DNA of 52,731 nucleotides from a virus. Position numbers and translations under genes: made by a program. Position 1 is the first letter of the stretch. The number at the start of each line of letters is the position of its first letter. The notes below the pieces were generated by a model that worked only from the letters and a program-made list of their open reading frames with translations, searched no databases and was not told the origin of the DNA. Shown one piece after another: positions 1 through 52,731 of the stretch. The stretch covers positions 1 to 52,731 of the IMG/VR virus record IMGVR_UViG_3300050343_000104, one strand, 5' to 3'.

Positions 1-248
1 GGAACCCAGCCAGCAACAGTATCTTCACCACAGTTAATAAATTTGTCAGTAACAAATTCACCCAGTGTATTTAATATTGCTACTTCAAAATGGCTATAGC
101 TTTCAGGTTCTAAGCCATTCTCATGGGGCGTAGAGTATAAACCATGACCTGCTTGTATACTTAGGGTTAATTTAGCTTTTGTGTTTAGCTTAGCTCCAAT
201 ACCGCCATGTAATTGCGGCACAAATTTTAAATCATTTACAGTTATCAT
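1..248 (-). CDS. Phage hypothetical protein, 3' end outside window
   Basis: An open frame starts at the ATG at 248 and runs off the left edge (82 complete codons). The product begins MITVNDLKFVP, then HGGIGAKLNT, and later has YSHFEVAILNTLGEFVTD. This layout (a short strand, a G-rich turn, then a 'xYELAVL' type strand) matches a conserved small phage protein whose function I do not know. The same frame stays open upstream of the chosen ATG into the end of the Gp88-type gene, so the start could be further upstream; the ATG was chosen because it gives a clean protein start. No early-promoter copy lies directly before it, so it is probably co-transcribed with the gene at 326-934. Confidence 0.6.
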   Translation of the reverse strand, partial: MITVNDLKFVPQLHGGIGAKLNTKAKLTLSIQAGHGLYSTPHENGLEPESYSHFEVAILNTLGEFVTDKFINCGEDTVAGWV

Positions 249-325
249 ATCATTAATAGTATTAAGGTCATTATTATTATTATATTTAAAATTGAATATC
301 CGGTCATTAATTAAATCTTTTATAA

Positions 326-934
326 TTAATGGTAGATGAGTCCAATTTTGTGGTTGTCGGGACTGTACCATTTGGTTGCCCTAAGATCATACTCGCTGCT
401 ATCGTTATAGCCAGCACTGCTGAGATCACTAGCAGAGCTAAAAATTCTGGTGTGGCGGTCGTTCGTTTCATTTATTAAGTGTTTTTGTTTGCCTGAGTCA
501 CTGTATATAATATCATAGTTATCAGGTAGTTGTACTTCTTTAGTTAATTTTATCATGTTAGTGTAAGAATAGAACTTGACGTGAGGGTTGTGTATAGCAA
601 TTTGAATCCACTTATTTAAGTAAGCTCTACTATAATAATCGCCAGAGTCATGCACTCTTACAAAGTCGGGTTTCTTACGTCTGATCTCATCATTCATAGA
701 CTCAATAAATTTATCGGTCTTGCTCAACTCATATCGCTTTTCAAAAGCGGGTTGGACGTTAGACCAGATGTAAGCACCTTTCTTAGCATAACAGAACTTA
801 ACACACTCATCAGCCATAGGACAAGTAAGTTTACCTGATGCAGATTTATAAGCGGGTATACCGAAGTTCATTAGCTTAACGCCAAAGTGTTTACTAGTCT
901 TTTTGATTTTAGAATTTTGTGTAAGTAAGTTCAT
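326..934 (-). CDS. Gp88-domain phage protein
   Basis: This 202-residue product resembles the 'gene product 88' family of mycobacteriophages and many other phages. The family pattern is visible in order: an N-terminal LTQNSKIKK segment; a cysteine cluster CPMADECVKFCYAKKG (residues about 38-53) typical of the family; then NVQPAFEKRYEL; then a VRVHDSGDYYSRAYLNKW block (about 92-109) corresponding to the RxHDSGD core. The biochemical role of the family is not established; the Cys set and the HDSGD motif suggest metal or cofactor binding, which is inference. The start at 934 follows the usual A/T leader and an early-promoter copy at 951-984. Confidence 0.8.
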   Translation of the reverse strand: MNLLTQNSKIKKTSKHFGVKLMNFGIPAYKSASGKLTCPMADECVKFCYAKKGAYIWSNVQPAFEKRYELSKTDKFIESMNDEIRRKKPDFVRVHDSGDYYSRAYLNKWIQIAIHNPHVKFYSYTNMIKLTKEVQLPDNYDIIYSDSGKQKHLINETNDRHTRIFSSASDLSSAGYNDSSEYDLRATKWYSPDNHKIGLIYH

Positions 935-950
935 AGTTATTATTTTATAT

Positions 951-984
951 TATTATCTTAAGTTAAACGTATTTTGTCTGTTAA
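951..984 (-). promoter_or_regulatory. Early promoter-like element, copy A
   Basis: Reading the minus strand, AACAGACAAAATACG is followed after the standard ten-base gap by AGATAATA. It lies 17 bp upstream of the ATG at 934. The upstream half is the least conserved of the nine copies (AACAG in place of TTGCAG). It overlaps the last codons of the next gene. Confidence 0.65.
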
Positions 985-1223
985 TCTAACAGAGTCATGT
1001 AAGCACTAGGGTTAGCCACACGAAACCAGTCAAGAGCTTTTCTAAAGTCTTTTTGTATTTCGTTACTCATTGGGATCATTTGACAACCGGTAATGAAATC
1101 ATATATTGATAATTCATTAGCATTCAGTGTTGCGCTTGAGCCGGAGAAAGGGTTAGATACATTACCGCCTTCAGTATATTGTGCGCCTCCTTTTTTTGTA
1201 AACCATTTTGGTAGATCTTTCAT
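981..1223 (-). CDS. Conserved phage protein of unknown function (80 aa)
   Basis: The product has GGAQYTEGGNVSNPFSGSS (residues about 12-30) and then LSIYDFITGCQMIPM (39-53). I have seen this arrangement in small proteins of large phages, but no function is known to me. The start at 1223 is one base past the stop of the KTSC gene, so it is translated as the last gene of the cluster 1938-981. The C-terminal part reads as a short helical segment (DFRKALDWFRVANPS). There are no membrane segments. Confidence 0.7.
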   Translation of the reverse strand: MKDLPKWFTKKGGAQYTEGGNVSNPFSGSSATLNANELSIYDFITGCQMIPMSNEIQKDFRKALDWFRVANPSAYMTLLD

Positions 1224-1224
1224 A

Positions 1225-1452
1225 TTATATTCTAGTAAATTTAAAGTTTAATGTTTTTAGTATTTTGTTAATAAATGCGCCAGCGGAAGGTGCTGCTCGT
1301 AGTCCTTCCCAAACAAATTTGGGTACGTCATAATACTCGTAACAGCTTGCGTTAGAGTACATTATAAATAATGTTCTAGATCGGTTGTAGTACGTCGCAT
1401 ATTGGATCGCACTAGATTCGACAATAAAGTCTTCTTTAATTATTTCACTCAT
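1225..1452 (-). CDS. KTSC-domain protein
   Basis: The 75-residue product is essentially a single KTSC domain. The visible pattern is ESSAIQYATYYNRSRTLFIMY (split here as ESSAIQYATYY and SRTLFIMY), then YEYYDVPKFVWEGL and APSAGAFINKILK, corresponding to the family order S..I....Y......L.v.f....Y.Y..VP..v...l..A.S.G.yfn..I. KTSC is named for a conserved Lys-Thr-Ser-Cys context near lysyl-tRNA synthetase-related proteins; its role in phages is not known. It lies 3 bp from the upstream gene's stop and 1 bp from the next start, a tight operon. Confidence 0.82.
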   Translation of the reverse strand: MSEIIKEDFIVESSAIQYATYYNRSRTLFIMYSNASCYEYYDVPKFVWEGLRAAPSAGAFINKILKTLNFKFTRI

Positions 1453-1455
1453 AGG

Positions 1456-1938
1456 TTATTCGAATTGCGAAGCGCAGGTGTATAGCACTTCTTTGTTAGT
1501 ATTAGCACAGTGTGCTTTCTCATTAATATAATAGTTACGGTATGCAGCAACAGAATCGTTTTCAACTTTGTATTCATCAGGCATACATTGAGGCATGTCA
1601 GTAAGGCCAGTGTTAAAGATCGGGCCAGGTACTTGTGACAATACGTCACGACATTTAGTTATAGTAAGATGTTCTTTATTATAACGCTTTTTATATTCTT
1701 TGCCAAGAGCCATCATGTGAAAGTATAGCCAAGCATAGTTAGATCTTGATTGGCGTGTCCATACAGCAGATGGATGGTTTTTATGTGTTAACTTGTAAGG
1801 AACATCGATTTCACTGTCAAGCATTATATGTGCAGAACAAAGTAGTTGAGCGGACTCAAGGATCATTTTAACAACGTGCTTGTTGTATTGTAATTGTGCA
1901 GCACGTTCAGGGTCGGAGTTTAAATAAAATATATTCAT
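1456..1938 (-). CDS. Conserved phage protein of unknown function (160 aa)
   Basis: The product starts MNIFYLNSDPERAAQLQ and continues NKHVVKMILESAQLLCSAH (residues about 19-37), then a Lys-His-Pro-Ser-x-xW block (KNHPSAVWTRQSRSNYAW, 53-70), then MPDEYKV and AAYRNYYINEK. I recognise this as a protein widely shared by cyanophages and other large phages and usually annotated as hypothetical. Invariant His/Lys and Trp residues suggest an enzyme, but I cannot assign one. It heads a three-gene cluster (with the KTSC gene and the 80-residue gene) and lies only 5 bp from early-promoter copy B, so its leader is very short. Confidence 0.72.
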   Translation of the reverse strand: MNIFYLNSDPERAAQLQYNKHVVKMILESAQLLCSAHIMLDSEIDVPYKLTHKNHPSAVWTRQSRSNYAWLYFHMMALGKEYKKRYNKEHLTITKCRDVLSQVPGPIFNTGLTDMPQCMPDEYKVENDSVAAYRNYYINEKAHCANTNKEVLYTCASQFE

Positions 1939-1943
1939 ACAGT

Positions 1944-1977
1944 TATTATCTTTAAGGTTACGTATTTAGTCTGCGAT
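1944..1977 (-). promoter_or_regulatory. Early promoter-like element, copy B
   Basis: Minus strand: TCGCAGACTAAATACG, ten-base gap, then AGATAATA. The AGATAATA box ends about 5 nt before the ATG at 1938, so transcription starting downstream of the box would give an almost leaderless message, unlike the other copies. It overlaps the stop codon region of the gene at 1966-2514 (its final codons Ile-Ala-Asp-stop lie in the element). Confidence 0.7.
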
Positions 1978-2514
1978 ATTTAATTTCTCTATAGTGACAG
2001 TTATTTTATCTACCATTTTTTGATGTTTGTTTAATCCTTCATCAGTAAGTAATTGTTTGATTTCTTTAAGTAATTCAGGTACTTTAGATGGCCATTCATA
2101 GCCTTTGCTGTGGAATTCCATCTCGACATCAGCATATACATCTTCATATACTTTGTCACACATATCTTCAATAGCCTCGTCGATAATGCCCTCAGCATCA
2201 CAGTATATAGACAAACCGTTGCGTATAGCATCTTGTACTTCGTAAATGATTTGAGGAGAATGATCCTGGTAGAATATATCTTCATTCACGCATATTGAGT
2301 TAGGGTTATGTGTACATATCCATACAGAGTAGCCGTCACGTGTAGATTCTTCATACACATATAGATCTTGTTGTTCCCATCTATCGCTATAGCTTGCGCC
2401 GTAATGGTCTAGTACAAGCTGTGTGAATTCGCCGTTTTGTTCGCTAATTTGTTTTTCGCTAAAGCCAAGTTCGTGCATCGCTGCTTCAATTAATTCATCA
2501 GTTAATAGTTTCAT
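1966..2514 (-). CDS. Acidic hypothetical protein (182 aa)
   Basis: I do not recognise this protein. It is acidic (many Glu/Asp), probably mostly helical and soluble, with no membrane segment. Features: an N-terminal helix KLLTDELIEAAMHELGF; a central CTHNPNSICVNEDIF region (residues about 67-81); and a C-terminal helical end EVPELLKEIKQLLTDEG-like region. The start at 2514 has the same ATAGTTATT-type leader as its neighbours, and promoter copy C lies upstream at 2538-2571, so it is probably a single-gene unit. Confidence 0.65.
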   Translation of the reverse strand: MKLLTDELIEAAMHELGFSEKQISEQNGEFTQLVLDHYGASYSDRWEQQDLYVYEESTRDGYSVWICTHNPNSICVNEDIFYQDHSPQIIYEVQDAIRNGLSIYCDAEGIIDEAIEDMCDKVYEDVYADVEMEFHSKGYEWPSKVPELLKEIKQLLTDEGLNKHQKMVDKITVTIEKLNIAD

Positions 2515-2537
2515 AGTTATTATATTTAATTTTATTA

Positions 2538-2571
2538 TATTATCTTTTGTTTATCGTATTTTATCTGCAAC
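2538..2571 (-). promoter_or_regulatory. Early promoter-like element, copy C
   Basis: Minus strand: TTGCAGATAAAATACG, ten-base gap, AGATAATA. Its upstream half is also the last coding codons (Val-Ala-Asp-Lys-Ile-Arg) and stop of the gene at 2551-2790, so promoter and coding sequence share the same bases. The leader to the ATG at 2514 is 23 nt. Confidence 0.72.
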
Positions 2572-2790
2572 TTGATCTAGTGCATCAAGTATATATTCGT
2601 AAATTTCTTTTTCACGTAGCTCACTGTCAAGTACCATTTCCATTTCGTCTTTAGTTACACCACCGTAGATACCAGTTTTTAACTGTTTTTTAGTATCTTC
2701 AACAGAAAACATAAGGTTTACCAGTTTGGCTTGGATCTTGTCGGTGGCCAACCAATGGGTATCAGGATTGATATTATTTTTTTCATTCAT
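2551..2790 (-). CDS. Hypothetical protein (79 aa)
   Basis: This is a short, mostly helical, charged product (NPDTHWLATDKIQAKLVNLM, then KKQLKTGIYGGVTKDEMEMV). I do not recognise the family. It starts at 2790, 4 bp downstream of the stop of the gene at 2795-3067, so the two are probably one unit. Its 3' end (codons VADKIR) doubles as promoter copy C for the next gene. Confidence 0.6.
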   Translation of the reverse strand: MNEKNNINPDTHWLATDKIQAKLVNLMFSVEDTKKQLKTGIYGGVTKDEMEMVLDSELREKEIYEYILDALDQVADKIR

Positions 2791-2794
2791 AGGT

Positions 2795-3067
2795 TTAGTT
2801 TAAGTTATTTAATTTATATTCACCAGATTCGATCTTAGCACGTGTTTCGTTGATACCTTCGCCATTTAAAAATAATCGTCTGTATTTACTTGTTGTATTA
2901 GAATAGTCCCAAGTATCTTCGTCTAATTGTATTTTACCGTGATATGGTTTGAATGCAATTATACTGCAATAACTTTGAAAGTATCTGCCGTCAGGTGTTG
3001 TAATTACAAATTGGTTAGGCACGTCGTTACCCGCATTACTTGTCATGTTTTTTACTTTGATTTTCAT
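2795..3067 (-). CDS. Hypothetical protein (90 aa)
   Basis: The ATG at 3067 (MKIKVKNMTSNAGNDV) was chosen over an ATG at 3142. The 25 residues that would be added come from a tRNA-like stretch, and 3067 carries the usual AT-rich leader (ATTATATAGTTTAAA on the plus strand, read in reverse). The protein is beta-rich: VPNQFVITTPDGRYFQSYCS and then IAFKPYHGKIQLDEDTWDY. The 'VITTPDGRYFQSY.S.IA' layout is common in small phage proteins, but I know no function. No early-promoter copy is seen upstream, which makes its transcription start unclear. Confidence 0.65.
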   Translation of the reverse strand: MKIKVKNMTSNAGNDVPNQFVITTPDGRYFQSYCSIIAFKPYHGKIQLDEDTWDYSNTTSKYRRLFLNGEGINETRAKIESGEYKLNNLN

Positions 3068-3080
3068 ATTATATAGTTTA

Positions 3081-3145
3081 AAATTAGTGGATAGTGAGGA
3101 ATCGAACCTCATACTCGTCAGCAGCACACCCGGTCGGGGCATCCA
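3081..3145 (-). other. tRNA-like T-arm and acceptor segment (non-canonical)
   Basis: On the minus strand, TGAGG-TTCGATT-CCTCA forms a perfect five-base-pair T-arm with a canonical loop. The flanking CTATCC can pair perfectly with GGATAG 37 nt upstream of the arm, as an acceptor stem would. I could not find a standard D-arm or a seven-base anticodon loop between them (the gap holds CCCGACCGGG and GTGTGCTGC), and no CCA follows directly. It could be a decayed or error-damaged tRNA, a tRNA mimic in the leader of the next gene, or chance. Confidence in a working tRNA is low. Confidence 0.3.
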
Positions 3146-3426
3146 TACCTATCCTCCTCGTAGACATTTGCTAGCAGCTTAAAGAAAGCGCTCGGTTATT
3201 TATTCGCTACGATAATGTGTGGCTGGTTTCTTCTTAAGACATTTAATATACACTAATCCCAGTGAACACCACTTAATATTTTATGTACTACACAGCAATG
3301 TACATTGATCACATTTTCGCTGAACCACAAAGGGCTGTGAACTAACTAATAAATAATAAACTACAGGGTTATTTGCGTATAGCATACGCTGCCGCCCGGC
3401 CGCATTCAGTTAAGAATTTTAATATT
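3146..3426. other. Non-coding stretch with hairpins
   Basis: I see no convincing gene here. The stretch holds a perfect hairpin GCGTAT-AGC-ATACGC at 3375-3389 next to an unusually GC-rich block (GCCGCCCGGCCGC) at 3391-3403, placed just 3' of the minus-strand gene at 3427, so it may end that transcript. Further left CACAGC (3291) can pair with GCTGTG (3334), enclosing the palindrome AATGTACATT. There is no early-promoter copy in this stretch. Confidence 0.4.
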
Positions 3427-3618
3427 TTATTTTTCATCTTTTTCGTTTTCGGTTATTAATTTATTTACTCGTTCCATTCGGGTTTTTAAGTATTTTAAGT
3501 CGACTGGATCAATGTTATTATACTTTATAACGTCTTTATTGAGGTATTCAATTAAATGTTTAGTTGCATACATCATACAAATTAAGTTAGTATATTCTTT
3601 TGTTTTTAAGTTTATCAT
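3427..3618 (-). CDS. Hypothetical protein (63 aa)
   Basis: This small basic and acidic helical protein (MINLKTKEYTNLICMM, then KYNNIDPVDLKYLKTRMERV and a Glu/Lys-rich tail) is not recognised. It is the only gene between promoter copy D (3646-3679) and the non-coding stretch ending at 3426, so it is probably a single-gene unit. Confidence 0.6.
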   Translation of the reverse strand: MINLKTKEYTNLICMMYATKHLIEYLNKDVIKYNNIDPVDLKYLKTRMERVNKLITENEKDEK

Positions 3619-3645
3619 AGTATTAAATTTTATTTGTTACACATT

Positions 3646-3679
3646 TATTATCTTGTAGAGTGCGTATTTTATCTGCAAC
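3646..3679 (-). promoter_or_regulatory. Early promoter-like element, copy D
   Basis: Minus strand: TTGCAGATAAAATACG, ten-base gap, AGATAATA, a consensus match. It lies immediately after the stop of the gene at 3681-3872 and 27 nt before the ATG at 3618. Confidence 0.75.
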
Positions 3680-3680
3680 T

Positions 3681-3872
3681 CTATAAATCTTTCTTGCGAA
3701 TCCAGGTTAAACCTTTATAGTTAAACCACTTGCGAACACCGTCATTATCATTGATCTCGTCGTATATATAGGCAAACTTGTTTGGTAGGTTAGCAAGATC
3801 GAAGCCAACGTGTAAGTCACCGTTTAATTTTAACTCTTTTTTAGTTCTTGAAAATTTTATAGTATTTGTCAT
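3681..3872 (-). CDS. Hypothetical protein (63 aa)
   Basis: The start at 3872 (MTNTIKFSRTKKELK) was chosen instead of the longer frame from 3944 because 3872 has the recurrent ATAGTTATT leader and avoids a 53-bp overlap with the upstream gene. The product is beta-rich and charged, with DLHVGFDLANLPNKFAYIYD and a C-terminal FNYKGLTWIRKKDL. The family is not recognised. It is the last gene of the cluster 4567-3681. Confidence 0.62.
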   Translation of the reverse strand: MTNTIKFSRTKKELKLNGDLHVGFDLANLPNKFAYIYDEINDNDGVRKWFNYKGLTWIRKKDL

Positions 3873-3891
3873 AGTTATTAGTTTATTTGGT

Positions 3892-4233
3892 TTATAATTT
3901 ATCTCGTAAAATGTCAGAGAACGAAGTGCATACTCTACCCTCAATCATTTTTTCGGCTTCAGTGCGGACATCATTAAGTAATGTATTGTATTTACTTTCG
4001 CCATATAGTTTAAAGTATAGTTCTTTAAAGCCGCCGGATAAAACACGTTCGCCGTTTAAAAACCAATCGATTTCAGTGTCCATAGGATCGAAGGACCACT
4101 CAAGGTTGGGTTTTTCGGTTCTGAATACGTAACTATATACGGACACATGAGCGGTTATCAGCGAATCGACGTGTATAGCAACTTCAGCGTTGTAGGTAAA
4201 GGAAATGTTGTCAGTTAAGTGTGTAGTTTTCAT
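3892..4233 (-). CDS. Hypothetical protein (113 aa)
   Basis: Unrecognised soluble protein. The N-terminal half is predicted beta (NISFTYNAEVAIHVDSLI, then HVSVYSYVFRTEKPN); a WSFDPMDTEIDWFLNGER stretch (residues about 46-63) and a helical C-terminus (NTLLNDVRTEAEKMIEGR) follow. It starts 3 bp after the stop of the gene at 4237-4443, a tight operon downstream of promoter copy E. Confidence 0.62.
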   Translation of the reverse strand: MKTTHLTDNISFTYNAEVAIHVDSLITAHVSVYSYVFRTEKPNLEWSFDPMDTEIDWFLNGERVLSGGFKELYFKLYGESKYNTLLNDVRTEAEKMIEGRVCTSFSDILRDKL

Positions 4234-4236
4234 AGT

Positions 4237-4443
4237 TTATTTATTTAAAGTGTTAATTATATTTTTTATAGTTAATTCGGTTATACAATCTAGCATCTCA
4301 TAGTACTCATCGCCGTCTAGGTCGATGTTTAGATACTCTAGTTGATTGTTAATGGTGTCATACATTTGGTCTATAGTAACTTCAGCGATTTGTTGCGCTA
4401 AAATACCGGCATTGCTAGATAATTCTTGTTTAATAGTATTCAT
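4237..4443 (-). CDS. Hypothetical acidic protein (68 aa)
   Basis: This is a short all-helical acidic protein (QELSSNAGILAQQIAEVTID, then YLNIDLDGDEYYEMLDCITE). No family is recognised. It is the second gene of the copy-E cluster, 7 bp downstream of the 38-residue gene at 4451-4567. Confidence 0.62.
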   Translation of the reverse strand: MNTIKQELSSNAGILAQQIAEVTIDQMYDTINNQLEYLNIDLDGDEYYEMLDCITELTIKNIINTLNK

Positions 4444-4450
4444 AGTTATA

Positions 4451-4567
4451 TTAGTTGTAGTCGTTATATTCGTCCATTACATTAGACATTTGCTCTTTAG
4501 TTAGTGACCAATAGCTGATACCTGGGTATAGTCGGTCGGCGATTTTAAACATTTGTGTTGCGCTCAT
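4451..4567 (-). CDS. Small hypothetical protein (38 aa)
   Basis: Complete frame from the ATG at 4567 to TAA at 4451-4453. The product begins MSATQMFKIADRLYPGISYW and ends TKEQMSNVMDEYNDYN. It looks like a real gene because it has the recurrent leader before the ATG, follows promoter copy E (4611-4645), and fits exactly into the gap before the next gene. Function unknown. Confidence 0.6.
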   Translation of the reverse strand: MSATQMFKIADRLYPGISYWSLTKEQMSNVMDEYNDYN

Positions 4568-4610
4568 AGTTTTATTAGTTTATAGTATTTATTATTATTA
4601 ATTTCACATT

Positions 4611-4645
4611 TATTATCTTTAGAGTTGCGTATTTATATCTGCAAC
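4611..4645 (-). promoter_or_regulatory. Early promoter-like element, copy E
   Basis: Minus strand: TTGCAGATATAAATACG, ten-base gap, AGATAATA. This copy has one extra base between GCAGA and TACG. It precedes the four-gene cluster 4567-3681 with a 43-nt leader. Confidence 0.7.
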
Positions 4646-4977
4646 TAGTATTTCGCTCTTATTTGGTCGGCACTACAATATGCCCACATTACTTTATTTA
4701 TAAATTCAACAGTGTTTACCGATTTTAACTCGATCGGAAAGGTGTATAGCATGGTTGCATAGAATTCCATTAGCCCTCGGTCATTCTCTGCATACTGTGA
4801 TTTGAATACATCATATTCGTCGCCTTGCATGAAATTCATACCGCATATTTTATTTTGTTCGTTATACTCTAGGTATATCCACCGATCTTGCGATTCACAC
4901 CAAAGGTGTTCTACTTTAATTACTTTAGATTCACACCAAATGTTTTCTGCTTTAATTACTTTATTATTTTTTTTCAT
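4645..4977 (-). CDS. Hypothetical protein with a tandem N-terminal repeat (110 aa)
   Basis: The N-terminus has two near-identical 12-residue units, KVIKAENIWCES and KVIKVEHLWCES, directly joined (residues about 6-29), followed by DRWIYLEYNEQNKICGMNF and a helical C-terminus. The WCES repeat gives two Trp-Cys pairs. I do not recognise the family; the C-terminal half (QYAENDRGLMEFYATMLY) reads as a globular domain. The start at 4977 has the common leader, but no promoter copy is found immediately upstream, so it may be read from copy F through the small genes at 5004-5606. Confidence 0.6.
   Translation of the reverse strand: MKKNNKVIKAENIWCESKVIKVEHLWCESQDRWIYLEYNEQNKICGMNFMQGDEYDVFKSQYAENDRGLMEFYATMLYTFPIELKSVNTVEFINKVMWAYCSADQIRAKY
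4892..4963. repeat. Two tandem 36-bp units inside a gene
   Basis: The units at 4892-4927 and 4928-4963 both start GATTCACACCAAA and end TTTAATTACTTTA, and differ at only a few positions. They keep the frame and encode the repeated 12-residue WCES unit of the 110-residue protein, so this is a recent in-frame duplication. Confidence 0.85.
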
Positions 4978-5003
4978 AGTTTATTTAGTTCTTTAAATAG
5001 TGA

Positions 5004-5125
5004 TTAGCTTAGGTTATAAGTGTCTTCGGTTATACAACCGTCTTGTTCAATAGCTTCAAGGTTGTCTATACCATGTGATCTAGTGCTACCAATATCACAT
5101 TCTTTTCGTAGTTACTTCACTGCAT
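5004..5125 (-). pseudogene. Small gene with two apparent frameshifts (about 40 aa)
   Basis: A typical leader and ATG lie at 5125, but the frame stops after two codons. Removing one base after the ATG and one near 5098 gives a continuous product beginning MSEVTTKR, then CDIGSTRSHGIDNLEAIEQD (split) and GCITEDTYNLS, ending at TAA 5004-5006. The intact last 33 codons look like real coding sequence. Either two insertion errors or real decay explains it. Function unknown. Confidence 0.4.
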
Positions 5126-5128
5126 AGT

Positions 5129-5418
5129 TTATTTATTTTGACAGTTATTTAAGGTCGAAAGCGTATAGCAAACGTAGTCGATCGAGTTCATTATTATAGT
5201 AATGTCTCTAGTGTAATAGTAGTTACTACGTTTTGCATTATAATTAGTGCGTTTAACTTTAGTGTTAATTTGGTATAGTTTTACACCACGTCTTCTGAAG
5301 TATGGTATGATCTTTAGAGACTCACTCTAACATAACCGGATCTATAGGTGTAACCTAATCTACCGTCACTCATTTCACATTTAATTGTACCGTTTTTACT
5401 GATGTTTAATACTTTCAT
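5129..5418 (-). pseudogene. Small gene with one apparent frameshift (about 95 aa)
   Basis: The frame from the ATG at 5418 reads MKVLNISKNGTIKCEM, then RLGYTYRSGYVRVSL and stops near 5314. Dropping one base there continues as KIIPYFRRRGVKLYQINTK and on to TAA at 5129-5131. The two halves together make a plausible basic, beta-rich protein of about 95 residues that fills the gap between neighbours exactly. The family is not recognised. A single inserted base (sequencing or mutation) is the simplest explanation. Confidence 0.5.
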
Positions 5419-5429
5419 AGTTATTTATT

Positions 5430-5606
5430 TTAGTTATATACTGTTTCTATTAGGTCGTGTACTAGATCTTCTTCAGACTCACCATCTTCTGGTATACAGT
5501 CAAGTTCTACAAATTCTTTAATTCTTTGTTCGATTTTTTCTCTACTTTCATAGTAAGACTCAAATTTAAAGTGGTCTACTGTGTCTTCATTCCAATTGTA
5601 CTTCAT
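5430..5606 (-). CDS. Small acidic hypothetical protein (58 aa)
   Basis: Complete frame from ATG at 5606 to TAA at 5430-5432. The product (MKYNWNEDTVDHFKFESYYE, then KIEQRIKEFVELDC and a Glu-rich tail) is strongly acidic. It follows promoter copy F with a 36-nt leader and the recurrent ATAGTTATT motif at the start. Small acidic early phage proteins can be host-takeover factors, but nothing here identifies a target. Confidence 0.62.
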   Translation of the reverse strand: MKYNWNEDTVDHFKFESYYESREKIEQRIKEFVELDCIPEDGESEEDLVHDLIETVYN

Positions 5607-5612
5607 AGTTAT

Positions 5613-5720
5613 TTATTTATTAGTTAATTTATTTATCACTTTTAATATCTTTTTATAGTCGTAATTTGTCTGCAACTCTATGACAACGTGTCGGTACACT
5701 ATGTCATGTCGAATTGTCAT
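5613..5720 (-). CDS. Possible small ORF overlapping promoter copy F (35 aa)
   Basis: An ATG at 5720 opens a 35-codon frame (MTIRHDIVYRHVVIELQTNY, then DYKKILKVINK) ending at 5613. It overlaps copy F, just as other copies overlap the 3' ends of genes. In the same frame the sequence is open a little further upstream (RDYFSKKG), so it may be the tail of a slightly longer or frameshifted gene starting near 5766. No leader motif is seen before the ATG. Confidence 0.35.
   Translation of the reverse strand: MTIRHDIVYRHVVIELQTNYDYKKILKVINKLTNK
5643..5676 (-). promoter_or_regulatory. Early promoter-like element, copy F
   Basis: Minus strand: TTGCAGACAAATTACG, ten-base gap, AGATATTA (one substitution from AGATAATA). 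It lies upstream of the gene at 5430-5606. Confidence 0.68.
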
Positions 5721-5752
5721 ACCCTTTTTACTAAAATAATCTCTGATATTCA

Positions 5753-5787
5753 GTAGTTTTCACCAAAAACGTGTAATTATAATAGTA
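5753..5787 (+). promoter_or_regulatory. Late promoter-like element L1, inside the early region
   Basis: Plus strand: GTAGTTTTCACC, then AAAAACGTGTAATTATAATA, with the same spacing as the copies at 7447, 16960 and 32660 (17 bases from GTAG to the end of ACGTG). No plus-strand gene follows; a foldable sequence begins about 20 nt downstream. Transcription from here would be antisense to the early genes at 5936-7141. Confidence 0.65.
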
Positions 5788-5805
5788 TTTATAAAAACTC
5801 TTCTT

Positions 5806-5905
5806 TTAGTGTAATTTAGTTATATAGAGTTAACTTACTCACTGGTCTTATAGTGAGTCTCTGACTCTACTTTGTTAGTTTTACCTAACTAAATAGTATA
5901 TTTAC
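5806..5905 (+). ncRNA. Candidate structured RNA downstream of L1
   Basis: Three nested stems can be drawn by eye. ATTTAGTT (5814-5821) pairs with AACTAAAT (5887-5894), extended below a bulge by AGTGTA (5808-5813) with TACACT (5903-5908). TAGAGT (5825-5830) pairs with ACTCTA (5864-5869). ACTCACT (5837-5843) pairs with AGTGAGT (5852-5858) around an eight-base loop. No reading frame of note covers the stretch on the plus strand. It directly follows the late-type promoter L1. On the minus strand the same hairpin would lie in the 3' region of the gene at 5936-6094, so a processing or termination role there is the alternative. Confidence 0.45.
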
Positions 5906-5935
5906 ACTTAAATACCTTAGTGAGATCCGTTTTTA

Positions 5936-6094
5936 CTACATCGACCTAAATTCTTTATTGAAAAACCTAATTAGTTCGGTTGTAGTGAACTTCTTCCTCC
6001 ACTGAGTTGTCTGTTCGATCCAGTGGTACTCACCGCATTTCTCTACATTTCCGTCATTCATCCATTCTAACATTTCTTTAGTTACTTCATACAT
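5936..6094 (-). CDS. Small hypothetical protein (52 aa)
   Basis: Complete frame from ATG at 6094 to TAG at 5936-5938. The product starts MYEVTKEMLEWMNDGNVEKC, then has HWIEQTTQWRKKFTTTELI and a basic, aromatic end (RFFNKEFRSM). It follows promoter copy G with a 41-nt leader. No family is recognised; it is a single-gene unit followed by the hairpin region at 5806-5905. Confidence 0.6.
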   Translation of the reverse strand: MYEVTKEMLEWMNDGNVEKCGEYHWIEQTTQWRKKFTTTELIRFFNKEFRSM

Positions 6095-6135
6095 AGTTAT
6101 TATATTTAATTATTAGTATTTTTTATATTCACTTA

Positions 6136-6169
6136 TATTATCTATTTAGGTGCGTGTTTCGTCTGCGAT
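6136..6169 (-). promoter_or_regulatory. Early promoter-like element, copy G
   Basis: Minus strand: TCGCAGACGAAACACG, ten-base gap, AGATAATA. The 10-mer GTGTATAGCA lies immediately upstream (6169-6178 in plus coordinates), as it does in copy H. Confidence 0.7.
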
Positions 6170-6190
6170 GCTATACACAAACCGTCTGCA

Positions 6191-6250
6191 ATCGGTGAGA
6201 TTTGCCTACGGAACATAGGTATGCTATACACCCGTGGTAGATTCACCGAT
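6191..6250. other. Inverted repeat and promoter relic between early genes
   Basis: ATCGGTGA (6191-6198) and TCACCGAT (6243-6250) form a perfect eight-base-pair inverted repeat with a 44-nt loop containing TGCTATACAC and CCTA/TAGG. Just before it, CCGTCTGCAAT (6182-6192) is the outer half of the early promoter without its AGATAATA box, suggesting a truncated duplicate. It is placed 3' of the gene at 6280-6597, so it could act as its terminator, although no U-run follows. Confidence 0.4.
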
Positions 6251-6279
6251 GTTTTGGTTAGTTAGCCGAAGCTATAAGC

Positions 6280-6597
6280 CTACTTTTTAGTAGACTTAGC
6301 TTCAGTTATAGTTGCCAGATGTCTGACAGTGCTCGGTAAGTTAGTACTTTGTGACCAGTACTTTCTTTTGATCCAGCAAGCCTGTAATTGTAGCTTAGGC
6401 AGCATTGCATTTAGTATTGTGTCATGACAGTACGTCACAGTTTGATTTTTATTGTTGATGAAAGTTATCTGTTGATTGCGGCCGAGCCAGCTTTCTCTTA
6501 CAACAAAGTTCTTTCTGGTTAGCGGTGGCCAGATCGCTGCTTTTTCTGAGTTAGACATAGTTTTTAGAGCTTTTTGCATTAATTCATTTGTAGTCAT
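6280..6597 (-). CDS. Basic hypothetical protein (105 aa)
   Basis: The product starts MTTNELMQKALKTMSNSEKA, then has RESWLGRNQQITFINNKNQ and a basic C-terminus rich in Lys, Arg and Trp (CWIKRKYWSQSTNLP). I do not recognise it. A small basic soluble protein with a helical N-terminus could bind nucleic acid, which is inference. It starts at 6597 after a long AT-rich leader (55 nt) from promoter copy H and is the only gene of that unit. Confidence 0.62.
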   Translation of the reverse strand: MTTNELMQKALKTMSNSEKAAIWPPLTRKNFVVRESWLGRNQQITFINNKNQTVTYCHDTILNAMLPKLQLQACWIKRKYWSQSTNLPSTVRHLATITEAKSTKK

Positions 6598-6652
6598 AAT
6601 TTTAAATTTTAAGTTATTATTATTATTATTAGTTATTTACTTTATTCACTTA

Positions 6653-6686
6653 TATTATCATAAACACAACGTATTCCGTCTGCAAT
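6653..6686 (-). promoter_or_regulatory. Early promoter-like element, copy H
   Basis: Minus strand: TTGCAGACGGAATACG, ten-base gap, TGATAATA (first base of the box differs). GTGTATAGCA lies directly upstream (6686-6695) and again at 6720-6729. Confidence 0.7.
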
Positions 6687-6729
6687 GCTATACACAGATC
6701 CAGCTGTAAAAATGCTATATGCTATACAC

Positions 6730-6800
6730 GCCGGACCCCGGCTGGTTACCTCCGAGGTCAATTAGCTGAGATCATCCCATCTCACACCAGGATCCGTGTG
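6730..6800 (-). terminator. Three adjacent short hairpins, possible terminator
   Basis: GCCGG-ACC-CCGGC (6730-6742), GAGAT-CATCCC-ATCTC (6768-6783) and CACAC-CAGGATCC-GTGTG (6783-6800) lie in a row, directly 3' of the minus-strand gene ending at 6803. The first is strongly GC-rich for this genome. There is no clear U-run, so factor-dependent termination, RNA stabilisation or processing are alternatives. Confidence 0.4.
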
Positions 6801-6802
6801 CT

Positions 6803-6955
6803 TTAGACTGACGCCCAGAACAGATCTTGCTGCTCTGGACTTAAGCCCTTTAGATTATCCTGCCCGAACATATCTTGGCAGATTTGTGTGCGTCTGATAG
6901 ACTCGTCATACTTTGCTGAGATCCTGTCCCAGGCTTGTGAATTTGTTTCGTACAT
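6803..6955 (-). CDS. Small hypothetical protein (50 aa)
   Basis: Complete frame from ATG at 6955 to TAA at 6803-6805. The product has MYETNSQAWDRISAKYDESI (residues 1-20), then GQDNLKGLSPEQQDLFWASV at the C-terminus, a soluble helical protein. It is the third gene of a run of three tiny genes separated by only 1-2 bp after promoter copy I. Its base composition is noticeably less AT-rich than that of its neighbours. Function unknown. Confidence 0.6.
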   Translation of the reverse strand: MYETNSQAWDRISAKYDESIRRTQICQDMFGQDNLKGLSPEQQDLFWASV

Positions 6956-6957
6956 AA

Positions 6958-7062
6958 TTAATTGATTTGTGTTAGTGAGTTAAGGTATTCGACAGCCAGT
7001 GCCAGTTCATAGTCGTAGTTCAGTGCCTGAGTGTACAGGTATTCTTCATTATAGTTTTCCAT
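6958..7062 (-). CDS. Micro-protein (34 aa)
   Basis: Complete frame from ATG at 7062 to TAA at 6958-6960. The acidic, Tyr-rich helix MENYNEEYLYTQALNYDYEL continues ALAVEYLNSLTQIN. It sits 2 bp from the next start and 1 bp from the previous stop, which supports it as a translated gene despite its size. Function unknown. Confidence 0.5.
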   Translation of the reverse strand: MENYNEEYLYTQALNYDYELALAVEYLNSLTQIN

Positions 7063-7063
7063 T

Positions 7064-7141
7064 TTAGTTTCGTATTGCGGCAGCTGCAGCTGATCCCAGG
7101 TTAGACATTACTTCATTCATTTTAATTAAGATTGCTTTCAT
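7064..7141 (-). CDS. Micro-protein (25 aa)
   Basis: The frame from ATG at 7141 to TAA at 7064-7066 encodes MKAILIKMNEVMSN followed by LGSAAAAAIRN. It is the first gene after promoter copy I (leader about 40 nt) and has only 1 bp before the next gene. It could be a leader peptide or a real micro-protein; the Ala run near the end is notable. Confidence 0.42.
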   Translation of the reverse strand: MKAILIKMNEVMSNLGSAAAAAIRN

Positions 7142-7181
7142 AAGATTTAATTTAATTATTATTATTATTTATATTCAACTA

Positions 7182-7215
7182 TATTATCTAGTGAACAACG
7201 TAAACCGTCTGCAAA
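7182..7215 (-). promoter_or_regulatory. Early promoter-like element, copy I
   Basis: Minus strand: TTTGCAGACGGTTTACG, ten-base gap, AGATAATA. A variant of the 10-mer (GCGTATAGCA) lies directly upstream. This is the first early element, divergent from the late promoter L2 230 bp away. Confidence 0.7.
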
Positions 7216-7446
7216 TGCTATACGCGCTACGCTGCGCTGCGCTGCTATAATACGTAGCAATCCAATAGCCAGAAGCAAAGTGCTAAATACCCTGGATAAA
7301 ATGCCTGGCAAAAGGCAAAAGTTATTTACTAAACCCTAAAACAAAAGGGGGACTGGGTAAAATGAATTGCGTTTTCTGTAGGAAAAAGTTTTTTTAAATA
7401 AGCATGTAGCCCTATACCTCTTATTATATAATAATGGTTTTTACCT
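7216..7446. other. Divergent intergenic region between early and late blocks
   Basis: No gene is supported here. The stretch has a threefold GCTGC repeat (7230-7244) inside a hairpin closed by GCTACG and CGTAGC, a TTTTTTT run near 7390 and the palindrome TATTATATAATA at 7423-7434. A minus-strand frame (7329-7511) crosses it but overlaps the L2 promoter and has no protein-like character. Confidence 0.5.
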
Positions 7447-7481
7447 GTAGCTTTCGGAAAAAACGTGTAATTATATATAAC
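7447..7481 (+). promoter_or_regulatory. Late promoter-like element L2
   Basis: Plus strand: GTAGCTTTCGG, then AAAAAACGTGTAATTATATA, followed by ATAACC. It lies 20 bp before the first late gene (7502) and shares the spacing of L1, L3 and L4. Confidence 0.75.
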
Positions 7482-7501
7482 CATATAATAGAATGTAACG
7501 G

Positions 7502-7801
7502 ATGGCTTCAAAACAAAAATTATCGCCTGTGGCTAGAAAAGCAAAAGCGAAGAGAGACCTAGCTTATGCTAAGACGGCGGATAGACGTAAAAAGAAAGCA
7601 CATGCACAGAGAGAAAGGCGTAGAGCTAAACGTAGCGGGAAAAATGTTGATGGGCTAGATTGGGATCATAAAGATGGGCGATGGGAAAAGATTTCACGTA
7701 ATAGGGCTAATGACGGAGAGGGGACTAAAAAAGAAGGCAAAAAGAAATATAAGGTACCGAAGCGCAAGCGAAGGGCTAAAACTAAAAAGAAAAAGAAATG
7801 A
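7502..7801 (+). CDS. Small highly basic protein (99 aa)
   Basis: More than a third of the residues are Lys or Arg. It has an N-terminal KLSPVARKAKAKRDLAYAKT segment, a central GKNVDGLDWDHKDGRWEKIS (residues about 46-65), and a Lys-rich tail ending in six Lys. The central 'DWDH..G.w..v..NRGN.G.GTKKEG' pattern recurs in small basic proteins of marine phages; the role is unknown, but DNA binding inside the virion is plausible. First gene after L2; its TGA overlaps the next ATG (ATGA), so the two are translationally coupled. Confidence 0.72.
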   Translation: MASKQKLSPVARKAKAKRDLAYAKTADRRKKKAHAQRERRRAKRSGKNVDGLDWDHKDGRWEKISRNRANDGEGTKKEGKKKYKVPKRKRRAKTKKKKK

Positions 7802-10800
7802 GTATTATAACTACGTACCCCCTTATTGGGGATGTTGCCCCTGCTGATTTACTGATCATTGCGGACATGAGTATTTTAGGTACCCCTACTAGAACTGTTA
7901 GTATTCAACAGCTCGTAGATGAGATGGGAGGAAGCTACTCCTGGTTTGTAGGAGGTGTCGGCGGTTTTGAAGTAACAGCCAGTGAAACTGTAACATTTAC
8001 GGGAGGTATTAAATTAACTGCTGTAAATAATTCAGGAAATCAATCGGTTACATTTAATCACGATAATACTAGTAGAACAGATACTACCTCAGCTGTTACA
8101 CCTGGATCAGGAGGAACATTTACGGTTATTGACTCTATTGTACAAGACGCTACTGGACATACAACTTTAGTTAATACTAAAACAGTTACGATGCCTTCGG
8201 GCGGTGGCGGTAATGTTATTAGTGTTGGCTTGTCTGCTCCTTCGGCTTTTACGGTAAGTAACAGTCCTGTTACTACTAGTGGCACTTTAACTTTTACGGG
8301 AGCTGGCACTACGGCGCAATTTATAGACGGCACGGGATCTTTGCAAGCCATTTCTTCTATACCCGGTGGGGTATCTCAAATTGTTGCGGGACAAAATGTA
8401 ACAATATCGCCTGTGGGCGGTACGGGTGTTGTAACTATTAATGCTAGCGGAGGAGGCGGTGGTGGCACTGTAACCAGTGTGGACGCTAGTACTGGGGGAG
8501 ACGCTTTGGATGTATTTGTTTCTGATCCTACAACTACGCCGGATTTAGCATTTACATGGGCAGGAACTAACGGACAGTATGTTAACGGGGAAGGAAACTT
8601 AATAGATCTTCCAGCTACGGCTACAACCTATAATTTAGATGCTGACCAGGACGGATTAAATGTGGACCTTAATTTAACACCCTCTGTAGGTATCGCCGAT
8701 GTCGTTAAGCTTACAGCAGGTACGGGTATAGCCTTAACCGAAACTGGTAATAATAATATTACAATTGCAACTAGTGGAAATACTGGGTTGACCTCGGTGG
8801 GGGCTAGCAGTAATTACTTAACTATAAGCAACTCCCCACTTACAAGCAACGGTGTTATTCAAGTGAATATGCCTGCTAATGGGGTTACTGTAGGAACTTA
8901 TACCAATGCTACTGTAGAGGTAGATCAATATGGGTTTGTTACTAATGTTTCTAGTGGCTCTGTAATACCTAATAATATAGTAGAAACTATAACCACAACA
9001 GACGGGCAGTTTATTGAGCTAACTCCTAACTCTCCTACATCGGGGGCCGTAGCTGTTACCGCAGATCTTTCTGCTACCGGTACACCTAGTTCTACCACGT
9101 TCCTTAGAGGAGATAATACGTGGGCGGTGCCATCAGGAGGTGGAGGTGGCGGTACTATGAGTAGCTGGATAGCTGGAGACGGAAGCAACACTCAAACTAT
9201 AACAGACGGTGACCAAGTTAATTTTAATGCTACTACTAAACTGTCATCAAGTATTTCTCTTGTAGCTGGGGTGGTAGAATTAAATTTCAGCCATGACTCA
9301 ACTTCTCGTAGTGATACCACAAGTACGTATTCTTTAGGATCAGGAGGGTCGTTTACTAAAGTAGATAGTGTAACTACTGATTCTACGGGACATATAACCG
9401 CTATAAATTTAGAAACGGTTAACATAGACTCTTTTGATAATTATGGTTCCTGGACATTATCTGGAGACGGCGGACAAAATCAAGTAATCTTCGGAGGGAA
9501 CACGGTTGATATAATTGGTGGATCAAAAATCGCTACAGTCTCTTCGAATACAAACATTCTTACAATAGACCATGATAGTACAACTAGATCGGATACTTCT
9601 TCTAGCGTTTCACCCGTAGCGGGCGGAACCTTTACTGTAGTAGATAGCATAACTCAAGATGTTACAGGTCATATAACGGCTACAAATCTTAAGACAGTAA
9701 CGTTGCCCTCAGCGGGAGGCAGCATGAGTCAATGGTTTGTAGATGACGGTGGATCACAATTTTTTTCCGTGCAAAACAACGATAGTGTTTTTATTAACGG
9801 TACCGCTAAGATTGATGTTACGGCCTCAGCCGCAAATAAATCGGTTACATGGACACATACTAACACAAATAGGAATGATACAACTTCAGCGGTTACTCCA
9901 GGTAGTGGCGGAACTTTTACTGTAGTAGATTCTATAACACAAGATGCTACGGGACACCCAACAGCAATAAATGTTAAAACTGTTACGATGCCTACTACCG
10001 GAGGTGGAGGAGGTGCAACTTATGATTTAACATCGGCACAGGATGGCAATAATGTTGATATAAAACTAACCCCCTCAACGGGAGCTGTAGATATAGTACA
10101 ATTAACAGCAGGAACAGGAGTGACTTTAGCGGATAATGGGTTTAATAGTATAACCATTAGTGCTAGCGGGGCAAATTCCGTAAATGAAACGACTCCAGGA
10201 ACATCATCAGGGATTCCTATAGAGGTTAACCCCACTACAGGTAATGTACTAGTTAAGTCAATGGCTTACGCAGGAACAAATAATGTAGGACATGTTCCAG
10301 CAGGAGGTAATGCAACCACCTTTTTGCGGGGAGATGGTAGCTGGCAAACCCCGAGCAATACCGAGTATCTTGCAGGAACAGGAATGACACTGCAAGGAAA
10401 TATATTTAAGGCTAATGTTAGCGGGACTCTTCAGTCAGTTGCTCCACAAACCGTCACAGGAACTAGCGCTAGAACTTATGCAGTTCAAGTCGACGGATCA
10501 AACGATTTAGTAGTTAATGTACCCTGGACTGGAGGCTCGCCAAGGGGAGCAGGTGTTGGTTTAACACTTAACGGTAATAACATAGACGCTAATGTAGCAG
10601 GTCTTCAACTAATAGCGGCTAACGCGGTGACTAATAATGGGCAAAGAACTTATCAAGTTCAAGTCGATGCCTCTGATAACTTAGTGGTAAATGTACCGTG
10701 GACGGACACAGGCGGATCAGTAACTTCTGTGGCAGCTGCTATTAATGGTAATGCTTATGTGGCTTCGGTAAATAACCCTACAACAACCCCCTCAATAGCA

Positions 10801-12060
10801 ATAGTGCCCCAAGGAAATTCCACTAAATACATTAACGGAGCTGGAAATTTGGCTGATATATCAACACTCCCAGCAGGTGTAACTTCTATAACTCCTGCCG
10901 CGACTACAGGTAGTGGTACTCCTATAACAAGTGTGGGTAATATTACGTTTACAGGAGCTGGAGGTATTACAACCTCAGTTAATGCTGCTAATGTAGTTAC
11001 TATCACCGGATCAGGAGGAGGCGGCGGTGGAGGATGGGCTCCCTCGCAGGGTGGAACCTTCGCTAATGCTGATATCTATAACGTAAACTGGAATAATGCA
11101 GGCGCTACGGCTAGGACGGTAGTAATAGGCGATGACCAAATGTCTTCAGATCAGTACGCGGCTCTGGAAGTACATGGTAGAATTTCAGTTGTGGACGTAT
11201 CTGGTAACATATTTATTGGGCATGAATCCGGAAAAGATTCTACTGGCTCTAATAACACTGCTGTTGGTGACGGAGCCCTTTTTAAGAATACTACTGGAAT
11301 GACTAATACAGCTGTGGGTACGCAAGCTTTACAACAAAATCTTACAGGAGGAGCGAATACAGCGGTAGGATTTCTAGCGTGTAGAGTAAACATGACAGGT
11401 ACTGAAAACACGGCTGTCGGGAGTGGTTCTATGCTTGTTAATACGTCAGGTAACCGTAATACTTCCATAGGACAAGGGACTATGCAATATTTATTGCAGC
11501 ATGATAATAATACTGCAGTAGGTTGTGATTCTCTTCTTCGAAATCAAATTCACACTAATACCGCGGTAGGAGCTGAATCTGGAAGCTTTATTGTATACGG
11601 TAGAAACAATGTGTTTCTGGGTTATCAAGCTGGGAATGATACTGTAGGTACGGGATCTTTAGACGATGGTAATGAAAATGTATTTATAGGAGTTCGTTCG
11701 GGTTTGAACGCAGACGAGGCCCAAGGGTGTATTTATATAGGCTATGAAACAGAGAAAAAATTTGGTACACCAGCGGGTCAAATTGTAAGTAATGAAACAG
11801 TTATAGGACATAAAGCTTCTGGTCAGGGAAGGAATACTGTCGTATTAGGAAACGACGATGTTGAAAGAACCTATTTAAAAGGAATTGTATTATTAGATGG
11901 ATATACATTTGCCTCTCTACCGGTACACCCACAAACTGTAGTAGGCATGAGAACTTATATAACTGATGGAGCTAACCCCACTTATGGCGGAATTGCGTCG
12001 GGGGGCGGAAGCAGCACTCTCCCCGTATTTTATGACGGTACCAACTGGATTTACGCATAA
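7798..12060 (+). CDS. Large modular fibre or adhesin protein (1420 aa)
   Basis: This is a Gly/Thr/Ser/Asn-rich beta-repeat protein of the tail or head fibre type. Residues 1-40 are an N-terminal block (ITTYPLIGDVAPADLLIIAD, then GTPTRTVSI) shared with the next two fibres and probably the virion docking part. The shaft repeats a module four times: 'TSR.DTTS', then 'GGTFTVVDSITQDATGH', then 'NLKTVTMP' (starting near nt 8070, 9300, 9580 and 9860), plus repeats of 'FLRGDNTWAVP' type and Gly-rich linkers (GGGGG). The end (about residues 1140-1300) is a row of 'NTAVG..AL..NTTG' units like the trimeric YadA head, ending in a C-terminal cap with VLLDGYTFASLP. Role: probably receptor binding; the exact virion position is inferred. 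Confidence 0.82.
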   Translation: MSIITTYPLIGDVAPADLLIIADMSILGTPTRTVSIQQLVDEMGGSYSWFVGGVGGFEVTASETVTFTGGIKLTAVNNSGNQSVTFNHDNTSRTDTTSAVTPGSGGTFTVIDSIVQDATGHTTLVNTKTVTMPSGGGGNVISVGLSAPSAFTVSNSPVTTSGTLTFTGAGTTAQFIDGTGSLQAISSIPGGVSQIVAGQNVTISPVGGTGVVTINASGGGGGGTVTSVDASTGGDALDVFVSDPTTTPDLAFTWAGTNGQYVNGEGNLIDLPATATTYNLDADQDGLNVDLNLTPSVGIADVVKLTAGTGIALTETGNNNITIATSGNTGLTSVGASSNYLTISNSPLTSNGVIQVNMPANGVTVGTYTNATVEVDQYGFVTNVSSGSVIPNNIVETITTTDGQFIELTPNSPTSGAVAVTADLSATGTPSSTTFLRGDNTWAVPSGGGGGGTMSSWIAGDGSNTQTITDGDQVNFNATTKLSSSISLVAGVVELNFSHDSTSRSDTTSTYSLGSGGSFTKVDSVTTDSTGHITAINLETVNIDSFDNYGSWTLSGDGGQNQVIFGGNTVDIIGGSKIATVSSNTNILTIDHDSTTRSDTSSSVSPVAGGTFTVVDSITQDVTGHITATNLKTVTLPSAGGSMSQWFVDDGGSQFFSVQNNDSVFINGTAKIDVTASAANKSVTWTHTNTNRNDTTSAVTPGSGGTFTVVDSITQDATGHPTAINVKTVTMPTTGGGGGATYDLTSAQDGNNVDIKLTPSTGAVDIVQLTAGTGVTLADNGFNSITISASGANSVNETTPGTSSGIPIEVNPTTGNVLVKSMAYAGTNNVGHVPAGGNATTFLRGDGSWQTPSNTEYLAGTGMTLQGNIFKANVSGTLQSVAPQTVTGTSARTYAVQVDGSNDLVVNVPWTGGSPRGAGVGLTLNGNNIDANVAGLQLIAANAVTNNGQRTYQVQVDASDNLVVNVPWTDTGGSVTSVAAAINGNAYVASVNNPTTTPSIAIVPQGNSTKYINGAGNLADISTLPAGVTSITPAATTGSGTPITSVGNITFTGAGGITTSVNAANVVTITGSGGGGGGGWAPSQGGTFANADIYNVNWNNAGATARTVVIGDDQMSSDQYAALEVHGRISVVDVSGNIFIGHESGKDSTGSNNTAVGDGALFKNTTGMTNTAVGTQALQQNLTGGANTAVGFLACRVNMTGTENTAVGSGSMLVNTSGNRNTSIGQGTMQYLLQHDNNTAVGCDSLLRNQIHTNTAVGAESGSFIVYGRNNVFLGYQAGNDTVGTGSLDDGNENVFIGVRSGLNADEAQGCIYIGYETEKKFGTPAGQIVSNETVIGHKASGQGRNTVVLGNDDVERTYLKGIVLLDGYTFASLPVHPQTVVGMRTYITDGANPTYGGIASGGGSSTLPVFYDGTNWIYA

Positions 12061-12075
12061 TATAAAAACAAACTA

Positions 12076-13584
12076 ATGAGTATATTAACTACATATCCTG
12101 GAATTACAAACGTATCTGGTGAAGATCTATTAGTAATATCTGACATGAGCTTACCTGGAACACCCACGCGTTCTGTTACTGTTAATCAGTTAATAGCAGG
12201 TGGTGGAGGCGGAGTCTTAAGTGTTAATGCAAATGCTGACGGAAATGCAATTGTAGTATCAGGAGGACCTATTACTTCAATTGGAACCCTACAATTTGGG
12301 TTTACGGGTCTTAGTAGCCAATACATAAACGGTCAAGGTAATTTAGCTAATTTTCCACCAGTGGGTTCGGGAACAGTAACAGATGTGTCTTACTCAACTA
12401 ATATAGCAGCATTTACCGCTGGGGTCATAAATGCAACCACTACTCCATCTTTAACATTAAATCTAAATGGAGGAAGTACCGGTCAATTCTTAAGACAAGA
12501 CGGAACTTGGGCTACAGTACCCACGGGAAGCGGAACCGTAGAAAGCGTAGGATTATCAACTAATATTGCGGCTTTTCAGGTTGTTAACAGCCCAATAACA
12601 GGAATAGGTGTACTAGAAATAAATTTAAACGGTGGGAGCACCGGGCAGTTTTTAAGACAGGACGGAACCTGGGCTACAATACCGGGAGGTAATCCAGGGA
12701 CTGTTACAGAGGTTGGGGTTTCTAGTAACTACTTAACAATAGGTAACACACCTATTACATCAAATGGTACTATATCAGTAAATGTACCTGTCCAATCTAA
12801 TTTAACCGCAGGGGCTTACACTAATGCTAATATTACCGTAGATCAATATGGATTTGTTACGGCTGCGGCAAATGGCAGTGGCGGCGGCGGCGGTGTATCG
12901 CAAATTGTTGCGGGTACCAATATAACTATAAGCCCCCCGGCAGGAACCGGAGTGGTAACTATAAATTCGACTGATCAATTTGTAGGAACTGTTACATCTG
13001 TTACAGGACAAGACGGAATAGTTATGACAGGTACAGCTAGTAATCCTGAAGTAAATGTAGATTATTTAGGAACTGATAATTATATACTTACAGCAGCTAA
13101 TCCAGATCCCCTAGTTCCCGTCAGTAGGGAAGATAGCATGAACTTCAGCACAGTGCGTATCACAAAGCAAATTTATCATACTACATTAGCAGATATAATA
13201 GATACGGGTAATGGCTATAAAATGACGGCATTTAGACTAAATGTAGCTTCTGCTGGAGCAACGCCTACAATAACAATGATAAATAATAATATAGGGGGCG
13301 CCTGGTCAATTACTAGAATAGGGGTTGGGGTATATGATATTTCAAATTCTAATGGCACTATTTTTACAGATAAAACAATTTGTTATATAAATAACCCAAA
13401 CGTAACGGGAGCATCGGGGGCAACCACTAATGTATTCCCACAAGCTACTAACATACGGCGCAAAGCAGTTAGTCTAATAGCTATCGAATGCTTTGAGGTA
13501 GGAACTACTACAGGCAACAGAGGGGATGTTGCTGATCTTGGGACCGCAAATCCTATATATGTAGAAATAAAAATTTACGATTAA
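12076..13584 (+). CDS. Second modular fibre protein (502 aa)
   Basis: The N-terminus LTTYPGITNVSGEDLLVISD and GTPTRSVTVNQL align with the first fibre at residues 1-40. It shares inner modules with it: 'SSNYLTIGNTPITSNGTISV', then 'AGAYTNANITVDQYGFVTAA' and two copies of 'GQFLRQDGTWATVP' (near nt 12480 and 12640). The C-terminal third (from about residue 370) has a different globular fold (ADIIDTGNGYKMTAFRLNV, then GAWSITRIGVGVYDIS), probably the distal binding domain. Lies 15 bp after the first fibre gene. Confidence 0.78.
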   Translation: MSILTTYPGITNVSGEDLLVISDMSLPGTPTRSVTVNQLIAGGGGGVLSVNANADGNAIVVSGGPITSIGTLQFGFTGLSSQYINGQGNLANFPPVGSGTVTDVSYSTNIAAFTAGVINATTTPSLTLNLNGGSTGQFLRQDGTWATVPTGSGTVESVGLSTNIAAFQVVNSPITGIGVLEINLNGGSTGQFLRQDGTWATIPGGNPGTVTEVGVSSNYLTIGNTPITSNGTISVNVPVQSNLTAGAYTNANITVDQYGFVTAAANGSGGGGGVSQIVAGTNITISPPAGTGVVTINSTDQFVGTVTSVTGQDGIVMTGTASNPEVNVDYLGTDNYILTAANPDPLVPVSREDSMNFSTVRITKQIYHTTLADIIDTGNGYKMTAFRLNVASAGATPTITMINNNIGGAWSITRIGVGVYDISNSNGTIFTDKTICYINNPNVTGASGATTNVFPQATNIRRKAVSLIAIECFEVGTTTGNRGDVADLGTANPIYVEIKIYD

Positions 13585-13594
13585 AAAAAAATAA

Positions 13595-14284
13595 ATGGCT
13601 AGAATTAGTACATATAATATAGATGAAAAAGTATCGGGGGGAGATCTTCTAGTCGGGTCAGCAGCTAATTCAGGAGGTGCAACAAAAAATTACACAATAG
13701 CATCCATTAGCGATTATATTTCTGTAGCTGAGCAAATGAAGTTTAAGTACGTTAGCCAATCTTATTATGGAGCTGGTACTTTTTCTATACCTTCAGGGGC
13801 TTCAGATAACATGCCCATGATTAATCTATCTAATATAGCTATATCTAGGAAAGATTTGTCACCACAAGATACCGTAGAGTTTTTAACCTATTTAATAGGT
13901 TCGGATATATTAATTGTAAAGCAAGATGATGTATCTAATTTTGGTCACTTTAAAATAGACAGTTATACAGTAAACACAGCAGAGCCAGCTTATTTTAATA
14001 TGGTCCTCACTTATATTGGAGGTAATGGAGTATTAAAATTAGAAGAGTTCTATAATATTGTAAACTTTGTTAAAGCAACAGATGTAGGAGATAAAACATT
14101 TAATTATGATCAAATTACCCCTTCGTCTACTTGGAATATAAATCACAACTTAAATAAATTTCCATCGGTTTCTGTGGTAGATACCTCAGGCACGAAAGTA
14201 TATACTGATGTTAACTATATAGATAATAATAATGTAACCTTAACGTTTTCTGTTTCTTTCGCAGGTAAAGCGTACTTAAACTAA
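13595..14284 (+). CDS. Third fibre-type protein (229 aa)
   Basis: It starts ARISTYNIDEKVSGGDLLVG, a shorter version of the shared docking block, then a middle globular part and a C-terminal domain STWNINHNLNKFPSVSVVD followed by VNYIDNNNVTLTFSVSFAGK. The 'W.i.HNL...PSV.v.D..G' pattern is a common C-terminal fibre domain of phages. Preceded by a typical Bacteroidota A-rich leader (AAAAAAAAATAA) and no Shine-Dalgarno. Confidence 0.74.
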   Translation: MARISTYNIDEKVSGGDLLVGSAANSGGATKNYTIASISDYISVAEQMKFKYVSQSYYGAGTFSIPSGASDNMPMINLSNIAISRKDLSPQDTVEFLTYLIGSDILIVKQDDVSNFGHFKIDSYTVNTAEPAYFNMVLTYIGGNGVLKLEEFYNIVNFVKATDVGDKTFNYDQITPSSTWNINHNLNKFPSVSVVDTSGTKVYTDVNYIDNNNVTLTFSVSFAGKAYLN

Positions 14285-14289
14285 AAAAA

Positions 14290-15825
14290 ATGCCAATATT
14301 TTACGACCCCATTAATTTAGCCACCAATCAGCTAGAACAAGCTAGAATTGAGAACTTAGGAACTGACCCCGGATCAGGAGTATCGGGGCAAATTTATTAC
14401 AACACAACAGCTAATAAATTAAAATACTATAACGGTACCGCTTGGGGCTTTATAGATACTACTTCAGCCGATAACGATTATCTAACAGGATTAGCTTTTA
14501 ATACTGCTAACGGTATTTTAACCGCAACAGTACAAAACCAAAATAGTGTTACAGTAGACTTAGACGGCAGATATGCATTAACTGGAGATGTACCAACTGT
14601 AGGTAATGGAACTTTAACGGTTCAAGGAACAGGAGTTCTGGGAGGAACCGGAACATTTACAGCAAATCAAGCTGGAAATTCTACTATAACTATAACTCAT
14701 GATTCGCAAACAAGAACCGATACAACAAGCACAGGTTCGCCTGCTTTTGGAGGTACGTTTACTGCGGTAGATAGTGTTAGCTCTAATGCGTCTGGGCATA
14801 TTACAGCTATAAACTTAAAAACACTAACATTACCCACCCCGTCTTCAAGCACTGACAACTACGTAGATTCCGTGGCTTTTAGTACGGCTAATGGAACTTT
14901 GACATTAGGAAGAACTGGTGCACTAGCTGATTTAAGCGTAGACTTAGATGGAAGATATTTAGAAGCAAATGAAACCATAACTTTATCAGGAGATGTAACA
15001 GGGTCTGGAACTACTTCAATAACAACGACAATTTCTTCTGGAGCAGTTGATTTTGCAATGATAAATTCAGCGGTTGTTATAACAGAAACTGAAGGAATAT
15101 CTAATAACGATAATGATGTAACCTTACCTACTTCGGCTGCTGTTAAAGCTTATGCAGATAGTTTAATAGTAGGAGGATTAATATATCAAGGTGGATATAA
15201 CGCAGCAACTAATACACCTGATTTAGATTCCTCTCCTAGTTCAAGTATTAAAAAAGGTTGGACATACACTGTTACTGATCCGGGATTGTTCTTTACAGAG
15301 CAGGTTCGCGCGGGTGATGTACTTATTGCAGAAGCAGATGCACCTACTGCGCTTGCTGATTGGACTACTGTTCAAAATAACATTGATCTTGCAGATCTAA
15401 CTACTGTAGGTATTGGCAATGTAAATGCTTCAGTAGCTAATACATTAGACGGATTAAATGTATCTTATTCGTCAGGTACCGCCACCGTAGGATTAGATGT
15501 AGCTGGTTTAACAGAGTTATCGGATATTGCAGGGGGAGACTCCTTAATAATTTATGACCTAAGTGGAACTAAAAATCATAAGGTATCTGTAGGTGCGTTA
15601 AACACAGCGGTTAATTCAGCTAGTACTTATGCAACCACTGTATCTGCGACAGCCACTATAACGCACGGTTTGGGGACAAAAGATGTAATAGTGCAATTAT
15701 ATGATACGGTAACGGATTTAACGGTATATGCTAGAGTAGATAGAATATCTACATCACAAGCTACAATAACTTTTAATCCTGCACCTTCTAATAGTGTAAG
15801 AGTATTAGTACAAAAAATAGGATAA
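14290..15825 (+). CDS. Fourth fibre-type protein (511 aa)
   Basis: The N-terminus (MPIFYDPINLATNQLEQARI, then GSGVSGQIYYNTTANKLKYY) is a common phage fibre start different from the other docking block. It carries one copy of the repeated shaft module found four times in the first fibre (THDSQTRTDTTS, GGTFTAVDSVSS, GHITAINLKTLTLP) near nt 14700-14830 and two 'VDLDGRY' linkers. The C-terminus has THGLGTKDVIVQLYDTVTD and VRVLVQKIG, again a known fibre end domain. Starts 5 bp after the previous stop. Confidence 0.78.
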   Translation: MPIFYDPINLATNQLEQARIENLGTDPGSGVSGQIYYNTTANKLKYYNGTAWGFIDTTSADNDYLTGLAFNTANGILTATVQNQNSVTVDLDGRYALTGDVPTVGNGTLTVQGTGVLGGTGTFTANQAGNSTITITHDSQTRTDTTSTGSPAFGGTFTAVDSVSSNASGHITAINLKTLTLPTPSSSTDNYVDSVAFSTANGTLTLGRTGALADLSVDLDGRYLEANETITLSGDVTGSGTTSITTTISSGAVDFAMINSAVVITETEGISNNDNDVTLPTSAAVKAYADSLIVGGLIYQGGYNAATNTPDLDSSPSSSIKKGWTYTVTDPGLFFTEQVRAGDVLIAEADAPTALADWTTVQNNIDLADLTTVGIGNVNASVANTLDGLNVSYSSGTATVGLDVAGLTELSDIAGGDSLIIYDLSGTKNHKVSVGALNTAVNSASTYATTVSATATITHGLGTKDVIVQLYDTVTDLTVYARVDRISTSQATITFNPAPSNSVRVLVQKIG

Positions 15826-15841
15826 TATAAAATATAATTAA

Positions 15842-16534
15842 ATGGCAATAGAATTTTATGATAGCCTAACTTCTGGAGGAGATATAACCGCCGATTCTTT
15901 TGTAAAGGATGGCGGCACGTCTACACAATACCTAATGGCGGACGGATCTGTATCTTCAGGTCCTTCCGGTGGTATTTCTGAAGTAGTTGCAGGCACAAAT
16001 TTAACTGGAGGCGGAACAGCTTCTACTGTGACATTAAATATGGCTACAGGAGGCATAGGCGCAGGGGATTATGGATCTGATAATAATGGTCTTAAAATAG
16101 ATAAAATAACGGTAGATGCTTATGGTAGAATTACCTCCATAACCACAGGGCTAACTGGAACGGGCAACGGAGATATAACAGCGGTTAACACCAGTTCGGG
16201 TTCAGGACTCAGCGGAGGCAGTACTTCTGGTTCGGTAAGTCTTTCTATAGATATGACAGGTACAAATAACTATATATCAGCGGCTTCTTCTACATTGACT
16301 AGCGCTGCTTCAGGTGATTTAATACCTATAGTAGATATTAGTAGTAGCAATACAGTTAAAAAAATAACAGCAGCAAATTTAGTTGGAGCAGGAGGGGGAG
16401 TTACATCTACAACATCAGGAGAACCTTCAGGGAGTTCTACTATAACTAATATTGTGCAAATAGATTTATCAGATTATAATACCGCTGCAAATAATGGTAA
16501 TTTAGTAACTGGAACAGTTTATTTAATAAAGTAA
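15842..16534 (+). CDS. Fifth fibre-type protein (230 aa)
   Basis: Gly/Ser/Thr-rich, with MAIEFYDSLTSGGDITADSF, then QYLMADGSVSSG and the KIDKITVDAYGRITSITTGL variant of the 'VDQYGFVT' module seen in fibres one and two. It has no large C-terminal globular domain, so it may be a short accessory fibre. It is 1 bp from the next gene. Confidence 0.7.
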   Translation: MAIEFYDSLTSGGDITADSFVKDGGTSTQYLMADGSVSSGPSGGISEVVAGTNLTGGGTASTVTLNMATGGIGAGDYGSDNNGLKIDKITVDAYGRITSITTGLTGTGNGDITAVNTSSGSGLSGGSTSGSVSLSIDMTGTNNYISAASSTLTSAASGDLIPIVDISSSNTVKKITAANLVGAGGGVTSTTSGEPSGSSTITNIVQIDLSDYNTAANNGNLVTGTVYLIK

Positions 16535-16535
16535 T

Positions 16536-16946
16536 ATGCCTATAAAAATAAAAAATACTAATGAAGATGATGTTGTAGGGCTAGTGTATAGAACTTCAGG
16601 TAGTGGTAAACCTACGGAATTTACTGATGTTTATGTTTATCAGGATGAAGTTTTTCCAGGTCCTACATCTACAGGAGGAGTGGCTACGGTAACAATAAGT
16701 ACCGTGGGATATATAAAATGGTTTGCTGGAACTTTTGCTACCGTTCAAAGAAGTACCAGTGGTTCAGGCTCGGGAGCTACTTTTAATGTAGTTTTAAATA
16801 GTAGTGGAGCCGCAACTTCGGTTTCCTCTATAACAGCAGCAGGTTCGGGATATGCGGTAGGTGATACTATAACACTAGATTACACGTCAGTGCCAGACGG
16901 TAGAGAAGTTACATATACAGTATTAACAGTAGCTAGTATATCTTAA
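16536..16946 (+). CDS. Small virion-type beta protein (136 aa)
   Basis: The C-terminal half holds GSGATFNVVLNSSGAAT and then ITAAGSGYAVGDTITL (residues about 79-113), a 'GSGATFNV...GsGY.VGDTI' unit found in structural proteins of many large phages. The N-terminal part (VVGLVYRTSGSGKPTEFTDV) is also beta-like. Probably an accessory or cap protein of the fibre complex, last gene of the fibre operon before the L3 promoter. Confidence 0.65.
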   Translation: MPIKIKNTNEDDVVGLVYRTSGSGKPTEFTDVYVYQDEVFPGPTSTGGVATVTISTVGYIKWFAGTFATVQRSTSGSGSGATFNVVLNSSGAATSVSSITAAGSGYAVGDTITLDYTSVPDGREVTYTVLTVASIS

Positions 16947-16959
16947 TTAAATAAGTTTT

Positions 16960-16994
16960 GTAGTTTTTTTAAATTACGTGTGATTATATAATAA
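16960..16994 (+). promoter_or_regulatory. Late promoter-like element L3
   Basis: Plus strand: GTAGTTTTTTTAAATT, then ACGTGTGATTATATAATA (one base differs from the consensus). It lies 11 bp before the groEL start codon, giving the chaperonin genes their own promoter. Confidence 0.72.
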
Positions 16995-17005
16995 AATCTA
17001 ATTAA

Positions 17006-18548
17006 ATGAATCAAATAGTAAAACAATTTAGCTTTGGAGACAAAGGTAGAGAAAAAGTGTTTAAAGGTATCGAAACACTTACTGAAGCCGTAGCATCAAC
17101 ACTAGGAGGGAGGCGGTGAATGTGTAATTTTTGAGGATGCCCAGGGAATACCTGTAATAACTAAAGACGGTGTAACGGTAGCAGAATTATCTGTATTATT
17201 AGATCCTGTAGAAAATATGGGGGCATCACTAGTTAAAGCAAGCAGCAAGAAGAACAGTAGCTGAAGCAGGAGATGGCACAACGACTTCTACAGTGTTAGC
17301 TCACGCAATTTTAAAAGAGTTTGCTAAGTCGCCAGTTAAATTTACTAGTAGAGAAAAACGTGATGCTATAAATAATGTAGTAGATAAAGTTTTAAATAAC
17401 TTAGATAAACAAGCTAAGCCGGTAAATGGCGACATGATTGATGAGGTAGCTACAATATCTACAAATAATGATGCTAGAATTAGGCAAGCTGATAGCAGAT
17501 GCTTATAGAGCTGTAGATTTAACTGGAGTTGTTATGATGGAAACATCACAAGATGGTAATACTACAATTGAAGTCGTTGAAGGGGTGCAATATGAAAAAG
17601 GGTTTACGAATAATCACTTTGTAACAAATCACGCAAGCAATACAGCGGAGTTAAATAATCCTAAAATATTATTAATTGATTCGGCGGTTGATACTATAAG
17701 ACAGATACAAACAGTACTAGAACATGTTATAAAAAACAACATAGCTTTACTAATAGTAGGAGATGTTGATGCAAAAGTAGCAGCTGCTCTTGCAATGAAT
17801 AAAAACAAAGGAGCTATAAAAGTTAATATAGTGCCAGCACCTACTCATGGTGTTAATAGAAAAGAAATATTTGATGATTTAGCTTTGTTAACCGGAGCAA
17901 CAGTTATAAGCGAAAATTTAGGAGACGATTTAGATTTAATTGATTTAGATTGCTTAGGAACTTGCATTAAAGCTGTATCTACATTTAAAGACACGGTTTT
18001 TCAAATACAAGAAGATCAGTCAGAAGATATAAAATTAATAATAGAAAGTATAAAGGAACAACTTCTTATAGAAAGTAATCCTAATAAAATAGTTAAACTA
18101 GAAAAAAGATTAGCTATGTTATCCGCAAAGCTTGCAATAGTTAAAGTTGGAGGTAATTCGGATGTTGAGTTAAATGAAAAGAAAGATAGAGTAGAAGACG
18201 CAATATGCGCGACTAAAGCTGCTATAAAAGAAGGTGTGGTTGCCGGTGGCGGAGTTGCACTTATAAATGCCGCAAGAAATATAAAAACTAAATTAGCTAG
18301 TGAACAATTAGTTATAGAGGTCTTTGTATTATCCTTGCAAAACAATAATGAAAAACGCTGGTTTAGAATACGAAGACATTAATAAAAAAAATGTAGGAGT
18401 TAATGTAGAAACCGGTAAAACGGTTAATATGTTTAAAGCAGGTATTATTGATCCAGTATTAGTTACAAAATCTGCGCTAAAAAACGCAGCCTCAGTTGCT
18501 TCGACAATATTGTCTACCAACTGTGTTATGTCTAACGTAAGAGGATAA
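17006..18548 (+). CDS. groEL: Phage chaperonin GroEL (frameshifted)
   Basis: This group I chaperonin is about 513 residues long when frames are joined. Recognisable blocks: FGDKGREKVFKGIETL; VITKDGVTVAELSVLLDPVE with ENMGASLVK; AEAGDGTTTSTVLAHAI (the ATP-binding AGDGTTT motif); TNNDARI-KLIADAYRA; and VEDAICATKAAIKEGVVAGG with GGGVAL near the end. The C-terminus ends without a GGM tail. Four apparent indels interrupt it: near 17108 (extra G), 17236-17258, 17482 (extra A) and 18320. The largest intact parts are 17293-17508, 17468-18382 and 18324-18548. It is divergent from bacterial GroEL, so a phage chaperonin for its own capsid or fibres is likely. The breaks may be sequencing errors or real decay; groES directly follows and is intact. 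Confidence 0.82.
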
Positions 18549-18549
18549 T

Positions 18550-18810
18550 ATGAATGCAATAGGTAGAAACATAATAATAAAAAAATTAAAAGAGGGTGTT
18601 ACTAAAACTAAAGGCGGTTTGCTTTTAGCCGAGAATCACCGAGAAGATATAAGATACGTAGAAGCTACGGTGGTATCTACGGGATCTGAATGTGACGGAA
18701 TAAATGAAGATGATGTAATATATTACGATCGTCATGCAGGACACAAGATTGAACTTGATAAAGAAACCTATCACGTAATTAAAGCTCAAGATGTAGTATT
18801 TGTTTTATGA
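18550..18810 (+). CDS. groES: Phage cochaperonin GroES / gp31-like
   Basis: The 86-residue product has the GroES layout: N-terminal strand NAIGRNIIIKKLKE, a mobile loop with GVTKTKGGLLLAENHRED (residues about 16-33; GGLLL corresponds to the hydrophobic tripeptide that docks on GroEL), YVEATVVSTGSECDGI, then VIYYDRHAGHKIELDKETYH and the C-terminal strand VIKAQDVVFVL. Length fits GroES (about 95) rather than the longer T4 gp31 (111). Starts 1 bp after groEL; its TGA overlaps the start of the next gene. It caps the GroEL ring during folding. Confidence 0.85.
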   Translation: MNAIGRNIIIKKLKEGVTKTKGGLLLAENHREDIRYVEATVVSTGSECDGINEDDVIYYDRHAGHKIELDKETYHVIKAQDVVFVL

Positions 18811-19253
18811 GAAAATTAACCGGCCAGGAATTAAAAGAAATAGGTCTGTTAAAACATTATAGAGTAATACGAAGATGGGCTTGTAAAAAAACCGGATTAA
18901 CCGATGCTGATTTAGAACTATTAATATATTTTGATTGTCTAAACAAATTTACAAGAAAAGATTTTGAAGATGGTATATTAATTTATTCTTGGGACAATCG
19001 TAGATGGAATAGATTATTAAAAGAAGGTTGGATAGTTAAATGGAGAGGATATAACGGTGCAGATAAAAGTTATAGTATATATCAGGTCAGTTTACAAACA
19101 AAAAATATAATACAACAGATTTATAGAATAATGCTGGGGACAGAAGATATACCAACTTCTACAAGACGTAACCCAGCAATGAAACGAATTTCTTACAGTG
19201 ACAAAACTTTAGCCACTGCTATAGAAAAAATTAATAAAGATAAAACAAGATAA
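18807..19253 (+). CDS. Winged-helix-like conserved phage protein (148 aa)
   Basis: Residues about 20-80 (RVIRRWACKKTGLTDADLEL, then FTRKDFEDG and RRWNRLLKEGWIVKWRGYNG) have the layout of a MarR-like winged helix-turn-helix: helix, helix with 'tDaDlelL.yf', recognition helix, wing. The C-terminal part (LQTKNIIQQIYRIMLGTEDI, then TSTRRNPAMKR) is conserved in relatives I have seen in marine phages near packaging genes. It could be a late regulator, or a DNA-binding packaging protein. Start overlaps the groES stop (ATGA). Confidence 0.6.
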   Translation: MRKLTGQELKEIGLLKHYRVIRRWACKKTGLTDADLELLIYFDCLNKFTRKDFEDGILIYSWDNRRWNRLLKEGWIVKWRGYNGADKSYSIYQVSLQTKNIIQQIYRIMLGTEDIPTSTRRNPAMKRISYSDKTLATAIEKINKDKTR

Positions 19254-19255
19254 TT

Positions 19256-19636
19256 ATGGCAGGAATAGTATCAGCTATGGTGCAGCAAGCATCACAATTT
19301 AATAAAGATAAGATTTCTTCAGCTGCAGGTGCAATGTTGGGAATGCGGCCTACTACTCAAGCTCAAATACAAGCTAAAGCTATGGGGCAAGGCTCTGTTG
19401 GCAATGCCGCAGGGGTTTCAAACCCAGCGCCAGCTGGAATGGCGGCTGCCGCTTCATCAGGTGCAGACACAAGTGGGCTAGAAGCTAGAATAGCCGCATT
19501 AGAGGCCTCTGGATCTAATACGCCTTCAGCTTCTTCATCTATGGACCCAAGAGCAATAGCTACGGGAGAAGCAATGTTTGGAAATCAAGAACAAAGAAAT
19601 AATTCAATAAATCCTTTTAATAGTGCATTAATTTAA
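19256..19636 (+). CDS. Ala/Gly/Ser-rich small virion-type protein (126 aa)
   Basis: Low-complexity composition: MAGIVSAMVQQASQFNKDKI, then AAGAMLGMRPTTQAQIQAKA and a Ser/Ala/Pro linker (ASGSNTPSASSS). One short helix LEARIAALEASG could form a coiled coil. It has no membrane segment. It resembles small structural or scaffolding-associated proteins of marine phages, but I cannot assign a role. Confidence 0.62.
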   Translation: MAGIVSAMVQQASQFNKDKISSAAGAMLGMRPTTQAQIQAKAMGQGSVGNAAGVSNPAPAGMAAAASSGADTSGLEARIAALEASGSNTPSASSSMDPRAIATGEAMFGNQEQRNNSINPFNSALI

Positions 19637-19643
19637 AAAAAAT

Positions 19644-19868
19644 ATGGAATATACAAAAAAACCAATAGCTAACGCAACAGGTAAAGCTTCAGGAGAAGTA
19701 GGGGAAAGCGCTTTATGGGATGGTCCCTTAAGTCAGTCAGGAAGACCTCACGGTAAAGGTTCTTCATCAGGAATAAGAGGCATGGAGGTATTAAAATACC
19801 CATGCAGCTACGAGTCTAAACCAATAACAGAGTGTGCCAAGAAAGGAAGGTACAATGAATCTTACTAA
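19644..19868 (+). CDS. Hypothetical protein (74 aa)
   Basis: Starts MEYTKKPIANATGKASGEVG and has GESALWDGPLSQSGRPHGKG; Gly/Ser-rich in the middle and a Cys pair near the C-terminus (YPCSYESKPITECAKK). Not recognised. Its 3' end overlaps the start of the M15 peptidase gene by 14 bp, so the two are coupled. Confidence 0.6.
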   Translation: MEYTKKPIANATGKASGEVGESALWDGPLSQSGRPHGKGSSSGIRGMEVLKYPCSYESKPITECAKKGRYNESY

Positions 19869-20241
19869 AAATTTTAGTAAATCTGAATTTGATTGTAACT
19901 GTGGGTGTGATATGCCAGAAGAAGTTTTGATGGAAATTCAAAAACTAGCTGGGCAATTACAGCACATTAGGGATTTTATAAGAAAACCTATTAAACTAAC
20001 AAACGCATACAGATGTCCAGAACATAATAAAAAGGTGGGGGGAGTTTCAAATTCTCAACATATTTTAGGTAAAGCAGCAGATATCCAAGTAAGTGGGTTA
20101 GATCCGTTAGAGGTCTATAAAACTATAGATAATTTAGCTGAACACGGACATATATTACAAGGAGGTCTTGGCAAATACAATACCTTCACTCATTACGATA
20201 TAAGAAAAACTAGAGCCCGTTGGGATAAAACAGTAGAATAA
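19855..20241 (+). CDS. M15-type peptidase, probable endolysin (128 aa)
   Basis: Peptidase M15A-like (D-Ala-D-Ala carboxypeptidase fold). Visible: NFSKSEFDCNCGCDMPEEVL, a TNAYRCPEHNKKVGGV segment, the zinc motif SQHILGKAADI (H69 and D76, HxxxxxxD) and the second metal site THYD (H113). Length is as expected for a phage endopeptidase. The start at 19855 (ATGAATCTTACT) was chosen over 19834 because GGAAGG lies 8 bp upstream. It cleaves peptidoglycan cross-links and would release progeny with the holin at 21064. A virion-bound role is possible. Confidence 0.85.
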   Translation: MNLTKNFSKSEFDCNCGCDMPEEVLMEIQKLAGQLQHIRDFIRKPIKLTNAYRCPEHNKKVGGVSNSQHILGKAADIQVSGLDPLEVYKTIDNLAEHGHILQGGLGKYNTFTHYDIRKTRARWDKTVE

Positions 20242-20555
20242 TGGCAGTTAAGAAAAAGGCAGCACCTAAAAAAAGAGGTAAGGCACCATCGCGTAAGAAA
20301 TCTAAAGGAAACTACGCAAAAGTAAAAAAAGGCAAAGGTACCGGAAAGAAAGCCGGTGGGGGAATGACTGCTAAAGGAGTTGCTAAGTATCGTAAGGATA
20401 ATCCCGGCAGTAAATTAAAAACTGCGGTAACCACACCTCCTTCAAAACTTAAAAAAGGTAGTAAGGCCGCTAAAAGACGTAAATCATTTTGCGCAAGATC
20501 TAAAGGCTGGAAGTCAGAAAGAGGATTGGCTGCGCGAAGAAAATGGAACTGTTAG
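20241..20555 (+). CDS. Basic protein with a conserved C-terminal Cys domain (104 aa)
   Basis: The N-terminal 40 residues are a Lys/Gly-rich tail; the rest reads MTAKGVAKYRKDNPGSKLKT, then SKLKKGSKAAKRRKSFCARS and KGWKSERGLAARRKWNC. This domain, with Phe-Cys-Ala-Arg-Ser and a C-terminal Arg-Lys-Trp-Asn-Cys, is shared by many phages and some giant viruses as a domain of unknown function. It is probably a DNA-binding virion protein. The stop of the peptidase gene overlaps its ATG. Confidence 0.72.
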   Translation: MAVKKKAAPKKRGKAPSRKKSKGNYAKVKKGKGTGKKAGGGMTAKGVAKYRKDNPGSKLKTAVTTPPSKLKKGSKAAKRRKSFCARSKGWKSERGLAARRKWNC

Positions 20556-20556
20556 T

Positions 20557-20691
20557 ATGAAAAATAAAAAAAATTGCGGATGCTTTAGCAAGTACATGAA
20601 GCCTTCTATAAAAGGAACTAAAGGATCAAAAGGTAGAAACGGCTGGGATGCAAAGCCGGTATTTAGAATAACTAATCCAGGTAGAAGATGA
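20557..20691 (+). CDS. Small basic protein (44 aa)
   Basis: Frame from ATG at 20557 to TGA at 20689. Product MKNKKNCGCFSKYMKPSIKG, then TKGSKGRNGWDAKPVFRITN and a basic end. It is tucked between two other basic proteins and overlaps the next start by 4 bp (ATGA), which supports translation. Contains a Cys-Gly-Cys motif (residues 7-9). Function unknown. Confidence 0.58.
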   Translation: MKNKKNCGCFSKYMKPSIKGTKGSKGRNGWDAKPVFRITNPGRR

Positions 20692-20810
20692 AAAAGAAAA
20701 CAAACAAAGACGCTTGCTATTATAAAATAAAAGGAAGCTATAAAGTATTTCCATCCGCTTATGCCAGCGGGGCAATTGCAAAGTGTCGTAAGAACAAAGG
20801 TAAAAAATAA
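20688..20810 (+). CDS. Small basic protein (40 aa) of a widespread viral family
   Basis: Frame from ATG at 20688 to TAA at 20808. ACYYKIKGSYKVFPSAYASG, then AIAKCRKNKGKK. The 'CY.k.k..ykVfPSAYAS.aiakCRk' pattern is a widespread motif of phage and large-virus basic proteins, with two Cys residues that could bind metal. It overlaps both neighbours (ATGA upstream, TAATG downstream), a translationally coupled chain. Confidence 0.65.
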   Translation: MKKKTNKDACYYKIKGSYKVFPSAYASGAIAKCRKNKGKK

Positions 20811-21067
20811 TGGCTGTTCGTAAAACAAAAGAGGGGGCTTCATTAAAAAGATGGTTTAAAGAAAAATGGACAGACGAAAAAGGTAATGTTTGTGGATCTA
20901 CTAAGAATAAAAAAACCAAAAAGTGTAGGCCTTCTAAAAGAGTAAGTTCAAAAACTCCAAAAACATGGAAAGAAATGTCTCCGGCTGAAAAGAAAAAGGC
21001 TGTAGCAGAAAAGAAAAGAACAGGTATGGGTAAAAGAACTTCTTCTTTAAAAAGAAAAAAGAAATGA
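20810..21067 (+). CDS. Basic protein of a widespread viral family (85 aa)
   Basis: KEGASLKRWFKEKWTDEKGN, then NVCGSTKNKKTKKCRPSKRV and SSKTPKTWKEMSPAEKKKAV. The 'WfkEKW.d..g..CG......kkCRPs.rvs.kTPkt...ms..e' domain occurs in phages and giant viruses as a domain of unknown function. Two Cys residues again suggest metal binding. Probably virion-associated; last of the four consecutive small basic proteins, overlapping the holin start (ATGA). Confidence 0.7.
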   Translation: MAVRKTKEGASLKRWFKEKWTDEKGNVCGSTKNKKTKKCRPSKRVSSKTPKTWKEMSPAEKKKAVAEKKRTGMGKRTSSLKRKKK

Positions 21068-21555
21068 GTAAAAATCCAAATGCTAAAAAGAACGGTGGCG
21101 AAGGAACAGCTGTAGGAAAAGCATTAAGATTCTTAGCCGCTCAAGGAAAAAAGTTTGCGCCAGAACTGCTGGATATGGCAGGATCATTAACTGGTGTTGA
21201 AGCGTTAAGTAAATTAGGTGATGCAATTAAAGGAGATCCTGAATTATCTGAATTAGATAAAAAAATATTGCTCGCGGAGCTGGAAACAGATGCAGTAAGG
21301 GAACAAGAAATAACTAAACGCTGGGAAGCAGATTTGCATTCAGACAGCTGGCTATCAAAAAACGTAAGACCGTTAACGTTGTCCTTTTTATTAGTAAGTA
21401 TGTTTCTGTTCGTTATATTAGATAGCACAAATTCAATACCATTCAACATAGATCCAGAATGGATTGACCTCCTTAAAGCACTTATGATAACCGCCGTTGG
21501 TGGTTACTTTGTAGTAAGATCAGGAGAAAAAATAACAAACAAATTAAAAAAATAA
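21064..21555 (+). CDS. Holin of the three-transmembrane superfamily (163 aa)
   Basis: The C-terminal half has the typical holin pattern DSWLSKNVRPLTLSFLLVSM (residues about 94-113), a membrane segment at about 104-120, a short acidic loop, and a second membrane segment at about 134-151 (DLLKALMITAVGGYFVVRSG), ending in a basic tail. The N-terminal 90 residues include an amphipathic helix. Holins of this family form lesions that let the endolysin reach the wall. It follows the basic-protein cluster and the M15 peptidase lies 0.8 kb upstream. Confidence 0.72.
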   Translation: MSKNPNAKKNGGEGTAVGKALRFLAAQGKKFAPELLDMAGSLTGVEALSKLGDAIKGDPELSELDKKILLAELETDAVREQEITKRWEADLHSDSWLSKNVRPLTLSFLLVSMFLFVILDSTNSIPFNIDPEWIDLLKALMITAVGGYFVVRSGEKITNKLKK

Positions 21556-21560
21556 AGCCA

Positions 21561-21716
21561 ATGAACAATTACAAAAAACCAAGTAGCCCATTTGCAATGA
21601 AAATGGCAAAAACAAAGTCATCTTTACCTATGAAAGGTGATTTAGATAAAGACGGTAAAATGTCAGGGTACGAAAGTAAAAGACAGGCGGCTATTGAAAA
21701 AAACATGAAAAAATAA
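21561..21716 (+). CDS. Small EF-hand-like protein (51 aa)
   Basis: Frame from ATG at 21561 to TAA at 21714. DLDKDGKMSGYE (residues 27-38) matches a 12-residue calcium-binding loop with Asp at positions 1, 3 and 5, Gly at 6 and Glu at 12. A helix (SKRQAAIEKNMKK) follows. Single EF-hand-like units occur in small phage proteins of this kind. It could bind calcium at the virion or envelope, but this is inferred from the loop alone. Confidence 0.62.
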   Translation: MNNYKKPSSPFAMKMAKTKSSLPMKGDLDKDGKMSGYESKRQAAIEKNMKK

Positions 21717-21717
21717 A

Positions 21718-22023
21718 ATGCCTTTTAAAATTAAAGCTCCTTATAAAATAATTAATACTCCTATATATTATCAAGACTTAGACGGAACTACTTTGGGATT
21801 AGCTAATAATAATGGAACTATTATATTAAACGATAAACTATCTCCTCTAAAAGAAAAAAATGTAATAGACCACGAAATGGTACACATCAATCAAATGAAA
21901 AGAGGTGATTTAGATTATGACGATAAAAATGTTTATTGGAAAGGGAAAGCTTATTCACGAAGCACTATGAAAGAAGGGGCAAAAAATTTGCCTTGGGAAG
22001 CTGAAGCTTATAAAAATTCATAA
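21718..22023 (+). CDS. Small zincin-like metallopeptidase domain (101 aa)
   Basis: The motif DHEMVHINQ (HExxH at residues 52-56) is followed by LPWEAEAY at about 91-98, whose Glu could be the third zinc ligand. The N-terminal part is beta-rich (IINTPIYYQDLDGTTLGLA, then GTIILNDKLS). Tiny zincins of this type are found in phages and may have lost most of the fold. Role unknown; candidate processing of virion proteins or cell-wall passage. Starts 1 bp after the EF-hand gene stop and ends directly at the next start. Confidence 0.6.
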   Translation: MPFKIKAPYKIINTPIYYQDLDGTTLGLANNNGTIILNDKLSPLKEKNVIDHEMVHINQMKRGDLDYDDKNVYWKGKAYSRSTMKEGAKNLPWEAEAYKNS

Positions 22024-22233
22024 ATGAAAACTTCTAAAAAAGGTTATTTAAAAAACAGCCCTGACGTTAACAAACCTCAAAATATCATAAAGGGAGGGCA
22101 CATAACAATGAAAGGAGTTAAGTTTAAAGTATTAGGGACTGACGACCGGGGATATACTCAAATAATGTATCCAGGATATGATTATTATTTTCCTCATGCT
22201 AAATACGTTATAGAAACACCAATTAAAAATTAA
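22024..22233 (+). CDS. Hypothetical protein (69 aa)
   Basis: MKTSKKGYLKNSPDVNKPQN, then ITMKGVKFKVLGTDDRGYTQ and IMYPGYDYYFPHAKYVIE. The 'G..I.M..V.f.VlGtD..G....M.PG.dY.FP.a.yV.E' pattern is common in small proteins of marine Bacteroidota phages, annotated as hypothetical. Beta-rich, soluble, no membrane segment. Confidence 0.64.
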   Translation: MKTSKKGYLKNSPDVNKPQNIIKGGHITMKGVKFKVLGTDDRGYTQIMYPGYDYYFPHAKYVIETPIKN

Positions 22234-22250
22234 CAATTAAATCTAATAAA

Positions 22251-22592
22251 ATGAAAAATTTATTTATTACATTATTATTACTAGTATCAAGTCAATTATT
22301 TGCGCAAAAAGAGTTAAGTGGTTTATGGGAGAGTAAAACCTCCTCTTACATAACCACAATAGTAACTTCAGAATATGCGGTATTAAACGTTTTTAATACA
22401 AGTTTTAGCAAAAATAGAGTAATAACAGAAAAAATAATAGATTATAAAAACAATAAATTAACAACTAACCTACACAATTCTCTTAACGGGTACACTGTTC
22501 AAATTGAATATTCTTTACAAAGTGAGGATATTATTGTTTGTACTTATAGTGGCGACTGGGAAGGAGATATTATATTAACCCGATTAAAATAA
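22251..22592 (+). CDS. Exported protein with a signal peptide (113 aa)
   Basis: MKNLFITLLLLVSSQLFAQKE is a classic signal peptide (Lys, hydrophobic run, then LFA-QK; cleavage after residue 18 is likely). The mature part is beta-rich (LSGLWESKTSSYITTIVTSE, then EYSLQSEDIIVCTYSGDWEG), about 95 residues, like a small lipocalin-type or outer-surface beta barrel. The LFA-Q signal end is typical of Bacteroidota. Export by the host would place it in the periplasm or on the cell surface. Superinfection exclusion, lysis help or virion anchoring are possibilities; none can be chosen. Confidence 0.68.
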   Translation: MKNLFITLLLLVSSQLFAQKELSGLWESKTSSYITTIVTSEYAVLNVFNTSFSKNRVITEKIIDYKNNKLTTNLHNSLNGYTVQIEYSLQSEDIIVCTYSGDWEGDIILTRLK

Positions 22593-22598
22593 ATAATT

Positions 22599-23084
22599 AT
22601 GGCATACATGCAAGAACCCGGTAGAGCTCCACTAAAAAACAAAAAATTTGAGGATCTAACCAATGGAACACCCTTAAGACAAGAAATGAGTAATGACGAA
22701 AAAGAAGGAAGAGGAAAATATTCTAAAAATAAAAAGGATAGTGGTGGGAATTACTACGCCGTAGATCAAAAAGACGGAACAGAATACAGAAGTACTCCAG
22801 GCAGCAGGAAATTTAATGCAGACGCTCGCGATGGCACAATAGCAACACCAGAAACTTCTAATGTTATCTACGATTCTAATACCAAAACGTATACTCCTAA
22901 GCCTTATGCAGATAAAGCGCCTAAGAAACAAATTCCTGAATACAAAAAACGACTAGCCAAAAAAGGGGACCCTTATGCTAGAAGAGAACACAATGCGTAT
23001 AAAAAAGATTCAACTGATTATATGCGATATGCAAACAGAGATGCTGCAAAGTATAACATAGCGTCTAGACGAGCCCAACAATAA
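22599..23084 (+). CDS. Charged, Lys/Tyr-rich hypothetical protein (161 aa)
   Basis: Low-order, charged product: MAYMQEPGRAPLKNKKFEDL, then a Lys/Asp-rich middle, and a C-terminus with KPYADKAPKKQIPEYKKRLA and RDAAKYNIASRRAQQ. No membrane segment and little predicted fold, like disordered virion-associated proteins. The family is not recognised. Confidence 0.58.
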   Translation: MAYMQEPGRAPLKNKKFEDLTNGTPLRQEMSNDEKEGRGKYSKNKKDSGGNYYAVDQKDGTEYRSTPGSRKFNADARDGTIATPETSNVIYDSNTKTYTPKPYADKAPKKQIPEYKKRLAKKGDPYARREHNAYKKDSTDYMRYANRDAAKYNIASRRAQQ

Positions 23085-23118
23085 ATAAAATAATTATTAA
23101 CAATTAAATTAAATTAAC

Positions 23119-23388
23119 ATGAGTAAAGTAAAAGAAATGAAATCAGAAAATTTATCAATCAGTAAAGAACAATTAGAAAAAGTACAAGGATTGCAAGCAG
23201 ACTTGCAGAAGTATTGCGCTCATATTGGAGGGCTAGAAGTTCAAAAAGCAAAAGCTATTTACCAGGTAAATATGCTTGAAAAAGAGCTAGATGAATTTAA
23301 AGCTGCAATAGAAGAAGAGTATGGACCTATAAACATTGATTTAACTAATGGAAGCTACGAAAAAATAGTTCCTGCAGATAAAGACTAA
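23119..23388 (+). CDS. Coiled-coil protein (89 aa)
   Basis: Predicted coiled coil from about residues 13 to 65 (ISKEQLEKVQGLQADLQKYC, then EVQKAKAIYQVNMLEKELDE), then an ITLxNGSYEKIVP-like tail (INIDLTNGSYEKIVPADKD). Such short coiled coils are common upstream of packaging genes in marine phages; role unknown. Leader is A/T-rich with AATTAAATTAAATT repeats. Confidence 0.66.
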   Translation: MSKVKEMKSENLSISKEQLEKVQGLQADLQKYCAHIGGLEVQKAKAIYQVNMLEKELDEFKAAIEEEYGPINIDLTNGSYEKIVPADKD

Positions 23389-23392
23389 TGTA

Positions 23393-23620
23393 ATGGATAA
23401 TGTTATAAGAAAAATTAGTATTGGTGCTGACTATAAGAACGAAGCAATGCATTACTCTGTTAAGCAGACAGTTTACGGTGGGCACGAAATTTCTCATATA
23501 ATATTTGAAGAGTCTGATAATTCTTATAATATATTTATAAAAAAGAACAATGAGGTAATGCCATGGAAGAAATTTAATTCTAACATGGCAATATCCGTTG
23601 AGTATGACTTGGAGTACTAA
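23393..23620 (+). CDS. Hypothetical protein (75 aa)
   Basis: Small beta-rich protein: NVIRKISIGADYKNEAMHYS, then VKQTVYGGHEISHIIFEESD and YNIFIKKNNEVMPWKKFNSN. Not recognised. It is 4 bp after the coiled-coil gene and ends with its TAA overlapping the next start (TAATG), so it is coupled to the gene at 23620. Confidence 0.6.
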   Translation: MDNVIRKISIGADYKNEAMHYSVKQTVYGGHEISHIIFEESDNSYNIFIKKNNEVMPWKKFNSNMAISVEYDLEY

Positions 23621-24225
23621 TGAGGAGTATATACGATTTTATCATAAAGCCGGTAGGCCAAAGATATGATAATACGGTAAAGGTTGGAGAAGTGGACCTT
23701 ATAACTAATACTTCTATAGAGAGTTTTAAACACGTTAATAATATAGCGGAAGTTGTAGAAACCCCAGCGGCATTTGCAACACCTATAAAAAAAGGAGATC
23801 TAATTGTAGTTCATCATAACGTGTTTAGAGTTTTTTATGATATGAAAGGACTTAAAAAAAATAGTAGATCATTTCTTAAGGACGGACTTTTTATGTGTGC
23901 AATAGATCAAATATATTTGTACAAAAGCAAAAAGAACTGGAAATCATTTGGGGATAGATGCTTTGTTGCTCCGGTTAAAAATAAAGACCCTTTTAGCAGC
24001 GATAAAACAGCTAGCCTTATTGGTATACTAAAAATAGGTAATAAGTCCTTAGAACGCGCTGGAATCAATCCAGGAGACATAATTGGATTTACACCAAATA
24101 GCGAATGGGAATTTGTTATAGATAATCAGATTATGTATTGTATGAAATCAAATGATATTGTTATAAAGTATGAGCTCGATAGAAACGAAGAAGAATATAA
24201 TAGCGGCTGGGCGCGAAGCAATTAA
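23620..24225 (+). CDS. Beta-barrel protein, weakly GroES-like (201 aa)
   Basis: The N-terminal 110 residues are beta-rich: IIKPVGQRYDNTVKVGEVDL, then HVNNIAEVVETPAAFATPIK and KKGDLIVVHHNVFRVFYDMK. The 'kGD.vvvHHNvFR' pattern resembles a phage cochaperonin-like barrel, but the GroES mobile loop is not obvious, so this is a weak suggestion. The C-terminal part (AGINPGDIIGFTPNSEWEFV) is also beta-rich. Overlaps the next gene by 56 bp. Confidence 0.5.
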   Translation: MRSIYDFIIKPVGQRYDNTVKVGEVDLITNTSIESFKHVNNIAEVVETPAAFATPIKKGDLIVVHHNVFRVFYDMKGLKKNSRSFLKDGLFMCAIDQIYLYKSKKNWKSFGDRCFVAPVKNKDPFSSDKTASLIGILKIGNKSLERAGINPGDIIGFTPNSEWEFVIDNQIMYCMKSNDIVIKYELDRNEEEYNSGWARSN

Positions 24226-24442
24226 AGAATTAGTAAAGGTAGCAAAAGAAAAGATCGTTGACTCAGAGGAGGATATATCCGCTGACAGACTTAAAAATGC
24301 TGCCGCTACTAAAAAACTTTGCATATTTGACGCTTTTGAAATATTAAACAAAATACAAGAAGAAGAGCAAATGATTTTAGACTCTAGTAATAAAGAAAGT
24401 AAACCTGCTTTTAAAGGGTTTGCGGAGGGGAGATCTAAATAA
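24170..24442 (+). CDS. Helical protein just upstream of terminase, candidate small terminase (90 aa)
   Basis: Mostly helical: KKNIIAAGREAIKELVKVAK, then ISADRLKNAAATKKLCIFDA and FEILNKIQEEEQMILD. Its gene overlaps the upstream gene by 56 bp and its last base is the first base of the terminase start codon. Position and helical nature fit a small terminase subunit or packaging accessory, but no DNA-binding motif can be assigned with certainty. Confidence 0.58.
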   Translation: MSSIETKKNIIAAGREAIKELVKVAKEKIVDSEEDISADRLKNAAATKKLCIFDAFEILNKIQEEEQMILDSSNKESKPAFKGFAEGRSK

Positions 24443-25251
24443 TGGCTTACGAACAAACGTTATATAAAGTAGTTAATGATTACATTAAACCTGCTATAAT
24501 TAAAAAAAAGAATCGCTATTCTAAGTGGGATTACGGCTATAACAAAGAACACGATGTCGTTGTAATTAGCAAGTCCGGAAAAATAGGTGATATATACGAA
24601 ATTGGTAATGTGATGATTGCATTACCCAAAACAGAAAATGTAAAAAACTTAGGGGACAACAAATGGAAAGCCGCTGAATATCCTAAGTTATTAAAAAAAA
24701 TTAAAAGTGTTCAAGATTGGAACGCTTACCCAAATAGTTTTAAAGAACAATGGCATCCATATATAGATGAAGAATTTGAAAGACGTGAAAAAGGGTTTTG
24801 GTTTATTAATAAAAGCAAGCCTACTTACATTACTGGCACTCACTATATGTACCTGCAGTGGTCCAAAATTGATGTTGGATTACCGGACTTTAGAGAATCA
24901 AATAGATTATTCTATATATTTTGGGAAGCCTGCAAAGCGGATTCAAGATCGTACGGTATTTGTTACCTTAAAAATCGACGCTCTGGATTTTCATTCATGT
25001 CGTCGGGAGAAACAGTTAATTCAGCTACGATATCTTCAGACTCTAGATTCGGTATACTGTCCAAATCGGGGGCTGATGCTAAAAAAATGTTTACGGATAA
25101 AGTTGTACCAATCTCGGTAAACTATCCGTTTTTCTTTAAACCAATACAAGACGGTATGGACCGTCCAAAAACAGAGTTAGCTTACAGAGTGCCCGCTTCT
25201 AAATTTACAAGGCGAAAACTAGAGGACAATCAAATGCAGCTCAAGAATTAG
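24442..25251 (+). CDS. terL: Terminase large subunit, N-terminal part (ATPase)
   Basis: This is the N-terminal 269 residues of the packaging motor. Key region: CYLKNRRSGFSFMSSGETVN (residues about 174-193) is the atypical Walker A (RRSGFS), then FGILSKSGADAKKMFTDKVV and FFKPIQDGMDRPKTELAYRV are family-typical. This frame ends at TAG 25249. The coding sequence continues in another frame from about 25235 (AAQELDGLDTTIDW), so one base has been lost from the A-run at 25231-25234. The true gene is 24442-26657, about 738 residues. Confidence 0.86.
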   Translation: MAYEQTLYKVVNDYIKPAIIKKKNRYSKWDYGYNKEHDVVVISKSGKIGDIYEIGNVMIALPKTENVKNLGDNKWKAAEYPKLLKKIKSVQDWNAYPNSFKEQWHPYIDEEFERREKGFWFINKSKPTYITGTHYMYLQWSKIDVGLPDFRESNRLFYIFWEACKADSRSYGICYLKNRRSGFSFMSSGETVNSATISSDSRFGILSKSGADAKKMFTDKVVPISVNYPFFFKPIQDGMDRPKTELAYRVPASKFTRRKLEDNQMQLKN

Positions 25252-26657
25252 ACGGATTAGACACAACTATTGACTGGAAAAATACAGGTGATAATAGTTA
25301 TGATGGTGAAAAACTAAAACTATTAGTGCACGATGAAAGCGGTAAATGGGAAAAGCCTACAAATATACTTAACAACTGGCGAGTAACAAAAACTTGTTTA
25401 AGATTAGGTAGTAGAATTATTGGAAAGTGTATGATGGGATCAACATCAAACGCTTTGGATAAAGGCGGCAAAAACTTTAAAAAATTATACGACGGCTCGG
25501 ATACGTTATTAAGAAATAAAAATGGGCAAACTAAAACAGGTTTATATAAACTTTTTATTCCTATGGAATGGAATTATGAGGGTTTTATTGATCAGTACGG
25601 CTATCCTGTGTTTGATGTTCCAAAAAAAGAAACATTAGACCCTCAAGGAAATTTAATTACAGAGGGAGTAATACAGCACTGGGAAAACGAAGTTGAAGGA
25701 TTAAAAGATGATGCAGATGCATTAAACGAATATTATCGGCAATTTCCTCGTACAGAACAACACGCTTTTAGAGATGAGGCTAAACAATCTTTATTTAATT
25801 TAACTAAAATTTATCAGCAAATAGATTATAACGAAGAATTAAGAAATTCTTCAATGGTTACGCAAGGTAATTTTCAATGGGAGAACGGGATAAAAGATAC
25901 TAAAGTTATTTTTTACCCAAATAAAAGCGGAAGATTTTTTATTACCTGGGTTCCAAGCATAAGCCAACAAAATAATATAATAATAAAAAATGGAAATAAA
26001 TATCCTGGCAATGAGCACATGGGAGCTTTTGGATGTGATAGCTATGATATTAGCGGGGTTGTTGGTGGCGGCGGATCTAACGGATCACTTCATGGACTAA
26101 CTAAATTTTCTATGGAAGACGCACCTATAAATCATTTTTTTTTAGAATACATAGCTAGACCTGCAACTGCAGAAATGTTTTTTGAAGATGTACTTATGGC
26201 TATTGTGTTTTATGGAATGCCTTTATTAGCAGAAAATAACAAGCCTAGACTTCTTTATTATTTAAAAAGAAGAGGATACAGGGGCTTTAGTATTAACAGG
26301 CCAGATAAAACATATAACAAATTATCTTTAGCTGAGAAAGAAATAGGGGGAATACCTAATTCAAGTGAAGATATAAAACAAGCGCATGCAGCAGCCATAG
26401 AAACTTATGTAGAAGAATTCGTGGGAGAAATGAAAACAGGTTACGGCGACATTTATTTGCAAAGAACATTAGAGGACTGGGCAAGATTTGATATAAACAA
26501 CAGAACTAAGCACGATGCTTCCATAAGCTCCGGGTTAGCATTAATGGCTTGTAATAAACATAGGTATAGCCCTAAGGGCGCTATAAAAACTAAAACATAT
26601 TCTTTAGGTTTTAAAAAATATAACAACGAGGGATCTACTTCAAAAATAATACAATAA
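25250..26657 (+). CDS. terL: Terminase large subunit, C-terminal part (ATPase and nuclease)
   Basis: Continuation of the terminase after the frameshift; the first in-frame ATG of this frame is at 25485 and the first methionine-free stretch (HDESGKWEKPTNILNNWRV) begins near 25326. KLLVHDESGKW (nt about 25310-25345) is the Walker B with catalytic acid. GAFGCDSYDISGVVGGGG (nt about 26020-26075) starts the RNase H-like nuclease with its first Asp. LIASR-type and family motifs LQRTLEDWARFDINNRTKHD near the end agree with a full terminase. TAA at 26655 is directly followed by the portal start. Confidence 0.85.
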
Positions 26658-29069
26658 ATGAATGTAAGTACAAATACTAATAGCCCATTTCCAGATCAAG
26701 TAGTAAGTGACGCTGAGAAGTCAACATTAGAATACGGACTGCAAGTCAGTAGGGCTATAGAACAAGAATGGTTCAATTATGGAGGAAGTGGTTCAAATAG
26801 ATATGCAAATAATTGGAATAACTTTCATAATTTAAGATTATACGCTAGAGGCGAGCAAAGTGTTCAAAAATATAAAGACGAATTAGCTATTAACGGGGAT
26901 TTATCTTATCTTAATTTAGACTGGAAACCGGTTCCTATATTGTCTAAGTTTTCAAATATAGTTGCAAATGGCATAACTCAAAAACAATATGAATTAACTT
27001 CGTATGCACAAGATCCTGAATCTTTAAAGAAAAGAACTGATTTTGCTGAGAACATATTATTTGATATGTTGACTAAAGATGAGCAAGCTAAAGCTTCTGA
27101 AGTTATTAATATAAATTTAAGCAGGTCTAATATACCTTCAGATAGTTTGCCTGAATCAGTAGAAGAAAGAGATTTGCACATGCAACTAAGTTATAAGCAG
27201 GCTATTGAGGTTGCAGAAGAAGAAGCTATTAGCACCGTTTTAGCAACTAACGAATTTGATCTTACAAAGGCTAGAGTAAATCAGGACTTAGTTAATATAG
27301 GGATAGGTGTTACAAAAACTTCTTTTAACCCATCTGAAGGTATTGTAGTGGATTACGTAGATCCGGCTTACTGCGTTTGGTCGTATACTGAGGATCCTTA
27401 CTTCAATGATATATACTACGTTGGAGAAGTAAAATCAATAACTATACCCGAACTTAAAAAAGAATTTCCTAATATTTCAAGCGAAGAACTAGAGCGAATA
27501 CAAAAAATGCCGGGTAACCGCCGATATATTAAAGGTTTTGAAAATTACGACTATAATACTGTTCAAGTATTATATTTTGAATACAAAACATATACAGATC
27601 AGGTTTTTAAAATAAAAAGAACCGATTCGGGATTAGAAAAAGCAATTGAAAAAACTGATGAGTTTAACCCTCCGCCAAATGACAACTTTGAAAGAGTCTC
27701 AAGATCAATAGAGGTGTTATACGAGGGGGCAAAAATTGTAGGTACTGATATAATGCTTAAGTGGCAAATGTCAGAGAACATGACTAGGCCCTTAGCAGAT
27801 ACAACTCGTGTTGAAATGAGTTATTCTTTATGCGCTCCTAGAATGTATAAAGGGACTATACAGTCATTAATAAGTAAATGTATAGGCTTTGCGGACGTAA
27901 TACAATTAACTCATCTTAAAATACAACAAGTATTAGCCCGTATGGTTCCGGATGGTATATTTTTAGACATGGACGGCCTAGCTGAGGTTGATTTAGGAAA
28001 TGGCACAAACTATAATCCGGCTGAAGCATTAAATATGTATTTCCAAACAGGTTCGGTTGTAGGTAGATCTCTTACTCAAGATGGTGACATGAATAGAGGT
28101 AAGGTTCCTATACAGGAATTAAGTTCTTCTAATGGTATGGGTAAAATACAATCTCTTATTACCGCGTATAATTACAATATGCAAATGATTAGAGACGTTA
28201 CTGGATTAAACGAAGCAAGAGATGGGTCATTACCCTCAGCGGATTCATTAGTCGGTCTACAAAAAATGGCAGCTAACGCTTCAAATGTAGCTACTAAACA
28301 TATACAAGATGCAAGTATATTTTTAGCTTTAAGCACCTGCGAAAATATATCTTTAAAAATAGCTGATGTATTAAATTTTCCTCTTACGAAAAATGCTTTA
28401 ATGAATAGTATTTCTACATTTAATGTGGAAACACTGAAGGAAATAGAAAACTTAAATCTTCATGACTTTGGAATATATTTAGAAATGGAACCAGATGACG
28501 AAGAAAAAGCTGAATTAGCCGCTAATATAAATGCCTCTTTACAACAGGGGAGCATTGACATTGAGGACGCTATAGACATAAGAGAAATTAAAAACCTTAA
28601 GTTAGCTAATCAAATGCTAAAGCTAAAGCGCAAGAAAAAACTAGAAAGAGAACAGGCTTTAACACAACAAAACATACAAGCGCAAGCACAAGCTAATGCA
28701 GAGGCCTCAGAAAAAGCTGCTTTAGCAGAAGTGCAGAAGCAACAAGCTTTAACAGCAGAAAAAGTTGCTATAGAACAAGCTAAGTCGCAATTTGAAATGC
28801 AAAGAATGCAGACAGAAGCTCAAATTAAAAAGCAATTAATGGCGACGGAGTTTGAGTACAATATGCAGTTAGCTCAAGCTCAGATAGGGGCTGCTAAAAG
28901 TAAAGAAGCAGAAATTGAAGATCGTAAAGACAAGAGAGTAAAAATACAGGGCACTCAACAAAGCGAGCTTATACAGCAAAGACAAACAGAGGGTATGCCT
29001 AAGAATTTTGAATCTCAAGGTAATGACGTTATGGGAGGATTTGATTTATCCTCATTTGATCCCAGTTAA
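26658..29069 (+). CDS. Portal protein (803 aa)
   Basis: A large portal protein, the dodecameric DNA gate of the head. Seen: a helical N-terminus, DYVDPAYCVWSYTEDPYFND (residues about 231-250, a family-typical 'DPa..cvwSyTeDPYf' block), KGFENYDYNTVQVLYFEYKT and RDVTGLNEARDGSLPSADSL (about 513-532). The C-terminal 170 residues are a Gln/Ala/Glu-rich coiled coil (QANAEASEKAALAEVQKQQA). The size, around 800 residues, is typical of portals of podoviruses of marine Bacteroidota and crAss-like type. Position between terL and the scaffold-like gene fits. Confidence 0.82.
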   Translation: MNVSTNTNSPFPDQVVSDAEKSTLEYGLQVSRAIEQEWFNYGGSGSNRYANNWNNFHNLRLYARGEQSVQKYKDELAINGDLSYLNLDWKPVPILSKFSNIVANGITQKQYELTSYAQDPESLKKRTDFAENILFDMLTKDEQAKASEVININLSRSNIPSDSLPESVEERDLHMQLSYKQAIEVAEEEAISTVLATNEFDLTKARVNQDLVNIGIGVTKTSFNPSEGIVVDYVDPAYCVWSYTEDPYFNDIYYVGEVKSITIPELKKEFPNISSEELERIQKMPGNRRYIKGFENYDYNTVQVLYFEYKTYTDQVFKIKRTDSGLEKAIEKTDEFNPPPNDNFERVSRSIEVLYEGAKIVGTDIMLKWQMSENMTRPLADTTRVEMSYSLCAPRMYKGTIQSLISKCIGFADVIQLTHLKIQQVLARMVPDGIFLDMDGLAEVDLGNGTNYNPAEALNMYFQTGSVVGRSLTQDGDMNRGKVPIQELSSSNGMGKIQSLITAYNYNMQMIRDVTGLNEARDGSLPSADSLVGLQKMAANASNVATKHIQDASIFLALSTCENISLKIADVLNFPLTKNALMNSISTFNVETLKEIENLNLHDFGIYLEMEPDDEEKAELAANINASLQQGSIDIEDAIDIREIKNLKLANQMLKLKRKKKLEREQALTQQNIQAQAQANAEASEKAALAEVQKQQALTAEKVAIEQAKSQFEMQRMQTEAQIKKQLMATEFEYNMQLAQAQIGAAKSKEAEIEDRKDKRVKIQGTQQSELIQQRQTEGMPKNFESQGNDVMGGFDLSSFDPS

Positions 29070-29101
29070 ATAAGTATTTAATAATTATATAATATTATAT
29101 C

Positions 29102-30244
29102 ATGAATGAACAAACAAAAACGGAGGGGTCTTTTAAGATTCAGTCCAAACCAAAGCTAACTGATGAACAGCTAGCGGCTAAAAATAGAGAACCTTTAATA
29201 GACGTTCCTAGTAATGTAACTAAAGTAGTAATTCCTAAAGAAGAGAAAGATGCCGTTCAAGAGCCAAGCACAGATGGTGTGGATGAAAATAAACCAGCCG
29301 GAAATGTACAAGAAATGGCGGAGGAAACACCCGAACCAGTCATTAAAGAAATTACCGAAGAAGAAGAAGAAGTAGAGGCTAAAGCTCCTGCTATTGAACC
29401 ACCTCTTACTCAAAATGATTTACCTGACAACATAAATAAGTTAGTAGATTTTATGAGAGAAACAGGTGGAACTATGCAGGACTACATAAGATTAAACACT
29501 AATTACGAGGATATAGATAGAGACGTTTTAGTAAAAGAATATTACAAGGCTAGCAAGCCTCATTTGTCAAAAGATGAAATTAATTTTATGATTGAGGACA
29601 CTTTTGCATTTGACGAAGATATTGATGAAGAGCGAGACATCAAACGAAAAAAACTCGCATATAAGGAAGAGGTTTCAAAAGCCCGTAAATTTTTGGAAGA
29701 TACAAAGAAAAAGTATTATGACGATATCAAGTTGAAATCGCCAGCTATTCCTGAGGATCAACAAAAAGCTGCTGATTTTTTTAATCGCTACCAGGAGGAT
29801 CAAAAAAGAAACTCACAAAACCACGAGAAGTTTAAGACTCAAACTCAACAATTATTTAATAAAGATTTCGAAGGTTTCGATTTTAATTTAGGAGATAAAA
29901 AGTTTAGATACGGAGTTCAAAACGCTTCACAAGTGGGAGAAAAACAATCGGACATTAATAATTTTTTAGGGAAGTTCCTTGGAAAAGATGGGACGGTTGA
30001 AGATACTAAAGGGTATCATAAGGCTTTATACGCTGGTGCTAATGCTGATAAAATAGCAAGTCACTTTTACGAACAAGGCAAATCAGACGCTATTAGAGAT
30101 GTAGTAAACAAATCTAATAATGTTTCAACGGAAGCGCGAAAAGCTGCTCCTGTTGAGAGTGCAAGGTTTGGAGCTTATAAAGTTAAGTCAGTTTCTGGAG
30201 CGGACTCCAAAAAATTGAAAATTAAAAAGTTTAAAAACACATAA
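29102..30244 (+). CDS. Scaffold-like acidic protein (380 aa)
   Basis: Very acidic, largely disordered N-terminal 110 residues (Glu/Pro-rich, KEITEEEEEVEAKAPA), a helical middle (NKLVDFMRETGGTMQDYIRL, then DEDIDEERDIKRKKLAYKEE) and a basic C-terminus (SGADSKKLKIKKFKNT). Placement just before the major capsid gene, size and the acidic-then-basic layout are those of a capsid scaffolding protein. No protease motif is seen. The AT-rich leader (29070-29101) has a TATAATATTATA stretch but lacks the ACGTG part of the late promoter. Confidence 0.72.
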   Translation: MNEQTKTEGSFKIQSKPKLTDEQLAAKNREPLIDVPSNVTKVVIPKEEKDAVQEPSTDGVDENKPAGNVQEMAEETPEPVIKEITEEEEEVEAKAPAIEPPLTQNDLPDNINKLVDFMRETGGTMQDYIRLNTNYEDIDRDVLVKEYYKASKPHLSKDEINFMIEDTFAFDEDIDEERDIKRKKLAYKEEVSKARKFLEDTKKKYYDDIKLKSPAIPEDQQKAADFFNRYQEDQKRNSQNHEKFKTQTQQLFNKDFEGFDFNLGDKKFRYGVQNASQVGEKQSDINNFLGKFLGKDGTVEDTKGYHKALYAGANADKIASHFYEQGKSDAIRDVVNKSNNVSTEARKAAPVESARFGAYKVKSVSGADSKKLKIKKFKNT

Positions 30245-30246
30245 CA

Positions 30247-31722
30247 ATGAGTTTATTACCACAATTTGGGACTATTGTCCCATCACAAACGCAATCATTA
30301 CTTGCGACAAATTACCTACAATGGAACAACAATGGCGGAGCCGCTGGAGTCCCAGGGAACTTTGCTGACTTTGCTCAGCAGTATTTACCAGAAATCTACG
30401 AAGCAGAAGTAGAGCGTTATGGAAACAGAACGTTATCTGGATTTTTAAGAATGGTTGGTGCTGAAATGCCAATGACATCTGATCAAGTTATTTGGTCTGA
30501 ACAAAACCGCCTGCATATATCTTACACAGATGTAGAGCTTGGAGCAGTAGATGGGACTAAGCAAATCGTTGATTTGAATAACGCAGCTGTTGCAGGAGTA
30601 CAAAACGTAATCTCTATTAATGACACAGTTGTTGTATTAGATCCAACTACTGGAAAAGAGGCTAAAGGTATTGTTACTGAATCAGGAGCTAATGCAGGAT
30701 CATTACTTGCTGCGGACTCTATTAAAATTCAAGTATTTTCAGGGCAAACATTTACTGCTTTAGGATTTACAGCTACAGGATTAAAGGTATTCGTTTACGG
30801 ATCTGATTATTCTAAAGGAACTACAATTGGAGCTGGTGCTGGAAATTCAGCAGCTAGAGTAAGTGTAGAGCCAGTATTAACTCAGTATTCTAACTCTCCT
30901 ATTATTATAAGAGATCAGTATGTTGTATCTGGATCTGATACCGCGCAAATCGGATGGGTAAATGTTGCTACTGAAGATGGAACTGACGGATACTTATGGT
31001 ATTTAAAAGCTGAATCTGAAACACGTTTACGTTTTGAGGATTACTTAGAAATGGCAATGGTAGAAGGTGAATTAAATGCATCTGCTCTTAATCCATTAAC
31101 TCAGCCAGGAACACAAGGTTTATTTGCAGCTATTCAAGATAGAGGTAATGTAGAAACTGGGTTTACTGCAGGTGGTGGATTAGCGGAATTTGATGCTATC
31201 CTTAAAAACCTAGATACACAAGGAGCAATTGAGGAAAACATGTTATTCTTAAACAGAGCCACAGCTTTAGATTTTGATGATATGCTTGCTGCTATTTCTA
31301 GCGGAGCTGCTGGAGGTGTTGCTTTTGGATTATTTGAAAATTCAGAAGATATGGCTCTTAACTTAGGATTCAGCGGATTCCGTAGAGGATCTTATGACTT
31401 TTACAAAACAGATTGGAAATACCTAAATGATGCATCTACTCGTGGAGCAATTGATGGTATTAATTCAATTGAAGGAGTATTGGTACCAGCTGGAACTTCA
31501 ACTGTATATGATCAAGTTTTAGGAACTAACATTCGTCGTCCATTCTTGCACGTACGATACAGAGCCTCTCAGACCGATGATCGTAGAATGAAGTCTTGGT
31601 TAACAGGATCTGTTGGAGGCGCTAGTAACTCAACTCTTGATGCAATGGAAGTAAACTTCCTATCTGAAAGATGTTTGATTACTCAGGCAGCTAACAACTT
31701 TGTATTATTCAGAGGAGCATAA
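30247..31722 (+). CDS. Major capsid protein (491 aa)
   Basis: An HK97-fold coat protein type by context and pattern: FADFAQQYLPEIYEAEVERY near the N-terminus, VIWSEQNRLHISYTDVELGA, a central beta domain, MVEGELNASALNPLTQPGTQ, then ESETRLRFEDYLEMAMVEGE and the C-terminal AMEVNFLSERCLITQAANNF. The last block is a strong signature of the capsid proteins of crAss-like and related Bacteroidota phages. It lies 2 bp after the scaffold gene and is followed by a strong hairpin. Codon use is enriched in preferred-looking codons (ACT, GGA, CCA) as in highly expressed genes. Confidence 0.85.
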   Translation: MSLLPQFGTIVPSQTQSLLATNYLQWNNNGGAAGVPGNFADFAQQYLPEIYEAEVERYGNRTLSGFLRMVGAEMPMTSDQVIWSEQNRLHISYTDVELGAVDGTKQIVDLNNAAVAGVQNVISINDTVVVLDPTTGKEAKGIVTESGANAGSLLAADSIKIQVFSGQTFTALGFTATGLKVFVYGSDYSKGTTIGAGAGNSAARVSVEPVLTQYSNSPIIIRDQYVVSGSDTAQIGWVNVATEDGTDGYLWYLKAESETRLRFEDYLEMAMVEGELNASALNPLTQPGTQGLFAAIQDRGNVETGFTAGGGLAEFDAILKNLDTQGAIEENMLFLNRATALDFDDMLAAISSGAAGGVAFGLFENSEDMALNLGFSGFRRGSYDFYKTDWKYLNDASTRGAIDGINSIEGVLVPAGTSTVYDQVLGTNIRRPFLHVRYRASQTDDRRMKSWLTGSVGGASNSTLDAMEVNFLSERCLITQAANNFVLFRGA

Positions 31723-31738
31723 TAGCTCAAATGTAATC

Positions 31739-31767
31739 ATTACCCTCGTTGTATTAACGGGGGTAAT
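31739..31767 (+). terminator. Terminator-like hairpin after the capsid gene
   Basis: ATTACCCTCGTT and AACGGGGGTAAT form a 12-base-pair stem (one G-T pair) with loop GTATT, 16 bp after the capsid stop. The following TATTACTTTTATT is only moderately U-rich, so it may attenuate rather than stop transcription. Confidence 0.68.
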
Positions 31768-31802
31768 TATTACTTTTATTAATTATTTAATTATATTATA
31801 TT

Positions 31803-32660
31803 ATGGCAAATAAAAAAACAGCAACTAAAAAAGTTGCACCACAAGAACCTATTACAGATGGGTTACCAGTACAAACAGAAACAGTTAAGCCAACTAAACA
31901 GGCACCTGTTCAACCAGCAAAACCTAAATGGGAAATCAAAGATAGAATATATTTCTTATTAGGAAGACATACTCCTTTAACTCATACAATACCGGTAAGG
32001 CATACTAGAAAACATGCTTTGCTTTATTTTAATGAAGAAACAGGAAAACAAGAAGAACTAAGATACGCTACTAATCACGATTCGCCTTTTAAAAGTGAAC
32101 AAGAGGGAGAAGCTACCTTAGGGCATATAATGTTTAAAGATGGAGACTTAAGAGTCCCTAAAGAAAAACAAAATTTACAAAAGCTACTTTCATTATATCA
32201 TCCTATGAAAGGCAGGATATATGAAGAATATGATCCAGTAGAGGAAGCTTTTGACGATTTAGAATTACTAGACTTACAAACAGATGCAGCAGTATTTGCA
32301 AGAGATATGGATATTGACGACGCAGAGGCTATACTAAGAGTAGAAATGGGTAGTGCAGTCAGCAAATTATCTTCTAAAGAAATAAAAAGAGATTTAAGAA
32401 TATTTGCAAATAGAAACCCTGAGTTATTTTTAAACTTAGCTAATGATGACAATGTTCAGTTGCGTAATGTAGCTATAAAAGCTACCGAAGCAAACATAAT
32501 TAATTTATCTCAGGATCAACGAACTTTTTCTTGGGCATCTAACGGGCGGAAGCTAATGTCCGTGCCTTTTGATGAGAACCCATATTCAGCTATGGCGGCT
32601 TTTTTCAAAACGGACGAAGGTGTTGAAGTATATAGATCTATAGAAAAAAAGTTTAATTAG
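31803..32660 (+). CDS. Conserved virion-type protein (285 aa)
   Basis: Lys/Thr/Pro-rich disordered start (KKTATKKVAPQEPITDGLP), then a conserved block KPKWEIKDRIYFLLGRHTPL and IPVRHTRKHALLYFNEETGK, then a helical middle (DLELLDLQTDAAVFARDMDI), and C-terminal QDQRTFSWASNGRKLMSVPF. A recurring protein between capsid and connector genes in marine Bacteroidota phages; role unknown, possibly a head accessory or cement protein. Confidence 0.66.
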   Translation: MANKKTATKKVAPQEPITDGLPVQTETVKPTKQAPVQPAKPKWEIKDRIYFLLGRHTPLTHTIPVRHTRKHALLYFNEETGKQEELRYATNHDSPFKSEQEGEATLGHIMFKDGDLRVPKEKQNLQKLLSLYHPMKGRIYEEYDPVEEAFDDLELLDLQTDAAVFARDMDIDDAEAILRVEMGSAVSKLSSKEIKRDLRIFANRNPELFLNLANDDNVQLRNVAIKATEANIINLSQDQRTFSWASNGRKLMSVPFDENPYSAMAAFFKTDEGVEVYRSIEKKFN

Positions 32661-32694
32661 TAGTTTTTTAAAAAAACACGTAATTATATTATAG
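32660..32694 (+). promoter_or_regulatory. Late promoter-like element L4
   Basis: Plus strand: GTAGTTTTTTAAAA, then AAACACGTAATTATATTATA (ACACG in place of ACGTG). It directly follows the stop of the gene at 31803-32660 and precedes the connector operon by 66 bp. Confidence 0.7.
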
Positions 32695-32707
32695 ATGGTG
32701 AATTATT

Positions 32708-32739
32708 ATTAGCCGGTTTCTTTAGTGAGGCCGGTTAAT
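32708..32739 (+). promoter_or_regulatory. Hairpin in the leader of the connector operon
   Basis: ATTAGCCGG pairs with CCGGTTAAT (nine base pairs including one G-T) around a 14-nt loop. It sits between promoter L4 and the ATG at 32760, so it would be at the 5' end of the connector mRNA. It could stabilise the message, or terminate transcripts arriving from upstream. Confidence 0.5.
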
Positions 32740-32759
32740 ATTTATAACAAAAAAATAAA

Positions 32760-33677
32760 ATGGCAGTAAATGTAGACATAGTTTATAAAACGGTGTTGCT
32801 TATTCTTAATAAAGAACAGAGAGGTAACCTATCACCAGATGAATTTAACAAAGTTGCAACGCAAGTTCAGTTAGAAATATTTGAAAGTTATTTTGACACA
32901 GTAAATCAACAACTTAGAAGACCCGATAATGACACCGAGTACGGGGATAGAATTAAAAACGTTGATCAAGACATATCTATATTTAAAAAATACGGTGTTG
33001 CTGACTATAATTCTGCAGGCGGGTATTTTACTTTGCCTACAGCTTCTGGAGCTACAGCTGCAGTACAAAATTTTACAGGAGACGGGACAACTTCCTTGTT
33101 TCCGTTTACATCAATAACGTCTTCTCAATTAGCAAGCAGCGTAATATCAGTTACTATTAACGGGGTATTAACTACTGCTTATTCAATTAGTGGAGCTAAT
33201 ATAATATTTAGCACTATACCTGCAAATAATGACGCTATAGTCGTTACGGCGACTCCTGAGGACTTTTACAGATTGGGCACTGTTATATATAAAGACGAAA
33301 AAGAAGCTCAACTGGTGCAGCGAAATGAGATCCTGTACTTAAATTCTACACCTATAATAGCACCTACAGAAACTTATCCTGTTTATTTATATGAGGATAA
33401 AAAATTATATTTATATCCAAAGACTATAGCATCGGACATAACCATTAGCTATTTACGAAAACCTTTAGACGTAATTTGGAATTTTATAATACCATCGGGC
33501 CAAAATTATTATCAATATAACCCCACAAATTCTACGGATTTTGAATTATCAAAAACAGAACAAACTAATATAATATTAAAAATATTACTTTATTCGGGTA
33601 TTGTTATTAGAGACCCTTCGGTTATTCAGGTAGCCTCACAACAAGTTCAACAAGAAGTACAACGTTCAACACTATAA
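32760..33677 (+). CDS. Head-to-tail connector / adaptor protein (305 aa)
   Basis: The N-terminal part (VDIVYKTVLLILNKEQRGNL, then PDEFNKVATQVQLEIFESYF) and C-terminal part (KTEQTNIILKILLYSGIVIR) are conserved helices of a family of adaptor or ring proteins in podoviruses of this kind. In between (residues about 100-165) is an inserted beta domain QNFTGDGTTSLFPFTSITSS with SVISVTINGVLTTAYSISGA, like domains in tail fibres. The context of promoter L4, the portal upstream and the tail genes downstream supports a connector. Confidence 0.7.
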   Translation: MAVNVDIVYKTVLLILNKEQRGNLSPDEFNKVATQVQLEIFESYFDTVNQQLRRPDNDTEYGDRIKNVDQDISIFKKYGVADYNSAGGYFTLPTASGATAAVQNFTGDGTTSLFPFTSITSSQLASSVISVTINGVLTTAYSISGANIIFSTIPANNDAIVVTATPEDFYRLGTVIYKDEKEAQLVQRNEILYLNSTPIIAPTETYPVYLYEDKKLYLYPKTIASDITISYLRKPLDVIWNFIIPSGQNYYQYNPTNSTDFELSKTEQTNIILKILLYSGIVIRDPSVIQVASQQVQQEVQRSTL

Positions 33678-33680
33678 GAT

Positions 33681-34895
33681 ATGCCTATACCTAATGGCGG
33701 TTTAATAACCGAAACTAACGCACAATATTACGCAGGTTCTCAAAGATTTTTATCTGATGGCACAGGTAGGTTTGTAACAACTTTTAATACAGATTTAATA
33801 TTTGGGTCTTCTGACCCTGGAACTGTAGATTATACTTTAAACAATTTTGTTTTATATACAAGCCCTAATAATACCCCGGGGTCTTTTTCGGCTTATCTTT
33901 TAGACTTTACGGTTGAAGGTAATACGATAATAACAACAGTGCCAATACCAACAAATACTTATGTAGCTGTTCAACTCAAAGCAATGAACGGCGGTAGTTA
34001 TGGAAATGGAGAAGCTTTAGGCTCGGCTGTGCAAGAAAATTATGGCGGATATTCTTATACTTCTCTTAACAACGTTATAGACGGATTTATAGCAACCTAT
34101 GTCGGTGAACATAAATTAATACCCGATGTCAAAAGAACTGATGTAATATTTCATGCCAAAAGAGGGTTGCAGGAGTTTAACTATGATACTTTAAAAAGTA
34201 TTAAATCTCAAGAACTAACCATACCTGTTAGTCTTAGTGTAATAATACCTCAGGATTATGTTAACTACGTTAGCTTAAGTTATATCGACCCAATGGGCGT
34301 TAAACACAAAATATATCCTGCTAATAACTTAACAATTGCGCCTTACGAAGTTCCTTTACAAGACGAGGAAGGCGGTAATCCCGTTCAAGATAATTTTGGA
34401 GATAACTTAGAGGGATCCTCTCAAACATTAGAATTATGGCGAGCTGCTAATGATAATCTTTTAAGTGGTAACATAAGCGCTGTCGAGTATTCAGATTATG
34501 CGGGGTGGCTTACTGGAAATCCAGGTTCTGGAGAAAGATATGGTAGTGATCCCCAATATTCTCAAAGAAACGGTTGGTTTAACGTTAATGAAAGAGATGG
34601 AACAATTTCTTTCTCGTCTAATTTAGTAGATAGAAGAATAGTCTTAGAATATATTTCAGACGGATTAGCTTATGCTTTAGATTCTAGAATACCTAAAATG
34701 GCTGAAGACGCATTATATGCTCATATTCTTTATTCAATATTAGCATCTAGAATTAATCAACCGGAATATATAATACAAAGATTAAAAAGAGATAGGTCTG
34801 CAAAGTTAAGAAATGCTAAAATAAGATTATCTAATATTAAACTTGAAGAAATAGTTCAAGTAATGCGAGGCAAATCTAAATGGATTAAATCATAA
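33681..34895 (+). CDS. Tail or connector structural protein (404 aa)
   Basis: Two parts: an N-terminal beta domain (about 1-100; TNAQYYAGSQRFLSDGTGRF, then YVAVQLKAMNGGSYG) that looks attached, and a main part LNNVIDGFIATYVGEHKLIP with RTDVIFHAKRGLQEFNYDTL and EYISDGLAYALDSRIPKMAE, ending with KSKWIKS. The main part is a recurring virion protein between the connector and the large tail protein in marine phages. Function in the tail ring or tube is inferred from position. Confidence 0.7.
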   Translation: MPIPNGGLITETNAQYYAGSQRFLSDGTGRFVTTFNTDLIFGSSDPGTVDYTLNNFVLYTSPNNTPGSFSAYLLDFTVEGNTIITTVPIPTNTYVAVQLKAMNGGSYGNGEALGSAVQENYGGYSYTSLNNVIDGFIATYVGEHKLIPDVKRTDVIFHAKRGLQEFNYDTLKSIKSQELTIPVSLSVIIPQDYVNYVSLSYIDPMGVKHKIYPANNLTIAPYEVPLQDEEGGNPVQDNFGDNLEGSSQTLELWRAANDNLLSGNISAVEYSDYAGWLTGNPGSGERYGSDPQYSQRNGWFNVNERDGTISFSSNLVDRRIVLEYISDGLAYALDSRIPKMAEDALYAHILYSILASRINQPEYIIQRLKRDRSAKLRNAKIRLSNIKLEEIVQVMRGKSKWIKS

Positions 34896-34899
34896 TTAA

Positions 34900-35391
34900 A
34901 TGGCTCAACAAATAAAAAATACATTTCTAAAGTCTAAGATGAATAAGGATCTTGACGATAGAATATTACCTAACGGCGAATACAGAGACGCTAGGAACAT
35001 ATCTGTTGGTAGATCCGAAGACGACGATGTAGGAGCTCTAGAAAACGTAATAGGAAATGATCTAATAACCACCACCGATATAGGTCCTGGATTTACTATT
35101 ATAGGAATTAAAGAAGATAATTCTTCAGATCAATTATTTATTTTCTTAACTGATTATACTGATCCTAACCCGTCTAGACCTACTGATGCGCCTATAGGAA
35201 CTAACCATTATATATACGTTTATAATAATATTACAAAAGAATATAGAATTTTAGTAAGAGGTGAGTTTTTAAATTTTTCAACTACTGACCGTATACTAGG
35301 AATAAATTTAATTGAAAATTTATTGTTTTGGACTGATAACAGGAATCAGCCTAGAAAAATTAATATTAATTTAGCCACTACCGCCGGATAA
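34900..35391 (+). CDS. Large tail structural protein, N-terminal fragment (163 aa)
   Basis: First part of a very large virion protein: QIKNTFLKSKMNKDLDDRIL, then PNGEYRDARNISVGRSEDDD and DVGALENVIGNDLI, a strongly conserved start of a structural protein in marine and Bacteroidota phages. It ends at an in-frame TAA (35389). The same frame continues after the stop (YNKIMGTQAAEDYYTQEHQI), with the next ORF starting five codons later, so the three ORFs 34900-35391, 35404-37656 and 37705-39837 are one gene of 1,646 codons. Confidence 0.76.
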   Translation: MAQQIKNTFLKSKMNKDLDDRILPNGEYRDARNISVGRSEDDDVGALENVIGNDLITTTDIGPGFTIIGIKEDNSSDQLFIFLTDYTDPNPSRPTDAPIGTNHYIYVYNNITKEYRILVRGEFLNFSTTDRILGINLIENLLFWTDNRNQPRKININLATTAG

Positions 35392-35403
35392 TACAATAAA
35401 ATT

Positions 35404-37656
35404 ATGGGAACTCAAGCAGCCGAAGATTATTACACGCAGGAACATCAAATATCTGTAGCTAAATACAACCCTTATCAAGCAATAAAACTATATAATAGAA
35501 TTGATCTTGTTACTAGCGGAGGAGGTACTACTTATTTTGCAATTGATGGAGATGTAGAAAGCTCTATAGAGCCATTTATTGGGGCTACAGTAGTTTCGCC
35601 AGAACAATCTCCTAGCATAACTGGATTACAACATATAAAAGTTACTGGCGTTAGCTATATTTCAGCATTCGGAGAAACAAGGGTAGATGTTTCGCCTAAC
35701 TTCACAGCCCCGTTAGATCCTGATTCTTATGTGTCTTTGATTGAGTCTACAATGACAAATAAAACAGGAGAAAATGATTGGCCTGGAGATCCTGATTTTT
35801 TAGAAGATAAATTCGTTAGGTTTAGTTATAGGTTTAAATTTGATGACAACGAATATTCTTTAATGGCTCCATTTACTCAGATTGCTTATATACCTAAGCA
35901 GAATGGATTTTTTTTAAATGGAGATGAAGAAACAGCTTATCAATCTACGATTGTCCCTTTTATGGAAAATCAAGTACAAAACATTGGGCTAGTAATACCC
36001 CTGCCTACTCAGGCCGGTAGAATAGCTAATGACTATAAAATAAAAGAATTAGAAATATTATTTAGAGAAAGTGACGGAGTAGCTGTTAAAGTTTTAGAAA
36101 GCGTTTCTGTCGGAACGATAGTAGCTCAGGATGGGACACTTAACTATTACACTTATGATTATCAGTCACGTAAACCCTACAAAACTTTGCCAGAGGCTCA
36201 AACAACCCGAGTCTATGATAAAGTGCCAGTAAGAGCATTTTCTCAAGAAAGTTCAGGAAATAGAATTATATATGGTAATTATAGAGATCAGCACACTCCG
36301 CCGCCAAATATAAACTATAATTGCAGAATATCTCAAAAAAGTACTACTGGTAAATACAATAATTGGGTTGAATACCCAAATCATTCTGTAAAAAGAAATA
36401 GAAATTATCAAGTAGGTTTCGTACTGGCTGATAAATTTGGAAGACAATCTCCTGTTATATTATCCTCTGTTGATAAAGGGGTTATTAATAATGGGCAATT
36501 TTATTTTGGTTCCACAATATATAGTCCTTATAATATTGCTCCTGGAGATACCGATGTTAAAAATTGGTTTGGAGATGCTATAATGGTATTAGTAAATTCA
36601 GAAATAACTTCAACAAAAAATTTAGCCGCAGGAACACCGGGTCTTTATGCTATAAAGCAAAACGCCGGCTCTGGATCCGGAGAGGGATATGCGGTAGCCT
36701 TAGGCGGTAATAGCATAAATGGAAACATATACAACTTCAGATTAAACGTTAATCCCCCTTTAGATAATAATAATAATATACCAAGAATTGGAGATTATTT
36801 AAGAGGAGCTTATCAAGACTTTGTTGAAGTTTTAGACATAACAGAAACTAATCCTGCCCAAAACCAATGGCGAGTAACCACAGACGGAGAGGTTAGCCCT
36901 GTTTACTTAAGAGCTGAAAATTTACCCTCTAATGGTACAGATTTAAAATTTGCTTATACAATAAATGATTTAGGTTGGTATAGTTATAAGATAGTTGTAA
37001 AACAAACGCAGCAAGAATATTACAATGTATACCTTCCCGGAATACTCAATGGATATCCTGGACAATCTGGTGCAACCAATCTTCTTTTCCCTGAAACTGA
37101 AACTCTTCCATCAGGCGCCGTTGCCGGCGGAATTGACAACGGCTTATTTCCTAGCGATGAAACAAATGAAACCGCTTTTACAGTTTTATTTAATGACAAT
37201 ATAAATAAAATACCTAGAGATTTATCAGAAGTAGGGCCCGATGAAAAACAATATCGAAGCTCCGTTGTTTTATACGGTAGAGTATCTAACATAATGACAG
37301 TAGGTACCTATGATTCAGAATTAGGTATTTCTGGATCAGAACCGTATAATAGTCAATATTATGCTAGAATTAATTCTACTGGTAAAACTGCAATACAGCA
37401 CACTTCAACGGCTATAGCAAGAGCTAAAGAAGTTAATATGGGATATGCGGATTTATCTACTAGCAACGATCAACATTATGTACCTTTAAAAGCATTTAAT
37501 ACAGGAGCCGTCAATGGAAATAAAGTTTTTTATCAGATTGACACCAATCCTTTAATAGCTAGAATATCTACAGTAAACAAATCTATTGGAGCTAGTGCTT
37601 TAAATTTTGTTTTAACAGAACAGGAGTACGCTATTCCCGGAGGTGTGTGTGAATGA
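35404..37656 (+). CDS. Large tail structural protein, middle fragment (750 aa)
   Basis: Beta-rich, many Tyr and Asn, with EHQISVAKYNPYQAIKLYNR, FVRFSYRFKFDDNEYSLMAP (a conserved 'RF.YRfkydDnEYSl.aPFtq' block, residues about 144-165) and GNRIIYGNYRDQHTPPPNIN. It ends at an in-frame TGA after GGVCE; the frame continues with IIYPADNLNNPLDTANMRPY, and a Trp at the TGA position would read smoothly. The protein probably forms the tail or stabilising ring around the portal end. Confidence 0.76.
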   Translation: MGTQAAEDYYTQEHQISVAKYNPYQAIKLYNRIDLVTSGGGTTYFAIDGDVESSIEPFIGATVVSPEQSPSITGLQHIKVTGVSYISAFGETRVDVSPNFTAPLDPDSYVSLIESTMTNKTGENDWPGDPDFLEDKFVRFSYRFKFDDNEYSLMAPFTQIAYIPKQNGFFLNGDEETAYQSTIVPFMENQVQNIGLVIPLPTQAGRIANDYKIKELEILFRESDGVAVKVLESVSVGTIVAQDGTLNYYTYDYQSRKPYKTLPEAQTTRVYDKVPVRAFSQESSGNRIIYGNYRDQHTPPPNINYNCRISQKSTTGKYNNWVEYPNHSVKRNRNYQVGFVLADKFGRQSPVILSSVDKGVINNGQFYFGSTIYSPYNIAPGDTDVKNWFGDAIMVLVNSEITSTKNLAAGTPGLYAIKQNAGSGSGEGYAVALGGNSINGNIYNFRLNVNPPLDNNNNIPRIGDYLRGAYQDFVEVLDITETNPAQNQWRVTTDGEVSPVYLRAENLPSNGTDLKFAYTINDLGWYSYKIVVKQTQQEYYNVYLPGILNGYPGQSGATNLLFPETETLPSGAVAGGIDNGLFPSDETNETAFTVLFNDNINKIPRDLSEVGPDEKQYRSSVVLYGRVSNIMTVGTYDSELGISGSEPYNSQYYARINSTGKTAIQHTSTAIARAKEVNMGYADLSTSNDQHYVPLKAFNTGAVNGNKVFYQIDTNPLIARISTVNKSIGASALNFVLTEQEYAIPGGVCE

Positions 37657-37704
37657 ATTATTTATCCGGCAGACAACTTAAATAATCCTTTAGATACCGC
37701 TAAC

Positions 37705-39837
37705 ATGAGGCCTTACTTAGCTGTATATGAAACAGCGCCGGTTGAATCATTACTAGAAATATTTTGGGAAACAGCTAGTGAAGGATTAATTGTAGATTTG
37801 AACGCGGATGTTCTTACTACATCGGGGGGAGCCACTTCTTTTATAGATTTAACCTGGGATTTTACAGAGGCAACTTTGCCAGGAGAATTTGTCACAGGCT
37901 GGTTTATACCTGTAAATATTTCGGGTGAAGTTTTTCAAGGAGATACTCCAACAGCTGAACTGATTGGAGTTACTAACGGAGATGACGAGGAGGTTAGTGA
38001 CCTTTTTGATATTCACGCTGGAACAGGAAATGATGCGGGTAAATTTAAACTAAAGTACGTAGGAGCAAATCCATTAGTTTTTTTAGATTCAAGTAGAGAA
38101 ACTGATGTATATTCTTTTGTAGTGCAAGTTACAACTAATGGAGGAGATGACATTAATGACATACCCATAGAGGGGTTTATTGGCGGGTTTGGTGCTTTAA
38201 GAAATTTAACACCAACCTTATCTTCTTCAAGCCCTATTCCTCCTATATCAACAACTAGAGAAACCAGAGTAATAATACCTGGATATAATGATCCTAATAG
38301 CCCCTGGCAAATTGCGGATCCTAAAAATGGGTCACAGGCTAACAATAGTAATACATTACAATTACATTACTCAATATTAAATCCTGAAGATTTACCTAAC
38401 AACTGGGCAATGGATTCTGCCACAGGAGAGCTTACTCAAGCAATACCTGGAGACGTTATAGATGGAGTTACATTTGGAGGAAATATATCAGCTCTTTACA
38501 ATATTGAAATACAAGTATCTGATGCAAACGCTTCAACTCCTATTGATGACGCTTATGGAAGTTTATTTGTAAATTTTGGTATTCCTATAACAATGGGCTA
38601 TGCCGCTGTTAACCCCGAGGCTCTTAGCGAGACTTGTATAGTTGATCCAGACCCTTCAGACCCTGATCCAGCAATAGAGTTTATATTTACCACTGATCCA
38701 GTCTCTGGTGATGTAGGTGAAGTTAATGGTATATGGTATATAGCCGAAGAAAACAATGCCAATTATCTTGATTTTGAAAATTCAATTTTTAATGAGTACA
38801 ATCTTACGGCTCAAGAAATAAATTTCAAAAAAAGAATTGGTACGGAAGCTCATAAGTCTGGGACAATAGCAATAACAGCCAATTTTAAACAAGATAATGT
38901 ACCCAACCAAGGGGTTACTCAAGCTAATTTTAAATTTAAAACAGTTGCCCATTATTTTAGGCTTGTTTACAGCGTCAATGATGAATTGGAAACTTCCTCG
39001 TGGCAACCAATTCCTCATCAACGTGAATACAATAGATCTTTTCAAGTGTTTGAAGGGCAGGCCCCTAAAACTAACGTAATTGCTTTTAACTCTGGGAATG
39101 CACTTAATAATGATGGATCTTACCACACTTATTCGGGAATAATTGGGGTTGCAGAAGGGACAGCTAAGTCAGTCCAAACCGTAAGAGCTTTTGATTATTT
39201 AAAAATGACAGAACTTGAGCCAGGGGATGATCAGCCGATAGGGGTTGAATATGTTTTTATAATACAAGATTTTGAACAAACCGAGGGGGACACTACTCTT
39301 TATCCGGCTATAGCATGGATAAACGGGGCGGATTTACATTACCCTACATGTGTGCCCTGGGCTGGTACAAACTTAGCTCCTGTGGCAGATTGGGGGGAAA
39401 ATAGAGAATACGAATACTTTAGATCCACCCCAGGAAGCACAAGCCCTAACGTTGAAACAGTATCTACGGCGGACAAGTTATACGCAGAAACTCCTTACGC
39501 TGAATATGTTAATCAATTTTATACCGATCGAACGATGCAAGTACCGTATGAGCCCTCCTTGGAAACTCCTTTTGTAGGCATACAATTTAATCGTGCTTAC
39601 ACTCCTCCGCCTGGGCTTCCAGCTCCTCCTGTGGCTGCTACACTTACCGATTGGGATGGACTTAGAATGTTCGAACCTACTTTTTCAGTAGAGCTAGGGG
39701 AAGATGGCGTTAGAGTGCAATCTTCCACTGGAGTAAACACTATGCCTACCCTTTTAAATTACGAGGGCTCTCTTAGTGCTCAAGACCAGATATTCCTTCA
39801 TCAAGCAGGATTTACTAGAATAAAAACACCTTTATAA
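37705..39837 (+). CDS. Large tail structural protein, C-terminal fragment (710 aa)
   Basis: Continues in the same frame as the middle fragment. It begins with RPYLAVYETAPVESLLEIFW and ETASEGLIVDLNADV, a familiar 'LavyET.PveSlleIfwET.t.G.i.dLN' block, followed by beta-sandwich domains (VDLFDIHAGTGNDAGKFKLK-type repeats). These C-terminal domains look like Ig or cadherin-like modules of tail proteins. Full gene: 34900-39837, 1,645 residues. See the finding on the two in-frame stops. Confidence 0.76.
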   Translation: MRPYLAVYETAPVESLLEIFWETASEGLIVDLNADVLTTSGGATSFIDLTWDFTEATLPGEFVTGWFIPVNISGEVFQGDTPTAELIGVTNGDDEEVSDLFDIHAGTGNDAGKFKLKYVGANPLVFLDSSRETDVYSFVVQVTTNGGDDINDIPIEGFIGGFGALRNLTPTLSSSSPIPPISTTRETRVIIPGYNDPNSPWQIADPKNGSQANNSNTLQLHYSILNPEDLPNNWAMDSATGELTQAIPGDVIDGVTFGGNISALYNIEIQVSDANASTPIDDAYGSLFVNFGIPITMGYAAVNPEALSETCIVDPDPSDPDPAIEFIFTTDPVSGDVGEVNGIWYIAEENNANYLDFENSIFNEYNLTAQEINFKKRIGTEAHKSGTIAITANFKQDNVPNQGVTQANFKFKTVAHYFRLVYSVNDELETSSWQPIPHQREYNRSFQVFEGQAPKTNVIAFNSGNALNNDGSYHTYSGIIGVAEGTAKSVQTVRAFDYLKMTELEPGDDQPIGVEYVFIIQDFEQTEGDTTLYPAIAWINGADLHYPTCVPWAGTNLAPVADWGENREYEYFRSTPGSTSPNVETVSTADKLYAETPYAEYVNQFYTDRTMQVPYEPSLETPFVGIQFNRAYTPPPGLPAPPVAATLTDWDGLRMFEPTFSVELGEDGVRVQSSTGVNTMPTLLNYEGSLSAQDQIFLHQAGFTRIKTPL

Positions 39838-39839
39838 AA

Positions 39840-41408
39840 ATGGCAGCAAATATAGAACTTAAGTATTTTAATACGTTTTGGCTAAAAAAAATAAAATCTA
39901 TAACGCAAGTAAATCCCGGGACATTAGGATATTTAAGCGCTACAGGATCAGGAATTGAAGTAGATGGCTTGCTAGAAGGCATAGGCGTAGGACAAGAAGT
40001 AACTATAAGTTATGACAATTTAGGATCACCTGTTGTTTTTAATAGTTATATAACAGAAATTGTTAGCTCTACAGCAATTAGCAGTATATTTAAAACTAAA
40101 GAAACTTTACAGTCTTCCCCTCCGGTCGGCACAGATGTAGTATTTGGAAAAATTATAAATTTTGATCAAATACCTCAAAGTTATACAGCTGATGAAGAAT
40201 TTGATTGGCTTATAGAAGAGTCAAGAATAACCGGAGGATATAACAACACTTCTGTTGATTTTGGAGTTAAGGCATATATAGTTGAAGATGAGCCTAAACA
40301 GTCTCATAAATTTAGCGGACTAATACATTCAGGTATATTTAACTCTAGGACTGGTTTTAACGCAACTAATCAATTTAGTGTAGGTGAAGATATAACTAGA
40401 ACTATAGATCCATCTAACGGCTCTATACAGCTTTTATACTCGGAAGATACTAACCTTATTATATTCCAGGAAAGTAAAGTAAGTAAATCATTAATAGACA
40501 AAGATGCTATTTATTCTGCAGAGGGTAACGCTAGTTTAACAAGTCGTAATTTAGTTATAGGACAAAATGTTGCTTATGGAGGAGAATACGGTATTAGTAC
40601 AGATCCTGAATCTTTTGCAATAAATGGCTATAGAAAATACTTTACTGACAGAGATCAAAATGTAGTTTGTAGATTATCAATGGACGGTATAACTGTAATT
40701 TCAAATTACGGAATGATAGATTTTTTCAGAGACAAGCTATCTTTAGCTGTTTCCGGGGGTATAAAAGGGGGATGGGATGCTCATAATAAACAATATGTTT
40801 TATCCATAAAATCAGAAACAACTGATGGAAAAGCTACAGAAACTAATACATTAGCTTTTGACGACGCTGTAAAAGGGTGGGTTAGTCTTTTTGATTATAA
40901 TCCTAACCAGATAATTAGTTTAAATAATGATTATTTTACAACATCGGGGGGTAAGCTATATCGGCATTACACATTAGCTCCTAATACTACAGAACGAGGA
41001 AGATTTTATGGGATTGTATATAATTCTAGTGTTACTTTTGTATTTAATCAGGCACCTTCTACGGTAAAGAATTTTCAAACAATAAATTATGAGGGAGATT
41101 CTGGATGGAATATGTCTAGTTTTGTAACTAATACAGACACAGCCCTTCCTATTACACCTGCTGTGTTTTCTAGTACTTTACAAGAATTACAAAATTCTTT
41201 ATTATTAAATAATTTTAAACGTAAAGAAGATAAATATTATGCAGATCTTGTTAACGCTACTCCTTCACAAAGTGGAGAAATTGTTTGGGGATCTTCATCC
41301 TCTGGCTTAAAAGGATTTTATGGGGAAGTAACCATGCGAATAAGCAATAATAATACCGGCAAAAAAGAATTATTTGCAGTTAATGCCAGTTATGTACAGT
41401 CATCTTAA
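39840..41408 (+). CDS. Tail tip or muzzle-type structural protein (522 aa)
   Basis: Residues about 120-420 hold FDWLIEESRITGGYNNTSVD, GLIHSGIFNSRTGFNATNQF and YRKYFTDRDQNVVCRLSMDG, then SNYGMIDFFRDKLSLAV, blocks shared with a tail structural protein that follows the large tail protein in relatives. The C-terminal LLNNFKRKEDKYYADLVNAT, then GEIVWGSSSSGLKGFYGEV are also conserved. Position and size (about 500) suggest the tail-tube end or muzzle; exact function not established. Confidence 0.72.
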   Translation: MAANIELKYFNTFWLKKIKSITQVNPGTLGYLSATGSGIEVDGLLEGIGVGQEVTISYDNLGSPVVFNSYITEIVSSTAISSIFKTKETLQSSPPVGTDVVFGKIINFDQIPQSYTADEEFDWLIEESRITGGYNNTSVDFGVKAYIVEDEPKQSHKFSGLIHSGIFNSRTGFNATNQFSVGEDITRTIDPSNGSIQLLYSEDTNLIIFQESKVSKSLIDKDAIYSAEGNASLTSRNLVIGQNVAYGGEYGISTDPESFAINGYRKYFTDRDQNVVCRLSMDGITVISNYGMIDFFRDKLSLAVSGGIKGGWDAHNKQYVLSIKSETTDGKATETNTLAFDDAVKGWVSLFDYNPNQIISLNNDYFTTSGGKLYRHYTLAPNTTERGRFYGIVYNSSVTFVFNQAPSTVKNFQTINYEGDSGWNMSSFVTNTDTALPITPAVFSSTLQELQNSLLLNNFKRKEDKYYADLVNATPSQSGEIVWGSSSSGLKGFYGEVTMRISNNNTGKKELFAVNASYVQSS

Positions 41409-41423
41409 ATTAAATTAAATTAA

Positions 41424-41888
41424 ATGAACAACGAATTATCAATAAATTTTATAAAAGAATTAGAAGTATTACAAAATGTATTTATAGAAAGCAAGGAAAA
41501 AGGGGTATATGGAGACGGCAAAAATTTAGTTAATAACGAAGAGTTTCCTGTTACAAACTATTTTACCGATGGTTTATATATGAGACATCTTAAAATGAAA
41601 GCTGGTAGCTTTGTAATAAGTGCTATACACCATACGAATCATTTTTGGTTTCTTCTTTCAGGTAAAGTAATTGTTAAAGCTGATAATGAAACCGTAGAGC
41701 ATGTAGCTCCTTGTTGGTCGTATTCACTAAAGGGAACTAAAAGAATTGTACAATGTTTAGAAGATTGTGTTTGGATAAATATAATAGCCAATCCTTCTAA
41801 CAATAAAGATATGAAAAAAGTTGAAAATGAATTTTTTTCCATTACCATGGAAGAATACAATAAAAAAGAAAAATTATGTCAGGAATAG
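41424..41888 (+). CDS. Cupin-like protein (154 aa)
   Basis: Residues about 50-125 have cupin order: YMRHLKMKAGSFVISAIHHT, then HFWFLLSGKVIVKADNETVE, then PCWSYSLKGTKRIVQCLEDC and VWINIIANP. The HHTNH at residues 69-73 could bind metal, in a 'isaiHHT.H.wfllSGkv.v' pattern seen in phage cupins in this part of marine phage genomes. Role unknown (possibly virion-associated sugar or metal binding). The start of the next gene overlaps its end by 13 bp. Confidence 0.66.
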   Translation: MNNELSINFIKELEVLQNVFIESKEKGVYGDGKNLVNNEEFPVTNYFTDGLYMRHLKMKAGSFVISAIHHTNHFWFLLSGKVIVKADNETVEHVAPCWSYSLKGTKRIVQCLEDCVWINIIANPSNNKDMKKVENEFFSITMEEYNKKEKLCQE

Positions 41889-42595
41889 CAGCAGGAATTG
41901 GCGCAGGCGTATCAATAATAGGCGGTATAATGGGTAACTCTAAAGCTAAAAAACAAGCTAGAGCAGCAGCCAGAGAAAAAGATAGAATAAATAAAGCTAT
42001 GACTGCTTTTGAAAATAATAGACAAGCAGTTATAAATCCTTATAGCGATGTTAAATCTTTAGCTAGTATGGCTACTGACCTTAGTAGCGAAATGTCTAAC
42101 CCTTATGCAGATTTAGGAGTCGCGACAAGCGCCGCTGAAATACAAATGGAACAAACTGATTTAGCTTTAGCTGCTACTTTAGATACTTTGCAAGCAACAG
42201 GAGCAAGCGCTGGCGGAGCAACCGCCTTAGCTAATGCAGCTGCTAGAAGTAAAAAAGATGTTGCTGCTAACATAGAACAGCAAGAAGCTCAAAATGAAAA
42301 ACTAGCAGCACAGGGTGAAGCTGATTTACAAGCTAAACAAATGGCTGAAAAAGCAAGAATACAAGGTATACAAATATCTGAAGGAGGTAGGGCTCAAATG
42401 GCACAAGCGCAAGGTGAAGCTTTTAAATTTCAAGCTCAAGAAGGAAGAGATCAAGCTAAGCTTGACAGAATGGCAGCAGGCCTTACTCAAGCTAGCGCAG
42501 ATCAAGCTAATGCTAATGCTGCAGGAGCGGCTAGTCTTAGTGCTGCAATATCAGGTGTTGGAAATATAGCCTCTGCATATATTGGAAGACCGTAA
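41876..42595 (+). CDS. Internal virion protein, gp14-like (239 aa)
   Basis: The N-terminal 22 residues are a Gly/Ile-rich hydrophobic segment (AAGIGAGVSIIGGIMGNSKA), then a long Ala/Gln/Glu-rich helical region (RINKAMTAFENNRQAVINPY, QEAQNEKLAAQGEADLQAKQ) and a C-terminal Ala/Gly-rich hydrophobic end (AAGAASLSAAISGVGNIASA). This layout matches ejected internal proteins of podoviruses such as T7 gp14. It precedes the two giant proteins, as in such phages. Function by layout and context only. Confidence 0.66.
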   Translation: MSGIAAGIGAGVSIIGGIMGNSKAKKQARAAAREKDRINKAMTAFENNRQAVINPYSDVKSLASMATDLSSEMSNPYADLGVATSAAEIQMEQTDLALAATLDTLQATGASAGGATALANAAARSKKDVAANIEQQEAQNEKLAAQGEADLQAKQMAEKARIQGIQISEGGRAQMAQAQGEAFKFQAQEGRDQAKLDRMAAGLTQASADQANANAAGAASLSAAISGVGNIASAYIGRP

Positions 42596-42625
42596 TAAAA
42601 AGAAAACAATTAGAAAAAATATAAA

Positions 42626-44188
42626 ATGAGTTATAGAAATCCACAAATAATACAAGATAGATCTGGCGAAATACTAGCTAAAGGCATAGAAAGCTTTGGT
42701 GCATCTATAGCCCAAGGATTGACTAAAAAATTTGATCAAGAACGAAAAGATAGAGAGAAAAGACAGTTAGAAGATAAACAGTATAATAAAGATGTAACAA
42801 GGTTAGCCAATGAAATGGCTAAAAATAAAGCTTTATTTAATGAAGGCATACAGGAAGCGGGAGAATCTATGAGAGCGGGTGCGCTAGATGCTGTAGGTCC
42901 TACCTTGCAAAGAATTTTTGAAATAAAAAAAGTGCAATTAACTGGTAACTCAGATCCAGCATTGGCTGACGAATTAGCTAGGCTAAACATGAAAATTACT
43001 GGATTTAATTCTATGATAAAAGCGGGTATTGCTGTTACCGGAGAGCTGACAGAAGATGTTGCGAATTATGAAGAATGCGGAGAAACATTGTTTTTATCTA
43101 ATGGGCCAGGGGATAGCGAAGAAGAAATTGCCGCAGGAAAAGAGGAGTCTAAAACGTTTTATTTTGCTTTTGGCGGAGCAAAAGGTTATGAAAAAGGCTT
43201 TAGAGAAGAAAACGGTGATATGGTTGCTTATGCAAAAAAGATAGGAGAGGGAGAAAAAGAGTACGTAATACCTAGGTCACAATTTAAGGATCGCATGGAA
43301 GGTTTAACTAAGCCAATGGACAACCTTGAAACTAATTCATCTGAAAGAATTGCGGCTGGATTTTTTACAAAGGAGGGCAAAGGTGCAGACTTAATTAGTA
43401 CCATTAAACATGAAAATAAAGTAAAAATTGAAACAAATGAAGCAGGTGAGCTTAGAAGATATGAAAGACAATACTTTGATACCGAATTTATTGAGGCACA
43501 GAAAAAGAAAAGTTTTGATGAAATTGAAGCTGATATTGATAGTGTTAATGGCGACTCTCAACATCAACAATATTATTTAGATAGCTTGCAAATTGATTAT
43601 AACCCAAAGGGGTGGAAAGAATTAAACGATACAGAAGAGGGTAGAGCTGAAAAAGGTAGAATTTTAAATGAAGTTAACGAAACTATGTTTAATAATCGTC
43701 TTAAAATGAAACAGGATAGCGAAGGAAACTACTATAGACAAATAAGCGATAAGCCAGCAAAAGATCCAAACAAGGGATTAAGTAGCGGTGAGCCAAAGTT
43801 CGGGTCTCAAGCCAATGAAAAAATATTTAGAGAAAAATTAGATAAGTTAAAAGCACAAGCTAAAACATCCAGCGTAGAAGATCTTTTAGGCTTAACATCT
43901 AATATGGCAGGAAAGAATACCAGTCATGTTCTTAAATACACTCCCGCTGCTCCTGGATCAACCGTAATTACTTTACAAGAAGTTAATAAAAAAGACGGCA
44001 ATGCTTCTGAAGATGCTAATAACTATGACCTTACTAATGTTGCGCATGTGATGGGCTTGTTAAGAAAGAGGGGTGCTATAGATGGTAAGCGCGTAAGCGA
44101 CTTAAGAGAATTAGCAGACGTAATAGTTGAAAAATACAAGAAGGCTTCTGAAGTTCCTCCTGCGCCATATATGCCATACAATAATTAA
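42626..44188 (+). CDS. Large helical internal virion protein (520 aa)
   Basis: Charged helical product: SYRNPQIIQDRSGEILAKGI, then ESFGASIAQGLTKKFDQERK and coiled-coil segments (QERKDREKRQLEDKQYNKDV, residues about 37-56). No membrane segment. It is found between the gp14-like gene and the giant polyvalent proteins in relatives; it may be a core protein ejected into the cell. Unrecognised domain, function unknown. Confidence 0.64.
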   Translation: MSYRNPQIIQDRSGEILAKGIESFGASIAQGLTKKFDQERKDREKRQLEDKQYNKDVTRLANEMAKNKALFNEGIQEAGESMRAGALDAVGPTLQRIFEIKKVQLTGNSDPALADELARLNMKITGFNSMIKAGIAVTGELTEDVANYEECGETLFLSNGPGDSEEEIAAGKEESKTFYFAFGGAKGYEKGFREENGDMVAYAKKIGEGEKEYVIPRSQFKDRMEGLTKPMDNLETNSSERIAAGFFTKEGKGADLISTIKHENKVKIETNEAGELRRYERQYFDTEFIEAQKKKSFDEIEADIDSVNGDSQHQQYYLDSLQIDYNPKGWKELNDTEEGRAEKGRILNEVNETMFNNRLKMKQDSEGNYYRQISDKPAKDPNKGLSSGEPKFGSQANEKIFREKLDKLKAQAKTSSVEDLLGLTSNMAGKNTSHVLKYTPAAPGSTVITLQEVNKKDGNASEDANNYDLTNVAHVMGLLRKRGAIDGKRVSDLRELADVIVEKYKKASEVPPAPYMPYNN

Positions 44189-44211
44189 TAAAATATTAAA
44201 TTTAGTAAAAA

Positions 44212-47200
44212 ATGATTAAATACTTAATAGAAGGAATCGTTGAAACTTTTGACTCTCAAGAAGAAGCTAATGCTTATATAGCTGCGCTAGGACCGGGGGT
44301 TAGTGTGCAATTAGTGGACGATGATACTGATAAAGATAATAACGAAATGACCACTGACGATACAATCCTTAATCCGGATTTTCGTCAAGATGCTGCAAAG
44401 GGTGCGGATGTAGTATCGGGTCCACAACCAGCACAAGATACGGGATTAACATCGGAAGATGGTTCTTTGGACTTACCTCCTGTTGAAACATTTAATATAG
44501 ACGGAAGAGAAGTAACCAAAAAAGAGTTTGACGCTTATTCTAAAAAGCAAGAAGAAACCGAAGACGAGGTTAAAACAATGGACAATTATTTTAGCGATAC
44601 CTGGACAGGCTTTTTTGCTTCAGGAAAAGCGGCATTAGGGTCACAAGCTAGAGTTCCTACTTTCCTTAACGAATTAGCTTATAGTACAGTAGGTAATTTA
44701 TTTTTATCTGATGAGGAGAAAGAAATGATGAGTAGCCTTGATCCTAAAATAAAACAAACAATACTTAATGCTCAAGCTAATGCATCAAGCCCACTAGGCT
44801 CGCTTGCTCAAGCAGGTTTAGAGTATTACGAAGAAGCTAAGATAGCTGAAAAAGAACTGCGATCTAAAATGGAACAGTTTGATACTACTATACTAGAAGA
44901 CTTGGGGAATGGCAATATTGTTAGAGGATTGCAAAGAGCCAGCTCTAGTGCTTTGCAGTCAGCTCCATCTGTTGCGCAGTCTATGATTCCTTACATAGGC
45001 ATAGCCTCTATAGCAGCCGGTGCGGCAGCGGAGGCTTCGGCTGAAGCGCAGGAAGAAGGCAAAGATATAAATCTAAAAACCATGCTTTACGCTGGAACTA
45101 AAGGAGCCGCTGAAGGAGTTTTAGAAACAGTTACCCGGGGAATTGCCAAAGGAATGTTTAAATCATTAACTGGAAAAAGCAAAAGGTTTATAGATAAAAG
45201 CGTTAAAGAGGTAGTAGGAGGAATAATGAAGGATGCTGGTAAAGAAGGTGGCTCTGAAGGTATGACCGAAGTAATAAATGTAATAGCAGAAAATATATAT
45301 CTTGGCAAAGAAACAGGTGTTTTAGAGGGCGTCAAAAGAGTTGGGGAAGCTGCTATAGTTGGAGCTTTCATGGGAGGTAAAATGACAGGAGCGGGCGCAG
45401 CGAGAAGTGTTTTATTTAACACTGTACAAACTAACAAAGTAGATAAAAAGCTTGACCAATCCGAATTTGATAGTCTGAAAAACTCTTTTGACTTAGAAAC
45501 AGGGGTTGATCAGAACATTGTAGATCTTGTTGAGATTAGAGGAGCACTGGGTATAATAGAAAATAAAGCTAAGAAAGAGGTAAGAACAGAGCAAATAACA
45601 CAAGAGGAAGCAGACGAAATAGTTAGTAACTTCAAGGAAATAGAGACAGCTACTAGACAAACCAAAGCCGCGAAAATTGAAAAAGAATTGCAGCCAGAAA
45701 TTGTTGAAAACCTTGCTAGAAAAAATAAATTAATAAAACAAATAAAAGAAATAGATGACTCTACGCTTAGCGCTCCACTTAAGGAGAAAGTAGATCTTCT
45801 AGATACTCTGATAAAAAAAGGAACAATAGCTTCAGTAACAAATAGAAATTTAAAAAACGTTAAAAAAGTAGCTGAAGGTTTTAAAGATGTAGAAATAAAA
45901 GAAGTAGATAACAAAGAGGCTATTGAGATTGCGTCTAAAGTATCAAATAAGACTAAAGAGTCTACTGGTTATGGTTTCATATATCAGGAGGACGGCGTAA
46001 GCAAAATAGTAATTAATAAAGACGAGGTAGCTACCGACGATGTACTAAACACAGGAGCTCATGAATTTTTACATTTCGCTTTAAAAAATATATTTAAGGC
46101 AGCTAACACTGATGCTACATACGAAACGCTTGCTACATCTGTAGGGGATTTACTAGCCAGCTCAGAATTAGTTGGTGATACCCAAAGATTTAATCAAAGG
46201 TTAGAAGACTACCAAGCTGACTTTGAAAAAGGAAATATTTCTGCAGGACAATTGTTTGAAGAACAATTAGTTGTACTTAGCGAGGCTATGCTCGACGGGG
46301 AGTTTGATATAAAAAAGAATCCTAGTATTATGGCTAATCTTAAAGACTTAGCCAGAAAACTATTAAGTGTAATTGGAGTTAAAGCTAAATTTAACTCTGA
46401 TGAAGACGTATTAAACTTTATAAAAGATTACAACAGGTCTATAAGCAAAGGTAAATTTACTTTAGGTCAAAAACGATTAATAAAAGAGGGAGCTAAAGGC
46501 AAACTAATTACTAAAGGTAAAACAAAAAATAAAAAAGAGGCTGTTAAGCAATCCATGAGTAAGAAAATGGATCGTTTAATGAATCAACAAGAGGCTTTAG
46601 TTTCAATGGAGGGTATCTTGGATGCTGCAGAGTTAGATATAATGAAGCAGGAAAACCAACAAAAAATCGATGAACTAAAAGTTAAAGAAGGAGGGATATC
46701 TAAACTAACTACTGCCAAAAAAGCGTCTAAAGAGCCAATGACATTAGAGGAAGCTGACGAAGCTTACGAAGATGCATTAGAGGCATGGAATGAAGCTCCT
46801 GATAACGACGCATTAGAAGCTGAAGTTGAAAAAGCACTTAAAGCGGTTGCAGTTGCTAAAGAACGTTTTGACGAAGGAATGGAAGCTCCTGTAGAAGTTA
46901 AAGCAGAAGAAAAATCTACTGCAAAACCTGTTAGAGAAAAGAAAGATCGTTCTACTAAAAGATATACACTTACAGACGAAGCTAAAGCTAAAGTTGAACC
47001 TTTGATAGAAGAGGCTCAAGCAATGAATAAAGAGTTAAGAGCCGAAGAGAAAAGATTGAATGACGAAAGGATAGCTAAAATAAGAGCTACCCCTGAATCA
47101 GAAATGTCAAGGACTGAACAAGCTAATGCGGTATTGCAAGCTAAAGCTAATCCAATAAGATTAGATAAATCAGTTAAATTGCAAAGACTAGAGACTGAAA

Positions 47201-48558
47201 TACAGGATAGACTAGAAAAACCTGTGGGTAAAGCAGTAACATTTTTTACTAAGTTACTTTATGATAAAATACCCAAAGAAGCAGCTAATGTTATTGGAGG
47301 TAGAGATGTATACAAGAGTGCAGCGGAGGCTAGATTGATTAGCATTGTTATAAATGAGTTTAAAAAGAACACTGTAAACAGAGCAGGAGAGAAAACTATT
47401 AACGATGTTGAAGATATTATATTTAACCGTGGCGGTTTAAGGTTATTGACTTTAGCTACCGATTTAGGTGTGGCTGATAGCAAACAAGGTATTGCTGGGG
47501 CTATAGACGAGGGTAAAGTTGCAGACTACGGAGATTGGGATAAAGCATTCGATGATAGCCCTGTAAAAATGGATGTTGACGGTATGTTTAGAGTATCATC
47601 TTTATTAGGCGACTCAGGGCGTATGGCACAAGCTATGGAACAAGTTGCTGAGTTTTGGAAAGATAATATAGGTAATTCTCCTATAGAGAACTTTAAAAAG
47701 CTACCAAGTTTAGTTGATAACATCGTTGCAGATATGTTAAACATATCCGAGAACGTACTTACAGCTCGTTCAGGGAACTTAAACAAAGATGACTATACAA
47801 ATGCTTTAAAAGGAATTACAAAGCCGTATGCAGTCTTTAAAGTTGAAGGTAAAGAAGTACGAGTAGCTCCTGAATTTGCAGGAGAACTTGAAAATAGATT
47901 AAGAAACGAGGGTAAATCATTTGAAAGATTTGCTGATCAGAATATATTACAAACTTTATTTAAGTTTCTACCGAAATTATCTGCTGACGATTATCGTTAT
48001 GCTGACAGAACTAAAGGTAGATACTCAGGTAAAGCTACAGGCGTGCCTAAAAACTTAGTTAAGCTTACATACTCAGGACTTGAAAGAGGCACTACAGGTA
48101 TGGGCAACATGAAAGCTCGAGTAAGCAAAGTTGCTTACAAAGATGTACTAGCTGCTATGGGTGGATTCGTTAACCCCGATGGAGGGGTTAGTAAATTAGC
48201 TAACGTAAGCGGTAGAACACCAGAGGGTCAAACATTACTAGGAGTTATTAAATTAATGAATAGAATGATTACCAACGATATCAGTAGAAATTCTAATATG
48301 GGATTAGACCCTATGACTGTACAAGATATTGCTGCAGGTAAGAATGACTTAATGATGTCGTTGAAAAGCGCTCTGCAAAACCTATGCAAGTTAACTAGAT
48401 CCTGCAGCTTACAAGCTTTATTGAATAGATACTTTGCTGAAAACCCAAAAGCTACTTACATACAGCAAATAGATCATATATTCAATGCAGTACTAAAGAA
48501 CATGGTGGGTGATCACCTAGCTGGTATATTTAACTATGATGTTCGTGACTTACATTAA
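44212..48558 (+). CDS. Giant polyvalent virion protein with zincin motif (1448 aa, C-terminus frameshifted)
   Basis: Multi-domain ejected or internal protein. Start MIKYLIEGIVETFDSQEEAN; a Gly/Ala-rich membrane-active region at about residues 245-410 (ALQSAPSVAQSMIPYIGIAS, then GAAIVGAFMGGKMTGAGAA); a zincin domain with VLNTGAHEFLHFALKNIF (HEFLH at residues 617-621, nt 46060-46074); a long charged helical part (Glu/Lys repeats, 830-900); and a C-terminal globular part (RSNMGLDPMTVQDIAAGKND). The stop at 48556 follows a frameshift. The protein is expected to continue to about 48853 in another frame (see next entry). Polyvalent proteins of this type are injected with phage DNA to protect or prepare it. 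Confidence 0.7.
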   Translation: MIKYLIEGIVETFDSQEEANAYIAALGPGVSVQLVDDDTDKDNNEMTTDDTILNPDFRQDAAKGADVVSGPQPAQDTGLTSEDGSLDLPPVETFNIDGREVTKKEFDAYSKKQEETEDEVKTMDNYFSDTWTGFFASGKAALGSQARVPTFLNELAYSTVGNLFLSDEEKEMMSSLDPKIKQTILNAQANASSPLGSLAQAGLEYYEEAKIAEKELRSKMEQFDTTILEDLGNGNIVRGLQRASSSALQSAPSVAQSMIPYIGIASIAAGAAAEASAEAQEEGKDINLKTMLYAGTKGAAEGVLETVTRGIAKGMFKSLTGKSKRFIDKSVKEVVGGIMKDAGKEGGSEGMTEVINVIAENIYLGKETGVLEGVKRVGEAAIVGAFMGGKMTGAGAARSVLFNTVQTNKVDKKLDQSEFDSLKNSFDLETGVDQNIVDLVEIRGALGIIENKAKKEVRTEQITQEEADEIVSNFKEIETATRQTKAAKIEKELQPEIVENLARKNKLIKQIKEIDDSTLSAPLKEKVDLLDTLIKKGTIASVTNRNLKNVKKVAEGFKDVEIKEVDNKEAIEIASKVSNKTKESTGYGFIYQEDGVSKIVINKDEVATDDVLNTGAHEFLHFALKNIFKAANTDATYETLATSVGDLLASSELVGDTQRFNQRLEDYQADFEKGNISAGQLFEEQLVVLSEAMLDGEFDIKKNPSIMANLKDLARKLLSVIGVKAKFNSDEDVLNFIKDYNRSISKGKFTLGQKRLIKEGAKGKLITKGKTKNKKEAVKQSMSKKMDRLMNQQEALVSMEGILDAAELDIMKQENQQKIDELKVKEGGISKLTTAKKASKEPMTLEEADEAYEDALEAWNEAPDNDALEAEVEKALKAVAVAKERFDEGMEAPVEVKAEEKSTAKPVREKKDRSTKRYTLTDEAKAKVEPLIEEAQAMNKELRAEEKRLNDERIAKIRATPESEMSRTEQANAVLQAKANPIRLDKSVKLQRLETEIQDRLEKPVGKAVTFFTKLLYDKIPKEAANVIGGRDVYKSAAEARLISIVINEFKKNTVNRAGEKTINDVEDIIFNRGGLRLLTLATDLGVADSKQGIAGAIDEGKVADYGDWDKAFDDSPVKMDVDGMFRVSSLLGDSGRMAQAMEQVAEFWKDNIGNSPIENFKKLPSLVDNIVADMLNISENVLTARSGNLNKDDYTNALKGITKPYAVFKVEGKEVRVAPEFAGELENRLRNEGKSFERFADQNILQTLFKFLPKLSADDYRYADRTKGRYSGKATGVPKNLVKLTYSGLERGTTGMGNMKARVSKVAYKDVLAAMGGFVNPDGGVSKLANVSGRTPEGQTLLGVIKLMNRMITNDISRNSNMGLDPMTVQDIAAGKNDLMMSLKSALQNLCKLTRSCSLQALLNRYFAENPKATYIQQIDHIFNAVLKNMVGDHLAGIFNYDVRDLH

Positions 48559-48853
48559 GAAAAACGACCCTGATAGTCTTGCGGACGTATGCTAAAGCTT
48601 ACGACTACCGATGGGGTAAGTTTTTTAAGTATGTACAAGAGGATACATTAGTTTTAGTAATCTGCTATAGAGGAAATATCTGTTAACAAACAAGCTTGAC
48701 GCACCTATGTTAGAAAACTTTTTTGTATTGTACGCTAGAGCTCTTAAGAATAAACAATATGAAGGAGCTAAAAACAATACTCTTTTATTTGATCTTGTAA
48801 GTAAAACAGTAGGTCCTGAAGTATTAATAGACTTAGGTTTTAGATTGCGTTAA
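48559..48853 (+). pseudogene. C-terminal tail of the giant protein, in broken frames
   Basis: After TAA at 48556 the coding pattern continues in other frames: VTYIKKNDPDSLA, then TYAKAYDYRWGKFFKYVQED, then EEISVNKQA and LDAPMLENFFVLYARALKNK with EVLIDLGFRLR, ending at a double TAA near 48851-48856. At least four indels lie between 48545 and 48700. This is consistent with a locally poor consensus. Joined, it would add about 100 residues to the 1448-residue product. Confidence 0.55.
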
Positions 48854-48865
48854 TAAAAAGATAAA

Positions 48866-49718
48866 ATGAGCTTTATAGAAGTAAAAGGAGAAAATGGTAA
48901 CTATGAAACCATATCTTCGCCTTTGAACATCGACACTATAAAGAAATTAGCTAAAGGCGAAAAGCTTGATCCAGCTAAAATTAAGGAGATTGGCGATACA
49001 TGTTTGACGACGCTAATAGATATGTTGAAATTATGATTAGCTCATATAGATCGATTAGTAAATTCAAATCAAAAGTCAAGAGCTGATAGCTGATATTCAT
49101 ACTATGGCTCAGGGCCAATTAACTCCTATTAGAAAATTATCTAACTTAGGTACTGTTTATAAGTTTGAGGGCGAAGGTAAAAAAATTCTAGAACATTTTA
49201 GAGCATGTCGAATCCGTAGTTAATACAGAATAAACTAGTTAGATACGCTGAAGGTAAAATCAACGAAGCTCAACTTAGAGAATATTTAGGTAATCAAAAA
49301 GTAAATATTATACCTAAAGAAGCAGATCCTAAATTAGAGAGTAGGAACTGAAAAAGAAAAAGTACACGAAGCTAAAGTTAAGAAGATATTAGCAGACCTA
49401 GACCGCGAAACTTATGATGCAGAAGCTAGACGTACTGAATTAGAGAACAAAGCTAAAGCTGAAAACTCGAACCAAGCTTTAATAAAGCAATGGATCGTAC
49501 TCCTGATACCGAAAGGAAAGGTATTAGTGTGCTTGATTTTGACGATACATTAGCTAGAACAAATAGCAATGTATTATATACAATGCCTAACGGTACAACT
49601 GGAAAACTAACAGCTGAGCAGTTTGCTAAGGACGGAGACATGAATGTCCTCTAGAAGGCGCTGAGTGGGATTTTAGTGAGTTTATTCAGGTAAAGTCGTA
49701 GATGGCAAGAAAGGTCCT
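48866..49718 (+). pseudogene. N-terminal part of the second giant protein, in broken frames
   Basis: ATG at 48866 starts MSFIEVKGENGNYETISSPL, followed by at least six indels (near 49005, 49075, 49205-49235, 49345, 49480 and 49650-49690). The joined product includes DANRYVEIMISSYRSISKFK, LTPIRKLSNLGTVYKFEGEG and a HAD phosphatase start GISVLDFDDTLARTNSNVLY (DxD at nt 49534-49543). The reading continues in frame at 49719 with the catalytic remainder. The whole gene would be 48866-52460, about 1,190 residues. Confidence 0.6.
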
Positions 49719-52460
49719 TTGTTTGAAAAAACAAAAGACCTTGTATCTAAGTTCGGTAATGAAAATGTTTTCATACTAACAGCTAGACCTGCTAATTCAA
49801 AATATGCTATACATGAATTTTTGAGCGGTCTTGGTCTTGATATTCCTTTACAGAATATTACAGGGCTTGCTGATTCAAATCCTCAGGCTAAAGGTGATTG
49901 GATAACAAGTAAAGCAGCTGAAGGCTATAATGATTTCTTTTTTGCTGATGACCATATTAAGAATGTAACATCTGTTAACAAAGCAATAAAGAAAGCTAAG
50001 GTTAAAGGTAAAACTGTTGTTGCTGATCCTAATATAATGTACTCCCTTAAAACAAAAGGGCAACCTCAGATGATAAAAGATTTAGTCGATGTATTCGATA
50101 TGGACGGGGAAGGCCAAACTTTGTTAGACAAAGCCGCTAGAACACTTGACTTGCAATGGAATATGTTGTATCAAGATTTAACAGGTGTTGATGCAGACAT
50201 TGAATTTAACGAGGTTGAAGCACAAAAGCTTGGAGACGAGGTTAGTAAAGGATTTAAAGCTAGGTTTAAATCTATTATGCGAGGTTACTTAGTTGAATCT
50301 GGAGCTGATGATTTCTTAGGTTTACTTTACAGAACATTGCCAAAAGGTAAGAAAGGTGAGGCTATGATGAAGTTGTATGAAGAAAACTTATTAAAGCCAT
50401 TTGCTATTGCCTCAAGAGAAATTGAAAAGGCTAGGATTAAAATGGCTAAGCGTTATAGAGATATAAAAGTTAATAACGGAATTAGTGATAAAGTTTTAAA
50501 TGGTAAGGTAACATTAAAAACAGAAAGTGGTAAAGACATAACTTATACTAGTGAAGACGCAGTAAGAGTTTATATGTGGAGAAAGCAAGGTATTAAAGTA
50601 CCTGGTTTATCTGAGCAAAATGAATTAGACTTAGCTGAACATGTAAAACAAAGTGATGAGTTATATCGTTTCACGCTTAACCTTATGGCTAAGACATTGC
50701 CGGAAGAGTTCGCTGATCCTAGTAAAAACTGGGTTACAGGAAGCTTGAAGACAGATTACCTTGAAGGTATTAATAAAGCTAAAAGGAAAGAAGCGCTTAG
50801 ATTCTGGAGTAAAGGAATTGAGACTATATTTTCTGAAAGCAATATGAATAAGCTAAGAGTACAACATGGTACTAAGTATGTTTCTGCACTACAGAATTCT
50901 ATAGAAAGAATGAAGACTGGTAGAAACAGCTCGCAAAGTTTAGATAGCGACACTAAAGTTATGTTACAATTTATATCCGGTGCGGTAGGAAACATTATGT
51001 TCCTTAACACTAGATCAGCTGGTTTACAATTACTTTCAGCAACTAACTTTATGGCTGCAGGCGATAACACTTGGGGTAAAAGTTTAAAGACTATATTTAC
51101 TAAGATGCCTACCCTTGCTAAAGATTATAAGATGTTGATGAACACTGATTTTCTTTTAGACAGACGTAATGCACTTAAGATGGACGTTAACGATTCTGAT
51201 ATTGCTCGTATTGCTGAAGGAAAAGGATTACAAGGTAAGCTAGCAAGATTCTTGCAGTGGGGATATGTCTTTACACAAGCAGCGGATTCAAGAGCTATTG
51301 CACTTGGTGGAGCAGTTTACTATAGAAATGCATACGATAAACTTATAAAGCAAGGGGTTGATCCTAAAGCAGCAAAAGAGCAAGCTCTATTAGATACAAC
51401 AGAACACGCACAGAGCTCACAACAATCAAGTAGAGCAGATAAGATAAGCAAGCAACAAGCGAGCACATCTGGGAGGCTTATGTTGGCTTTTGCTAATACT
51501 CCAATGCAATACAATCGTTTAGTTCAAAAGTCTTATTTAGATCTTGTAAATGGCCGTGGTAGCAAAGGTAAAAACTTTTACAACATAGCTTATTACGGAT
51601 TAGCTCAAAACTTATTGTTTACAGTAGCTCAAGGAGCAATGCTTACTGCGGTATACGGAACATTGTTCGGTGATGACGAAGAGGAAGATAAGTTAGACTA
51701 CAATAAAAAAGTAGGAATTGCTAATGGAGTGCTAAGTAGTTGGTTAAGAGGTATGGGTATATGGGGTAACGGTCTTAATGCTTTGAAACAAACCTTTATG
51801 AATATACATAAAGAAAGTAAAAAGAAAAGACCTGAGTATGATGTTGCTGCTATTAAAGGCCTAACTAGTATTATGCCTGCGGTAGGAAGTAAGATATCAA
51901 AAATATATGCAACTACAAAGGCTATTGATTACAATAAGGATTTCTTATTTGATGTTAATGAAGGTAATGTATTTAAAAACTACGCTAAGATGCCAGGAGT
52001 TATTGCTCTAGGGCAAACAGCTGCATTGTTTAATATACCTTTAGACAGAGCACAAAGAAAGATTGCTAACCTCATCGATGCCGTAAATTACGCTCAGAGT
52101 GATTTAACTAAAACAGGCGGTCTATTATTCGGTCATTCACTGTGGACACTGCAAAGCGATGAGGAAAAAGAGGCTGATTATGAGGAGCAAAAAGCACGTA
52201 GAAAAATAATTAAAGCAGAAAATAAAAAACCAGAAAAAAAGAAAGATTTAAACTTAGTCAAAATAACAAAGCCTGAGCTTAAAAAGCTTAAAAAGCAAGA
52301 ACAAATAGATATATTATATAATAAATTTAAACTAACTAAAACACAAATAAATAAACTTACTAAAGAAGAAGACAGAATTAATAAAATAATTTCATTAGAA
52401 TCTTTGGAAAAAAGTAAAAAAACAAAAGAATCATTTTTAATAGGACCTAAAAATAAATAA
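49719..52460 (+). CDS. Second giant polyvalent virion protein, HAD domain then helical part (913 aa)
   Basis: Residues about 14-110 complete a HAD-superfamily phosphatase domain: NVFILTARPANSKYAIHEFL (motif II-like LTARP), GLADSNPQAKGDWITSKAAE (motif III Lys) and NDFFFADDHIKNVTSVNKAI (motif IV DD). The rest is helical: long KVFL-type cores, DLQWNMLYQDLTGVDADIEF and QQSSRADKISKQQASTSGRL, GRLMLAFANTPMQYNRLVQK, and a membrane-active region LLFTVAQGAMLTAVYGTLFG (about 640-660), then a Lys-rich C-terminus. An end-healing or nucleotide-phosphatase role for the HAD domain after ejection is inferred. Confidence 0.66.
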   Translation: MFEKTKDLVSKFGNENVFILTARPANSKYAIHEFLSGLGLDIPLQNITGLADSNPQAKGDWITSKAAEGYNDFFFADDHIKNVTSVNKAIKKAKVKGKTVVADPNIMYSLKTKGQPQMIKDLVDVFDMDGEGQTLLDKAARTLDLQWNMLYQDLTGVDADIEFNEVEAQKLGDEVSKGFKARFKSIMRGYLVESGADDFLGLLYRTLPKGKKGEAMMKLYEENLLKPFAIASREIEKARIKMAKRYRDIKVNNGISDKVLNGKVTLKTESGKDITYTSEDAVRVYMWRKQGIKVPGLSEQNELDLAEHVKQSDELYRFTLNLMAKTLPEEFADPSKNWVTGSLKTDYLEGINKAKRKEALRFWSKGIETIFSESNMNKLRVQHGTKYVSALQNSIERMKTGRNSSQSLDSDTKVMLQFISGAVGNIMFLNTRSAGLQLLSATNFMAAGDNTWGKSLKTIFTKMPTLAKDYKMLMNTDFLLDRRNALKMDVNDSDIARIAEGKGLQGKLARFLQWGYVFTQAADSRAIALGGAVYYRNAYDKLIKQGVDPKAAKEQALLDTTEHAQSSQQSSRADKISKQQASTSGRLMLAFANTPMQYNRLVQKSYLDLVNGRGSKGKNFYNIAYYGLAQNLLFTVAQGAMLTAVYGTLFGDDEEEDKLDYNKKVGIANGVLSSWLRGMGIWGNGLNALKQTFMNIHKESKKKRPEYDVAAIKGLTSIMPAVGSKISKIYATTKAIDYNKDFLFDVNEGNVFKNYAKMPGVIALGQTAALFNIPLDRAQRKIANLIDAVNYAQSDLTKTGGLLFGHSLWTLQSDEEKEADYEEQKARRKIIKAENKKPEKKKDLNLVKITKPELKKLKKQEQIDILYNKFKLTKTQINKLTKEEDRINKIISLESLEKSKKTKESFLIGPKNK

Positions 52461-52479
52461 ACTACTTTAAACTAAAACT

Positions 52480-52647
52480 ATGGATATAAGCGATTTGAAA
52501 ATGGGATTATTAAACGCTAGTGCTTTAGCTGTATCAATGTCTCAAATCGATAATGTATTAAAAATAACTCTATTAATTGTTTCAATTGGTTATACCCTAA
52601 GCAAATGGCACGGAGTTGTAAAAAACAAAAAAAACAAAAAAAAATAA
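52480..52647 (+). CDS. Small membrane protein, possible holin (55 aa)
   Basis: Frame from ATG at 52480 to TAA at 52645. MDISDLKMGLLNASALAVSM, then one hydrophobic segment at about residues 26-40 (NVLKITLLIVSIGYTLSKW), then a Lys-rich tail. Single-segment proteins with this layout ('ALAVS...i...LKi.LLivSIGYT..KW') recur in marine phages and resemble small holins or pinholins. A second lysis protein or an anti-holin to the one at 21064 is possible. Confidence 0.6.
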   Translation: MDISDLKMGLLNASALAVSMSQIDNVLKITLLIVSIGYTLSKWHGVVKNKKNKKK

Positions 52648-52649
52648 CT

Positions 52650-52731
52650 ATGACTGATCTAAAACAAAAATCAAAATTTAAAAAGCTACTTATATGGTTA
52701 ATGAGCAAATGGAACTCATTACTTTATTTAT
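52650..52731 (+). CDS. Partial small protein at the right edge
   Basis: Starts at ATG 52650, 2 bp after the previous stop, and reads MTDLKQKSKFKKLLIWLMSK, then WNSLLYL, where it leaves the window. Basic N-terminus and amphipathic or membrane-like helix; too short to identify. Confidence 0.45.
   Translation, partial: MTDLKQKSKFKKLLIWLMSKWNSLLYL

Follow-up and report, generated by a model that had tools for sequence, protein, structure and literature searches.

A conserved gene-free block behind an orphan middle/late-class promoter in a phage early arm: a candidate structured small RNA

Organization of the L1 locus

The window, i.e. the whole stretch of DNA analysed, is a 52.7-kb virus record of IMG/VR (IMGVR_UViG_3300050343_000104). 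Its genes are arranged in two opposed arms: the early arm is encoded on the minus strand and runs leftwards from ~7.2 kb, and the late arm is encoded on the plus strand and runs rightwards from position 7502. The L1 site and the conserved block behind it, together referred to as the module, lie on the plus strand inside the early arm. The features of the locus are as follows.

5638–5673, minus strand: early-type promoter repeat (repeat family D2) that serves gene 5430–5606; left flank of the module
5733–5741, plus strand: AT-rich AAAATAATC, directly upstream of L1 and largely kept in the other L1 modules
5753–5784, plus strand: L1 orphan promoter, GTAGTTTTCACCAAAAACGTGTAATTATA with a TATAAT-like box at 5779–5784; in 11/11 modules
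5790–5935, plus strand: predicted non-coding RNA, a conserved gene-free block; nhmmer E values of 1e-21 to 1e-37, 11 modules
5808–5908, plus strand: nested arms described in the initial annotation; the complementarity is real and specific to the window subtype (3/11 modules)
5852–5871, plus strand: conserved hairpin AGU-GAGUC-UCU-GACUC-(U bulge)-ACU; RNAalifold, 11 sequences
5920–5935, plus strand: 3' boundary motif GTGAGATCCGTTTTTA, conserved in the alignment; T-rich end, no strong stem
5936–6094, minus strand: small early gene, 52 aa, WMNDGNVE..EQTTQWRKKFT family; adjoins the module in 11/11

No plus-strand ORF of at least 40 aa was found from 5753 to about 6476, no ATG-started plus-strand ORF of 50 aa within 700 nt after L1, and no ATG in the 149-nt block at 5782–5930. 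No conserved or shared ORF was found in the block across the module versions. The block is AT-rich (GC content, 24–29%). The start of an RNA from L1 would lie near 5790, and its 3' end was provisionally placed at the last conserved motif. A terminator scan detected no strong terminator at the end of the block and one weak terminator-like match, which is located at the conserved hairpin; a terminator-like hairpin on the plus strand is present at 6520–6541. The window had no Rfam match at the curated score, and nothing credible was obtained in 5700–6000 at a relaxed cut-off.

The upstream flanks were compared in an alignment of the 11 modules with 45 nt of upstream sequence, and the AT-rich stretch at 5733–5741 is a possible upstream promoter element. 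In five relatives (L050, L052, L161, L162, and L164, most clearly in L161, L052, and L164), CACTT repeats spaced ~10 nt apart are found about 40–80 nt upstream of the L1 site; the window, L038, and L043 have no such repeats and carry a TGACAA..TTGTCA inverted pair in their place. The repeats or the inverted pair are possible activator or initiator sites.

The convergent gene at 5936–6094 has no confident Pfam or PHROG match. Inspection of its sequence revealed no type I toxin–antitoxin hallmark, i.e. the 52-aa product is charged and has no long hydrophobic segment.

Phage lineage

The terminase, portal, and major virion proteins of the window matched PHROG head-and-packaging families. The virion protein encoded at 30247–31722 matched only proteins of Flavobacterium, Cellulophaga, and Maribacter phages and of one unassigned phage, all at <60% identity. 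The arms of named relatives are arranged similarly: groEL belongs to the late arm, and the early arm contains, in those records in which they are annotated, an Erf-like gene and an exonuclease gene. Elemovirus and its relatives (Flavobacterium elemo phages and Maribacter phage Panino) share with the window related virion genes, opposed early and late arms, groEL, and an Erf-like gene, but in the three records of named relatives examined neither the promoter class of the window before the matching genes nor the module was found. A blastn search of 5400–7400 against phage records gave no match.

Two genes of the window are apparently broken. The groEL-like gene (16960–18382) is interrupted, with a short frame from the usual start followed by a 304-aa frame at 17468, whereas in relatives it is a single intact frame of 511–512 aa; the break may reflect either true decay or an assembly error. 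For the large subunit of the terminase, the region (24442–26657) is split into frames 24442–25251 and 25326–26657, the latter of which matches the later part of the PHROG profile only, and a frameshift, an insertion, or an assembly error may be responsible.

The promoter class of L1

When up to three mismatches were allowed, the two-part pattern GTAGYTTT-N5-AAAAYRYGTAATTATA had four matches in the window, all on the plus strand (5753, 7447, 16960, and 32660), compared with 0 matches in 100 shuffles. Three of these four copies precede plus-strand genes:

7447–7475, plus strand: L2 promoter, same class, 26 nt upstream of the first late gene (7502–7801)
16960–16988, plus strand: class promoter before the groEL-like region
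32660–32688, plus strand: class promoter 71 nt upstream of virion gene 32760–33677 (virion family by PHROG match)

L1 is the sole copy in the window without a gene behind it; the initial annotation had also noted that no plus-strand gene follows it. It is identical to the copy at 7447 at 25 of 29 bases, and its positions 5753–5781 match exactly the class consensus, which consists of GTAGYTTT, 12–13 nt, GTRATTATA, and then a TATAAT-like box. In the homologues, the two boxes are 12 or 13 nt apart, and the 13-nt spacing found in several of them explains why the first pattern missed these promoters.

A relaxed pattern was found in 102 stretches of viral contigs and, among the matches listed, nearly all lie directly before about six recurring genes. 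In the early arm of relatives, the class also precedes a 190-aa gene pair, the position of which corresponds to that of the Erf and exonuclease genes, the Erf name resting here on synteny with the named relatives. In 257 Gb of bacterial and archaeal genomes, the relaxed pattern had just 11 scattered matches; the class is thus nearly absent from bacterial genomes, indicating that it is a property of the phages and not of their hosts. The label 'late-type' originally given to L1 was right in substance, but because the class precedes the Erf-like recombination pair in the early arm, 'middle/late' is safer and more exact. Judged by its sequence, L1 is a genuine member of the middle/late promoter class of this lineage.

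A second promoter-like site (CAAGTTTGTCGTAAAAACRYGTAATTATA or close to it) is located near the Erf-like gene in several relatives, where it is directed against the early arm with no gene behind it: L049 17617–17645 (minus strand), L014 9092–9120 (plus strand), L027 4238–4266 (minus strand), and L161 8402–8430 (minus strand). Its right half matches the late class but its left box differs, and this site was therefore not counted as a second module.

Distribution and exchange of the module

Homologues were gathered first via the neighbouring early gene 6280–6597 and then via a profile of the block (nhmmer), which added more distant copies (L161, L162/L079, L164, and L175/L186; E values of 1e-21 to 1e-28). 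The block was found in eleven distinct phage versions of about five types, every one of which lies behind an L1-class promoter; the module alignment consists of these 11 sequences, drawn from one collection. A putative non-coding unit convergent with an early gene, a layout like that of the OOP RNA of phage lambda, is present in 11/11, and whether it overlaps the 3' side of the gene would depend on where the RNA ends. The module has never been seen without the 5936–6094 gene family. The gene family occurs without the module in L053, and no module match was obtained in L189 and L192–L195. The left-side neighbour genes vary among the modules, and the genes farther along the early arm also differ among the phages.

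The window and the L066 contig share 97% identity in gene 6280–6597 and merely 63–66% in the module, and the window and L038 share 98% identity in the module and 83% in gene 6280–6597. Two module alleles that are about 65% alike (that of L043/L066 and that of the window/L038) are swapped between phages with neighbouring genes of up to 97% identity. Since the alleles are reshuffled independently of the neighbour genes, the module behaves like an exchangeable cassette whose ends are fixed and whose middle has diverged. The contig of L046/L048 (IMGVR_UViG_3300046167_000691) has both of its ends inside this region and contains two diverged copies of 6280–6597 as well as a second partial copy of the module; assemblies thus tend to be interrupted at this variable locus, as is also the case for L006, L010, and L015.

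A conserved bulged hairpin

The hairpin at 5852–5871 is conserved in spite of sequence changes in both arms: it is AUAGAGAGUG-UCUU-CACUCUACUAU in L066/L067/L065, UAGUUAGUC-UCU-GACUACACUA in L052/L161, and UAGAUAGUC-UCU-GACUACUCUA in L175/L162/L164. Double-sided changes are present at three pairs (G–C to U–A, C–G to G–C, and U–A to A–U). In the alignment, 96.6% of the cells are paired, and the covariation score and the paired fraction were reached by 0 of 500 shuffles. The consensus energy is −6.37, compared with a column-shuffle mean of −0.18 (sd 0.51, minimum −3.65), and none of 300 shuffles was as good. Folding of the individual segments on their own also produced the hairpin. A stricter requirement, an unbroken helix of five or more pairs that includes two double changes, was passed by 22 of 1500 shuffles, which makes the evidence for the hairpin good without being overwhelming; as the 11 sequences fall into about five types, only one or two events underlie each covarying pair. 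The stability of the whole block is unremarkable in several versions (z of about 0 in L052). A second small hairpin farther 3' (CTTAG..CTAAG) is plausible in most versions but weakest in the window type and its arms align poorly, and it is not claimed here.

The initial annotation had described a stable, nested three-stem fold in this block and had named conserved pairing in relatives as a test. Such pairing was found, but in the hairpin at 5852–5871 and not in the nested stems. The complementary arms are indeed present in the window (5808–5813/5903–5908, 5814–5821/5887–5894, 5825–5830/5864–5869, and 5837–5843/5852–5858), and the window, L025, and L038 constitute the subtype that has them. The stability of the fold is modest and depends on where the segment is cut: in dinucleotide shuffles of the plus strand, z was −2.3 for 5785–5935, −2.5 for 5800–5915, and −1.34 for 5782–5934, and the minus strand folds about equally well (z of −2.15 to −3.26). 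The best predicted fold has only part of the stems, i.e. both inner stems and AGTGTA/TACACT are present and ATTTAGTT/AACTAAAT is absent. Among the 11 homologues, 61.5% of the cells of the nested structure pair and covariation is not clearly above that of shuffles, and the three nested stems were therefore rejected as the form that is conserved. The innermost of these stems and the conserved hairpin are mutually exclusive in the window, because the arm AGTGAGT is common to both.

Compensatory changes alone cannot settle the strand, since the reverse complement of the alignment gives a similar consensus energy (−6.9 vs. −6.4 for the plus strand). The distance from the promoter to the hairpin is 70–72 nt in 11/11, whereas that from the hairpin to the opposing stop codon ranges from 44 to 81 nt; furthermore, L053, which has the gene, lacks both the promoter and the hairpin. 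The hairpin is thus tied to the promoter, and a plus-strand RNA is favoured.

Possible products and functions of the module

We consider that the product of L1 is probably a small, structured RNA that is non-coding and roughly 145 nt long, covering about 5790–5935, and would assign this reading a probability of ~0.55, a figure which covers the reading as a whole and not the OOP-like step described below. The promoter class, the conserved orphan site, the gene-free block, the co-varying hairpin in register, and the constant convergent gene support it at the sequence level; from these we infer the transcription of the block, its start and end, and its function. A phage non-coding RNA had been offered as one of two explanations in the initial annotation, and the gene-free block and the conserved pairing in relatives argue for it as the likely product. 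Among the observations on the other side, no strong terminator was found after the block in the scan, and the independent reshuffling of the module and the neighbour alleles does not speak for a specific partnership between the RNA and a gene.

When the middle/late programme is switched on, the candidate RNA would be transcribed in the direction of the 3' end of early gene 5936–6094 and could pair with the mRNA of this gene through the overlapping 3' region, the conserved hairpin serving stability or first contact. Such pairing would lower the expression of 5936–6094, in a layout like that of lambda OOP RNA and cII. This OOP-like effect would be the most likely mechanism in our analysis, although we propose it only tentatively.

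A stand-alone role, exerted via a binding protein or another RNA and of the kind proposed for the late small RNAs of phage PAK_P3 (PMC4933390), is about as likely as the OOP-like step. A trans-acting or protein-binding small RNA would act on host RNAs, or its bulged hairpin would be read by a phage or host protein, and its adjacency to the gene would be incidental; taken as an alternative explanation of the whole module, this is on balance unlikely. The sequence and the hairpin are kept beyond the needs of a purely cis-acting antisense RNA, the module alleles recombine freely with the neighbour genes, and late-expressed intergenic small RNAs of ~100 nt are present in phage PAK_P3 (PMC4933390). 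However, the same gene family lies beside the module in 11/11, and no excess complementarity to the early start regions of the window was detected: for pairing with these regions (leader AATAACTATG), 21 of 60 shuffled RNAs were equally good, and this candidate was rejected. A 16-nt perfect complement of the L1 block (about 5867–5882) is present in a late virion gene at 45428–45443 and is equalled by 1 of 100 shuffled RNAs; it was treated as chance, because in the relative G002, despite a near-identical module, the match was not found outside the module. A 57-nt antisense match in G002 corresponds to another, incomplete copy of the module, which is situated where the contig ends.

Transcriptional interference or read-through antisense transcription, in which the promoter is the functional part and polymerase is fired against the early operons, is improbable. 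This was the switch proposed in the initial annotation, which was thought to silence the early genes up to 7141. L1 is indeed directed into the early arm, with which it is convergent, the second promoter-like element described above, similar in sequence, likewise points at the early arm of several relatives, and an antisense stage switch has been proposed for PAK_P3, although in the opposite sense, with early RNAs directed against late genes (PMC4933390). Interference, however, leaves the conservation of about 150 nt and of a hairpin behind the promoter unexplained. Furthermore, the farther early-arm genes vary among the phages, with only 5936–6094 being constant in the eleven cases, and a plus-strand terminator-like hairpin is present at 6520–6541; general silencing of 5936–7141 is the least supported part of the initial annotation.

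The replication origins of phages T7 and T4 are transcription-dependent. The module resembles these origins in that a gene-less phage promoter is followed by a conserved AT-rich block, and L1 might accordingly activate an origin, either by making a primer or by opening AT-rich, protein-binding DNA. The low GC content of the non-coding block behind an orphan phage promoter (24–29%), the CACTT repeats with a spacing of about 10 nt that precede this promoter in several relatives, and the link between the lambda pO promoter and replication control (PMC12197685) are compatible with such a role. It is nevertheless quite improbable: the coding-strand-corrected skew, a weak and hardly informative test, did not switch clearly at the module, either in the window or in two long relatives, and the upstream repeats are absent in the window, L038, and L043.

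A minus-strand hairpin that functions as 3' untranslated region or terminator for gene 5936–6094, with L1 overlapping it by chance, is very improbable: although the minus strand folds equally well or better in some versions and the block begins close behind the stop codon of the gene in several phages, the hairpin is positioned by the promoter and not by the stop codon, L053 has the gene with neither hairpin nor promoter, and no T-run follows the hairpin on the minus strand.

Returning to the non-coding RNA, the module may represent a new family of structured phage RNA in an uncultured, marine Bacteroidota-type phage clade, which would be made from its own middle/late promoter, would occur as swappable alleles that are constant at the ends and divergent in the middle, and would either target a host factor or switch off one early gene. 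The chance of this fuller proposal seems to us somewhat short of even.

Comparison with known phage RNAs

The OOP RNA of phage lambda is convergent with its target gene, overlaps the 3' region of this gene, is transcribed from a promoter of the host type, and has a clear terminator at its end. It is a short non-coding RNA, antisense to cII, that promotes cII decay via RNase III (PMC12197685). The L1 candidate resembles OOP, as well as the oop RNA of P22, in that it would be a short non-coding RNA with its own promoter and antisense to an early gene (PMC12197685), but the predicted L1 RNA uses a phage-specific middle/late promoter and has no clear terminator. The aQ RNA of lambda and the sar RNA of P22 are also antisense RNAs from dedicated phage promoters, each of which lowers one regulatory gene (PMC12197685); however, they act on known regulators in temperate phages, whereas any overlap of the L1 RNA would be limited to the 3' end of an uncharacterised gene.

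Among lytic phages, small RNAs comparable to the L1 candidate include the band C and D RNAs of T4 and sRNA1 and sRNA2 of PAK_P3, the last two of which are intergenic, strongly expressed late, and about 100 nt long (PMC4933390). The PAK_P3 pair was discovered by expression, whereas the L1 RNA is predicted from sequence alone, and no sequence relation is claimed. PAK_P3 also produces antisense RNAs, but these are early transcripts directed mostly against late genes (PMC4933390), whereas the L1 case is the opposite. In view of lambda OOP and aQ, P22 sar, and the late small RNAs and antisense RNAs of PAK_P3 (PMC12197685, PMC4933390), the initial statement that no equivalent has been described was too strong. 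Both antisense RNAs and late small RNAs have been described from phages before; the L1 candidate would add a member with an unusual promoter, and it matches no Rfam family. Few non-coding RNAs are known from lytic phages, and none was found described for the lineage of the window in the literature searched.

Because the promoter class has a clear two-part consensus, the temporal programme of these uncultured marine phages becomes readable from sequence, and the same consensus provides a precise and cheap test in existing marine metatranscriptomes.

Minus-strand repeats of the early arm

Many early genes of the window are preceded on the minus strand by repeats consisting of GCAGAC..TACG, about 10 nt, and GATAATA, which resemble an early promoter class. 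The early-type repeats, all on the minus strand, are located at 946–981, 1939–1974, 3641–3676, 4606–4641, 5638–5673, 6131–6166, 6648–6683, and 7145–7212. The leader mentioned above is common to several early genes.
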